Of a stretch of DNA of 40,841 bases, positions 1 through 40,841 are shown piece by piece. Origin of the DNA: Planctomycetota bacterium. GTDB lineage: Bacteria > Planctomycetota > B15-G4 > JADJEK01. The stretch spans positions 69,704-110,544 of the forward strand of contig JACQZJ010000028.1 of the NCBI GenBank assembly GCA_016213895.1, read 5' to 3'. The notes beneath the pieces were generated by a model. It was not told the origin of the DNA. It did no database searches and saw only the letters and a list, made by a program, of their open reading frames with translations. Position numbers and translations under genes: made by a program. The stretch's first letter is position 1. Each line of letters opens with the position of its first letter.

Positions 1-930
1 CTGCTCCGCCCGATCGGTAAGGATCCCGCTTCGGGCTGCTGGGAGTTCTGCCTCGTCGGCACCGGCAAGCCACCACTTCGCCACCCACGGGGGCATCTTG
101 AGTTGAGCGACGACTCGGGGATCGTCTTGGTCTTGCTCCCGGGTGGGACCTTCCTGATGGGCAGCCAGAGGGAGGATCAGAACCTGCCTAACTTCGATCC
201 CATGCATGACCTCGAGGAGGAGGGCGTCCACCGGGTGGAGGTCGAGGCTTTCCTCATGTCGAAGTTCGAGGTTTCGAACGCTCAGTGGGCGCGCATGGGC
301 GGCGACTGCGAAGCGGAGCCAGAATTCAAGCACCCATACGGCTGGAGGGATCGTATGCCCGACGACCCTTTGTGGCCGGTCGCTGGTGTCCCGTGGAGGG
401 ATGCGTTCGCGGTGGTGCGAGAGTATTCACTCTCTCTGCCGAAGGCAGCTCAGTGGGAGTACGCCTGCCGCGCGGGAACTGAAACGCCATGGTGGACCGG
501 CGCCGATCGGGACGGGGCGCTCGAGACGATCAACTGCTACTGCGAGGGCGATTCCTCGGCTCTGACGCTGCCGATCGACTCGGGAAGCCCGAACGCGTTC
601 GGCCTCCATCACATGTGCGGCAACGTTGAGGAGATTTGTCTCGAGCCCGTCAGCGTGGACCGTCACAGTGCGCCGAGCATGGCCGATCTGCCGAAGTCCA
701 GAGACGAGACTATGGAGAAGCGCTGGGCTTCACTGCGGATCGGCAGCCAGTGGATGTGCTGCCGTGGCGGCTCCTACTCGGCGTCCATCGAGGAGTGTCG
801 CTCCACGAGTTGGGACTGGGGCTGCTTCTTCCTGTTCAGCGCGGTCGCGGGAGTGCGGCCAGTCATGAACCTCCCGGAGTCCACGTCCTCACAGGCGGAG
901 CCGGAGGAAGCGGGCGAGGGCGGGCATTGA
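1..930 (+). CDS. C-terminal part of a Ser/Thr-kinase-associated formylglycine-generating-enzyme-like (SUMF1/PvdO) protein, 5' end outside window
   Basis: The reading frame is open from base 1, so a TTG at 103 is probably not the true start. The residues before it (LLRPIGKDPASGCWEF) resemble the linker that, in planctomycete-type kinases, joins a kinase/transmembrane part to a C-terminal FGE-sulfatase domain. The domain then shows the usual marks: LLPGGTFLMGS, EVSNAQW, PKAAQWEYACRAGT, NAFGLHHMCGNVEE, CRGGSY and GVRP near the end. True FGE oxidises a sulfatase Cys to formylglycine; in kinase fusions the fold more likely acts as a binding or sensory module. The motifs here are somewhat degenerate (GNVEEICLE where GNVWEWC is usual), so catalysis is doubtful. 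Third codon positions look more mixed than in the neighbouring genes. The domain call is firm; the kinase part is inferred because it lies outside the window. Confidence 0.8.
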   Translation: MLRPIGKDPASGCWEFCLVGTGKPPLRHPRGHLELSDDSGIVLVLLPGGTFLMGSQREDQNLPNFDPMHDLEEEGVHRVEVEAFLMSKFEVSNAQWARMGGDCEAEPEFKHPYGWRDRMPDDPLWPVAGVPWRDAFAVVREYSLSLPKAAQWEYACRAGTETPWWTGADRDGALETINCYCEGDSSALTLPIDSGSPNAFGLHHMCGNVEEICLEPVSVDRHSAPSMADLPKSRDETMEKRWASLRIGSQWMCCRGGSYSASIEECRSTSWDWGCFFLFSAVAGVRPVMNLPESTSSQAEPEEAGEGGH

Positions 931-1379
931 CGGGAGCGTGATCCACGGGAGCGGCGCGGCCATGCTTCGCGCAGCTGTCCGCGCCCAGAGGATGGCCTGG
1001 GATGATGTGCCTGCGGTGCACGCTCACGATCTCCGGAACTTCGCGCCATCCTCGTAGTCTCGGATCAACGGATCAGGCGAGAGCGGGAAGAGGAGGACCG
1101 GGTGGCTCCGGCAAGCCCACGGTTTCCTGCAGCCAACCGACGCGGCCCTGCGTGCACAAGGGCCTCGATGGGACACGGTGGGCGACGAAACCGGCGGCGG
1201 CGTGCGCGAGATCCCGGCCGCCGCGGTCTCCTGGGGACGTTTCAGCCGGCAGGGCGGTTGTCGCTCCTCGCAGAAGTGCCGGGCGCGCGCGTGCCTGACC
1301 GCCGCGCTCGGTAGGATCATGCGCTCACGGCGCCCGCGGCGATCGAGTCCGGGCGCACTGCCTCACAGGAGCACGAACC
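931..1379. other. Intergenic region upstream of the carboxylase gene
   Basis: No convincing gene is seen here: the short frames have no recognisable product and biased, low-complexity compositions. A possible -10 element, TAGGAT at 1312-1317, lies about 63 bases before the ATG of the next gene, but no good -35 accompanies it. A ribosome binding site (CAGGAG, 1366-1371) precedes the ATG at 1380 by eight bases. Confidence 0.4.
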
Positions 1380-2924
1380 ATGTCTGACCTGATCGACGAA
1401 CTGCGGCGGCGCAACGAGGAGGCCCTGCTCGGAGGGGGCGAGGAGCGCATCGCCAAGCAGCACGCCCAAGGGAAGCTCACCGCGCGCGAGCGCGTCGCCC
1501 TCTTGCTCGACGAGGGCTCCTTCGCCGAGGTCGGCCGCTTCGTGGCGCACCGCACCGAGGACTTCGACATGGGGGACAAGAAGTTCAAGGGGGACGGCGT
1601 GGTCACCGGCAGCGGCCTGATCGACGGCCGCCCGGTGTACGTCTACTCCCAGGACTTCACCGTGTTCGGCGGCTCGCTCGGCGAGGCGCACGCGGCCAAG
1701 ATCTGCAAGATCATGGAACTGGCGATGAAGGTCGGCGTCCCGGTCATCGGGATGAACGACTCGGGCGGGGCGCGCATCCAGGAGGGGGTGCTGTCGCTCG
1801 GCGGCTACGCCGACATCTTCCTCAGGAACACGCTCGCCTCGGGCGTGGTGCCGCAGATCTCGGCCGTGCTCGGGCCCTGCGCGGGCGGGGCGGTCTACTC
1901 GCCGGCGATCACCGACTTCGTATTCATGGTGGACAAGACCTCGTACATGTTCGTCACCGGGCCGAACGTGGTGAAGACGGTGACGCACGAGGAGGTCACC
2001 TCCGAGGAGCTGGGCGGCGCGCGCACGCACGCCACCAAGTCGGGGGTGGCGCACTTCACGGCGCGTGACGACGCCGAGTGCCTGGCCAAGGTGCGCCGGC
2101 TGATGTCCTACCTGCCGCTCAACAACATGGAGGACCCGCCGCGCGCCGAGCCGGGCGACGATCCAGCGCGGGCCGATCCCGAGCTGGACCGCATCGTGCC
2201 GCCGGACCCGCAGAAGCCCTACGACGTGAAGGAGATCGTGCGGCGCGTCTTCGACCGCGGCGAGTTCTTCGAGGTGCACGAGCAGTACGCGCGCAACCTC
2301 GTGGTCGGCTTCGCGCGCCTCGACGGCTTCGTGGTGGGGGTGATCGGCAACCAGCCGTCGCAGCTCGCCGGCTGCCTGGACATCGACGCCTCCAAGAAGG
2401 GCGGGCGCTTCGTGCGCTTCTGCGACGCCTTCAACATCCCCCTCATCACGCTCGAGGACGTCCCGGGCTTCCTGCCCGGCACGGCGCAGGAGTACGGCGG
2501 CATCATCACCAACGGCGCCAAGCTGCTGTTTGCCTACTGCGAGGCGACCGTGCCCAAGCTCACCGTGATCACGCGCAAGGCCTACGGCGGGGCCTACGAC
2601 GTCATGGCCTCGAAGCACATCCGCGCCGACCTGAACCTGGCCTGGCCCATGGCCGAGATCGCCGTGATGGGCCCGAAGGGCGCGGTCGAGATCATCTACA
2701 AGCGGGAGATCACCAAGGCGCGCGACCCGCAGGCCGAGCAGGCGACCTTCGAGGAGGACTACCGCCGGCGCTTCGCCAACCCGTACAAGGCGGCGGAATA
2801 CGGCTTCATCGACGAGGTCATCGAGCCGCGCTTCACGCGCCAGCGCCTGATCAACGCGCTGCGCCTCATGAAGAACAAGCGCGAGAAGCTGCCGCCGAAG
2901 AAGCACGGCAACATCCCGCTGTAG
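1380..2924 (+). CDS. pccB: Acyl-CoA carboxylase carboxyltransferase (beta) subunit, propionyl-CoA carboxylase type
   Basis: A 514-residue biotin-dependent carboxyltransferase. It moves the carboxyl group from carboxybiotin to propionyl-CoA (or a similar acyl-CoA), giving methylmalonyl-CoA in the cytoplasm. The length and the two crotonase-like halves fit PccB/AccD5. Visible marks are [18 protein letters not shown] near the N-terminus, the oxyanion regions [11 protein letters not shown] and [12 protein letters not shown], and in the second half [15 protein letters not shown] and [13 protein letters not shown]. In that last motif Asp407 falls, aligned by eye, at the position of Asp422 of Streptomyces PccB, where Asp goes with propionyl rather than acetyl preference. 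CAGGAG precedes the ATG. No biotin carboxylase or carrier subunit is next to it, so the alpha subunit must be encoded elsewhere. Its product would feed a methylmalonyl-type mutase; an acyl-CoA mutase pair lies about 21 kb downstream. Confidence 0.92.
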
Positions 2925-2943
2925 CGGCTGGAGCAGAAGGCGT

Positions 2944-2976
2944 CGCCGCGCCGCGCCGCTGCGGCGCGGCGCGGCG
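2944..2976. terminator. Perfect 16-bp GC hairpin between convergent genes, putative bidirectional terminator
   Basis: Bases 2944-2959 and 2961-2976 are exact reverse complements around T2960, made only of G and C. The hairpin begins 20 bases after the stop of the carboxylase gene and ends 20 bases before the stop of the convergent beta-helix gene. There is no T-run on either side, so it is not a classic intrinsic terminator, but position and strength suggest it ends transcription from both sides. Confidence 0.55.
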
Positions 2977-2995
2977 CTCGGGAGGACGCGATGCC

Positions 2996-5236
2996 TCAGC
3001 GCACTTCCATCACCCACAGATTGGTGAGCGCGAGCGGGCTGCCCATCAGCACCTGCAGGCACACGTCGTAGGGCGCCGGCACGCTTGCCGGGAGGTAGGC
3101 GCTGATCACCTGCAGGCCGTCCGCGTTGAGCGGCGGCAGCATGAGCGGCCCGAGGATCGGGTTCATCAAGTACCAGGCGCCGTAGGCGCTCGGCACCGGC
3201 GTCTCATAGGCAGCGAGCGCGACGAACAGGGCGACGGGCGTCGTGCCGGGCGCACCCACGACCTTGAGGTGCACCAATCCGCCCGGCGTCGCCGATCCGG
3301 TCGAGTAGAGGTGAGCGTGGAATTCGTCCGCGCCCATGTCCATGGCCGCGCCGGCCGGCCGCGGATCGCCCTCGAAGTCCTCAGCGGGCAGGCCCGGGCA
3401 GACGACGCCGCTCTCGCGACAGGGCGAGGGGTACGTAATGTGGTAGTCCGCGGCGGGCTGATCCACGAACTGCGGGTTGTTGTTCATGTTGCCCACGCCG
3501 GCCCAGCCACCCTTGACGTCGCAGTAGGTTACGGCCGGCTGCGGCGTGCCCGGGGCGACCACGATCTCCTGCGGCGTGTTGTCCCAGACTATGTTGTTGG
3601 CCATGGTCACTATGCTCGAGTTCTCCACGTCGATCCCGTCGGCGCTGTTGTCTGCGATGGTGTTGTTCACCAGGGTGACGGTGGACAAAGCCGCGGCGCG
3701 CACGCCACCGCCGAAGGAGATGGTGCTGTTCCCGGCGATGAGGTTGTTGACGATCAGCACGGGGGCCGTATTGGCGCAGTTCACCCCGCCTCCCCAGTCC
3801 GACGCGTTGTCCAGAATGCGGTTTCCCGAGATCGTGGGCGAGGCGCCGCCGAAGATGCAGATGCCCCCGCCCTCGCCATAGGCGACCGCGCTGGTGTTCT
3901 GCTCGATCAGGTTCTCCTCGATGAGGCTCGCGGCGCCGTCGTCGCACAGGATCCCCGCGCCGAACTGGGCCTGGTTCCCGGTGATCTCGTTCTGCGCGAT
4001 GGCGGGCGAGGCGAACCACAGCCAGATCCCGCCTCCTCCTCCACCCGCGACGTTGTTCTTGACCTCGTTTTCCGTGATCTCGGGCAGGGCGTTGTCGGAA
4101 ACGGCGATCGCCGCGCCGTTGTACGCCTGGTTCGCGAGGAAGAGGTTTCCCCGCACCAGCGGGTTCGTGCCGAGCGCGAAGCAGGAGAAGCCGCCGCCGC
4201 TGCTCGGGACGCTGTTCTGCTGGAAGGTGTTGCCCGTCACTTCGGCACAGGACCCGAACTCGCAGCTCAGCCCGCCCCCGTCCCAGGCCGTGTTCTTCAG
4301 GAACAGGTTGCCTTCGATGACGTGAGCAAACGGCCCGGTCACGGCCACGCCGCCGCCCCGCACCGCGTCGTTCTCCTCGAAGGTGTTCCCGGTGATCGTG
4401 GCGGCCGTACCGGCGTGGACCCCGCCGCCGGTGTGGTTGATGGCGTTGTTCTTGCGGAACGTGTTCCCGGCGATCGTGGGATTGGCGTAATCCGTGGAGT
4501 AGAGCCCACCGCCGTTGTAGAGCGCCGTGTTGTCCGCCACGAGGTTGTCGCGGACGTCGGGCATGGACGAGGCCGCGCAGCCGATGCCTCCGCCCGAGCC
4601 GCCGCTGTTGCTCTCGATGGTGTTGCCGGTTATGGCCGGGTGGCTCGAGATGTACAGCGCGATGCCGGCGCCGAGATCCACGCTCGCGTTGCTCTTGATC
4701 AGGTTGTCCCGGATCTGCGGGGAGGAGTTGTCGAAACAGCCGATGCCGCCGCCCCAGTTCGCGTGGTTCCCGCTGATCTCGTTGCCGTCGATCAGCGGCG
4801 CGGCCTGGAAGCAGTAGACGCCCCCGCCGTCGGCCGTGGCGACGTTCCCGGTGATGACGTTCGCGCGCAGGGTGGGGCTGGCCTGGTAGCAGTAGACGCC
4901 GCCTCCGCACCCGGCCAGGCCGTTCGTGACGGTGAAGCCGTCGAGCACGGCCGCGGCGCCATCTCCGCTGGCGAAGGTGACGACCGGACCGAGCTGGCCG
5001 CCGTCGATCACGGTCAGAGCCGCGCCGCCGCTGCTCTGCACGGCGACGGCCTTGCCCTTGAAGTCGATGTTCTCCGCGTAGATCCCGGGTGCCACAAGGA
5101 CCGTGTCCCCGGAGCCTGCGGCCGCGTCGATGGCGCCCTGGATCGTGGTATACGGCACCGGCACGTTCAACACGGCCGCGTGCAGGGGCGCCGCGGCCCA
5201 AGAAAGAAGCAGGGAAGCAAGAACGGTCCTTCTCAT
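2996..5236 (-). CDS. Secreted right-handed parallel beta-helix protein with C-terminal LTN-type domain
   Basis: A 746-residue exported protein. Residues 1-20 form a signal peptide (RR, hydrophobic core LASLLLSWAAA, cleavage near LHA-AV). Then comes a pectate-lyase-like cap (TIQGAIDAAAGSGDTVLVAPG) and about 25 imperfect rungs rich in 'ITGN', 'NTAxxGGG' and 'NxxxxNxA', typical of NosD/Pbh1-type beta-helices (about residues 45-610). A cap 'DFEGDPRPAGAAMDMGADE' follows, and a roughly 100-residue C-terminal domain ending 'LALTNLWVMEVR'. I have the impression of similar endings on many secreted proteins of planctomycete genomes, perhaps as a sorting or anchoring domain. Such helices bind or cleave polysaccharides, but no catalytic residues can be assigned. 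GAGGAGA (5242-5248) precedes the ATG. The gene stands alone, convergent with the carboxylase. Confidence 0.85.
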   Translation of the reverse strand: MRRTVLASLLLSWAAAPLHAAVLNVPVPYTTIQGAIDAAAGSGDTVLVAPGIYAENIDFKGKAVAVQSSGGAALTVIDGGQLGPVVTFASGDGAAAVLDGFTVTNGLAGCGGGVYCYQASPTLRANVITGNVATADGGGVYCFQAAPLIDGNEISGNHANWGGGIGCFDNSSPQIRDNLIKSNASVDLGAGIALYISSHPAITGNTIESNSGGSGGGIGCAASSMPDVRDNLVADNTALYNGGGLYSTDYANPTIAGNTFRKNNAINHTGGGVHAGTAATITGNTFEENDAVRGGGVAVTGPFAHVIEGNLFLKNTAWDGGGLSCEFGSCAEVTGNTFQQNSVPSSGGGFSCFALGTNPLVRGNLFLANQAYNGAAIAVSDNALPEITENEVKNNVAGGGGGGIWLWFASPAIAQNEITGNQAQFGAGILCDDGAASLIEENLIEQNTSAVAYGEGGGICIFGGASPTISGNRILDNASDWGGGVNCANTAPVLIVNNLIAGNSTISFGGGVRAAALSTVTLVNNTIADNSADGIDVENSSIVTMANNIVWDNTPQEIVVAPGTPQPAVTYCDVKGGWAGVGNMNNNPQFVDQPAADYHITYPSPCRESGVVCPGLPAEDFEGDPRPAGAAMDMGADEFHAHLYSTGSATPGGLVHLKVVGAPGTTPVALFVALAAYETPVPSAYGAWYLMNPILGPLMLPPLNADGLQVISAYLPASVPAPYDVCLQVLMGSPLALTNLWVMEVR

Positions 5237-5402
5237 GTTGGTCTCCTCGATGTCATGCTTGGCGTTGCTCCTGCTCGCAGGGGCGCCGTTGGGGGCCTGC
5301 CACTGGTGCAGGAGCGCGCTGCGCGCGCCGGTGCTTCGCCGGGATCCCGGATTATTTTCGTGGTTTCTGGACGCGGCCGAGGGCGGGCGGGGGAGGGCGC
5401 GG

Positions 5403-6281
5403 CTACAGCCCGCGCAGCCACTCCGGCCGGAAGCGCGCCTGGTCGGGGTGCGCGAGCACCCAGTCGAGCTGGGAGAGCATCCTCTCCTTGTCTTTCGGCA
5501 GGGTGCCGGCCACGCTCAGGTAGTTGCTGGCGTGGTTCGAGCGGAAGACGGTCCCGGAAAGTTCGAGGCCCGCGAGGAACGCGCGCAGCTCCTGCGCCAG
5601 CTCGAGCGGCGACAGCTCCTCGAACGCGCCGCTCCGCGCCTGCTCCCACAGGGGCGTGCCCGGGACCGGCGTCAGAACGAGGGTGCTCACGAAGCGCGGC
5701 TGGATGGCGTTCACCACGCGCGCCGACTCCGTGGCGTGCTCGAGCGACAGGTCGCGGTTGCCGGCATTCAAGAGGATCATGGTGGAGAGGCGTACACCCG
5801 CCTGGTGCGCGCGCAGGCCGGCCTGGATCATCTCGGCCGCGGTCACGCCCTTCTCGAGCCGCTTCAGCACCTCGTCGTGACCGCTCTCGATGCCGAGGTA
5901 GTACTGGCTCAGGCCGGCCTCGCGCAGGCTCGCCATGTCCTCCACGGAGCGCACCAGCAGGTTCTGGGGCGAGGCGTAGCAGCTCACCCGCGTGAGGTCG
6001 GGAAACGCGGCGTGCAACGCATCCAGCACCAGGTGCAGGAAGGCCGGGCGCGCGATCAGGGCGTCGCCGTCGGCCAGGAAGACCTTGTGCAGAGCGCCGA
6101 CCTCGCGCCGTGCCCACTCGATCTCGCGCCGCACGTCGTCGATGGCGCGCACGCGAAAGTGCTTCTCCTGGTACATGCCGCAGAAGGCGCACTTGTTGTA
6201 CGAGCAGCCGATCGTGACCTGCAGGATCAGGCTGTTCGCCTCGGACGGCGGCCGGAACACCGCTCCCTCGTACTCGATCAT
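5403..6281 (-). CDS. Radical SAM protein (COG1032-like, CX4CX2C cluster)
   Basis: A 292-residue radical SAM enzyme. Cys26, Cys31 and Cys34 in GCSYNKCAFCGMY form the 4Fe-4S/S-adenosylmethionine site with the slightly expanded CX4CX2C spacing seen in one uncharacterised bacterial/archaeal subfamily. Other marks are FLADGDAL (second strand), SCYASPQNLL, YYLGIESGHDEVLKRLEKG (the GIES substrate/SAM loop) and ILNAGNRD-type strands of a partial TIM barrel. No extra C-terminal Fe-S domain or B12 domain is seen. The reaction is unknown. Its ATG overlaps the stop of the PepSY gene upstream (ATGA, 6278-6281), so it is translationally coupled to that gene and to the giant BNR gene before it. Confidence 0.85.
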   Translation of the reverse strand: MIEYEGAVFRPPSEANSLILQVTIGCSYNKCAFCGMYQEKHFRVRAIDDVRREIEWARREVGALHKVFLADGDALIARPAFLHLVLDALHAAFPDLTRVSCYASPQNLLVRSVEDMASLREAGLSQYYLGIESGHDEVLKRLEKGVTAAEMIQAGLRAHQAGVRLSTMILLNAGNRDLSLEHATESARVVNAIQPRFVSTLVLTPVPGTPLWEQARSGAFEELSPLELAQELRAFLAGLELSGTVFRSNHASNYLSVAGTLPKDKERMLSQLDWVLAHPDQARFRPEWLRGL

Positions 6282-6817
6282 GCAGGGATGCTACCACGCG
6301 TGGCGGCCGCGCCTCTGCCGCGCCGCGCGCCGTGCGGCAGCCACCAGAGGTAGAGCCCGCTCAGCCATAGCAGGGAAAGGACGAGCGCCGCGGGAAAGAA
6401 GACCCAGTGCTTGGCGCGGGCATGGAACCACGAGCCGTCGTGGATCGACTCGATGAGGTCCGAGCGCCGGCGCATGACCTGCAGCACGCCGCCGGTCGCC
6501 GTGTCCACCTGCACCTCGACGCCGGAGCCGCCCCAGACCTTGACCACGCCGAGCCCCGGCCGCACGTCGAGGCGCTCGATGTCCTCCCAGTCGGAGATGC
6601 ACGCCTCGGGAACTCCACGCGCGGCCTCGAGGATGGCGGCGAAGGGGATGCTGGGCGGCCCTCCGGCGCCGCGCCGCTCCGGCGGCTGGATCCACTCCGC
6701 CTCCTTCTTCCACTGCAGGAGCATGCCGCTGCCGAGCACGACCAGGAAAGGCATCGCCACGGCGATGCCGCCGTGGCGATGCAGCGTCCTCATCCACCAG
6801 GAGAGGCCGCGCTTCAC
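6278..6817 (-). CDS. PepSY-like membrane protein
   Basis: A 179-residue protein starting at GTG (6815-6817), chosen because GTGA overlaps the stop of the preceding gene. It begins with a short basic/aromatic stretch (RGLSWWMRTLHRHGG), then TM helix 1 (IAVAMPFLVVLGSGMLL). A periplasmic PepSY-like domain follows, with the typical 'LEAARGVPEA' helix and a strand pattern 'VVKVWGGSGVEVQVDTATGGVLQV'. Next come SIHDGSWFHARAKHWVFFP and TM helix 2 (ALVLSLLWLSGLYLWWLPH). This matches the minimal PepSY-TM layout, in which small PepSY proteins occur with metal/siderophore-linked systems or modulate proteases. Both ends overlap neighbours by four bases, tying it to the BNR and radical SAM genes. Its role here is unknown. 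Confidence 0.75.
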   Translation of the reverse strand: MKRGLSWWMRTLHRHGGIAVAMPFLVVLGSGMLLQWKKEAEWIQPPERRGAGGPPSIPFAAILEAARGVPEACISDWEDIERLDVRPGLGVVKVWGGSGVEVQVDTATGGVLQVMRRRSDLIESIHDGSWFHARAKHWVFFPAALVLSLLWLSGLYLWWLPHGARRGRGAAATRGSIPA

Positions 6818-9800
6818 GGATCCTCCTCCTCGCCCCAGTCGTCCTCTCCGGGACGAGCCGGGTCGCCCTCGACCACCAGCGGCTGGCTTTGCGTCGTGCT
6901 TCCCACCGTGAGCAGGACCAGGTACGTGCCGGGCGGGACGCGCGGCCCGCGGCGGCGCCTGCCCTCGCCGCCCGCCTCCCTCAAGTCCCAGCGGGCCACG
7001 TGCACGCCCGGCTCGCGCGCGGTCTCGAACTCGCGCAGGGTCCTGCCCGTGTAGTCCTTGACCTCGAGGCGCACGTGTTCGGTGCGCGCGCCGAGCGAGT
7101 AACCGATGCAGGCCTCCGCGCGCGGGTCCTCGCCCTCGAAGCGGTTGAGCGTGCCGCCGCGCTGCGGCTCGGAGCGCCAGTACGTCACGGCGCCGGGCCG
7201 GTAGAGGCGGAACTCGTCCGCGAGCGCTCGCGGCGAGAGCTGCCGGAGGGCGGTGACGTCGAGGACCCAGAGGCTGCGGCCATGCGTGGCCGCCACGATC
7301 TCGCCGGCGCTCTCGTGCTGCGCGATCTCGTGCACGGCCACGGTCGGCAGGTTGGTGTTGAGCGAGGTCCAGGTGGCGCCGCGGTCGATGGAGACGAACG
7401 CGCCGAACTCGGTGCCAGCGTAGAGGACGTCCGGGTTGACGATGTCCTCGCGGATGACGCGCGTGGCGCCCGCGCCGTCTTGCAGTCCCACGGCGAGCGG
7501 CCGCCACCTCTCGCCGAAGTCCTCCGACACGAAGAGCAGCGGGTCGTCCACGTTCGAGCGGTGGCCGTCGATTGCCAGGTAGACGCGGCCCGGCTCGTGG
7601 CGCGAGGGCTCGATGGCGGAGACCCACATGGGCTGCGCGAGCAGCTCGGCGATGCGCTTCCAGTCGTACGGGTCCTCCTGCCGCGCCTGCGCCGCGCGTC
7701 GCGCCTCGAACTCGCGCGCGAAGCCGCCCTCGAACTCGATCGTGCCCTTGAGCAGATCGCCCTCCAGGCGCGCGCGCAGCTCGGCCGAGAACATCTCGGA
7801 CTCCAGAGCGGCGGTCAGCTCCCCCTTCCGCGCGTCGAACTTCCCGCGCGCGAGTTCGCCGTCCGCCATCTGCGAGGAGAAGCCGCCGCTCACGGCGCCT
7901 TCCGCGCCGAGCTGCAGCTCGAGCGAGAACTCGCTGCGCGGGCCGCCTCCGCCAAAGGACTCGGCCTGCCACGCGCCGCTCAGCGGGTCCGCGGGCTTCT
8001 CCGGCGCCGGCTGCTCCGCGACCGGCGGCTGCGCGGAAGCGGGCTGTTCCGCGGGCGGAGCGAAGAGGTTCGTCCACGCCGCGCCGCCGTCTCGCGTGAC
8101 CCAGAGGGCGCCGTCGTCGCTGCCCACGTAGAGCACCGCGGGATCGAGCGGCGACTCGGCCAGCGCCGAGGCGCTGCCCTTGTCCGTGTTGGTGATCTCG
8201 GGCGAGATCGCCTTGAGGTCGTCGCCCTGCGAGAGCGAACGGAACACGTAGTTGCCGGCGGCGTAGTAGATGGCCGGGTTGTGGTGGGAGAGGATGAACG
8301 GCGTCTGCCAGTTGAAGCGGTAGCGCACGCCGCGCGGCGCCTTGGGCCGCATGAAGCCGCGCTCGCCGGTGCGCAGGTTGATGCGGCCGAGCCCTCCTTC
8401 CTGGCTCTCGAAGTAGACCTGGTCCGGGTCCTTGGGGTCGACGCGGCAGATGAAGCCGTCGCCGCCGCCGATGTTGATCCAGTCCTCGTTGATCGGGCCG
8501 CCGCGGTTCGCGGTGCGGCTCGGGCCGCCCCAGGTGCCGTTGTCCTGCAGTCCGCCGTAGACGCGGTAGTGGCGCCGCGAGTCCACGGCCACGTGATAGA
8601 ACTGGCCGATCGCCATGCGGTTCAAGTGCTCCCAGGCGGCCCCCCGGTCCCAGGACACGTAGATCCCGCCGTCGTTGCCGAGGATCATGTGCCGCCCGTC
8701 CCGGGGATCGATCCAGAGCGCGTGGTGATCGACGTGCACGCTGTCTCCCGCGCCCTCGCCGTCGAACGTCTCGGCGCCGTCCTCCGAACGGTGCAGGCTG
8801 ATGCCGAGCACGTAGATGCGCTTCTCGTCGCTCGGATCGACGCGGATCTGGCTGAAGTACATGGGCCGCGGGTTGACCGAGTTGATGCGCCGCCAGGTCG
8901 CGCCGCCGTCCTCCGAGCGGTAGATGCCGCCGCACTCGTGGCCCTCCGGGCCCTGCTGGCGCTGGACGTTGGCCACCTGTCCGCCGAGGAAGTCCTGGAA
9001 GGGAGAGCTGCTCTCCTCCCGGCCCTTCTCCTCGCCCGGCCGCTTGAGCTCCTCGGCCGGCGCCGCGGGCTGCGGCGCTTCGCCGCCCTCCGGCGCGGGC
9101 TTGTCCTCCTCGGAGCCGGGCCGCCGCGCGAGCGTCACCTCGCACTCCACGCTTTTGCGCTCGCGCGACACCTCGATCTTCACCGTGTCCCCGGCCAGGT
9201 GCTCGCGCATCCTGCCGATCAGGTCCTCGTACGACTGCACGGTGTGTTCCTCGAAGGCGATCACGATGTCGCCCTGTTTCAGGCCCGCCTGCTCGGCCGG
9301 ACCGCCCTCGACGATCTGCGTGAGCCGCGCGCCCACCTCCGCGTCCTCGCCCTGGATGCCGAGGTAGGGGGCGTTCTCGGGCTCCTGGCCGATCTTGCTC
9401 GATTCGATCACGGCCAGCGCCACGTTCGGGTTGCTGCGGCAGAACTCGATGTCGATGCGGCCGAGGTCCACGCTCGGCAGGCCCGTGCTGACCTTCCCGA
9501 AGGTCTTGCCGCCGTCCGTGCTGCGGTACATGCCCGAGCCCGGGCCCCACTTCTTCGCCGGATCGTTCGAGTCGAAGCCGTCGCGCGCGCGCTCGTAGGC
9601 GGCGGCCTGAACAGGCCGCGCTCCTCGTTCGTTCCCCAGAGGCGGCCGAGTGCGGCGACGAAGACGATGTCCGGGTTCTGCGGGTGGATGGCGATGCGGC
9701 CGATCTGGAACGAGCCCTTCAGTCCCATGTGCGTCCAGGTCTTGCCGCCGTCCAGCGACTTGTAGACCCCGTCGCCGTAGGAAACGCTGTTGCGCGGGTT

Positions 9801-10388
9801 GGCCTCGCCCGTGCCGACCCAGACGATGTTCGGGTCGCTCGGCGCGACCGCCACGTCGCCGATGGACACGGTCTTCTCGCGGTCGAACTGGTGCTCGAAG
9901 GTGACGCCGTTGTTCGACGTCTTGAGCAGCCCGCCCGAGGCCGTGGCCACCCACCAGATGCTCGGATCTGCCTCGTAGACGGCGAGCGCGCTGATGCGGC
10001 CGGACATGTTCGCCGGGCCGATCGAGCGCCACTGGAACTCCTTGAGCCACTCGGCGGGCAACGACGGCGCGGGCCGTTCCTCGCCTTCGGGCCGCGGCGC
10101 CCTCTCTCGGCCTTCGCGGCGGCGGCGCAGCGGGGTCTCCTCGCCCCGGGCTGGGGGCTGCTGCTCGTCGGCCGCAGGCGTTTCCGCGGCTGGGGGCGCT
10201 TCCTCGGGCGGGGGCGCTTCGGCCTGCGGCGCGGCCTCTGGCACGGGTTCGGCCGGCTGCTGCGGGGGGGGCTCCTGCTGCTGCGGCGGCTGCGGCTCCG
10301 GATCCTGTTGAGCGCGCGCTTCCTGCCGGGCCGCGAGGCCGAGCGAGCAGAGCGCCGCGACGACCCAGGCGGCGAGTCGGATCGACAT
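6814..10388 (-). pseudogene. Giant secreted VPS10/sortilin-like BNR propeller protein with inserted PDZ domain, broken by a deletion/frameshift near 9610
   Basis: The start ATG (10386-10388) has GGAGGA five bases upstream. The N-terminus is a signal peptide (MSIRLAAWVVAALCSLGLAA) followed by a Pro/Gln/Glu/Ala-rich linker of about 85 residues. Then come BNR/YVTN blades: EFQWRSIGPANMSGRI, VWVGTGEANPRNSVSYGDGVYKSLDGGKTW. After NEERGLFR (about 9610) the frame shifts; homology resumes one frame over at AAYERARDGFDSNDPAKKWGPGSGMYRSTDGGKTF. Compared with the paralogue at 10729-14193, about 36 residues are missing at the junction. Downstream parts are a PDZ domain (about 9130-9330, IVEGGPAEQAGLKQGDIVIAF), more blades (SEDGGATW, QDNGTWGGPSRT) and a C-terminal FlgD-like sandwich (EPGVHVARWDLRE). 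It ends 4 bases into the PepSY gene. The break is either a real mutation or an assembly error; without it this would be a roughly 1,220-residue exported protein of unknown ligand. Confidence 0.85.
9602..9619. repeat. 8-bp perfect inverted repeat at the frameshift junction
   Basis: GCGGCCTG-AA-CAGGCCGC. On the coding (minus) strand it encodes the last in-frame residues RGLFR and the first bases of the downstream frame. It coincides with the place where about 36 codons and the frame are lost, so it may mark a hairpin-assisted deletion or a misassembly. Confidence 0.7.
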
Positions 10389-10728
10389 GCCAGTCCTCCG
10401 TTCGGAAGCTCCTGCCGGAAGCGGCGTCGGGTTCGACTCCGCGGCTCGAGCGGCGGGATGCGGGCCCACCAGGCTACGGCCAGGGGACGGCAACGGTCAA
10501 GCCGGGGACCGGCATGCGCGTGACGCGGGCGAGACGTCCGGGCCAGACCCGGAAGCTGCATTTCGCGGCTCGCGGTCGCATCGGCCGTACCAGTCCGGTG
10601 CGCCGGCCATCAACCGCGGAGCGCCCGTTTGGCGCGCGCTCCGTCGGTTGCATCGCCGCCCCAATCCAACAGGCTGATAAATTGGCGCCTCGTTTCGCGA
10701 GGCTCCAGCAAGGACGAGAGAACGAGCG
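10389..10728. promoter_or_regulatory. Divergent promoter region between two paralogous VPS10/BNR genes
   Basis: No gene fits in these 340 bases. An inverted repeat CGGAGCGC (10617-10624) / GCGCTCCG (10636-10643) encloses 11 bases, and ACCG/CGGT just outside extends the stem imperfectly. An extended -10-like element TGATAAATT (TG at 10675-10676, hexamer 10678-10683) precedes the ATG of the rightward gene by about 45 bases; no -35 at a normal distance is seen. The dyad may be a shared operator. All of this is inferred from pattern only. Confidence 0.35.
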
Positions 10729-13700
10729 ATGGTCACACGCGAGTCGGCGGCTGCACGGGTCCTGCTGCTTCTGGGTGCGCTGTTCCTGGCGCCGGCTGCT
10801 CTGCAAGGGGCGGCCCAGGAGAGCGTCGCGGAGGAGAAGAAGGAGGACCTTCTCTCCTCCGCGACGTTCTCCGCGCTCAAGCTGCGCGCGCTTGGGCCCG
10901 CGCTCTCCTCGGGCCGGGTCGGCGACTTCGCCGTCGATCCCGAGCGCCCGGCGCGCTGCTTCGCGGCGGTCTGCTCCGGCGGCGTGTGGAAGACGGAGAA
11001 CGCGGGCACCACGTGGCAGCCGGTCTTCGATGAACAGGGCTCGTACTCCATCGGCTGCGTCGCGCTTGATCCGCAGAACCCGAACGTGGTCTGGGTCGGC
11101 ACGGGCGAGAACAACAGCCAGCGCAGCGTCGGCTTCGGCGACGGGGTCTACAAGTCGCTGGACGGCGGCAAGAGCTGGAAGAACGTGGGCCTGAAGGAGT
11201 CCGAGCACATCGGCATGATCGTGCCCCATCCGAGCGAGCCGGGCGTGGTGTACGTGGCGGCGCAGGGGCCGCTGTGGCGCTCGGGCGGCGAGCGCGGCCT
11301 GTACCGCACGGCCGACGGCGGAGGGACCTGGGAGCGCATCCTCCACATCAGCGACGACACGGGCGTGAGCGAGGTCCACCTGGATCCGCGCGACCCGAAG
11401 GTGCTCTACGCCTGCGCCTACCAGCGCCGCCGCCACGTGTGGACGCTGATCGACGGCGGCCCGGAATCCGGCCTCCACAAGTCCGAGGACGGCGGCAAGA
11501 GCTGGCGCAAGATCACGAGCGGCCTGCCGGGCGTGGATCTCGGGCGCATCGGCCTGGACGTCTCGCCGGCCAACGCGGACGTGCTCTACGCCATCGTCGA
11601 GGCGACGGACGCGGAGGGCGGCGTGTTCGTGTCCCTGGACCGCGGCGAGACCTGGGAGAAGCGCAGCAGCTACACGGTCGTGAGCCCGCAGTACTACTGC
11701 GAGCTGATTTGCGATCCGCGCGACGCGGAGCGCTGCTACTCGATGGACACGCTGCTGCATGTCACCGAGGACGGCGGCCGCACCTGGAACGTCATGCCGC
11801 GCGCGGACCGGCACGTGGACGACCACGCCCTGTGGATCGACCCGGAGGACACGAACCACCTGCTGGTCGGCTGCGACGGCGGCATCTACGAGACCTTCGA
11901 TCGCGGCGCGGCCTGGGACTTCAAGGAGAACCTGCCGGTGACGCAGTTCTACCGCGTGGCGGCCGACAGCTCCGAGCCCTTCTATTTCGTCTACGGCGGC
12001 ACGCAGGACAACAACACCATTGGCGGCCCGTCGCGCACGCGCTGCGCGGCCGGCATCGCCAGCGAGGAGTGGTTCGTCACGGTCGGCGGCGACGGCTTCG
12101 AGCCGGCCGTCGATCCCTTCGATCCGAACATCGTGTACAGCCAGTGGCAGCACGGCGGGCTGGTGCGCTATGACCGCCGCACGGGCGAGCAGGCGGACAT
12201 CAAGCCGCGCGAGGCGCCGAACGAGCCGCCGCTCAAGTGGAACTGGGATTCGCCCTTGCTCATCAGCCCGCACGCGCCCGAGCGGCTCTATTTCGGCGCG
12301 AACATCCTGTTCCGCTCGGACGACCGCGGCGGGAGCTGGCGGGCCGTGAGCGGCGATATGAGCCGCGGCATCGACCGCAATCAGCTCGAGGTCATGGGAC
12401 GCAAGCAGAAGGCCGACGCCGTGGCCAAACACCGCTCCACGTCGATCTACGGCAACATCGTGGCGCTCGACGAGTCGCCGCTCCAGGAAGGGCTGCTCTA
12501 CGCCGGCACGGACGACGGCCTGGTGCACGTGAGCGGGGACAGCGGCGCCGCGTGGGAGAAGATCGAGTCCTTCCCCGGCGTGCCGGACATGACGTACGTG
12601 AGCTGCCTCAAGGCGTCGCGTCATCACGCGGACACGGTGTTCGCCGCGTTCGACAATCACAAGCTGGGCGACTTCAAGCCCTACCTGCTGAAGAGCGCGG
12701 ACCGCGGCCATACCTGGGACTCGATCGCCGGCGACCTGCCGGAGCGGAACATCGTCTACAGCGTGGCCCTGGACCACGAGCGGCCGGAGCTGCTGTTCGC
12801 CGGCACGGAGTTTGGCCTGTTCTTCACGCTCGACGGCGGCAAGAAGTGGATCCAGTTGAAGAGCGGCCTGCCGACCATCGCGGTGCGCGACCTCGAGGTC
12901 CAACGCCGCGAGAACGACCTGGTGCTCGCGACCTTCGGGCGCGGCATTTACGTGCTCGACGACTACTCGCCCCTGCGCCAGGCGAGCGAGGAGACGTTCC
13001 AGCAGGGGGCGCTGCTCTTCCCGGTGAAGGACGCCCTGCAGTACGTCGAGACCAGCCGGCTCGGCGGGGACGGGCGCGGGTCGCAGGGCGCCACGTTCTT
13101 CACTGCGCCGAATCCGCCTTTTGGCGCGACCTTCACCTACTACCTCAAGGAGAAGGTGATGAGCCGCAAGGAGCGGCGGAAGGAGGCCGAGAGCGAGGCG
13201 GACAAGGCGGTCGCGGAGGCGAAGAAGAAGGCCGAGGAGGCGCAGGCCAAGGCCGGCGAATCGCAGGCTGAGGCCGAGGAGGCCAAGCCTGCGGAGACGC
13301 AGGAAGAGGCCGGCGAAGCCAAGGCCGGGGAGGAGGCCGTGGCCGCCAAGGAGGAGGAGTCGGGAGCGGCCGCGACCGAAGGGCAGCCCGCGCGCTATCC
13401 CACGATCGACGAGCTGCGCGCCGAGGATCGCGAGAGCGAGCCCGGCATCATGCTCACGATTCGTGACGCGGCCGGCGACGTGGTGCGCCGCATCAACGGC
13501 CCGCGTGACAAGGGGCTGCACCGCGTGTCCTGGGACCTGCGCTTCGCCGGCGCGAACCCGATCGCGATCGGCGCGGACGGCGGCGGCGGCCCACCGGTGC
13601 CGCCCGGGGAGTACCAGGTCACGCTCTCGCGCCAGGTGGACGGCGTGGTCACGGACCTCGCCGGGCCCGAGTCCTTCGCCGTGCTCGCGCTCGAGCCGGC

Positions 13701-14193
13701 GGCGCCCGCCGGCGCGGAGCGCGCCGAGATCGTGGCCTTCCGCCTACGGGCACGGCGCCTGCAGCGCGCCGCGACCGGCGCCGTCCACCTCGCCGGCGAG
13801 ACCGCGGAGCGCGTCAAGCACCTCAAGGCGGCTTTCCTCGCCACGCCCGGGGCCGACCCGGCTCTGCTCGTGCGGGCGCACGAGATCGAACGCCGCCTGC
13901 AGGACATCCAGACCGAGCTGTCCGGCGACAGCACGCTCATCGAGCGCGAGGAGCCCGTGCCGCTCTCGATCAGCGCCCGCATCGACAACGTGGTCTCGAA
14001 CCAGTGGAGCACGACCGCGCCGCCGACGCAGACCGAGCGCGACGCCTGCCGCTACGCCGGCGAGGCGCTCGAGCGTGTGCTCCTCGGCCTGCGCGCGCTC
14101 ATCGAACAGGACATCAAGCAGCTCGAGGCCGACCTGGAGGCGGCCGGCGCGCCCTGGACGCCGGGCCGCATCCCGGAGTGGAAGGCGGAGTGA
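10729..14193 (+). CDS. Giant secreted VPS10/sortilin-like BNR propeller protein (intact paralogue)
   Basis: A 1,154-residue exported protein with an N-terminal signal peptide (ARVLLLLGALFLAPAALQG-A). The first propeller has blades such as SGRVGDFAVDPERPARC, VWVGTGENNSQRSVGFGDGVYKSLDGGKSW, YRTADGGGTW and KSEDGGKSW. Later blades include DDHALWIDPEDTNHLLVGCDGGIYETFDRG, VYGGTQDNNTIGGPSRT, LYAGTDDGLVHVSGDSGAAW and LFAGTEFGLFFTLDGGKKW. Around residues 805-885 lies an Ala/Glu/Lys-rich charged stretch likely to form a coiled coil or flexible spacer. A FlgD-like sandwich (LHRVSWDLRFAG, VPPGEYQVTLS) and a helical tail follow. The Asp-box motif (S/T-x-D-x-G-x-T-W) is what identifies BNR repeats. The family is abundant in Planctomycetota and Acidobacteriota, usually annotated only as 'glycosyl hydrolase', and no catalytic residues are evident. 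AAGGA lies about 14 bases before the ATG. It diverges from its broken paralogue. Confidence 0.85.
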   Translation: MVTRESAAARVLLLLGALFLAPAALQGAAQESVAEEKKEDLLSSATFSALKLRALGPALSSGRVGDFAVDPERPARCFAAVCSGGVWKTENAGTTWQPVFDEQGSYSIGCVALDPQNPNVVWVGTGENNSQRSVGFGDGVYKSLDGGKSWKNVGLKESEHIGMIVPHPSEPGVVYVAAQGPLWRSGGERGLYRTADGGGTWERILHISDDTGVSEVHLDPRDPKVLYACAYQRRRHVWTLIDGGPESGLHKSEDGGKSWRKITSGLPGVDLGRIGLDVSPANADVLYAIVEATDAEGGVFVSLDRGETWEKRSSYTVVSPQYYCELICDPRDAERCYSMDTLLHVTEDGGRTWNVMPRADRHVDDHALWIDPEDTNHLLVGCDGGIYETFDRGAAWDFKENLPVTQFYRVAADSSEPFYFVYGGTQDNNTIGGPSRTRCAAGIASEEWFVTVGGDGFEPAVDPFDPNIVYSQWQHGGLVRYDRRTGEQADIKPREAPNEPPLKWNWDSPLLISPHAPERLYFGANILFRSDDRGGSWRAVSGDMSRGIDRNQLEVMGRKQKADAVAKHRSTSIYGNIVALDESPLQEGLLYAGTDDGLVHVSGDSGAAWEKIESFPGVPDMTYVSCLKASRHHADTVFAAFDNHKLGDFKPYLLKSADRGHTWDSIAGDLPERNIVYSVALDHERPELLFAGTEFGLFFTLDGGKKWIQLKSGLPTIAVRDLEVQRRENDLVLATFGRGIYVLDDYSPLRQASEETFQQGALLFPVKDALQYVETSRLGGDGRGSQGATFFTAPNPPFGATFTYYLKEKVMSRKERRKEAESEADKAVAEAKKKAEEAQAKAGESQAEAEEAKPAETQEEAGEAKAGEEAVAAKEEESGAAATEGQPARYPTIDELRAEDRESEPGIMLTIRDAAGDVVRRINGPRDKGLHRVSWDLRFAGANPIAIGADGGGGPPVPPGEYQVTLSRQVDGVVTDLAGPESFAVLALEPAAPAGAERAEIVAFRLRARRLQRAATGAVHLAGETAERVKHLKAAFLATPGADPALLVRAHEIERRLQDIQTELSGDSTLIEREEPVPLSISARIDNVVSNQWSTTAPPTQTERDACRYAGEALERVLLGLRALIEQDIKQLEADLEAAGAPWTPGRIPEWKAE

Positions 14194-14218
14194 GGGGCGG
14201 GGCAGCGCCGGGCGCGCG

Positions 14219-15844
14219 TCAGCGGTCCTGCTCCTCCTCGGCCAGCAGCTTCCGGTACCAGGTGCGCGCCGGCTCGTGGTTTGGGAAGTCGCGGAGCAGG
14301 GTGGCGAGGCAGCCGAGGGCCGCGGCGCGCTCGCCCTTCAAGGCGTGCACCCAGCCCAGGCCGAAGAGCGGCTCGTGGTACTCGGGGCAGATCGCGCGCG
14401 CCTCGTGGAAGCGCGCGATGGCGGCGTCGTACTCGCCGGAAAACGCGAGGCTCTGGCCCGCGCTGTAGCAGGCGATCGCCCGCACCACGGGGTGGACGAG
14501 CGCGGGGTCGACGTCGTCCGCGTGGCGCAAGGCCTCGAGTGACTCCGCGAGCCGCCCCTCCCTGCGCAGGAGGTCCGCGAGGTTGACGCTCGCCATCAGC
14601 GCGGAGGGGTTCTTTTGCAGCGTGTCACGCCAGAGGATCTCGGCGCTCCCGTAGATCCCGCACTGCCGCCAGGTGAGCGCGGGGAGCACGGCGAGCAGCG
14701 CGATCGCGGCGACGAGCCCGGCGCGGGTGCGGGCGAGGAGCGCGCCGCAGAGGGCGAGCGGCCCGATGCTCGCGAGGTATTGGAAGTGGTCCGCGACGAA
14801 GGAGTAGATCATCGGGAAGAAGTCGACGAACCCGAGGGCCGGCAGCAGGGTCCCGCCGAAAAAGAGCGCGGCGACGAGCGGGCCCGTGCCGAGGCGGCGG
14901 CGCAGGAGGAACAGCACGACCACGAGGAGGAGCGCGGCTGCGGGCGCGGCGACTTGGAGCGGGTCGGCCGCGTCGATGACGAAGCGCGGGTAGATGAAAG
15001 TCAGTTCCGCGGGGAAGAAGAGCTTGCCGAGGTAGAACCAGAGCGCCCGGCCGGCGATCAGCACGCGTTCGAGGAAGGACAGGCTCAGGTCGATTCTGCC
15101 GATGCCGATGTGGACCTTCTCCATCCAGGCGGTCCAGCAGGCCATGCCCAGGCCCGCGGCAAGGAGCGGCAGCGCGGGAACGACGTCGCGAGACGTCAGT
15201 CGGCCTCGCTTCCACCAAATCGCGAGGAGCAGCGCGGCCGGCAGAGTGCACGCCGTGGTCTTCGACAGGAGCGCGGCGAGAAAAAGCGCGGCCGCGGCGG
15301 CGTAGTGCCGCCAGCCCGTCGGAGCCGCGCCTTCACCCGCGCCGATGCGCGCGAAGCGCAGGTAGGAGAGGGCGGCGGCCAGGTAGAACGCGGCCGAAAG
15401 CAGGTTCTTGCGCTCCGAGATCCAGGCCACGGATTCGACGTGCACGGGGTGAACGGCGAAGAGGGCGGCCGCGACGAGCGCGCCGGGCACGGAGAGTCGG
15501 GAGAGGACGCGCCAGAGCAGGATCGCGTTCAGGACATGCAGCAGGACGTTGGCGAGATGCTGGGGGAACGGGCTCGCGCCGAACGCCTGGTACTCGAGCC
15601 AGAACGAGGTGAAGGTCAAGGGGTAGTACTGCTGCGTGGCGCCGGGCTCGAACCAGATGCGCCGCAGGCCGTCGGCGCTGCGCAGCGCAACGTTCCCGGT
15701 CACGTGGCGGTCGTCGTCCCAGACGTAGCCGCCGTCGAGCGCCGGCAGGAAGGACGCGCACGCCAGCAAGAGGAGAAGCGCGACGCCCAGGCCGATCGCG
15801 TCCCTGGTCTCGCCCTGCCCGTTCACGCCGCGCATCACGCTCAC
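14219..15844 (-). CDS. Polytopic membrane protein with C-terminal TPR repeats (PMT/TMTC-like)
   Basis: A 541-residue protein of about ten hydrophobic helices followed by a soluble tail. The first helix (LGVALLLLLACASFLPAL) leads into YVWDDDRHV, the WDD motif typical of GT-C/O-mannosyltransferase-like (TMTC) proteins, in which the acidic pair sits in the first extracytoplasmic loop. ATQQYYPLTFTSFWLEY, HLANVLLHVLNAILLW and HPVHVESVAWISERKN are strongly characteristic of this bacterial TPR-membrane family. From about residue 410 the TPR units start (SVNLADLLRREGRLAESLEALRHA, GQSLAFSGEYDAAIARFHEA, GLGWVHALKGERAAALGCLA). It may transfer sugar from a lipid carrier to exported proteins, but that is family inference. 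A second ATG lies three codons in (15833-15835); neither start has a clear SD. It is convergent with the BNR gene, 25 bases apart. Confidence 0.8.
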   Translation of the reverse strand: MSVMRGVNGQGETRDAIGLGVALLLLLACASFLPALDGGYVWDDDRHVTGNVALRSADGLRRIWFEPGATQQYYPLTFTSFWLEYQAFGASPFPQHLANVLLHVLNAILLWRVLSRLSVPGALVAAALFAVHPVHVESVAWISERKNLLSAAFYLAAALSYLRFARIGAGEGAAPTGWRHYAAAAALFLAALLSKTTACTLPAALLLAIWWKRGRLTSRDVVPALPLLAAGLGMACWTAWMEKVHIGIGRIDLSLSFLERVLIAGRALWFYLGKLFFPAELTFIYPRFVIDAADPLQVAAPAAALLLVVVLFLLRRRLGTGPLVAALFFGGTLLPALGFVDFFPMIYSFVADHFQYLASIGPLALCGALLARTRAGLVAAIALLAVLPALTWRQCGIYGSAEILWRDTLQKNPSALMASVNLADLLRREGRLAESLEALRHADDVDPALVHPVVRAIACYSAGQSLAFSGEYDAAIARFHEARAICPEYHEPLFGLGWVHALKGERAAALGCLATLLRDFPNHEPARTWYRKLLAEEEQDR

Positions 15845-15951
15845 TGACTACCAGAGGGGGAGCCGGGCGCGCAAGGCGCCCCGCGTTCCTTCCGCCGCCT
15901 GCCCGGCGTCAGCAGACTCGGCGTGTCGCACGGGAGAAGGAGGCCCGGGGC

Positions 15952-16455
15952 ATGGCCAGCGATTCGTCCGAGGCGAGGAAGCAGGCGGAGCGCCTGTACC
16001 GTGCCCTCATCGACCGCGTGGATCGCGGTGAGAGGCCCGATTTCGAGGCGCCTCGCGCCGCAGAGGCGCCCGAGGTCGAGGGGTACCTGCGGCGGCTCCT
16101 GCGCGAGCGCGAAAAAGTCTCGCGGCCGCTCTCGGAACTCAAGAGGCGGGCGACGCGCAACAAGGCGCTCGCGGCGACCGCCGCCGCGGCGCTTCTCGCG
16201 GCGCTGCTGCTCGCGGGCCGGGCGCTCGTGGAGCGAAGCACGGCGCGCACGCAGGCCAGGCGCGCGGGGCAGAACGCCACGCTCGCCGAGCGGCGGGCGG
16301 AAGAGGCCGAGTCCGCGAGGGCGCGCGTGCCGTGGCTGTCGGACGTGAAGACGCTCGCTGACCTGAAGGCGCGCGCGTGCGGTGCTGTCGCTCGGCGATC
16401 TCGACGAGAGCCGGGCGAGGACAAGGAGAGACGGGCGTTTCGCGGCTGCTCCTGA
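15952..16455 (+). pseudogene. Remnant of a Ser/Thr-kinase-type gene lacking the kinase domain
   Basis: A 167-codon frame. Residues 1-60 (SSEARKQAERLYRALIDR, DFEAPRAAEAPEVEGYLRRL) resemble the N-terminal header found before the catalytic domain of large planctomycete-type Ser/Thr kinases. Residues 61-135 look like the part after it: basic ELKRRATRNK, TM helix ALAATAAAALLAALLLAG, coiled coil TARTQARRAGQNATLAERRAEEAE and WLSDVKTLADLKARA. The roughly 270-residue kinase domain expected between them is missing. After LKARA the frame turns into unrelated sequence and stops, where this family normally continues to an FGE-type domain such as that at 1-930. It is most simply an internally deleted, truncated relic; a small expressed membrane protein cannot be excluded. 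Confidence 0.45.
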
Positions 16456-16523
16456 TTCCGCCTGTAACCCCTCGGCGTGCGCCTCGTCCGCGCAGGGTGT
16501 CGACTCAGCGCGGGCGGAACCCC

Positions 16524-17537
16524 ATGACTCCTCAGCCGCACGACAGGCTCGCCAAGGCGGTGTTCTCGGAGGCGCCGCAGGCCGTAGCCCTGCTCAGGGC
16601 CTTCCTGCCGCCGGACATTCGCGGGCGCATCGACTTCAACACCCTTCTGCTCGTGCCCGGCAGCTTCGTGGACGAGAAGCTCTCCGAGCGGTTCACGGAC
16701 TTGCTCTTCTCGGTGCGGATGGGCGAAGAAGCCGCGCTGCTCTACGTGCTCTTCGAGCACCAGAGCACGCCGGACCGAGTCATGCCGTTTCGCCTCCTAC
16801 GTTCCGAGGTCCGGATCTGGGACCGGTGGCTGGGCGAGAACCCGGGCGCGACGACGCTGCCAGCCATCCTTCCGCTCGTGCTTTACCACGGCGAGCGGGC
16901 GTGGGCGGCGCCGCAGCGCCTCTCGGAGATGCTGCAAGGAGACGCGGCGAGCCGCGCGGCGCTCGGCGCGTACCTGCCCGAGCTGCGCTTCCTGCTGATC
17001 GACCTGTCCGGCATGACGGATGCGGAGCTGAAGGCGAGGCTCGTGATCGAACCGGCCCTGGCGCTTCTGGCCCTGCTCGTTCTGAAGAACTACCACGCGC
17101 CGGATCTCCTGGCATGCATGCTCGAGTGGGGCGAGCTATTCGGCCGCCTGCTCGACGAGCGCTCGGGTTTGCGGGCCTTCGTGATGCTGCTAAACTACCT
17201 GTACGAGGCGCGCGGCGAGTGCGTGACAGATGCCGGAATGAAGGCGCTGTGCGCACGTGCGCACGCCGGCCCGGAGGTCGAGGAGACGGTCATGAACCTC
17301 GCGGAGAAGCTGAGAGCGGAAGGTCGCCAGGAAGGCCGTGCAGAGGGCCTGGAACAAGGCCTGGAACAAGGCCGCCAGGAGGGCCTGAGGGAGGGGCTCG
17401 TGCGGTTCCTGCGGCTGCGCTTCGGCGAGCTGGACGGTGCGGCGCTCGCCCGCGTCCAGGCCGCGGATCTTCCGACTCTCGAGCGGTGGATCGATCGCGT
17501 CATCGACTCGCAGACGCTCGCGGAGGCTCTGGCGTAG
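16524..17537 (+). CDS. Rpn family PD-(D/E)XK nuclease / putative transposase
   Basis: A 337-residue protein of the Rpn (recombination-promoting nuclease, 'transposase_31') family. It opens with HDRLAKAVFSEAPQAVALLRAFLP, the normal Rpn N-terminus. The nuclease core follows: KLSERFTDLLFSV with Asp59, then YVLFEHQSTPD with Glu78 and Gln80, matching the D...ExQ variant of the PD-(D/E)XK motif, then MPFRLLRSEVRIWD and LPLVLYHG. The tail carries the family's low-complexity repeats (EGRQEGRAEGLEQGLEQG), a region known in relatives to vary in repeat number. The ATG at 16524 is chosen because homology begins there, although the frame is open further upstream and the SD is poor. Enteric Rpn proteins nick or cut DNA and promote RecA-independent recombination. 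It sits beside a gene relic and may be a mobile or defence-like gene. Confidence 0.85.
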   Translation: MTPQPHDRLAKAVFSEAPQAVALLRAFLPPDIRGRIDFNTLLLVPGSFVDEKLSERFTDLLFSVRMGEEAALLYVLFEHQSTPDRVMPFRLLRSEVRIWDRWLGENPGATTLPAILPLVLYHGERAWAAPQRLSEMLQGDAASRAALGAYLPELRFLLIDLSGMTDAELKARLVIEPALALLALLVLKNYHAPDLLACMLEWGELFGRLLDERSGLRAFVMLLNYLYEARGECVTDAGMKALCARAHAGPEVEETVMNLAEKLRAEGRQEGRAEGLEQGLEQGRQEGLREGLVRFLRLRFGELDGAALARVQAADLPTLERWIDRVIDSQTLAEALA

Positions 17538-17539
17538 CC

Positions 17540-17569
17540 GCTCGCCTGCGACAGCAGCGCACGGCGAGC
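17540..17569. terminator. Hairpin between convergent genes, putative terminator
   Basis: GCTCGCCTGCG (17540-17550) pairs with CGCA (17558-17561), a bulged C (17562) and GGCGAGC (17563-17569) around a 7-base loop. It starts three bases after the Rpn stop and lies between the convergent Rpn and sulfotransferase genes. No T-run follows on either strand. Confidence 0.4.
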
Positions 17570-17604
17570 CGGGGCCGGAGGCCTGAAGGTCCAGCGCGCG
17601 GCTC

Positions 17605-18492
17605 TCAAGCCTGCGTGTAGCGTTCGTAGCGGAGGCGCGGGAGGGAGTCCTCGAGCTGGTCCTCGACGTCGCGCGCCTCCTCCTCGCCAAGGAACTTCTG
17701 CCAGCGCTTCCGGTTCTCGACGATGCGGCTGCGCGGGCGCGGCGATCCGGATCTGTCGATGACGACGTCGCGGGGAGCGAACATCGCCTGCTCGTCGAAG
17801 GGCTCGTCCAGGAAGGCGCAGATCTCGGCGAGCACTCGCCGTGAATCGGCCGTCAGGCGCTCGTAGGCGACGCGGTAGACGCGGTCCGGCCGCCTGGCGA
17901 AGGACTCGTCGATCTCCCGCGCCCATTGCCGGAAGCGCTTCGCGAACTGACCGGGCGTCCACTCCAGCCAGCGCTGCTCGGCCAAAGGCTTCCCGCGCTT
18001 CCGCGCCTTCTGGAGCTTCTTGCGGCAGGAGCTGTAGACGTCGATCGGGTGGCGGAAAGTGATGATGATGCGGGCCAGCGGGAAGGCCGCGAGGATCTCC
18101 TCCTGATAGGCGAGGTGGCGCGGGGTCTTCTCGATCAGCCGCTTCACTCCACGGGCCAGCATGGCGAAGTGGAAGTACGCGCGGATGAGGTCGGTCTCGC
18201 CGCCCCCGTCCTGTTCGATCCGGCGCAGGGTCTCCAGGAACTCGCGAGCCGCCGCATCGTCATCGAGCAGGAAGCGCCGCAGGTGCGCGCCTTCGGTTTC
18301 GAGGATGCGCGGCAGGAGGTGCGGCTTCTGGAATACCTTGGTCTCGACCGAGACCGGCGACTTCGCCTGGAAGCTCGGGTGGTTCTCGAGGGTGTTGCGG
18401 AGGACCGTGGTGCCGCTCCGCGGCACGCCCACCACGAAGACCGGCCGCTCGCGCAACATCCGCTCCGAGATCTCGTGCCAGGGGATCGTCAT
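17605..18492 (-). CDS. PAPS-dependent sulfotransferase
   Basis: A 295-residue sulfotransferase-fold protein. The 5'-phosphosulfate loop is VVGVPRSGTTVLRN (PRSGTT, residues 24-29), close to the N-terminus as usual. EKTPRH (121-126) is the conserved Lys/Thr segment of the heparan/tyrosyl-type bacterial subfamily, and ITFRHPIDVYSS (144-155) is the 3'-phosphate-binding segment, with Arg147 and Ser154/155 contacting PAPS. YERLTADSRRVLAEICAFLDEPFDE is the standard late helix. It would move sulfate from PAPS to a sugar, protein or small molecule; the acceptor cannot be read. A kinase-type ATPase motif is excluded because PRSGTT lacks the P-loop Lys. No clear SD precedes the ATG. It diverges from the hyuA operon, 271 bases away. 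Confidence 0.88.
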   Translation of the reverse strand: MTIPWHEISERMLRERPVFVVGVPRSGTTVLRNTLENHPSFQAKSPVSVETKVFQKPHLLPRILETEGAHLRRFLLDDDAAAREFLETLRRIEQDGGGETDLIRAYFHFAMLARGVKRLIEKTPRHLAYQEEILAAFPLARIIITFRHPIDVYSSCRKKLQKARKRGKPLAEQRWLEWTPGQFAKRFRQWAREIDESFARRPDRVYRVAYERLTADSRRVLAEICAFLDEPFDEQAMFAPRDVVIDRSGSPRPRSRIVENRKRWQKFLGEEEARDVEDQLEDSLPRLRYERYTQA

Positions 18493-18683
18493 GTGGGATC
18501 ACCGAACGTGCAGCCGCCCGAGCCCACGCGGCCGGTGCTCGGAGACTGTAGCGTCCAGCGCTCGGCGGGCGTCCTGCTTTCCCGGCCCGCGGCGCCAGCC
18601 CGTGCGTCCGCTCCCGTCCTGCCGCGCCGGATTCCCCGGCGGCCGCCATCCGCACCCCAGCGCGCACGAACCCGTCCCGCTCC

Positions 18684-18712
18684 TTGCCTGGGGCTGCGGC
18701 AACGGGCAGACT
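18684..18712 (+). promoter_or_regulatory. Candidate sigma-70-type promoter of the hyuA operon
   Basis: TTGCCT (18684-18689), a 17-base spacer, then CAGACT (18707-18712). This matches 4/6 of the -35 and 3/6 of the -10 consensus and places a start site about 45 bases before the hyuA ATG. It lies in the 271-base gap that separates the divergent sulfotransferase and hyuA genes; no other structure stands out there. Confidence 0.35.
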
Positions 18713-18763
18713 GGGCGCTTCCGTGCGCCGGCTTGCGCGGCGCGCTCCGGAATGGTGGAGGCC

Positions 18764-20794
18764 ATGCGCTACAAGATCGGGATCGACGTTGGCGGTACGT
18801 TCACCGACCTGTTCCTCTGGTCCCCGGCCGGCGCGGTGGAGACGTTCAAGGTGCTCTCCACTCCCGAGGACCCCTCCATCGGGGTGCTCGATGGTCTGGC
18901 CGCGATCGCCGAGTCCAAGGGAGAGTCGCGCGAGGCGCTCGCCGCGCAGGTGACGACGATCGTGCACGGCACGACCGTGACCACGAACGCGGTCTTGACG
19001 CGCGGCGGGGCCAAGACCGGGCTGATCACCACCACGGGCGTGCGCGACGCTCTGGAGATGCGGCGCGGCATCCGCGAGGAGCAGTACAACAACCGCCTGC
19101 GGAACGTGGTGCCGCTCGTGCCGCGCCGCCTGCGCCGGCCGGTGCGCGGGCGCCTGGATCACGCGGGCGCCGAGCTCCTGCCGCTCGCCGAAGACGACGT
19201 GCGCGCCGCCGCCTCCCTGCTGAAGCAGGAGGGCTGCGCCGCGGTGGCCGTCTGCCTGATGAACGCCTTCGCCAACCCGGCGCACGAGAAGCGCGTCACG
19301 GCGATCGTGCGCGCCGTGCTGCCCGGCGCCTACCTCAGCGTGTCCACCGAGGTGCTGCCGACCATCCGCTTCTACAACCGCGCCTCGACCACGGTGCTGA
19401 ACGCCTACGTCGGCCCTGTCTTCGGCGCGTACATGCAGAACCTCGCTTCCCGCCTGAAGGAAGTCGGCTTCCGCGGGGTGCTGCTCATCATGCAGTCGAA
19501 CGGCGGCGTGGCCCTGCCCGAGGTCACCGCGCAGCACGCGGCGAGCACCCTCCTTTCCGGCCCGGCCGCGGGCCCGCGCGCGGGCGTGGCCTACGCGCTC
19601 GAGCACGGCCGCAGCGACGCCGTGGTCGTGGACATGGGCGGCACGAGCTTCGACGCTTCGCTGGTGCAGAAGGGCGAGGCCGCGCTCAACAACGAGGGCG
19701 AGATCGACCGCCTGCGCATCGCCTTGCCCATGCTCGCCATCACGACCATCGGCGCGGGCGGCGGCAGCATCGGCTGGGTGGACGAGGGAGGGCTCCTGAA
19801 CATGGGACCGCAGTCGGCCGGCGCGCGTCCGGGCCCGGCCTGCTACGGAAGGAGCGGCGAACTCGCAACCTGCACGGACGCGGACCTGCAGCTCGGCTAC
19901 CTCGACCCGGCCTACTTCGCCTGGCCGCTGGCGCTGGATGTCGACGAGGCCGCGGCCGGCATATACCGCGTGATCAACACCAACATGGCTCACGGCGTGC
20001 GCGAGGTCACGGTCAAGCGCGGGCTCGATCCGCGCGCCTTCCCGCTGGTGGTGGCGGGCGGCGCGGGAGCGCTGCACGCCTGCATGATCGCGCGCGAGCT
20101 GGAGATCCCGACGCTGCTCGTGCCGCCCACCGCCTCGGTGCTGTGCGCGGCCGGCATGCTGCTCTCCGACCTGCAGCACGACTTCGTGCGCTCCTTCGTG
20201 ACGCCTCTCGCGAGTGCTGACTGGCGCGCCCTGCTCTGCCTGGTCGACGAGATGACCGCTGCCGGAGGAAGCCAGCTCGAAGTGGAGGGCATCCCGCCGG
20301 AGCGCGCCACGCACCAGGCGGCCCTCGACCTGCGCTACGTCAAGCAGTACCACGAGGTCACCGTGCCGGTGCCGCGCGCCGCCATCGAGCGCGCCGACCT
20401 CGAGGCCATCGCCGCTCTCTTCCACGCGCGCCACAACCAGCTCTACGGCTACGACCTCGCCGCCGAGGGCACTCCTCTCGAGCTGATCAACGTGCGTGTG
20501 AAATCGGTCGGCCTGGCTGAAAAGCCCGCGCTGCCGCGCCTCGCGGCGGGCGGCGCGGATCCGGGCGCGGCGTTGAAGGGCAAGCGGCGCGTCTTCCTGC
20601 CGGAGCGCTCCGCCTTCGGCGAGGCGCCGGTCTACGACGGCCACCGCCTGCGGGCGGGGAACGTCATCCCCGGGCCGGCCTTGATCGAGCGCACGGACAC
20701 CACCATCTTCGTGAGCGAGAGCTTCAGCGCGCGGGTGGACGGCCTGGGCAGCTGCGTGCTGACCGCTTGCGCCGGGAGCGGCGGCAATGAGTGA
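18764..20794 (+). CDS. hyuA: Hydantoinase/oxoprolinase family subunit A (ATP-binding)
   Basis: A 676-residue HyuA-type subunit. The N-terminal ASKHA-like ATPase signature is YKIGIDVGGTFTDLF (residues 3-17). VHGTTVTTNAVLTRGGAKTGLITT follows, the second family block. MRRGIREEQYNNRLRNVVPLVPR is a region where acetone/acetophenone carboxylases and lactam hydrolases differ from classic hydantoinases. GLLIMQSNGG-type (GVLLIMQSNGGV), VVDMGGTSFDASLV, GAGGGSIGWVDEGG and the GAGALHAC-like AGGAGALHACMIA complete the fold. HyuA/HyuB pairs use ATP to open cyclic amides (5-oxoproline, hydantoins, lactams) or to carboxylate ketones. The ATG at 18764 is preferred (GGTGGAG just upstream); an in-frame ATG exists at 18752. 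The stop overlaps hyuB by eight bases, so the two are coupled. It is the first gene of a seven-gene catabolic operon. Confidence 0.88.
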   Translation: MRYKIGIDVGGTFTDLFLWSPAGAVETFKVLSTPEDPSIGVLDGLAAIAESKGESREALAAQVTTIVHGTTVTTNAVLTRGGAKTGLITTTGVRDALEMRRGIREEQYNNRLRNVVPLVPRRLRRPVRGRLDHAGAELLPLAEDDVRAAASLLKQEGCAAVAVCLMNAFANPAHEKRVTAIVRAVLPGAYLSVSTEVLPTIRFYNRASTTVLNAYVGPVFGAYMQNLASRLKEVGFRGVLLIMQSNGGVALPEVTAQHAASTLLSGPAAGPRAGVAYALEHGRSDAVVVDMGGTSFDASLVQKGEAALNNEGEIDRLRIALPMLAITTIGAGGGSIGWVDEGGLLNMGPQSAGARPGPACYGRSGELATCTDADLQLGYLDPAYFAWPLALDVDEAAAGIYRVINTNMAHGVREVTVKRGLDPRAFPLVVAGGAGALHACMIARELEIPTLLVPPTASVLCAAGMLLSDLQHDFVRSFVTPLASADWRALLCLVDEMTAAGGSQLEVEGIPPERATHQAALDLRYVKQYHEVTVPVPRAAIERADLEAIAALFHARHNQLYGYDLAAEGTPLELINVRVKSVGLAEKPALPRLAAGGADPGAALKGKRRVFLPERSAFGEAPVYDGHRLRAGNVIPGPALIERTDTTIFVSESFSARVDGLGSCVLTACAGSGGNE

Positions 20795-22523
20795 CGTCAA
20801 GATCGACAAGGTGCTGGTCTCCATCATCGGCCGCGCGCTCAAGGCGATCACCGGCGAGATGAGCGTGAGCATGGAGAAGAGCACGCGCTCGCCCATCCTG
20901 TGCGAGGCCAAGGACTTCGTCACCGGCCTTTACGACGCCGAAGGGCGCATGCTCGAGCAGACAGAGAACCTGCCGATCCTGAGCTTCTCGCTCAGCCCGG
21001 TCTGCCGGCACATCGCCGCGGCCTTCAAGGGCGACGTGCACCCCGGCGACGTCTTCTTCCACAACGACGTCTTCACCTTCGGCAACCAGAACAACGACGT
21101 CGCCGCCTTCAAGCCGATCTTCCACCGCGAGCGGCTCGTGGCCTGGGCCGCGACCAAGGGCCACCAGGCGGACATCGGCGGCGCGGTGCGCGGCGGCTAC
21201 AACCCGAACGCCACCGAGGTGTGGCAGGAGGCGCTGCGCATCCCGGCGGTCAAGGTGTACGACCGCGGCAAGCTGCGCAAGGACGTCTGGGACCTGATCT
21301 TCGCCAACATCCGCCTGCCGATCGTCATGGAGGACATGCGCGCCGAGATCGGGAGCTGCACGGTGGGGGAGCGGCGGCTGCTCGAGCTGATCGACAAGTA
21401 CGGGCTCGATGTCTTCGAGGCGCACAAGGAGCACCTGTTCGAGGCGACCGCGAAGATGATGGAGGCGGAGATCCGCTCCATTCCGAGCGGGACGTACCAC
21501 GGCGAGGCGCAGGTCTACTTCGACGGCAAGACGCCGGGCTCGCGCTACACCATCCGCGTGGAGATCACCGTTGCGGACGAGCGCATCCGCTTCGACTACT
21601 CCGCCACCGATCCGCAGACCGACGGCTTCGTCAACGGCACCTACACCTCGAGCGCCTCGGCGACGATCCTCACTTTCCTGCAGATGGTCAACCCCAACAT
21701 CCCGCACAACGACGGCATGTTGCGGCCCATCGAGATCGTCATCCCCGAGGGCACGATCCTGAACGCCTCCTACCCGGCGGCGACCACGTTCGGCAACCAC
21801 CTGTGCCCGCCGAACGCGGACGCGATCATCCGCGCGCTGGCGCCGGCCATCCCCGAGCGCGTCACCGCCGGTTGGAACCAGCTGCTCTGCTCCCTCTCCA
21901 CCGGCCAGGACCCGCGCCGCCGCGGCAGCTACGTGGACATCCTCTTCATGGGCCTGAAGGGCGGCTCGGGCGCACTCAGCGGCTGCGACGGCTACGACCA
22001 CATCGGCATGATCGACGCGTCGGGCGGCGTCCTCGACCAGGACTACGAGATGTTCGAGCAGCAGACGCCGCACCGCCTGATCTCGCACGAGTACCTCGCC
22101 GACTCGGGAGGCGCGGGCGAGTTCCGCGGCGGGCTCGGCGTGGAGACCGTGTACCAGGTCGGCGCGGACGACACGCAGATCGTCGCCTTCGGCGACGGCG
22201 ACGTGGAGCCCGCCTTCGGCCTGTTCGGCGGGCGCCCCGGCACCCTCAACTTCATCGAGCTGCGCTACCCGGACGGGCGCGTGCGCCGCGCCGCCAGCAA
22301 GGACCTGGTGCGCGGCGTGCCGCGCGGCACCGTCTACGTGCAGCAGGCGGGCGGCGGCGGCGGCTACGGCGACCCCAGGCGCCGGCCGGCGGAGACGGTC
22401 AGGGAGGAGGTCCGAAACGAGGTGGTGTCGCTCGTGGCGGCGCGCGCGCTCTACGGCGTGGCGCTCGACCCCGAGACGCTCGAAATCGACGAGCAGGAGA
22501 CCGCGCGCCTGCGCGGCCGCTGA
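20787..22523 (+). CDS. hyuB: Hydantoinase/oxoprolinase family subunit B
   Basis: A 578-residue HyuB-type catalytic partner of HyuA. The hallmark stretches are present: MEKSTRSPILCEAKDF near the N-terminus, then QTENLPILSF, HPGDVFFHNDVFTFGNQNNDVAAFKP and WAATKGHQADIGGAVRGGYNPNATEVWQE. IRLPIVMEDMRAEIGSC, RFDYSATDPQTDGFVNGTY (the FDFSGTxPQ motif of the family), FLQMVNPNIPHNDGMLRPIEIVIPEGTILN and the Gly-rich end AGGGGGYGDPRRR follow. Acidic and His residues in the HNDVF and GHQADIGG segments are the likely metal and substrate ligands. The subunit pair probably hydrolyses an amide or imide ring, or carboxylates a ketone, at ATP cost; sequence alone does not decide. ATGAGTGA overlaps the hyuA stop. 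The acyl-CoA dehydrogenase starts 16 bases later after a strong GGAGGGG site. Confidence 0.9.
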   Translation: MSDVKIDKVLVSIIGRALKAITGEMSVSMEKSTRSPILCEAKDFVTGLYDAEGRMLEQTENLPILSFSLSPVCRHIAAAFKGDVHPGDVFFHNDVFTFGNQNNDVAAFKPIFHRERLVAWAATKGHQADIGGAVRGGYNPNATEVWQEALRIPAVKVYDRGKLRKDVWDLIFANIRLPIVMEDMRAEIGSCTVGERRLLELIDKYGLDVFEAHKEHLFEATAKMMEAEIRSIPSGTYHGEAQVYFDGKTPGSRYTIRVEITVADERIRFDYSATDPQTDGFVNGTYTSSASATILTFLQMVNPNIPHNDGMLRPIEIVIPEGTILNASYPAATTFGNHLCPPNADAIIRALAPAIPERVTAGWNQLLCSLSTGQDPRRRGSYVDILFMGLKGGSGALSGCDGYDHIGMIDASGGVLDQDYEMFEQQTPHRLISHEYLADSGGAGEFRGGLGVETVYQVGADDTQIVAFGDGDVEPAFGLFGGRPGTLNFIELRYPDGRVRRAASKDLVRGVPRGTVYVQQAGGGGGYGDPRRRPAETVREEVRNEVVSLVAARALYGVALDPETLEIDEQETARLRGR

Positions 22524-22539
22524 AGCACGGAGGGGCGCC

Positions 22540-23658
22540 ATGGACTTCTCGTTGACGGCGGAGCAGGAGGCGGTCCGCGAGACCTTCCGCGCCTTCGCCG
22601 AGCGCGAGGTGAAGCCGCAGGCCAGGGACCTGGACGAGAATCCGCGCTTCCCGCGCGAGCTGTTCCAGAAGGTCGGGGAGCTCGGGCTCTTCGGCATGCG
22701 CTACCCCGAGCCGGAAGGCGCCGGCACGGACGTCTTCACCTACATCCTCGCGGTCGAGGAGCTGGCGGCCGCGAGCCTCTCGGTCGCGGCCGCGTGCACC
22801 ATGCAGTCGCTCATGGGCACGTACTTCGTGCACAAGTTCACGACGGGCGAGCTGCGCCGCCGCTTCTTCGTGCCGGCGCTCAGCGGCGACGTGGTCGGCA
22901 CCATCTGCATGACCGAGCCGAACGCGGGTTCGGACCTATTGAGCCTGACGACGCGCGCCGTGGAGAAGACCGGGGACTGGTTCATCACCGGCCAGAAGAC
23001 CTGGATCACCTCGGCGCCGGTGGCGGACATGTTCACCGTGCTGGCGCGCACTGGCGCGAAGGAGTTGTCCTTCTTCCTGGTGGAGAAGGACGCCGCCGGC
23101 CTCGAGGTGGGGCGCGGCATCGACAAGATGGGCGTGCGCTCCTCGGTGACCTCGGAGGTGAGCTTCAACGAGACGCCGGCGACCTGCCTGCTCGGCGAGC
23201 GCGGCGCGGGCTTCTCCTACTTGCGCGAGATCCTGGCCGAGATCCGCGTGGTGACCGCGGCGCTGGCGCTCGGCGTGGCGCGCGCGGCGCTCGCCGAGGC
23301 GGTCGCCTACGCGAAGGAGCGCGTGCAGTTCGGCCAGCCCATCGGCCGCTTCCAGGCGGTGCAGGCGCACCTCGCCGACATGGCGGTCGACCTGGAGGCG
23401 GCGCGGCGCCTGACCTGGTGGGCCGCCTGGCGCAGCGACCAAGGCCTCCCCAACGACGACGAGGCGGGCATGGCCAAGCTCTTCGCCAGCGAGGCCGCGC
23501 TCCGCGTCTGCGACCGCGCTTCACGCGTGTTCGCGAGTTACGGCTTCGCCAAGGAGTACCCGGTCGAGCGCTACCTGCGCGACGTGCGCTTCACCCTGAT
23601 CGGCGGCGGCACCTCCGAGATCCTGAAGATCAACATCGCGCGAGGGCTGACGAGATGA
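22540..23658 (+). CDS. Acyl-CoA dehydrogenase family flavoprotein
   Basis: A 372-residue FAD enzyme with all ACAD blocks. These are the N-terminal helices (FSLTAEQEAVRETFRAFAEREVKPQA), ICMTEPNAGSDLLSL and FITGQKTWITSAP (FAD and substrate contacts), KMGVRSSVTSEVSF and YAKERVQFGQPIGRFQAVQAHLADMA (FAD pyrophosphate-binding Arg/Gln). The C-terminus is YGFAKEYPVERYLRDVRFTLIGGGTSEILKINIAR. It should oxidise the alpha,beta bond of an acyl-CoA, passing electrons to ETF. At the medium-chain-type base position (Glu376, 'YEGT') it has Gly (GGGTSEI). At the LCAD/isovaleryl-type position on helix G it has Ile before Arg (AEIRVVTA), with a Glu one residue earlier, so the catalytic base is not obvious. ATGA overlaps the next gene. 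Confidence 0.88.
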   Translation: MDFSLTAEQEAVRETFRAFAEREVKPQARDLDENPRFPRELFQKVGELGLFGMRYPEPEGAGTDVFTYILAVEELAAASLSVAAACTMQSLMGTYFVHKFTTGELRRRFFVPALSGDVVGTICMTEPNAGSDLLSLTTRAVEKTGDWFITGQKTWITSAPVADMFTVLARTGAKELSFFLVEKDAAGLEVGRGIDKMGVRSSVTSEVSFNETPATCLLGERGAGFSYLREILAEIRVVTAALALGVARAALAEAVAYAKERVQFGQPIGRFQAVQAHLADMAVDLEAARRLTWWAAWRSDQGLPNDDEAGMAKLFASEAALRVCDRASRVFASYGFAKEYPVERYLRDVRFTLIGGGTSEILKINIARGLTR

Positions 23659-24071
23659 GCGGCGGCGGCAACGAGGCGGCGGCACCCATCCGCGTGCTGA
23701 TCGCCAAACCCGGGCTCGACGGCCACGACGTGGGCGCCAAGGTCGTGTGCCGCGCGCTCCTCGACGCCGGCATGCAGGTCGTCTACACCGGCCTGCGCCA
23801 GTCGCCGGAAGAGATCGCCGAGGCGGCGGAGCGCCTCGACGCCGAGGTCATCGGCCTGTCGGTGATGTCGGGCGCGCACCTGCCGCTCTGCCGGAAGGTC
23901 GGCGCGGAGTTGCGCGCCCGGAACCTGGCTGAGCGCCTGTGGATCGTGGGCGGGGTCATCCCCGCGGGCGACGAGGCGGCGCTGCGCGAATTGGGCGTGG
24001 ACGGCGTCTTCCCCATCGGCACGCCCTTCGAGGAGATCGTGCGCTTCATTCGCGAAAGGGTCAGGCCGTGA
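23655..24071 (+). CDS. Cobalamin-binding small subunit of an acyl-CoA mutase
   Basis: A 138-residue free-standing B12 domain like the C-terminal part of methylmalonyl-CoA mutase or the small subunit of isobutyryl-CoA mutase. KPGLDGHDVGAKVV holds the DxHxxG motif; His24 should replace dimethylbenzimidazole as lower cobalt ligand. GLSVMSGAHL (the SxL-like loop) and WIVGGVIPAGD (the GG loop) bind the nucleotide tail, and the end GTPFEEIVRFIRERVR is the normal last helix. It binds adenosylcobalamin and docks on the TIM-barrel subunit encoded next. Start and stop both overlap neighbours by four bases (ATGA with the dehydrogenase, GTGA with the large subunit), implying fixed stoichiometry. Confidence 0.92.
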   Translation: MSGGGNEAAAPIRVLIAKPGLDGHDVGAKVVCRALLDAGMQVVYTGLRQSPEEIAEAAERLDAEVIGLSVMSGAHLPLCRKVGAELRARNLAERLWIVGGVIPAGDEAALRELGVDGVFPIGTPFEEIVRFIRERVRP

Positions 24072-25678
24072 GCGAGGCAGGGAAAGACGATGTCGCCCCG
24101 GTCGCATGGGAGTCCGGGCTCGAGATCAAGCCGCTCTACACGCCGCGCGAGGTCGAGGAGAGTGGCGGCACGGCCGCGGTCGGCCTGCCCGGGGAGTACC
24201 CTTTCACGCGCGGCATCCACCCGCTCATGTACAGGAAGCGCCCCTGGACCATGCGCCAGTACTCGGGCTTCGGCACGGCGCAGGAGACGCGCGAGCGCTT
24301 CCTCTACCTGATCAAGACGGGCAACACCGGCCTGAACGTGGCCTTCGACCTGCCCACGCAGTGCGGGCGCGACTCGGACGATCCGCTGGCCGAGGGCGAG
24401 GTCGGCCGCGTGGGCATGGCCGTAGACACGCTCGCCGACATGGAGGAGGCGTTCTCGGGCATCGACTTGAACCGCATCAGCGTGTCCTTGACCATCAACG
24501 GCGCGGCCGTGCCGATCATGGCCATGTACTTCGCCATGGCCAGGAAGCGCGGGCTCGACCTCGCCACGCTGCGCGGCACGGCGCAGAACGACATCCTCAA
24601 GGAGTTCGTCGGCCGCGGCACCTGGATCTTCCCGGTCGACCCGTCGGTGAAGCTCGTGGGCGACACCATCGAGTTCTGCACGAAGCACGTGCCGAAGTAC
24701 TTCCCGGTCTCGGTGTGCGGCTACCACATCCGCGAGTCGGGCGCCACGCCGGCGCAGGAGATGGCCTACGGCCTCCTGATCGCCTGCGCGTACCTCGACC
24801 ACGCCCTGGCGCGCGGGCTCTCGATCGACGACTTCGCCAGCGGCCTGTCCTTCAACTTCGACATCTTCGGCAACCTCTGGGAGCAGGTCGCCAAGTTCCG
24901 CGCCGGGCGCAGGCTTTGGGCCAGGATCTTGAAGGAGCGCTACGGCGCGCGCGATCCGCGCTCGCAGCAGATGCGCATGATCGCCGGCGGCGGGGGCGGC
25001 GGGCTGACCATCCAGCAGCCGGAGAACAACATCATGCGCTCGACCTGCTACGCCCTGGCGAGCGCGCTGTCCGGCACGCAGACCATGGCGCTCTGCTCCT
25101 ACGACGAGGCCTACACCATCCCCAGCGAGCGGGCGGCGCACATCTCGCTCCGGACCATGCAGATCCTCATGCTCGAGATCGGATTGTGCGACACGGTCGA
25201 TCCTCTCGCTGGGTCGTACTTCGTCGAGACCACGACCAACGAGATGGAGAGGCTCATCAGCGCGGTCATGGACGAGGTCGAAGGGCAGGGAGGCATCGTG
25301 GCTAGCATCTCCTCCGGCTCGATCCAGGCCGCCGTGAGCCGTGAGGCCTACGAGCGTGAAAAGAGGATCCGCTCGGGGCAAGAGCGCAAGGTCGGGCAGA
25401 ACTGCTTCGTCGAGGAGGAAGAGGAACGCTCCGTCGAGCTGCACCCCTACCGCGAGGAGGAGGCGAAGAAGCAGGTCGAGCGCCTCGCGAACGTGCGGCG
25501 CGTGCGCGGCGAGCACGCGGTGCGGCGCGCCCTCGCCGAGCTGGAGCGCGCGGCGCGCGCCGGCGAGAACGTCATGCCGGCCGCGATGGACGCCGTCCTG
25601 GCCTACGCCACCGTGGGCGAGGTCTGCGGGGTCTTGCGCGACGTCTACGGCGGCTACGCCGAGCCGATCAGGTTCTGA
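24068..25678 (+). CDS. Adenosylcobalamin-dependent acyl-CoA mutase large subunit, divergent methylmalonyl-CoA mutase type
   Basis: A 536-residue TIM-barrel subunit starting at GTG within GTGA. Residues needed for radical carboxyacyl chemistry are present by alignment with Propionibacterium MutB: Tyr65 (Tyr89 there), Gln173 (Gln197), Arg183 (Arg207, which binds the substrate carboxylate), Tyr219 and His220 (Tyr243/His244). Isobutyryl-type enzymes carry Phe and Gln at the Tyr89/Arg207 positions, so a carboxylated acyl-CoA such as methylmalonyl-CoA is favoured. However, the near-universal 'HTQT/SxGxSLT' segment is replaced by MIAGGGGGGLT (304-314), 'SLHTN' by TMALCS, and the FFF barrel strand by FNFDIFGNLW. 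These regions line the CoA/substrate channel, so the substrate may differ. It needs the preceding B12 subunit. No chaperone (MeaB) or epimerase is nearby. The A of its TGA is the first base of the next ATG. Confidence 0.88.
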   Translation: MSEAGKDDVAPVAWESGLEIKPLYTPREVEESGGTAAVGLPGEYPFTRGIHPLMYRKRPWTMRQYSGFGTAQETRERFLYLIKTGNTGLNVAFDLPTQCGRDSDDPLAEGEVGRVGMAVDTLADMEEAFSGIDLNRISVSLTINGAAVPIMAMYFAMARKRGLDLATLRGTAQNDILKEFVGRGTWIFPVDPSVKLVGDTIEFCTKHVPKYFPVSVCGYHIRESGATPAQEMAYGLLIACAYLDHALARGLSIDDFASGLSFNFDIFGNLWEQVAKFRAGRRLWARILKERYGARDPRSQQMRMIAGGGGGGLTIQQPENNIMRSTCYALASALSGTQTMALCSYDEAYTIPSERAAHISLRTMQILMLEIGLCDTVDPLAGSYFVETTTNEMERLISAVMDEVEGQGGIVASISSGSIQAAVSREAYEREKRIRSGQERKVGQNCFVEEEEERSVELHPYREEEAKKQVERLANVRRVRGEHAVRRALAELERAARAGENVMPAAMDAVLAYATVGEVCGVLRDVYGGYAEPIRF

Positions 25679-26913
25679 TGGCGGGTGCGAGGCGAAAGCG
25701 CGGCGCGGGCGCGAAGCGGCGCGTGGTCTTGAGCGTCGAGCAGGCGCTCGCCATGCCCTACGCCACCCTGCGCTTCGTCCATCTCGGCTGGCGCGTGATC
25801 CGCATCGAGCCCACGCCCGTTCCCGGACAGACGGCGCGCGGCGATCCGAACCGCTACATCGGCCGGCCGGTGGCGGGCGCGGATCGCCACAGCTACTACG
25901 TGGCCCCCAACGTGGGGAAAGAGGCGATCGCCCTGAACCTCAAGGAGGAGGAGGGGCGCGCTCTCCTGCACCGCCTGCTGCGCGAGCTGCCGGCCGACGT
26001 CTTCTGCACCAATACCCTGCCGGCGCACCTGCCGAAGCTCGGCATCGACTACGAGCGCCTGCGTCGGGAGCGCGCCGATCTCGTCTGGTGCGGCATCTCG
26101 GCCATGGGCGCCGTTCACCCGGAGGTCCCGGGCTACGACCCGATGGTGCAGGCCTTGGTCGGCTACATGGACCTGACCGGCGATCCCGCCGGCCCGCCGC
26201 TCCTCTGCGGCCTGCCTATCGTTGACCTGAAAGCGGGCGACGAGGCCTTCGCCCAGACCATCCTCGCCCTGATGGAGCGCGCCGAGACCGGCCGCGGCAG
26301 GATGATCGACATCTCCATGGCGCGGGTCGCGGCCTCCTGGCTGCACACTTTCCTGCCCATGCTCGACATGGGCAGCCCGCCGGAGGAGCTGCGCCGTTCG
26401 GGCAACGAGCACCGCCAGTTCATTCCGGTGAACGCCTACCGCACGGCGGACGGCTTCATCTTCGTGGCGATCGGCAGCGACGGCCAGTGGCGACGCTTCA
26501 CCGAGCAGCCATTCTTCGCCGCCCTGCGCCAGGAGCGCTTCGCCACGAACGAAGGCAGGCGCCAGCACAAGGCCGAGCTGCACGCGGCCATCGAGGAGAT
26601 CACGCGGGCACAGTGCCTGGGCGCCGTGGCCGAGGCGCTCGCCGCCGCCTCCGTGCCGCACGCGCCGATCACGCCGCTCGAGGAGGTCAGCGGCCTGCCC
26701 TTCCTCCAGGACGCCCTGCTCCGCACCAGGACGCCGGCAGGCGCAACGGTGCGGCTGCCGCCTCCGGCGGTCCCGACCGCGCACCTCGACGAGATCGGCG
26801 GCGTGCTGCCGTTTCCCCCGCGCTACGGCGAAGAGACCGACGCGGTCCTGGCCGAGGCGGGCGTCGCCCGCGAGGAGATCGCGAGCCTGCGCGCGCGCGG
26901 TATCATCGCGTGA
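25678..26913 (+). CDS. Class III CoA-transferase (CaiB/BaiF/formyl-CoA transferase family)
   Basis: A 411-residue CoA-transferase. The family's knotted fold is marked by the N-terminal HLGWRVIRIEP, the SYYVAPNVGKEAIALNL block (usually 'fxxxNrgKrsialdL'), DVFCTNTLPAHLPKLGIDYERLR and GYDPMVQALVGYMDLTGDPAGPPL. Then comes LPIVDLKAGDEAF, where Asp183 is the expected catalytic nucleophile forming aspartyl-CoA anhydride, and AETGRGRMIDISMARVA. It moves CoA between an acyl-CoA donor and a free acid without ATP. In this operon it could activate the acid released by HyuAB before the dehydrogenase and mutase act; that order is inference. The N-terminus has an unusual basic stretch (ARRKRGAGAKRR) and lacks the typical 'GxRVlDlt' opening. 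Translation is coupled through TGATG to the mutase gene. Confidence 0.88.
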   Translation: MAGARRKRGAGAKRRVVLSVEQALAMPYATLRFVHLGWRVIRIEPTPVPGQTARGDPNRYIGRPVAGADRHSYYVAPNVGKEAIALNLKEEEGRALLHRLLRELPADVFCTNTLPAHLPKLGIDYERLRRERADLVWCGISAMGAVHPEVPGYDPMVQALVGYMDLTGDPAGPPLLCGLPIVDLKAGDEAFAQTILALMERAETGRGRMIDISMARVAASWLHTFLPMLDMGSPPEELRRSGNEHRQFIPVNAYRTADGFIFVAIGSDGQWRRFTEQPFFAALRQERFATNEGRRQHKAELHAAIEEITRAQCLGAVAEALAAASVPHAPITPLEEVSGLPFLQDALLRTRTPAGATVRLPPPAVPTAHLDEIGGVLPFPPRYGEETDAVLAEAGVAREEIASLRARGIIA

Positions 26914-26929
26914 CCGCAAGTGAGCCACG

Positions 26930-27766
26930 ATGCCCGCCAAGTACGAGTACCACCAACCCCGCACCCTGGAGGACGCCTGGCGGCTGCTCGCCGAGCAGCC
27001 GGCGGCACGGCTCATCGCCGGGGGCACCGACCTGCTGGTGCACCTGAGGAAGCGCGTCTGCCCGCCGCCCGCCGCGCTCGTCTCGCTGCGCTCGATTCCG
27101 GAGCTGGCCGAGATCCAGGCGGGTAGGACGCTGCGCATCGGGGCCATGGCAAGCGTGGCGCGCCTTGCCGCCGGCCCAGAGATCGGCGCCGCCCTGCCCG
27201 CCCTGGCGCAGGCGGCGCAATGGCTCGGCAGCGCGCAGATCCGGAACGTCGCCACCATCGGGGGCAACATCGCCAACGCCTCGCCGGCCGCGGACCTCGT
27301 GCCGCCCCTGCTCGTGTACGAGGCGCGCGCCGAGCTGCGAAGCGCCGCCTCGCGGCGCGAGGTGCCGCTCGCGGATTTCTTCCGCGGGCCGGGAGAGACG
27401 TGCCTGCGGCCGGGCGAGATCCTCACCGCGGTGTTGGTCGAGCGCCCGGCGCCAGGCGCTCGCTCCGGCTACCTGCGCAAGGGACGCGTGCGCATGGACC
27501 TCGCGCTCGCCGGCGTGGCCGCGCTCGTGGAGCAGGCGAGCGGCATCTGCTCCCGGGCGCGCCTCGCCGCCTGCGCCGTGGCAAGGACGCCGCTGCGGCT
27601 CCGGCGCGCCGAGGCCGTCCTCGAGGGAGCGCGCCTCACGCCCGAGGCGATCGAGCAGGCGGCGGCCGCGGCCGCTGCCGAGGTCTCTCCCATCGACGAC
27701 GTGCGCACCTCGGCGCAATACCGCCGCGTGCTGGTTCAGGTCCTCTTGCGCCGCCTGCTCTCCTGA
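26930..27766 (+). CDS. FAD-binding subunit of a molybdenum hydroxylase (CoxM/NdhF type)
   Basis: A 278-residue medium subunit of the xanthine-dehydrogenase superfamily. YEYHQPRTLEDAWRLLAE opens the domain. LIAGGTDLLVHLR (29-40) and VATIGGNIANASPAADLVPPLLVY (107-130) are the two FAD pyrophosphate/isoalloxazine motifs. LADFFRGPGETCLRPGEILTAV and GYLRKGRVRMDLALAGVA are the usual later blocks, and the C-terminal CoxM-type domain ends PIDDVRTSAQYRRVLVQVLLRRLL. There is no room for the extra 4Fe-4S insert of 4-hydroxybenzoyl-CoA reductase beta. Electrons from the Mo centre pass through two 2Fe-2S clusters to this FAD. Its partners are not adjacent: the 2Fe-2S and Mo subunits are 3.8 kb away on the same strand, beyond two antisense secretin genes. 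It is the last gene of the hyuA operon. Confidence 0.88.
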   Translation: MPAKYEYHQPRTLEDAWRLLAEQPAARLIAGGTDLLVHLRKRVCPPPAALVSLRSIPELAEIQAGRTLRIGAMASVARLAAGPEIGAALPALAQAAQWLGSAQIRNVATIGGNIANASPAADLVPPLLVYEARAELRSAASRREVPLADFFRGPGETCLRPGEILTAVLVERPAPGARSGYLRKGRVRMDLALAGVAALVEQASGICSRARLAACAVARTPLRLRRAEAVLEGARLTPEAIEQAAAAAAAEVSPIDDVRTSAQYRRVLVQVLLRRLLS

Positions 27767-27808
27767 GCGCGGCGGCGCGCGCGAGGCGGGGGGGACGCCG
27801 CGATCTCA
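27764..27808. terminator. Possible hairpin spanning the convergent stop codons
   Basis: CGCGGCG (27768-27774) pairs with CGCCGCG (27796-27802), extended by TGAG (27764-27767) with CTCA (27805-27808) across a two-base bulge, around a 21-base G-rich loop. It covers both convergent stops. The loop is long and no T-run follows, so the call is weak. Confidence 0.25.
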
Positions 27809-29485
27809 GTGCTCCACGCGGTCGAAGAGCCACTGATCGAAGCCGAAGGAGTCCTCGGGGACCTCGATTTCCTTCTCGCCCTTGGCCATGGCCATGGTGT
27901 CGATCATGGCTGGGTCGGCCACGCCGTCCGGGCAGCCCTGGTAGAAGTGCGGAATGACCGTGACCACGATCTCCTTGCGGCGCGCGCTGGTCACCTCCTG
28001 GCCGAAGAGGTAGCCGAGGACGGGGATGCTCCCCAGCCAGGGTGCCTTGTTGGACGCCTTCACGTCCTCCTCGCGCGTCAGGCCGCCGAAGGCGAAGGGC
28101 TGGCCGTCTACCAGGCGCACTGTGGTGACGATGCGCCGCGCACTGACGATGGGCGTGCCCTGGGGAGTGGTGCCGGCGAGATCGCTGGCGATGAGCTCGA
28201 TCTCGGTCTCGGTCGATTCCAGGCCGATCGAGGAGAAGACGTTCAGCTCGAGGCCGAGCGCGCCCTGGAACTCGTGGTTCAAGAAGCGGTTGTGCGCCGC
28301 GACGTCGGGCGGGGGCTCGTAGTCGTTGTAGGGGTTGTGGATCACGGTCGCGGTGGCGGTGTTCAGGCGCTGGGGCACGTTGCCGAAGGCGCCGGCCTCG
28401 CCCGTGGTCACGGGCGTGCTCACGGTGAAGCCGAGGAACTCGTCCACGGAGGCCCAGGTGGCCGGGCGGTGGGTGCGCACGAAGATCTCGGGCTGCGCCA
28501 GCACGCGCGCCTTGCCTTTGACGCGCAGGAAGTCGAGGTAGGCCGAAGTGAGCAGGTAGTTGAAGGAAAGGAAGCGCTGGCTGATGCCGAAGTCGACCTG
28601 GTGCACGCCGGGGTTGACGATGGTGAAGGCGCCGAGGTTGGGATCGGCGGTGCCGGTCGCGTCGCTGTAGTGCTGGTTGCTGTCCTGGCCGGCGAAGATG
28701 GCCTCGAAGAGCGAGCGGCCCGGGCCGTTCTTCCAGGAGATCCAGTCCACGCCGAGCAGGAGGTCGTTGTTGGTGTCGATCTCGTAGATAGTGAAGCGCA
28801 AGAGGGCCTGGGGCGGCGGCAGGTCGTGCTTGGCGCAGGCCTTCAAGTACTCCTCGACGCGGTAGGGCTCGTCGCGCCTGGACACGTAGTTCAAGTCCGG
28901 ATCGACGTCGCTCGTGCCCTCGCCGGCGTAGGGCGTGGCGAACTGGTCAAGCTCGCCCGAGGGGCGGTACTTGGCCTGATAACGCCCGGTCACCGAGCCG
29001 TCCTGCGCCTGCCTGAGCCAGGGCACGTCGAGAGCGGCCACGGCCGCTTCGATCCAGGGGAGCTGGAACTTCGGGCAGATGACCTGCAGGAAGGCCTCGT
29101 TCTTCACCTTGTCGCGGATCACGTCCGCGTGTCCTCCCTCCTGGCCGGTGATCACGCGCAGCACGTTTCTCAGCTCGCGCGGCTGCACGTTCTTCAGCGG
29201 GAAGTAGGCGGTGACGAAGTCGTTGATCAGGTTCTTCTGGTTGACGCGCAGCACCTTGATCACGCCCGAGTCCGGGTTGATGTTGATCTGCTCGTCCTGG
29301 TTGAAGTAGTCGTTGATGCGGCTGTTGGGTTCGCCGGCCGAGAAGCCCGCGGCCGGGCTCTCGTTGCCGTGGCGGCGCTGCACGCCGGCGGCCTCGTCGG
29401 GGCCGGCCCCGGCGTGCTGGGCGGCCGCGGCGGGCGCCAGGACACCGGGCAGGAGCAGGGCGAGCATGCTGATTCTGAGGTTCAT
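27806..29485 (-). CDS. Secretin-domain outer-membrane protein (paralogue 1)
   Basis: A 559-residue exported protein with signal peptide MNLRISMLALLLPGVLAPAAA. The N-terminal half holds an N1/N3-like fold (TAYFPLKNVQPRELRNVLRVI ... PWIEAAVAALDVPWLRQ), as in GspD/PilQ. A linker contains DNDLLLGVDWISWKNGPGRSLFE-type sequence (GVDWISWKNGPGRSLF). The C-terminal secretin block is LSFNYLLTSAYLDFLRVKGKARVLAQPEI, TETEIELIASDLAG, VRLVDGQPFAFGGLTREEDVKASNKAPWLGSIPVLGYLFG and KEIVVTVIPHF. Secretins form gated outer-membrane rings for type II/III secretion and type IV pili. No ATPase, pilin or inner-membrane secretion gene is in the window, so the partner machine is unknown. GGAAGGAA precedes the ATG. It lies 26 bases behind its paralogue in a two-gene leftward operon. 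Confidence 0.85.
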   Translation of the reverse strand: MNLRISMLALLLPGVLAPAAAAQHAGAGPDEAAGVQRRHGNESPAAGFSAGEPNSRINDYFNQDEQININPDSGVIKVLRVNQKNLINDFVTAYFPLKNVQPRELRNVLRVITGQEGGHADVIRDKVKNEAFLQVICPKFQLPWIEAAVAALDVPWLRQAQDGSVTGRYQAKYRPSGELDQFATPYAGEGTSDVDPDLNYVSRRDEPYRVEEYLKACAKHDLPPPQALLRFTIYEIDTNNDLLLGVDWISWKNGPGRSLFEAIFAGQDSNQHYSDATGTADPNLGAFTIVNPGVHQVDFGISQRFLSFNYLLTSAYLDFLRVKGKARVLAQPEIFVRTHRPATWASVDEFLGFTVSTPVTTGEAGAFGNVPQRLNTATATVIHNPYNDYEPPPDVAAHNRFLNHEFQGALGLELNVFSSIGLESTETEIELIASDLAGTTPQGTPIVSARRIVTTVRLVDGQPFAFGGLTREEDVKASNKAPWLGSIPVLGYLFGQEVTSARRKEIVVTVIPHFYQGCPDGVADPAMIDTMAMAKGEKEIEVPEDSFGFDQWLFDRVEH

Positions 29486-29511
29486 GGTTCGTTTCCTTCC
29501 GTTCCGTTCGC

Positions 29512-31113
29512 CTACTCGCGGATGAAGCCCGGAGGATTGGGCGCGGTCGGGACGTTTCCTTCGCCCCTGACTGCCTCCTCGACCGCGCGCTCGGCGGGCG
29601 CGGGGCCGCCCTCGCCGAAGGGGACGACGCGGCAGGAGAGCGTGGTCATGACCAGCGTCTCCTGCTCGAGGTGCGACTCGCCGCCGAACAGGTAGCCCAG
29701 CACCGGGATGTCGCCGAGCCAGGGCATCTTGCCCGTGCTGTCCACGCGCCGCTTGCGCACCAGGCCGCCGAGGGTGACCTCGCGGCCGTCGTGCGGGACC
29801 TTGAACTCGGTGTCGATGCTGCGGCTCGCCACGGTCGGGTAGCCGTTGTCCTCGTAGCCGGTGTGGTCGACGTAGGACATGAAGAAGTCCACGTCGCAGT
29901 AGGCCTGGTTGATCTGCGGGGTGATGCGCAGGAAGAGCCCGGTCTCCACCTCACCGAGCGAGCGCTCGCGCAGCTCGGGCGTGACCACGCGGTTGTCCGG
30001 GTAGTCGGCGACGAGCACGCCGAAGTCATCGGTGGTCTCGCCCGCGGCGGCGGTGTCGACCAGCGCCTCGAGGTCGCCGTAGGGATCGAGGGGCTTCAAG
30101 CGACGGCCGGCGCGCAGGTCGGGGAGGTGCTGCTCCTCGTAGTAGAGGATCTCGTCGCCGACCTCGAGGAGCCCGGTGCGGCCGTCCAGGACGGCGAGCT
30201 TGGCGCGCGTGAGCACGCGCGCCTTGCCGTTTGCCTCGAGGAAGTCGAAGTAGGCCGAGGGCATGTCGTAGAAGTAGGCTCCGTTGCTGCCGTGCGCGCT
30301 CCAGGAGTTGCCGGGCAGGTTCTGGGTGTGCTTGCCGGAGTTGTAGAGCAGGGCGGATGTGCCCGGGCCGTCCTGGTGGGAGATGCCCTCCTTCTCGCGG
30401 AAGGCGCCGATGGCGAAGAGGTTGCGGCCCGGGCCGTTCTTCCAGGCGATGTAGTCCAGGCCGAGCTGGCCGTCGTTGCTGAAGTCGACCTCGTAGACGG
30501 TGGCCAGGGCCTCGAGCTGCGGGCTGGGCTTGTCGTAGACGTCGACCACGGCCTGACAGATGCGGTCGACGCCCGACGGCGCGTCCTCCAGGAACCAGGC
30601 GTTCAGGTGGTCGTCGAAGAGCGCGGCGGCGGTGGGTGTGCCCTCCTGCGCGCACGCCGCGAGGAGCACCGGGTCCGAGCCGTCGCGGTGCTTGAGCCGG
30701 TAGAGCACGCGCACGTCGCCGGACGCGCTGTTCAGCCCGTCGCGGTCGATGAGGGCCATGAGGCGGTCGAGGCCCTCGATCTGGTACTCAGGGCAGGAGA
30801 CGAGGAGCTTGCCGCCGCTCGCGTCCTCGTTGGCGAAGGCGAACCAGGCGCTTTCCTCGATCTCGGCGAAGCGCCGCACCCAGCGGATGACGGCGTAGGG
30901 GTTGACGTTCTGGAACTCGTAGACCTTGGGCACGTAGCGGTTGGTCTGCGCCTTGTTGCTGGTGCGCAGGATCTTGACCAGGTTGGTCTTGATCTCGTCC
31001 GGCGCGAGGCGCGCGGCATCCTGGCCGCCGCCGCTCGCCGGCGTCTGCGCCTGGGCCGCGTTCGCGGTCAGCAGGACGCCTGCGAGCACGATGAAGAGCT
31101 GCCAGGCTCTCAT
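29512..31113 (-). CDS. Secretin-domain outer-membrane protein (paralogue 2)
   Basis: A 533-residue exported protein with signal peptide MRAWQLFIVLAGVLLTANAAQA-Q. It shares with its neighbour the N-domain layout (VYEFQNVNPYAVIRWVRRFAE, an N1-like ring-building fold), the unusual linker motif LGLDYIAWKNGPGRNLF, and the secretin core: SAYFDFLEANGKARVLTRAKLAVLDG, GLFLRITPQINQAYCDVDFFM, HDGREVTLGGLVRKRRVDSTGKMPWLGDIPVLGYLFGGES and the final strand TLVMTTLSCRVVP. A Pro/Glu-rich tail follows. The two genes arose by duplication and probably make a hetero- or twin-ring complex; this is inferred from pairing and shared motifs. AAGGAGG lies eight bases before the ATG. It is the first gene of the operon, whose promoter should lie in the 468-base gap to the right. 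Confidence 0.83.
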   Translation of the reverse strand: MRAWQLFIVLAGVLLTANAAQAQTPASGGGQDAARLAPDEIKTNLVKILRTSNKAQTNRYVPKVYEFQNVNPYAVIRWVRRFAEIEESAWFAFANEDASGGKLLVSCPEYQIEGLDRLMALIDRDGLNSASGDVRVLYRLKHRDGSDPVLLAACAQEGTPTAAALFDDHLNAWFLEDAPSGVDRICQAVVDVYDKPSPQLEALATVYEVDFSNDGQLGLDYIAWKNGPGRNLFAIGAFREKEGISHQDGPGTSALLYNSGKHTQNLPGNSWSAHGSNGAYFYDMPSAYFDFLEANGKARVLTRAKLAVLDGRTGLLEVGDEILYYEEQHLPDLRAGRRLKPLDPYGDLEALVDTAAAGETTDDFGVLVADYPDNRVVTPELRERSLGEVETGLFLRITPQINQAYCDVDFFMSYVDHTGYEDNGYPTVASRSIDTEFKVPHDGREVTLGGLVRKRRVDSTGKMPWLGDIPVLGYLFGGESHLEQETLVMTTLSCRVVPFGEGGPAPAERAVEEAVRGEGNVPTAPNPPGFIRE

Positions 31114-31581
31114 TGACGGGTTCCTCCTTCGGTTGTCACGTGTGCCAGCGAGAGTTGTGTGGATTGGCGGACACGGGCGCGGGATTCGGGCGGGACGCAG
31201 GTTGTGCGACCGTGGCAGTGGGCAGAGCCCGGCGTTCGAGAAGCGCCGGTCGCCGACTGAGCTGTGCGGAGGTCATCAACAAGCACGCTCGCCAGGAGCA
31301 CTCACGGACCGGGCACGGAGATGCAGCGCGAGCCCAGCCCGAAGCACTTCCACGATTCCCGAACGATCCAGACGCGTCCAGCACAGCGGCCTGCGGTCTC
31401 CGAGGCGGCTCGGAGACCGATGCGCGGCCAGTCTAGCCACGGCCGCGAGCGCGTCGTCGAGAGATTTTCGCACCTTTTCAGTCGGAGTTTCGCCAGGGGC
31501 CGCGCATCACCGGGGATGGGGACTCCACGGCCGCGGTGCGCTAGACTAGAGCACGTTCCGCCGCGTATCGGGACGAACAGG
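31114..31581. promoter_or_regulatory. Divergent regulatory region between the secretin operon and the Mo-hydroxylase genes
   Basis: No gene is seen in these 468 bases. A perfect 10-bp inverted repeat CGGTCTCCGA (31394-31403) / TCGGAGACCG (31410-31419) with a 6-base loop lies in the middle. Two copies of CTAGACT in opposite orientation, AGTCTAG at 31430-31436 and CTAGACT at 31541-31547, each contain TAGACT, a plausible -10 hexamer in GC-rich genomes. The rightward copy (31542-31547) has GGGACT 17 bases upstream and would start transcription about 28 bases before the ATG at 31582. The leftward copy lacks a clear -35 and lies over 300 bases from its gene. Confidence 0.35.
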
Positions 31582-32073
31582 ATGGCGCACGTCGTTTCCT
31601 TCGAGCTGAACGGCAGGCAGGTCTCTGTCCAGGCGGAGCCCTGGGCGCGCCTGATCGACGTGCTGCGCGGGCCGCTGGGGCACACGGGCACGAAAGAGGG
31701 CTGCGGCGAGGGCGAGTGCGGCGCGTGCACGGTCCTGGTCGACGGGGCCGCGATCAACTCCTGCCTGTTCCCCGTGCTCGAGGTCGAGGGCAGGTCGGTC
31801 ACCACGATCGAGGGGCTGCGGGACGCCGAGGGCCGGCTGGCCGCGCTGCAGGAGGCGTTCGTCGAGGAGGGCGGAGTGCAGTGCGGCTTCTGCTCGCCCG
31901 GCATGATTCTGACGGCCGCGGCGTTGCTCTTGCGCACGCCGCACCCGACCGAGGCGGAGATCCGCGAGGAGCTGGCGGGCAACCTGTGCCGCTGCACCGG
32001 CTACGCGCAGATCGTGGAGGCAGTCCAGGCGGCGGCCACGCGCGCGCCTGGCCGCGAGGAGCGGGGAGCGTGA
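31582..32073 (+). CDS. 2Fe-2S subunit of a molybdenum hydroxylase (CoxS/HcrC type)
   Basis: A 163-residue small subunit with two [2Fe-2S] domains. The plant-ferredoxin-like N-terminal domain has Cys41, Cys46, Cys49 and Cys61 (GCGEGECGACTVLVDG ... SC). The helical domain has Cys101, Cys104, Cys136 and Cys138 (QCGFCSPGM ... GNLCRCTGY). All eight ligands are present and correctly spaced, as in CoxS, QorA or HcrC. It relays electrons between the molybdopterin and FAD subunits. GTGA at 32070-32073 overlaps the start of the Mo subunit, so the two are coupled. The FAD subunit that completes the enzyme is the last gene of the hyuA operon at 26930-27766, not here. The ATG is chosen because homology begins at once; the SD (ACAGG) is weak. 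Confidence 0.92.
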   Translation: MAHVVSFELNGRQVSVQAEPWARLIDVLRGPLGHTGTKEGCGEGECGACTVLVDGAAINSCLFPVLEVEGRSVTTIEGLRDAEGRLAALQEAFVEEGGVQCGFCSPGMILTAAALLLRTPHPTEAEIREELAGNLCRCTGYAQIVEAVQAAATRAPGREERGA

Positions 32074-34463
32074 GCGAGTTCTCGTTCATCGGCAAGGAAG
32101 TGCGCCGGCCCGAGGGAGGCGACAAGGCGTCCGGGCGGGCGCTCTACATCCACGACCTCGCGCGCCCGGGCATGCTGTTCGGCAAGATCAAGTTCAGCGA
32201 GCACGCCCACGCCCGCATCAAGAAGATCGACGTGTCGCGCGCGCGGCAGGTGCCCGGCGTGCACGCGGTGATCACCGCCTACGACACGCCCGAGATCCGC
32301 ATCGGCTTCCTCAGGGACAACTTCGCCCTGAAGAAGGACAAGGTCCGCCAGTTCCGGGATGAGATCGCGGCCGTGGCGGCCGCTGACGCGGACGCGGCCG
32401 CCGAGGCCGTGGAGCTGATCGAGGTGGAGTACGAGCCGCTCCCCGGCGTGTTCACGCCGGAGGAGGCCATGGCGCCGGGCGCGCCGCTCGTGCACGAGGT
32501 CGCCCCGGACGGCGCGCGCCGCGCGAGCAACGTGCTCGACCTGGCGTACGGGCACGACTCCGGGGACATCGAGGCCGGGAGGCGCGCCGCGCGCCACGTC
32601 GTCACCGGCGAGTACTCGACGCCGCTCATCCAGCAGAGCTGCATGGGCACGGCCGGCTGCCTCGCCGAGTTCGACGCCGCCGGCAACCTGACGATCTGGG
32701 CCAAGACGCAGATCCCGTTCCTGGCGCAGCGCGACTTCAATCAGGCGCTCAACGCGCTCGGCCTGGGCGGCAGGAACACGCGCGTCATCGTGCCGGCGCT
32801 CGGCGGCGGATTCGGCACCGGCCTCGACACGCACGCCTACGAGTACATCGCCATCCTGCTGGCGTGGCGGAGCGGCCGGCCGGTCAAGATCGTCTACGAC
32901 CGCGAGGAGGAGTTTTCCTGCCTCTCCCCGCGGCAGTCGGCGCGGACCAGGATTGCTCAGGGATGCGATGCCAGCGGGCGGCTCACCTTCCGCGACGTCG
33001 AGGTGCTCCAGGACAACGGCGCGTACACTTCCTGGGGAGCGACCTATCCCAGCGTGATGCTTCTGCCGGTGACGTCCCTGTACCGCGTGCCGAACGTGCG
33101 TTTTCGCGCCCGGCTTGTCTACACCAACAACACCTACTGCCAGGCGATGCGCGGCTACGGCAATCCCGAGGTCACCTGGCCGATCGAGAGCAGCCTCGAC
33201 GACCTGGCCGCGGCGGCCGGGATCGACCCCCTGGACCTGCGCCTCTTGAACTGCAACGAGCCCGGGGAAGCGACGCCGATGGGGCTGAAGGTCACGACCT
33301 GCGGCCTCAGGGAGTGCCTCGAGTCGGCGGCCGGGCGGCTCAACTGGCGCGAGAAGCGCGGCGCGGAGAGGCGTGTGGCGCGCGGCGTGGGTCTCGCCTC
33401 GCTCATCCACGTGGGCGGCGGCGGCAAGATCTACCGCTCGGACGGCTCCGGCATCGTGCTCAAGCTCGACGACTTCGGCAACGTCAACGTCTCGTACGGC
33501 GGCGTGGAGATGGGCCAGGGCCTGCACACCGTGCTGCGCCAGGCCGTGGCCGAGGCGGTCGGGATCCGGCCGGAGAACGTGTTCGTCAACCAGACCGACA
33601 CCGCGACCTGCCCGTGGGACGTAGGCACGCACGCCAGCCGCGGCGCCTTCATGGCCGGGAACGCCGCGCTCCTCGCCGCGGCCCGGCTCAGGGAGAAGCT
33701 CTTCCACTGGGCCGAGACGATCTTCCCGGTGGAGGTCGAGCGCAACGTGCGTGCGCTGCGCCGCAGGGACCCGGCCTATCGCCCGCCCGATCTCGATGTG
33801 GCCCGGGCGGCGCAGGCCGGCAACTTCGAGCTGAAGGAAGGCTGGCTGTTCCTCAGGGACGCGCCCGAGGATCCGGCGCTCAGGATCGAGTTCGGCCGGC
33901 TGCTGCGCGCCGTGCACTACCGCGACCGCGGCACGATCTTCACCCAGGAGGCCTTCTACGAGCCGAACACCGAGCTGCCGGACTGGAGCAAGGGCCGCGG
34001 CAACATGTCGGAGAACTACGCCTACGGCACGCAGGCGGTCGAGGTCGAGGTGGACCGCGAGACGGGCGAGGTGAAGATCCTCTCGCTGGTGGCGGCGCAC
34101 GACGTCGGCCGCGTGCTGAACCCGGTGACACTGAAGGGACAGCTCTACGGCGCGCTCGCCCAGGGCGTGGGCTACGCCCTCTACGAGGAGGTCAAGACGC
34201 GCGCCGGGCGCATCCTCAACCCGGGATTCACCGACTACAAGATTCCGACCGCGTGCGAGATGGACTTCCCCATCGAGCTGGTGTTCGTCGAGACCGACGA
34301 GAGGTCCGGGCCTTTTGGCGCCAAGGGGGTGGGCGAGCCGGGCATGGTGCCGACGGCGCCGGCCATCGCCAACGCCATCTACGACGCCGTGGGCGTACGC
34401 GTGAAGGACCTGCCCATCACGCCGGAGAAGGTGCTGGCCGCGCTGCAGGCCGCGCGCGCCTGA
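32070..34463 (+). CDS. Molybdopterin-binding catalytic subunit of a molybdenum hydroxylase (XDH/CoxL/HcrA family)
   Basis: A 797-residue large subunit starting at GTG inside the GTGA overlap. The N-terminal domain reads RRPEGGDKASGRALYIHDL and MLFGKIKFSEHAHARIKKIDVSRA, typical of the family. The molybdopterin-cytosine-dinucleotide core has ALGGGFGTGLDTHAYE (GGGFGTG at 245-251, where XDH has GGGFGGK), MRGYGNPEVTWPIES (XDH RGFGxPQ), VEMGQGLHTVLRQ and GTHASRGAFMAGNA. The end is FGAKGVGEPGMVPTAPAIANAI, with the catalytic base Glu756. It is soluble, with no signal peptide. The enzyme adds oxygen from water to an electrophilic C-H (N-heterocycle or similar) or, in the 4-hydroxybenzoyl-CoA branch, reductively removes a hydroxyl; I cannot decide. 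It lacks the 'AYRCSFR' loop that marks CO dehydrogenase, so it is not CoxL form I. Confidence 0.9.
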   Translation: MSEFSFIGKEVRRPEGGDKASGRALYIHDLARPGMLFGKIKFSEHAHARIKKIDVSRARQVPGVHAVITAYDTPEIRIGFLRDNFALKKDKVRQFRDEIAAVAAADADAAAEAVELIEVEYEPLPGVFTPEEAMAPGAPLVHEVAPDGARRASNVLDLAYGHDSGDIEAGRRAARHVVTGEYSTPLIQQSCMGTAGCLAEFDAAGNLTIWAKTQIPFLAQRDFNQALNALGLGGRNTRVIVPALGGGFGTGLDTHAYEYIAILLAWRSGRPVKIVYDREEEFSCLSPRQSARTRIAQGCDASGRLTFRDVEVLQDNGAYTSWGATYPSVMLLPVTSLYRVPNVRFRARLVYTNNTYCQAMRGYGNPEVTWPIESSLDDLAAAAGIDPLDLRLLNCNEPGEATPMGLKVTTCGLRECLESAAGRLNWREKRGAERRVARGVGLASLIHVGGGGKIYRSDGSGIVLKLDDFGNVNVSYGGVEMGQGLHTVLRQAVAEAVGIRPENVFVNQTDTATCPWDVGTHASRGAFMAGNAALLAAARLREKLFHWAETIFPVEVERNVRALRRRDPAYRPPDLDVARAAQAGNFELKEGWLFLRDAPEDPALRIEFGRLLRAVHYRDRGTIFTQEAFYEPNTELPDWSKGRGNMSENYAYGTQAVEVEVDRETGEVKILSLVAAHDVGRVLNPVTLKGQLYGALAQGVGYALYEEVKTRAGRILNPGFTDYKIPTACEMDFPIELVFVETDERSGPFGAKGVGEPGMVPTAPAIANAIYDAVGVRVKDLPITPEKVLAALQAARA

Positions 34464-34485
34464 CCCGGTTCGGCCCGCCGCGCCG

Positions 34486-36276
34486 TCACTCGGGGACGCG
34501 CACGTAGTCGATGCCGAACATGTAGTTCTTGGGCGCGGCCAGGTCGTTCGTGCCGACGATGCTGACGACCATCTCGTTCTCGCCCGCGGAGAGAGGCACG
34601 TCCTCGAAGACGCGCTCCTCGTCCGGCAGGACGCTCTCCGCGTAGAGGTCGATCTCCTCGGCCAGGACCTTGCCGTTGACCTCGAGGCGCACCACGCCGT
34701 AGTCGGGAGCGCGCGTGAGGCGCAGGACCAGGCGCCTGCTGCCGCCGGCCGGCGAGACGAAGCGCAGGCGGAGCTCGTCGCCGGGCGCGGCGTCGCGCCA
34801 CCAGAGGTGCGCGTCGCGGCTGAAGCCCTCGGCGAAGCCGAGGTCCTGCGGCTCGGCAACGCCCGCGCTGATGGCGGCCACGGTGAAGGACTCGCCCTCG
34901 ATCGCACCCTTGACCGCCGCGAACTCCGGCAGCGGCAGCACGGCGCGCTCCTCGAGGCCTGGGGGCGCGAAGTCGTGCGTCGACCCGGGCGCGGCGTACC
35001 AGTAGGCGACCGTGCTGTAGCCCATGCTCGTCTCGGCCCAGTGCCAGACCTCGAGGTCGAAGCGCAGCGACTCGCTGAACGGGATGTCGTCGAGCACGTG
35101 GAAGCGGGACACGGCGCAGCAGCCGAAGTTGGCCGGACCGTCGGCGCGCGACTGGCTGTGGTAGGGGGCTTCGAACAAGGCCGTGTTGCACCAGGCGTAG
35201 CCGAAGTAGTCCTCGGTGCCGGTGCCGAAGGTGCTGGGGAACTCCTCGCCGTCGACGTAGACCTTCTCGTCCCCCTCGCCCCACCAAGCCTTCACCGGAT
35301 TGCGCACGGCCAGGGCGCAGCCCACGAACCGGCCCGTGCCCGTGGCGTTGAGCACCGGCCAGTCGCTCATCGGGCGCGTGGCGAGAGCGTTCGAGCCGCG
35401 CCACCAGGCGAAGAAGCGCAGCGGCCGTTCGCCGGCCTCGGTCCAGAGGCGCACGCTCGCGTCCACGTCGATCTCGAGGGTGCGCGCGTAGGGCATGGGG
35501 AAGTTGCAGTAGCCCACGCCGTCGCCGGTCATGCCGATGGGCAGTGTCTCGTGCGCGTTCACGCCCGGAGCGCTGCCGAAGAAGTCGCCGAGGGGGCAGC
35601 AGACGCACAGCTCGCCGTCGGCCAGGATGCGCAGCATCCTGGCGCGCAGCCCCTGCGCGTCTTGCGGCAGGTCGATCTCCAGGCGCCGGACGATGCCGGG
35701 CCCGGCCAGCGCGTGCTCCGTGGTCGGCTCGCCGGGGGGCATCACGCGGAGCTCCGGGAGCGGCGGCGCGCGGTCCTGCGACCAGGTCTCGACGCGGGTC
35801 CCGGGAGCGTAGGTGCGGTAGTTCACGTGGAAGTACTGTCCGCCCTCGGAGCAGGTCACCTTCATCCTCTTGGCGTAAGAAAAGGGGTAGTAGAGGTTGC
35901 CGCCGCGGCTTCGCATGGCGCCGAAAGGCGGCGGAAAGGCGGCCGCCTCGCCGGAGAGGAGCGCCCTGAAGTCTTCTTCCAGCGCCACGCGCCCGTCCAG
36001 GTGGATGCGCAGCGTGCCCGCGGGATTGGCGGACCAGATGCGCACGATGGCCCCCGGGCCCTCGGCTTCGGCGAGCACGAAGGCGCCCTCCTCCTGGCGC
36101 AGGTAGTTGCCGCAGTCGCCGTTGGCGAACCAGTTGTCCGCGTCGTGGCTCCCCCTGTCGTAGGAGGAGAACTGCCGGCAGACGTAGTTCGCGGGCCGGG
36201 TCAGGCGGTCCAGATCGACCATTTCCTCGAGCATGAGGCGCACGGTCACATCGAGCAGCAACGCGGCGATCAACAT
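34486..36276 (-). CDS. DUF2961 / GH172 family glycosidase
   Basis: A 596-residue protein with the double jelly-roll of GH172 (DUF2961), the family of difructose dianhydride synthase/hydrolase and D-arabinan-acting enzymes. Marks are CRQFSSYDRGSHDADNWFANGDCGNYLR, GAIVRIWSANPAGTLRIHLDG, NLYYPFSYAKRMKVTC, WWGEGDEKVYVDGEEFPSTFGTGTEDYFGYAWCN and DDIPFSESLRFDLEVWHW. Glu334 and Glu355 lie 21 residues apart, as do the reported acid/base and nucleophile Glu270/Glu291 of the bifidobacterial enzyme. A C-terminal beta-sandwich (ENEMVVSIVGTNDLAAPKNYMFGIDYVRV) may bind carbohydrate. The N-terminal MLIAALLLDVTVRLML is weakly hydrophobic and not a clear signal peptide; an internal ATG before VDLDRLTRPAN is also possible. 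GAGGT precedes the chosen ATG. It is likely to act on furanosidic glycans. It is convergent with the Mo-subunit gene. Confidence 0.85.
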   Translation of the reverse strand: MLIAALLLDVTVRLMLEEMVDLDRLTRPANYVCRQFSSYDRGSHDADNWFANGDCGNYLRQEEGAFVLAEAEGPGAIVRIWSANPAGTLRIHLDGRVALEEDFRALLSGEAAAFPPPFGAMRSRGGNLYYPFSYAKRMKVTCSEGGQYFHVNYRTYAPGTRVETWSQDRAPPLPELRVMPPGEPTTEHALAGPGIVRRLEIDLPQDAQGLRARMLRILADGELCVCCPLGDFFGSAPGVNAHETLPIGMTGDGVGYCNFPMPYARTLEIDVDASVRLWTEAGERPLRFFAWWRGSNALATRPMSDWPVLNATGTGRFVGCALAVRNPVKAWWGEGDEKVYVDGEEFPSTFGTGTEDYFGYAWCNTALFEAPYHSQSRADGPANFGCCAVSRFHVLDDIPFSESLRFDLEVWHWAETSMGYSTVAYWYAAPGSTHDFAPPGLEERAVLPLPEFAAVKGAIEGESFTVAAISAGVAEPQDLGFAEGFSRDAHLWWRDAAPGDELRLRFVSPAGGSRRLVLRLTRAPDYGVVRLEVNGKVLAEEIDLYAESVLPDEERVFEDVPLSAGENEMVVSIVGTNDLAAPKNYMFGIDYVRVPE

Positions 36277-36507
36277 CGGTTCGACCTCGACATCTTCGCG
36301 GAGTGCCCGCGCCGCCGCCCGGCGGCCGGGGACGCTCTCGCGCCGCAGACCATACCCGGAGAAGGCGGCTGCGCGCCACGGCTCGTGGCAGGCGGCCGGA
36401 AAAGGAACGCGAGCCGCACGACGGTCGTCGCGTGGCTCGCGGTCAGGTTCGTTCCTTGCGCGCCGGAACCGGTCGTCAGCGGCCGGGACCGGTCGCGCAC
36501 GAGGCGA

Positions 36508-36627
36508 CTAGCAGCGGCGCGCCTTGGCCTTCTTCTTGGTGGCCTTCTTCTTCGCCACCTTCTTCGTGGCCTTCTTCTTGGTCACCTTCTTCTTCGTCGC
36601 CTTCTTCTTGGTTCTCCTTGCCGCCAT
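36508..36627 (-). CDS. Very small Lys/Ala-rich histone H1-like basic protein (39 residues)
   Basis: A short gene easily missed. It reads MAARRTKKKATKKKVTKKK and then further KATKK/VAKKK units, ending KAKARRC and TAG. About half the residues are Lys, spaced by Ala, Thr and Val like the C-terminal tail of histone H1 and the chlamydial Hc1/Hc2 or HupB tails that bind DNA non-specifically. A very good ribosome binding site, GGAGGGG (36635-36641), sits seven bases before the ATG, which argues for a real gene rather than a low-complexity stretch. The leader carries a hairpin and, further up, a TCGACA-N5-TGTCGA dyad. It probably coats or condenses DNA or RNA; no enzyme role is possible. The terminal Cys is notable. 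Confidence 0.7.
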   Translation of the reverse strand: MAARRTKKKATKKKVTKKKATKKVAKKKATKKKAKARRC

Positions 36628-36659
36628 TTCGAAACCCCTCCAGGAGTTGAAACCAGTTT

Positions 36660-36684
36660 GTCAGAGCGCACAGCGCGCGCTGAC
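36660..36684. terminator. Imperfect hairpin in the leader of the Lys-rich gene / after hsp20
   Basis: GTCAGAGCGC (36660-36669) and GCGCGCTGAC (36675-36684) pair at 9 of 10 positions around a 5-base loop. Read leftward it lies 140 bases beyond the hsp20 stop and 33 bases before the Lys-rich start, so it could end the upstream transcript or be a leader structure. Confidence 0.3.
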
Positions 36685-36703
36685 TGTCAGGAGAATGACT
36701 AAT

Positions 36704-36720
36704 TCGACACAAGATGTCGA
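36704..36720. promoter_or_regulatory. TCGACA-N5-TGTCGA dyad, candidate operator
   Basis: A perfect 6-5-6 inverted repeat (36704-36709 and 36715-36720), 77-93 bases upstream of the start of the Lys-rich gene in an AT-richer patch. The size and symmetry suit binding by a small dimeric regulator. Neither the regulator nor a flanking promoter could be identified. Confidence 0.35.
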
Positions 36721-36823
36721 GTCGCTAGAGGATTTTTCGCTTGCAGCGCTCGACACGCGGACGCCGGGCGGAAACACGCGGCGGTCTCGCCGCGACCACG
36801 CGTGCGCGGCAGAACCGGCGAGA

Positions 36824-37294
36824 TCACTTCTCGCCGGCGGGAGCGCCCTTCACCTCGATCTTGCGCGGCTGCGCGGACGCGGCCTTGCGGACCTTCACGC
36901 GCAGCACGCCGTCCTTCAGGGTTGCTTCGACGTTGTCCCGGTCGATGTCGCGGGGCAGCGGAATCACGCGCACGAAGGAGCCCTGGCGGCGCTCCCAGCG
37001 GTACCAGGACACCTCGGCGCAGCACTCCTCGCGGCGGCGTGCGCCGCGCAGGACGAGGCTGTCCTCGTGGACCAGCACCTCGACATCCTCCATGGAGAAG
37101 CCAGGGAGGTCGGCCTCGACGTAGACGTGCTGGTCATCCTGCCAGGCGTCGACGCTGGGCGCGTACGCGGCCGTGCCGGCGACCCTGGGCCGCGCCCAGT
37201 CCGCCGTCGTGTCATCCAGCAGGTCCGCGGCGCCGCCGTTCGCGCGCGCGAAATGGAGGTAGGGGAGCACGCTGTCACAGCGATGCATGAACAT
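36824..37294 (-). CDS. Hsp20 / alpha-crystallin family small heat-shock protein
   Basis: A 156-residue ATP-independent chaperone that holds unfolding proteins. The alpha-crystallin domain spans about residues 45-150: APSVDAWQDDQHVYVEADLPGFSMEDVEVLVHEDSLVLRGARR, then SFVRVIPLPRDIDRDNVEATLKDGVLRVKVRKA. The A-x-x-x-n-G-v-L motif (ATLKDGVL) is intact. The C-terminal IxI anchor is only approximated by IEV (RKIEVK). The N-terminal arm is short and contains two Cys in the domain loop (EECCAEVSWYRW), which is unusual. GAGGAGA lies seven bases before the first ATG; a second ATG is two codons in. It is preceded by a weak heat-shock-type promoter match. The upstream DsrE gene is on the same strand 164 bases away. 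Confidence 0.92.
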   Translation of the reverse strand: MFMHRCDSVLPYLHFARANGGAADLLDDTTADWARPRVAGTAAYAPSVDAWQDDQHVYVEADLPGFSMEDVEVLVHEDSLVLRGARRREECCAEVSWYRWERRQGSFVRVIPLPRDIDRDNVEATLKDGVLRVKVRKAASAQPRKIEVKGAPAGEK

Positions 37295-37318
37295 GGGTTA
37301 TTCTCCTCGAGTTGGCGT

Positions 37319-37346
37319 TCATCGGGTTCGATTCGCGGGCTTCACG
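37319..37346 (-). promoter_or_regulatory. Weak sigma-32-like promoter match upstream of hsp20
   Basis: On the minus strand CGTGAA (37341-37346), a 14-base spacer, then CCCGATGA (37319-37326) resembles the heat-shock consensus CTTGAA-N13-17-CCCCATNT. It would place the start site about 20 bases before the hsp20 ATG. No CIRCE element is seen. The match is partial, so this is only a candidate. Confidence 0.25.
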
Positions 37347-37458
37347 GGCCGCACGGATCGAGGCTGCGGTCGGGTCGGCCCCGGCCGCCAGCCCCCTGCT
37401 GATAGCACGCCTTGTTCCGGCCGCCCACCCCGGTGCGGGACTGAGCGCCGCGCTTCCC

Positions 37459-37806
37459 TCACACGGTGATCACCTTGTCGGCCTGGTCGAGCTCCCGCAC
37501 CACGTCCGGCAGCCCGCCGATCTCGCCGACCGCGACCTTGTCCATGAGCCCGTAGCGCATGAGGCAGGTCTGGCAGGAGAGGATGCGCACGCCCATACCC
37601 TCCAGCAGACGCAGCCCGAGCACGTGCTGCGAGCCCTGGCACACGGCGCGCACCCCCTCGGTGTAGAAGCAGATCGCCCGCGGCTTCTCGGGCTCCTTCT
37701 CCATGGTGTGGAACAGCTTTTCGAGCATCAGCAGGCCGAAGTCCTCGTCCTCGGGGCGAGTGATTCCGAGGCCGTTCCGCGTCACGAGAATGACCGTGTC
37801 TTTCAT
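37459..37806 (-). CDS. DsrE-like protein related to the C-terminal domain of YedF
   Basis: A 115-residue DsrE/DsrF/TusD-fold protein. Its pattern (ITRPEDEDFGLLMLEKLFHTM, PRAICFYTEGVRAVCQGS, LEGMGVRILSCQTCLMRYGLMDKVAVGEIGG) matches the C-terminal half of YedF, a protein linked in many anaerobes to selenium metabolism. In YedF a TusA-like domain precedes this part; here it is absent. Cys78 and Cys81 in SCQTCL are the likely persulfide-carrying thiols, and Cys46 and Cys56 are additional. It probably relays sulfur (or selenium) or acts as a small thiol sensor; the partner is unknown. GGAGT precedes the ATG. No selD, selA or tusA gene is in the window. Confidence 0.78.
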   Translation of the reverse strand: MKDTVILVTRNGLGITRPEDEDFGLLMLEKLFHTMEKEPEKPRAICFYTEGVRAVCQGSQHVLGLRLLEGMGVRILSCQTCLMRYGLMDKVAVGEIGGLPDVVRELDQADKVITV

Positions 37807-37907
37807 GCGCGACTCCAGATTCAGCGGTCGGGCCGACAGCCTAGAGAACGAGTGTGCGCTCGCAGCGCGTCTTCGCGATCCGCTTGCTCGAACTCGGCGC
37901 CGGCCCC

Positions 37908-38600
37908 TCAGCCCCGCAGGCGCGCCAGCACTTCGGCGAAGTCGGCGGGCGGGTCGGCTCGCACGGTCAGACGCTGGCCGCTCGCGGGATGCGGGAAGGT
38001 CAAGGCCGCGGCGTGCAGGAGCGGGCGGCCGTGGCGCAGCGCGAGACGGGACGCGACCGCGTACTTGCGTTCGCCGACCAGCGGGCAGCCGATGCCCGCG
38101 AGATGCACGCGGATCTGGTTGAAGCGGCCGGTCTCGGGAACGGCCTCGACGAGCGCGGCCTGCGCGAAACGTTCCACCACGCGGTAGCGCGTGATCGCCA
38201 GCTTGCCGGCGCGCACGGGCGCAGGGCTCGAGCGCGCCATGCTGCCCTGCTCGACGATGTACGTCTTGATCGTCCCGCCCGGCCGGCGGGGGTGGCCGTT
38301 CACCAGCGCGAGGTAGAGCTTCTGCACCGCGCGCTCGCGAAACGCGCGCTCCAGGGCCTCCCTCGCCGCGACGCTGCGCGCGAAGAGCAGCACGCCCGAC
38401 GTGTCGCGGTCGAGGCGGTGCACCGCGAAGAGCATTTCCCCCCTGGCTTCCGCCTGGCGCCGCAGGCGATCGGCGACGTTGCGCTCACCGCCGCCCGCGG
38501 TCGGCACGCTCAGGATGCCGGGCGGCTTGTCGATCGCGAGGACGTGGGGATCCGCGAAGAGGACGGGCAGGGAGACATCGGCCGGCTCGCGCTTCTTCAT
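37908..38600 (-). CDS. RluA-family RNA pseudouridine synthase
   Basis: A 230-residue pseudouridine synthase that isomerises uridine in rRNA or tRNA. The start of the catalytic core is VLAIDKPPGILSVPT. The active-site motif is FAVHRLDRDTSGVLLFA, with Asp64 as the nucleophile. QKLYLALVNGHP, PETGRFNQIRVHLAGIGCPLVGERKY (motif III with RxNQIRVHLA) and HAAALTFPHP complete the family signature. There is no N-terminal S4 domain, so it is a compact form (RluA/TruC-like); the target base cannot be read. The ATG is chosen because ATGA (38597-38600) overlaps the stop of the membrane-protein gene upstream, implying coupled translation. Confidence 0.9.
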   Translation of the reverse strand: MKKREPADVSLPVLFADPHVLAIDKPPGILSVPTAGGGERNVADRLRRQAEARGEMLFAVHRLDRDTSGVLLFARSVAAREALERAFRERAVQKLYLALVNGHPRRPGGTIKTYIVEQGSMARSSPAPVRAGKLAITRYRVVERFAQAALVEAVPETGRFNQIRVHLAGIGCPLVGERKYAVASRLALRHGRPLLHAAALTFPHPASGQRLTVRADPPADFAEVLARLRG

Positions 38601-39169
38601 CGCTTGAGCGCGCCCCGGGCGAGCAGCAGGAACATCGCGAAGAGCACCAGGACCTGCGCGACGTCGCGGCCCGCCCCGGCGTGCAGCAGCCAGGACAGGC
38701 CGTGGGAGCGCGCCGCGGCCTCGCTGGCCGGGAGCCCCTCCAGGGCGCGGCCGAGCAGCGCGGCCTCCGGCGCGAGGAGCAGGAGATCGAGCAGCGCCAG
38801 GGCCAGGGCCGCGAACGGCAGGAGCAGAGCGAGGCCCCTGGCCTGGCGGCGCAGCGCGAGCAGGACCAGGAAGACGCCGAGCAGCGCCTCGGCCAAGCCG
38901 GCCTTGAAGAAGAGGCCGCGGTTCAGCTCGGCGGCGCTCTGGCTGAGCGCCAGGAGGCGGTCCTCCCGCACCGCCCGCGCCAGGAGCGCGTCCAGGCGGC
39001 GCGCCGCTCCGCCGGCGACCAGCGCCAGGTGATTGGCGGCGGCGACCCTGACCGCCAGCACGAGGGAGATCCAGGCGCCGATCAAGAAGGTCTCGACCGG
39101 CACGAGCGACCTCTTCGCGCGTGACTTCAGGTCCAAGGGCGACTCGACTCCATGGCTTCCGGGCGGCAC
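38597..39169 (-). CDS. Uncharacterised membrane protein (about four TM helices)
   Basis: I do not recognise this 190-residue protein with confidence. Hydrophobic segments lie near residues 26-52 (VETFLIGAWISLVLAVRVAAANHLALV), 88-105 (FFKAGLAEALLGVFLVLLAL), 112-132 (GLALLLPFAALALALLDLLLL) and 168-186 (VAQVLVLFAMFLLLARGAL). An extended loop with several Arg lies between the first two. The layout recalls DUF4149/TMEM205-like small membrane proteins, but the match is only by arrangement. The first 20 residues are polar, so translation may begin later than 39169. It is coupled to the pseudouridine synthase by a four-base overlap and its 5' end lies 38 bases from a divergent MATE relic. Confidence 0.6.
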   Translation of the reverse strand: MPPGSHGVESPLDLKSRAKRSLVPVETFLIGAWISLVLAVRVAAANHLALVAGGAARRLDALLARAVREDRLLALSQSAAELNRGLFFKAGLAEALLGVFLVLLALRRQARGLALLLPFAALALALLDLLLLAPEAALLGRALEGLPASEAAARSHGLSWLLHAGAGRDVAQVLVLFAMFLLLARGALKR

Positions 39170-39207
39170 GACTCCGGGCGGACCGCACGGCCTGCTAGTT
39201 TGTAAGG

Positions 39208-39594
39208 ATGCGGCTGCCCGGCGACAAACTTCGATCCGAGATCCCGCGCGAAGCCGCCGCCCTTGCCCGCCTGGCCGTCCCGATCGCCCTGGCCGCCGCG
39301 CTGCTGCCGATCGCCGGCTTGTTCCAGGTGTTCGACGGCACGCAGGCCGTGGCGTGCGGCGTGCTGCGCGGCGCGGGGGAGACGCGCCTGCTAATGATGA
39401 TCAACCTCCTGGGGTAGTGGGTGCTGGGACTGCCGCCGGGAGTCCTCCTGGCCTTCGTTATCGGCCTGGGGCCGCGCGGCCTGTGGTGGGGGCTGACCGT
39501 GGGGCTCATGGTCTGTGCGGCGCTCCTGGTCATGGCCGTGCGCCGGCGCCTGGGCGCGCGGTTTCCGCCAGCACGGTGCGCGGCGAAGCCGTAA
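39208..39594 (+). pseudogene. Decayed MATE-family multidrug transporter (internal deletion plus nonsense codon)
   Basis: The first 30 codons (EIPREAAALARLAVPIALAA) are a normal MATE/NorM N-terminus. They run straight into the sequence of the last three helices (LLPIAGLFQVFDGTQAVACGVLRGAGETR), so about 300 residues of the middle are missing while the frame is kept. At 39415-39417 TAG interrupts LINLLG-x-WVLGLP, where relatives have Tyr. The frame then continues cleanly to TAA at 39592-39594 (WVLGLPPGVLLAFVIGLGPRGLWWGL). Both lesions mean no functional antiporter can be made; the clean frame on either side suggests recent decay. Confidence 0.8.
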
Positions 39595-39641
39595 GGTGAT
39601 CCGCGGTCAAGGTCGATTCGCACACGTTTCGGGAGACGCAC

Positions 39642-40046
39642 ATGAATGAGATGAAGCCCAGCGAGACGGTCATCGGCGCGGATGCGTTCATCAAGGGCGA
39701 GATGACGGTGGAGTCCCGGGCGCGCATCCTCGGCAAGGTCGAGGGCACGATCCGCGCGAAGGGCCAGATCGAGGTCGCGGACAAGGGGCGCTGCGTGGCG
39801 TCCGTCAACGCCGGGCTGATCCACGTGGACGGCTCCATCGAGGGGAACGTCACCGCCAGCGAGAAGGTCGAACTCAGCGCCACGGCGCGGGTCAAGGGAG
39901 ACCTGGTGGCGCCGAAGCTGGTCGTGGCCGAGGGCGCTTCCTTCACCGGGCACGTGAACGTCGGCCCGGACGCGGCCAAGACCGCGCCTCCGGCCGGCCG
40001 GCAGCCGCCGGCGCCCGAGACCCCCCCGCCCGCGCAGAAGAAGTAG
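39642..40046 (+). CDS. Bactofilin
   Basis: A 134-residue bactofilin, a self-assembling cytoskeletal protein that forms filaments without nucleotide. The polymerising right-handed beta-helix spans about residues 8-105, with six-residue rungs: TVIGADAFIKGEMTVESRARILGKVEGTIRAKGQIEVADKGRCVASVNAGLIHVDGSIEGNVTAS. It is followed by a Pro/Ala-rich, charged tail (PPAGRQPPAPETPPPAQKK) typical of the disordered end. GGGAGA lies a few bases before the ATG. It is followed 69 bases later by a second, zinc-ribbon bactofilin-like gene, and the two probably act together in cell-shape or envelope organisation. Confidence 0.9.
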   Translation: MNEMKPSETVIGADAFIKGEMTVESRARILGKVEGTIRAKGQIEVADKGRCVASVNAGLIHVDGSIEGNVTASEKVELSATARVKGDLVAPKLVVAEGASFTGHVNVGPDAAKTAPPAGRQPPAPETPPPAQKK

Positions 40047-40115
40047 CCGGCGTCCAGAGAGCCTCCGCGAGACACGCGCCCGCGGCCGGAGTTCCGCGCC
40101 GCGCGCGCAGCGCGC

Positions 40116-40568
40116 ATGGCCAGGCCTGGCGGACAGCAGCGGATCTACTGCTACCACTGCGGCCGTCCCATCACGGTCGGAGGCCGCACCATGTCCGTGC
40201 CCTGCCCGGCGTGCAACAAGTCGGTCCTCATCGAGGACGTGGTCGTCAGCAGCTACAAGGGAGTGCTCAGCGTCGAGACCTGCGGCAAGCTGATCATCCG
40301 CCGCCGCGGGCGGGTCGTGGCGCAGCACCGCGTCGTGGCGCACGAAGGGATCGAGGTGGAGGGCGAGCTCGACTGCCGGCAGGTGCTCTCTGGCGGGCTG
40401 GTGCGCCTGGGCGCCAAGGCGGAGTGGCGCGGCGACCTGCGCGCGCCGGCCCTCGCGGTCGCCGCCGGAGCGAAGATCCGGGCCAGCCACTTCCGTGTTC
40501 CCGACGACCCGCTCGACGACCTCCGGCGGCTCGCTGCCCAGGACGAGCCGGCCGCACCGCGCGCGTGA
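40116..40568 (+). CDS. Zinc-ribbon bactofilin-like protein
   Basis: A 150-residue protein. Residues 10-34 form a zinc ribbon with Cys12, Cys15, Cys30 and Cys33 (YCYHCGRPI ... VPCPACNK). Residues 45-130 carry the short hydrophobic/Gly rungs of a bactofilin-type beta-helix (LSVETCGKLIIRRRGRVVAQHRVVAHEGIEVEGELDCRQVLSGGLVRLGAKAEWRGDLRAPALAVAAGAKI). The tail is acidic/Pro-rich. The ribbon may tether the filament to a nucleic acid or protein partner. It follows the classical bactofilin gene on the same strand, suggesting co-expression. The homology is by pattern and the alternative is a generic beta-helix zinc protein. Confidence 0.72.
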   Translation: MARPGGQQRIYCYHCGRPITVGGRTMSVPCPACNKSVLIEDVVVSSYKGVLSVETCGKLIIRRRGRVVAQHRVVAHEGIEVEGELDCRQVLSGGLVRLGAKAEWRGDLRAPALAVAAGAKIRASHFRVPDDPLDDLRRLAAQDEPAAPRA

Positions 40569-40587
40569 GGAGCTGCGCCGGCCGCGC

Positions 40588-40841
40588 TCACTCCTCGAAG
40601 AGGCGGAGCTGCCGTTCCCCGCCGCGGCCGCCCTTCCCAGGGGGCGCGCGCTCGATGCGCTTCAGGAGCTGCTCCTCGATCTCGCGCAGGAAGGGGGACG
40701 GCGCCATCTCGCGGCGCGCGCCGCGCCAGGCGCGCCGGCGCGCGTGCGAGAGGATCAGGCGCTCGCGCGCGCGCGTCATGCCGACGAAGAAGAGGCGCCG
40801 CTCCTCCGCGAGGTCCCTGTCCTCCTCGGCGCCGAAGCGCA
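40588..40841 (-). CDS. UvrD/PcrA/Rep-type superfamily I DNA helicase, C-terminal part (5' end beyond window)
   Basis: The frame is open to the right edge and reads FGAEEDRDLAEERRLFFVGMTRARERLILSHA. That is helicase motif VI of the UvrD family, with the Arg residues that sense ATP hydrolysis. It is followed by a typical variable tail (SPFLREIEEQLL ... RQLRLFEE). Such 3'-5' helicases act in nucleotide-excision and mismatch repair and in removing proteins from DNA. Only about 84 residues are visible, so UvrD, PcrA and Rep cannot be told apart. It is convergent with the bactofilin pair, separated by 19 bases. Confidence 0.85.
   Translation of the reverse strand, partial: RFGAEEDRDLAEERRLFFVGMTRARERLILSHARRRAWRGARREMAPSPFLREIEEQLLKRIERAPPGKGGRGGERQLRLFEE

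Follow-up and report, generated by a model that had tools for sequence, protein, structure and literature searches.

A 39-residue, lysine-rich open reading frame in the window (the whole stretch of 40,841 nucleotides of Planctomycetota DNA analyzed here) is, judging from its conservation at sequence level, very probably a genuine gene that relatives have retained. Proteins of 21 to 40 residues in which K, R, A, T, V and G make up nearly the whole sequence match no family model, yet one place for such a gene is kept order-wide, and this pattern, found at tadA, is the more interesting part of the finding.

The lysine-rich frame and its retention in relatives

The features of the locus are as follows (positions in the window).
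36508 to 36627, minus strand: 39-residue lysine-rich frame, an open reading frame kept in the sister species, with a counterpart in a second genus (G003)
36635 to 36641, minus strand: ribosome site GGAGGGG, 7 bases before the ATG, unchanged in the sister species
36628 to 36749, minus strand: conserved leader of 122 bases, with 3 differences from the sister species
36704 to 36720, no strand: exact dyad TCGACA-N5-TGTCGA, 77 to 93 bases before the start
36692 to 36721, minus strand: promoter-like CTCGACA-N15-GTCAT, a putative promoter, common to the G003 counterpart
36720 to 36715 and 36697 to 36692, minus strand: TCGACA and CATTCT, the parts of the promoter-like element, with 17 bases between them
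36400 to 36440, minus strand: terminator-like hairpin followed by GTTCCTTTT (fold z -2.94 for 36390-36460), kept in the sister species
34486 to 36276, minus strand: DUF2961 gene, downstream neighbor
36824 to 37294, minus strand: hsp20 gene, neighbor (PF00011)
37459 to 37806, minus strand: DsrE/YedF-like gene, neighbor
37908 to 38591, minus strand: rluA-type RNA pseudouridine synthase gene (PF00849), preceding the microgene in the genome of the window (G000), its sister species (G001) and G003

The frame runs from an ATG at 36627-36625 to a TAG at 36510-36508, and its product, MAARRTKKKATKKKVTKKKATKKVAKKKATKKKAKARRC, is almost wholly lysine, alanine, threonine and arginine, with 22 basic residues among 39 (18 Lys and 4 Arg) and no acidic ones; such a polycation is expected to be disordered. 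G+C at codon positions 1, 2 and 3 is 31, 46 and 95%, respectively. The frame is more than chance, because codons that spell KK(A/V)TKK have six occurrences genome-wide, always inside this frame or a 34-residue frame elsewhere in G000, while the reversed control is found nowhere in the genome. The lysine-rich frame, its KATKK-type repeats and the GGAGGGG site seven bases upstream had all been described in an earlier note on this DNA, and each was confirmed. The label "H1-like" given there holds for composition, since the Lys/Ala/Thr-rich pentads and the lack of acidic residues that describe the H1-tail-like lysine-rich group are both present, but does not extend to a match with any family model.

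Searches of Pfam, NCBIfam and PHROGs, with HU, Hc1 and others included, returned no family for the 39-residue protein at E values up to 1, nor did a PDB sequence search at the same limit. The HC2 family (PF07382) was likewise not matched, as the 39-residue protein, its G001 counterpart and the 34-residue protein hit no Pfam family at E values up to 1. Among seven other stand-alone proteins scanned, only a 130-residue protein of genome G029 came near HC2 (E 5.8e-4, 20.4 bits, below the cut-off of 40). We therefore do not file the 39-residue protein as HC2, despite its H1-tail-like build. A search of open-access papers showed none that deals with this locus or with comparable microproteins in Planctomycetota. 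KATKK-type tails or heads also occur on longer proteins across the phylum, among them some that by eye are TopA- and DksA-like (L016-L045, L111-L122 and L128-L136). In genome G031, six contigs begin or end inside KATKK-coding repeats (L109-L112, L026 and L114); genes with such repeats may break assemblies and be undercounted.

In G001, the counterpart has 42 residues owing to an in-frame 12-base insertion, i.e., one extra four-residue unit. The two microproteins differ by three substitutions in 38 aligned codons, all of them K/R swaps, and the last Cys codon of the 39-residue frame is a stop in G001. Gene order (rluA-type, dsrE, hsp20, microgene, DUF2961) is identical in both genomes, and the terminator-like hairpin has a G-U pair changed to G-C in G001, with GTTCCTTTT following in both. 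Elsewhere in the window, two adjacent open frames on the plus strand (39642-40046 and 40116-40568) are by eye of bactofilin type.

A more distant counterpart was found in G003, which belongs to another genus of the same family: a 25-residue frame, MAVAKKAKKAPKKAAKKAAKKAKKK, with a ribosome site, lies after an rluA-type gene; the products of this gene and of its equivalent in the window share 54% identity. The likeness of the G003 leader to that of the window was first spotted by eye and then tested by script, giving an alignment score of 31 that none of 500 mononucleotide shuffles reached (maximum, 29). The fourth genome of the family, G002 (960 contigs), had no counterpart at the 12 K-rich places read. 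Across G002, G003, G005, G007 and G011, 20 K-rich places held no other stand-alone gene of this kind.

The earlier note had proposed a genuine microprotein and had named loss of the frame or of the ribosome site in relatives as grounds for rejecting it. Both are kept in the sister species, and the proposal is well supported by the frame, ribosome site, leader and terminator retained there and by the G003 counterpart with its related leader. The hsp20 and GH172 genes suggested as anchors for finding relatives serve only within the genus as far as seen; the neighbor in common with G003 is the rluA-type gene.

The leader, the dyad and a promoter-like element

The leader is more conserved than its surroundings. 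At fourfold-degenerate sites of five genes, three beside the 39-residue gene and two beside the 34-residue gene, 126 of 640 positions (20%) differ between G000 and G001; three or fewer differences in 122 leader bases have a probability of ~1e-8 at that rate and of 0.0016 at half of it. A BLAST search over 294 genomes matched the leader in G000 and G001 only. Together with the ribosome site and terminator, the leader has the features expected of a monocistronic gene, which would be transcribed on its own.

The perfect dyad had been presented as operator-like, and its sequence and position are exact. It occurs once in the 5.5-Mb genome of G000 and once in G001; by simple arithmetic, a genome of 5.5 Mb should contain ~0.33 exact copies, so the dyad is not striking by itself, and what is striking is its place inside a conserved leader. 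It is missing from the leader of G003, where the CTCGACA half alone remains, at the same spacing to GTCAT, which would suit a -35/-10 pair. A dedicated operator should stand before other genes or be conserved with its gene; the dyad has one exact site per genome and is kept in G001 and absent in G003, making the proposed operator role doubtful. A wider role as the mark of a regulon was ruled out on exact sites, of which G000 and G001 have one each.

Since G003 keeps CTCGACA-N15-GTCAT without the dyad, TCGACA is more likely to be the -35 element of a promoter than half of an old operator. In ~1.04 Mb of fetched loci (overlaps included), CTCGACA-N15-GTCAT, which the window and G003 leaders have in common, was found only before the microgene in G000, G001 and G003. 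The candidate -10 element, 17 bases after TCGACA, is CATTCT or CATCTT, a poor fit to TATAAT, which the former matches at only three of six positions. A strict sigma-70 scan of 36200-37500 found nothing, and the looser TCGACA-N16/18-CATYYT had one further match, in a flagellin locus (L225). For a sigma-28/WhiG-type element, the best match before the window gene was 7 of 12 positions, no higher than the shuffle mean, and RCCGAT is absent there.

A second lysine-rich gene beside tRNA-Arg(ACG) and tadA

In G000 and G001, the 34-residue lysine-rich frame adjoins tRNA-Arg(ACG), the tRNA edited by TadA, and tadA itself; an rlmI-like gene flanks the frame opposite these. The two copies are identical at every base, with none of 14 fourfold sites differing (P ~0.05); the neighboring proteins at these loci (L002 and L006) are only 88% identical between the two species. 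Searching for TadA yielded matches in 12 of the 14 genomes of the order, and in all 12 a Lys/Arg-rich frame with a ribosome site follows tRNA-Arg(ACG), directed away from tadA. The predicted products have 21 (G005), 25 (G007 and G011), 34 (G000 and G001), 79 (G012), 101 (G009), 105 (G008), 117 (G004 and G006), 124 (G010) or 135 (G013) residues. The two genomes that lack a TadA match, G002 and G003, are more fragmented than the others in the order, and a second, weaker TadA match in G004 (L175) has no such frame. At L163-L174, tRNA-Ser(GGA), tRNA-Ser(CGA), tadA and tRNA-Arg(ACG) are grouped, followed by the divergent Lys/Arg-rich gene of 21 to 135 residues.

Outside the order, none of 26 tadA loci (the best 26 of 95 genomes with a match) has such a gene; four gave weak flags that are by eye unrelated frames, and seven end at a contig edge. 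In eight of these 26, tRNA-Arg(ACG) lies beside tadA. Common descent of the 39- and 34-residue genes is not demonstrable, because low-complexity DNA matches the tail of a long protein equally well: in a DNA search, such a tail in G010 scored 104 bits and the 34-residue gene 96 bits.

The tadA-side genes share an upstream element. RCCGAT lies 59 to 75 bases before the start in all 12, and T[ACT][AC]A-N15/16-RCCGAT fits all 12 as well. This pattern was derived from the same 12 upstream regions, and its counts are descriptive: the 12 tadA loci (82,528 bases, both strands counted) contain 13 occurrences, 12 of them before the tadA-side genes, compared with seven in the 450,270 bases of 62 control loci. 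One of those seven (L115) is the G004 gene, leaving six in 443,268 bases of true controls. One of these six (L117, minus strand) lies ~110 bases before the 130-residue stand-alone H1-like gene of G029, a genome outside the order.

The element resembles FliA/WhiG (sigma-28) promoters, which, with its chlamydial parallel, is a lead rather than a result. The published sigma-28 consensus is TAAA-N15-GCCGATAA, with a criterion of two mismatches at most in the text available to us (PMC8325347); three of the 12 upstream regions (G000, G001 and G007) fall within two mismatches of TAAA-N15-GCCGATAA. At three mismatches, the canonical consensus occurs 32 times in the 82,528 bases of the tadA loci versus 128 times in 450,270 bases elsewhere, rates within a factor of 1.4. 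Taken singly, five of the 12 regions (G004, G006, G008, G010 and G012) score no better than their own shuffles at the 5% level. An initial sigma-28-like pattern matched seven times in 14 genomes, the second G000 site standing before a hybrid histidine kinase gene; a G001 site has a similar look, although an alignment of the two, made in opposite orientation, carries no information.

Sigma factors of the FliA/WhiG family score above cut-off in all 14 genomes of the order, and flagellin was found in eight. One G000 member of the family adjoins flhA and flhF, and another has WhiG as its best match, though with a score under the cut-off of that model. Upstream of flagellin genes (L212, L213, L215 and L216) stands TCAA-N15 followed by NNCGAA, close to yet unlike the element before the H1-like genes, which would suit a pair of related sigma factors acting at the two kinds of gene. 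A fuller scheme would give this order of Planctomycetota a two-gene H1-tail microprotein system, with the tadA-side gene under a FliA/WhiG-type sigma factor as a signal for chromatin packing or dormancy and the window gene, by rluA, as a second copy with a housekeeping-type promoter; we offer this scheme speculatively and consider it unlikely as it stands. C. trachomatis sigma-28 is described as binding only hctB and tsp in the portion of the source available (PMC12282069). If the scheme were true, a link from sigma-28 to H1 tails would be present in two phyla of the PVC group. The element raises the question of whether chromosome packing in Planctomycetota is under the control of a FliA/WhiG-type sigma factor, in the way that chlamydial hctB depends on sigma-28.

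Possible functions and known H1-tail-like proteins

On balance, we lean towards the frame being a real gene whose product is a tiny polycation, probably disordered, that acts like the tail of histone H1 and binds nucleic acid, with chromosomal DNA as the foremost target. The polycation would bind by charge through its A-T-K-K-K-type pentads, and G000 would hold two such genes, one by the rluA-type gene, with dsrE and hsp20 between, and one by tRNA-Arg(ACG) and tadA. This set of tiny positively charged proteins probably coats DNA or RNA, and the nucleoid association put forward in the earlier note is plausible. We infer that the frame is translated, that CTCGACA-N15-GTCAT drives a separate transcript, and that the product binds nucleic acid, mainly DNA. 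DNA is put first because of the long pentad arrays of the tadA-side genes and because of precedent, in that Hc2 is described as binding DNA (PMC2848022), as are KPAA peptides of AlgP (PMC9239181), in the parts of these papers available.

RNA is a serious rival target, since the neighbors of both genes include RNA-modification genes (rluA type and tadA, plus rlmI type in G000 and G001), a setting that speaks for RNA no less than for DNA. Less probably than on DNA, the protein may act on RNA or on ribosomes (for instance on tRNA or rRNA, or in the assembly or storage of ribosomes). In favor of this, one gene follows the rluA-type pseudouridine synthase gene in three genomes and the other adjoins tRNA-Arg(ACG) and tadA in all 12 genomes with a TadA match, with the rlmI-like gene opposite in G000 and G001, and some members have just 21 to 25 residues, short for DNA packing, which counts against a DNA-coating role. 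However, tRNA genes neighbor tadA beyond this order too, with no such gene present (tRNA-Arg(ACG) does so at 8 of 26 loci), so the position may be chance history, and known H1-tail proteins bind DNA, although the available text on Hc2 also mentions RNA (PMC2848022). Alternatively, the leader itself could be the functional element, as a structured or heat-responsive RNA or a small RNA, with the short frame secondary. Its conservation above that of nearby coding DNA, the hsp20 gene upstream and a fold that 4 of 200 shuffles match (z -2.26), in which the 5' part pairs with the ribosome site, would suit such an RNA. That fold requires a start upstream of the proposed promoter, however, and Rfam has no match in the window at gathering score. 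The three differences from G001 allow no test for covariation, the frame is itself retained, and in G003 the frame, the ribosome site and the promoter-like letters persist although the leader has otherwise diverged; we consider a leader RNA quite unlikely.

Binding to polyphosphate or storage granules, in the manner of AlgP/PhaF tails, is very unlikely; the H1-like AlgP associates with polyphosphate granules (PMC9239181, in the part available), but its N-terminal domain is missing in the 39-residue protein. Low-complexity DNA without function as a gene hardly merits credence, for although tails made of AAGAAG-rich repeats are frequent on longer proteins of the phylum, the leader, ribosome site, frame and terminator are conserved here, and the place is kept in another genus.

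A small H1-tail-like polycation, the reading we favor, has several known parallels, described here as far as the available parts of the sources go. Chlamydial Hc2 (hctB) is likewise a stand-alone protein of consecutive lysine-rich pentads; it binds DNA and varies in size by repeat number (PMC2848022), but it has 165 to 237 residues and two basic residues per pentad, in contrast to 39 residues and mostly three per pentad here. Its gene is sigma-28 dependent (PMC12282069), which the tadA-side genes may resemble, whereas the window gene has no sigma-28-like element. BpH1 of Bordetella shares the consecutive lysine-rich pentads and size variation (PMC2848022) but has 182 to 206 residues in B. pertussis and belongs to another phylum, and it is likened by description only. 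The C-terminal tails of AlgP and PhaF in Pseudomonas are disordered, H1-tail-like repeats that bind DNA (PMC9239181); they have KPAA repeats and an N-terminal domain, whereas the window gene encodes a free KATKK-type tail. Lysine-rich repeats also form the tails of topoisomerase I, as in actinobacterial TopA (PMC7398561), and such tails are present on long proteins of this order that by eye pass for TopA, there as part of an enzyme and here as a free-standing gene. A nucleoid study of Gemmata, in its available text, reports no histone homologue and names two divergent HU sequences as candidate packing proteins (PMC3440768); microgenes of the sort described here would be further candidates in Planctomycetota. 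The 39-residue gene is an unusually small example of a kind that is known in general.
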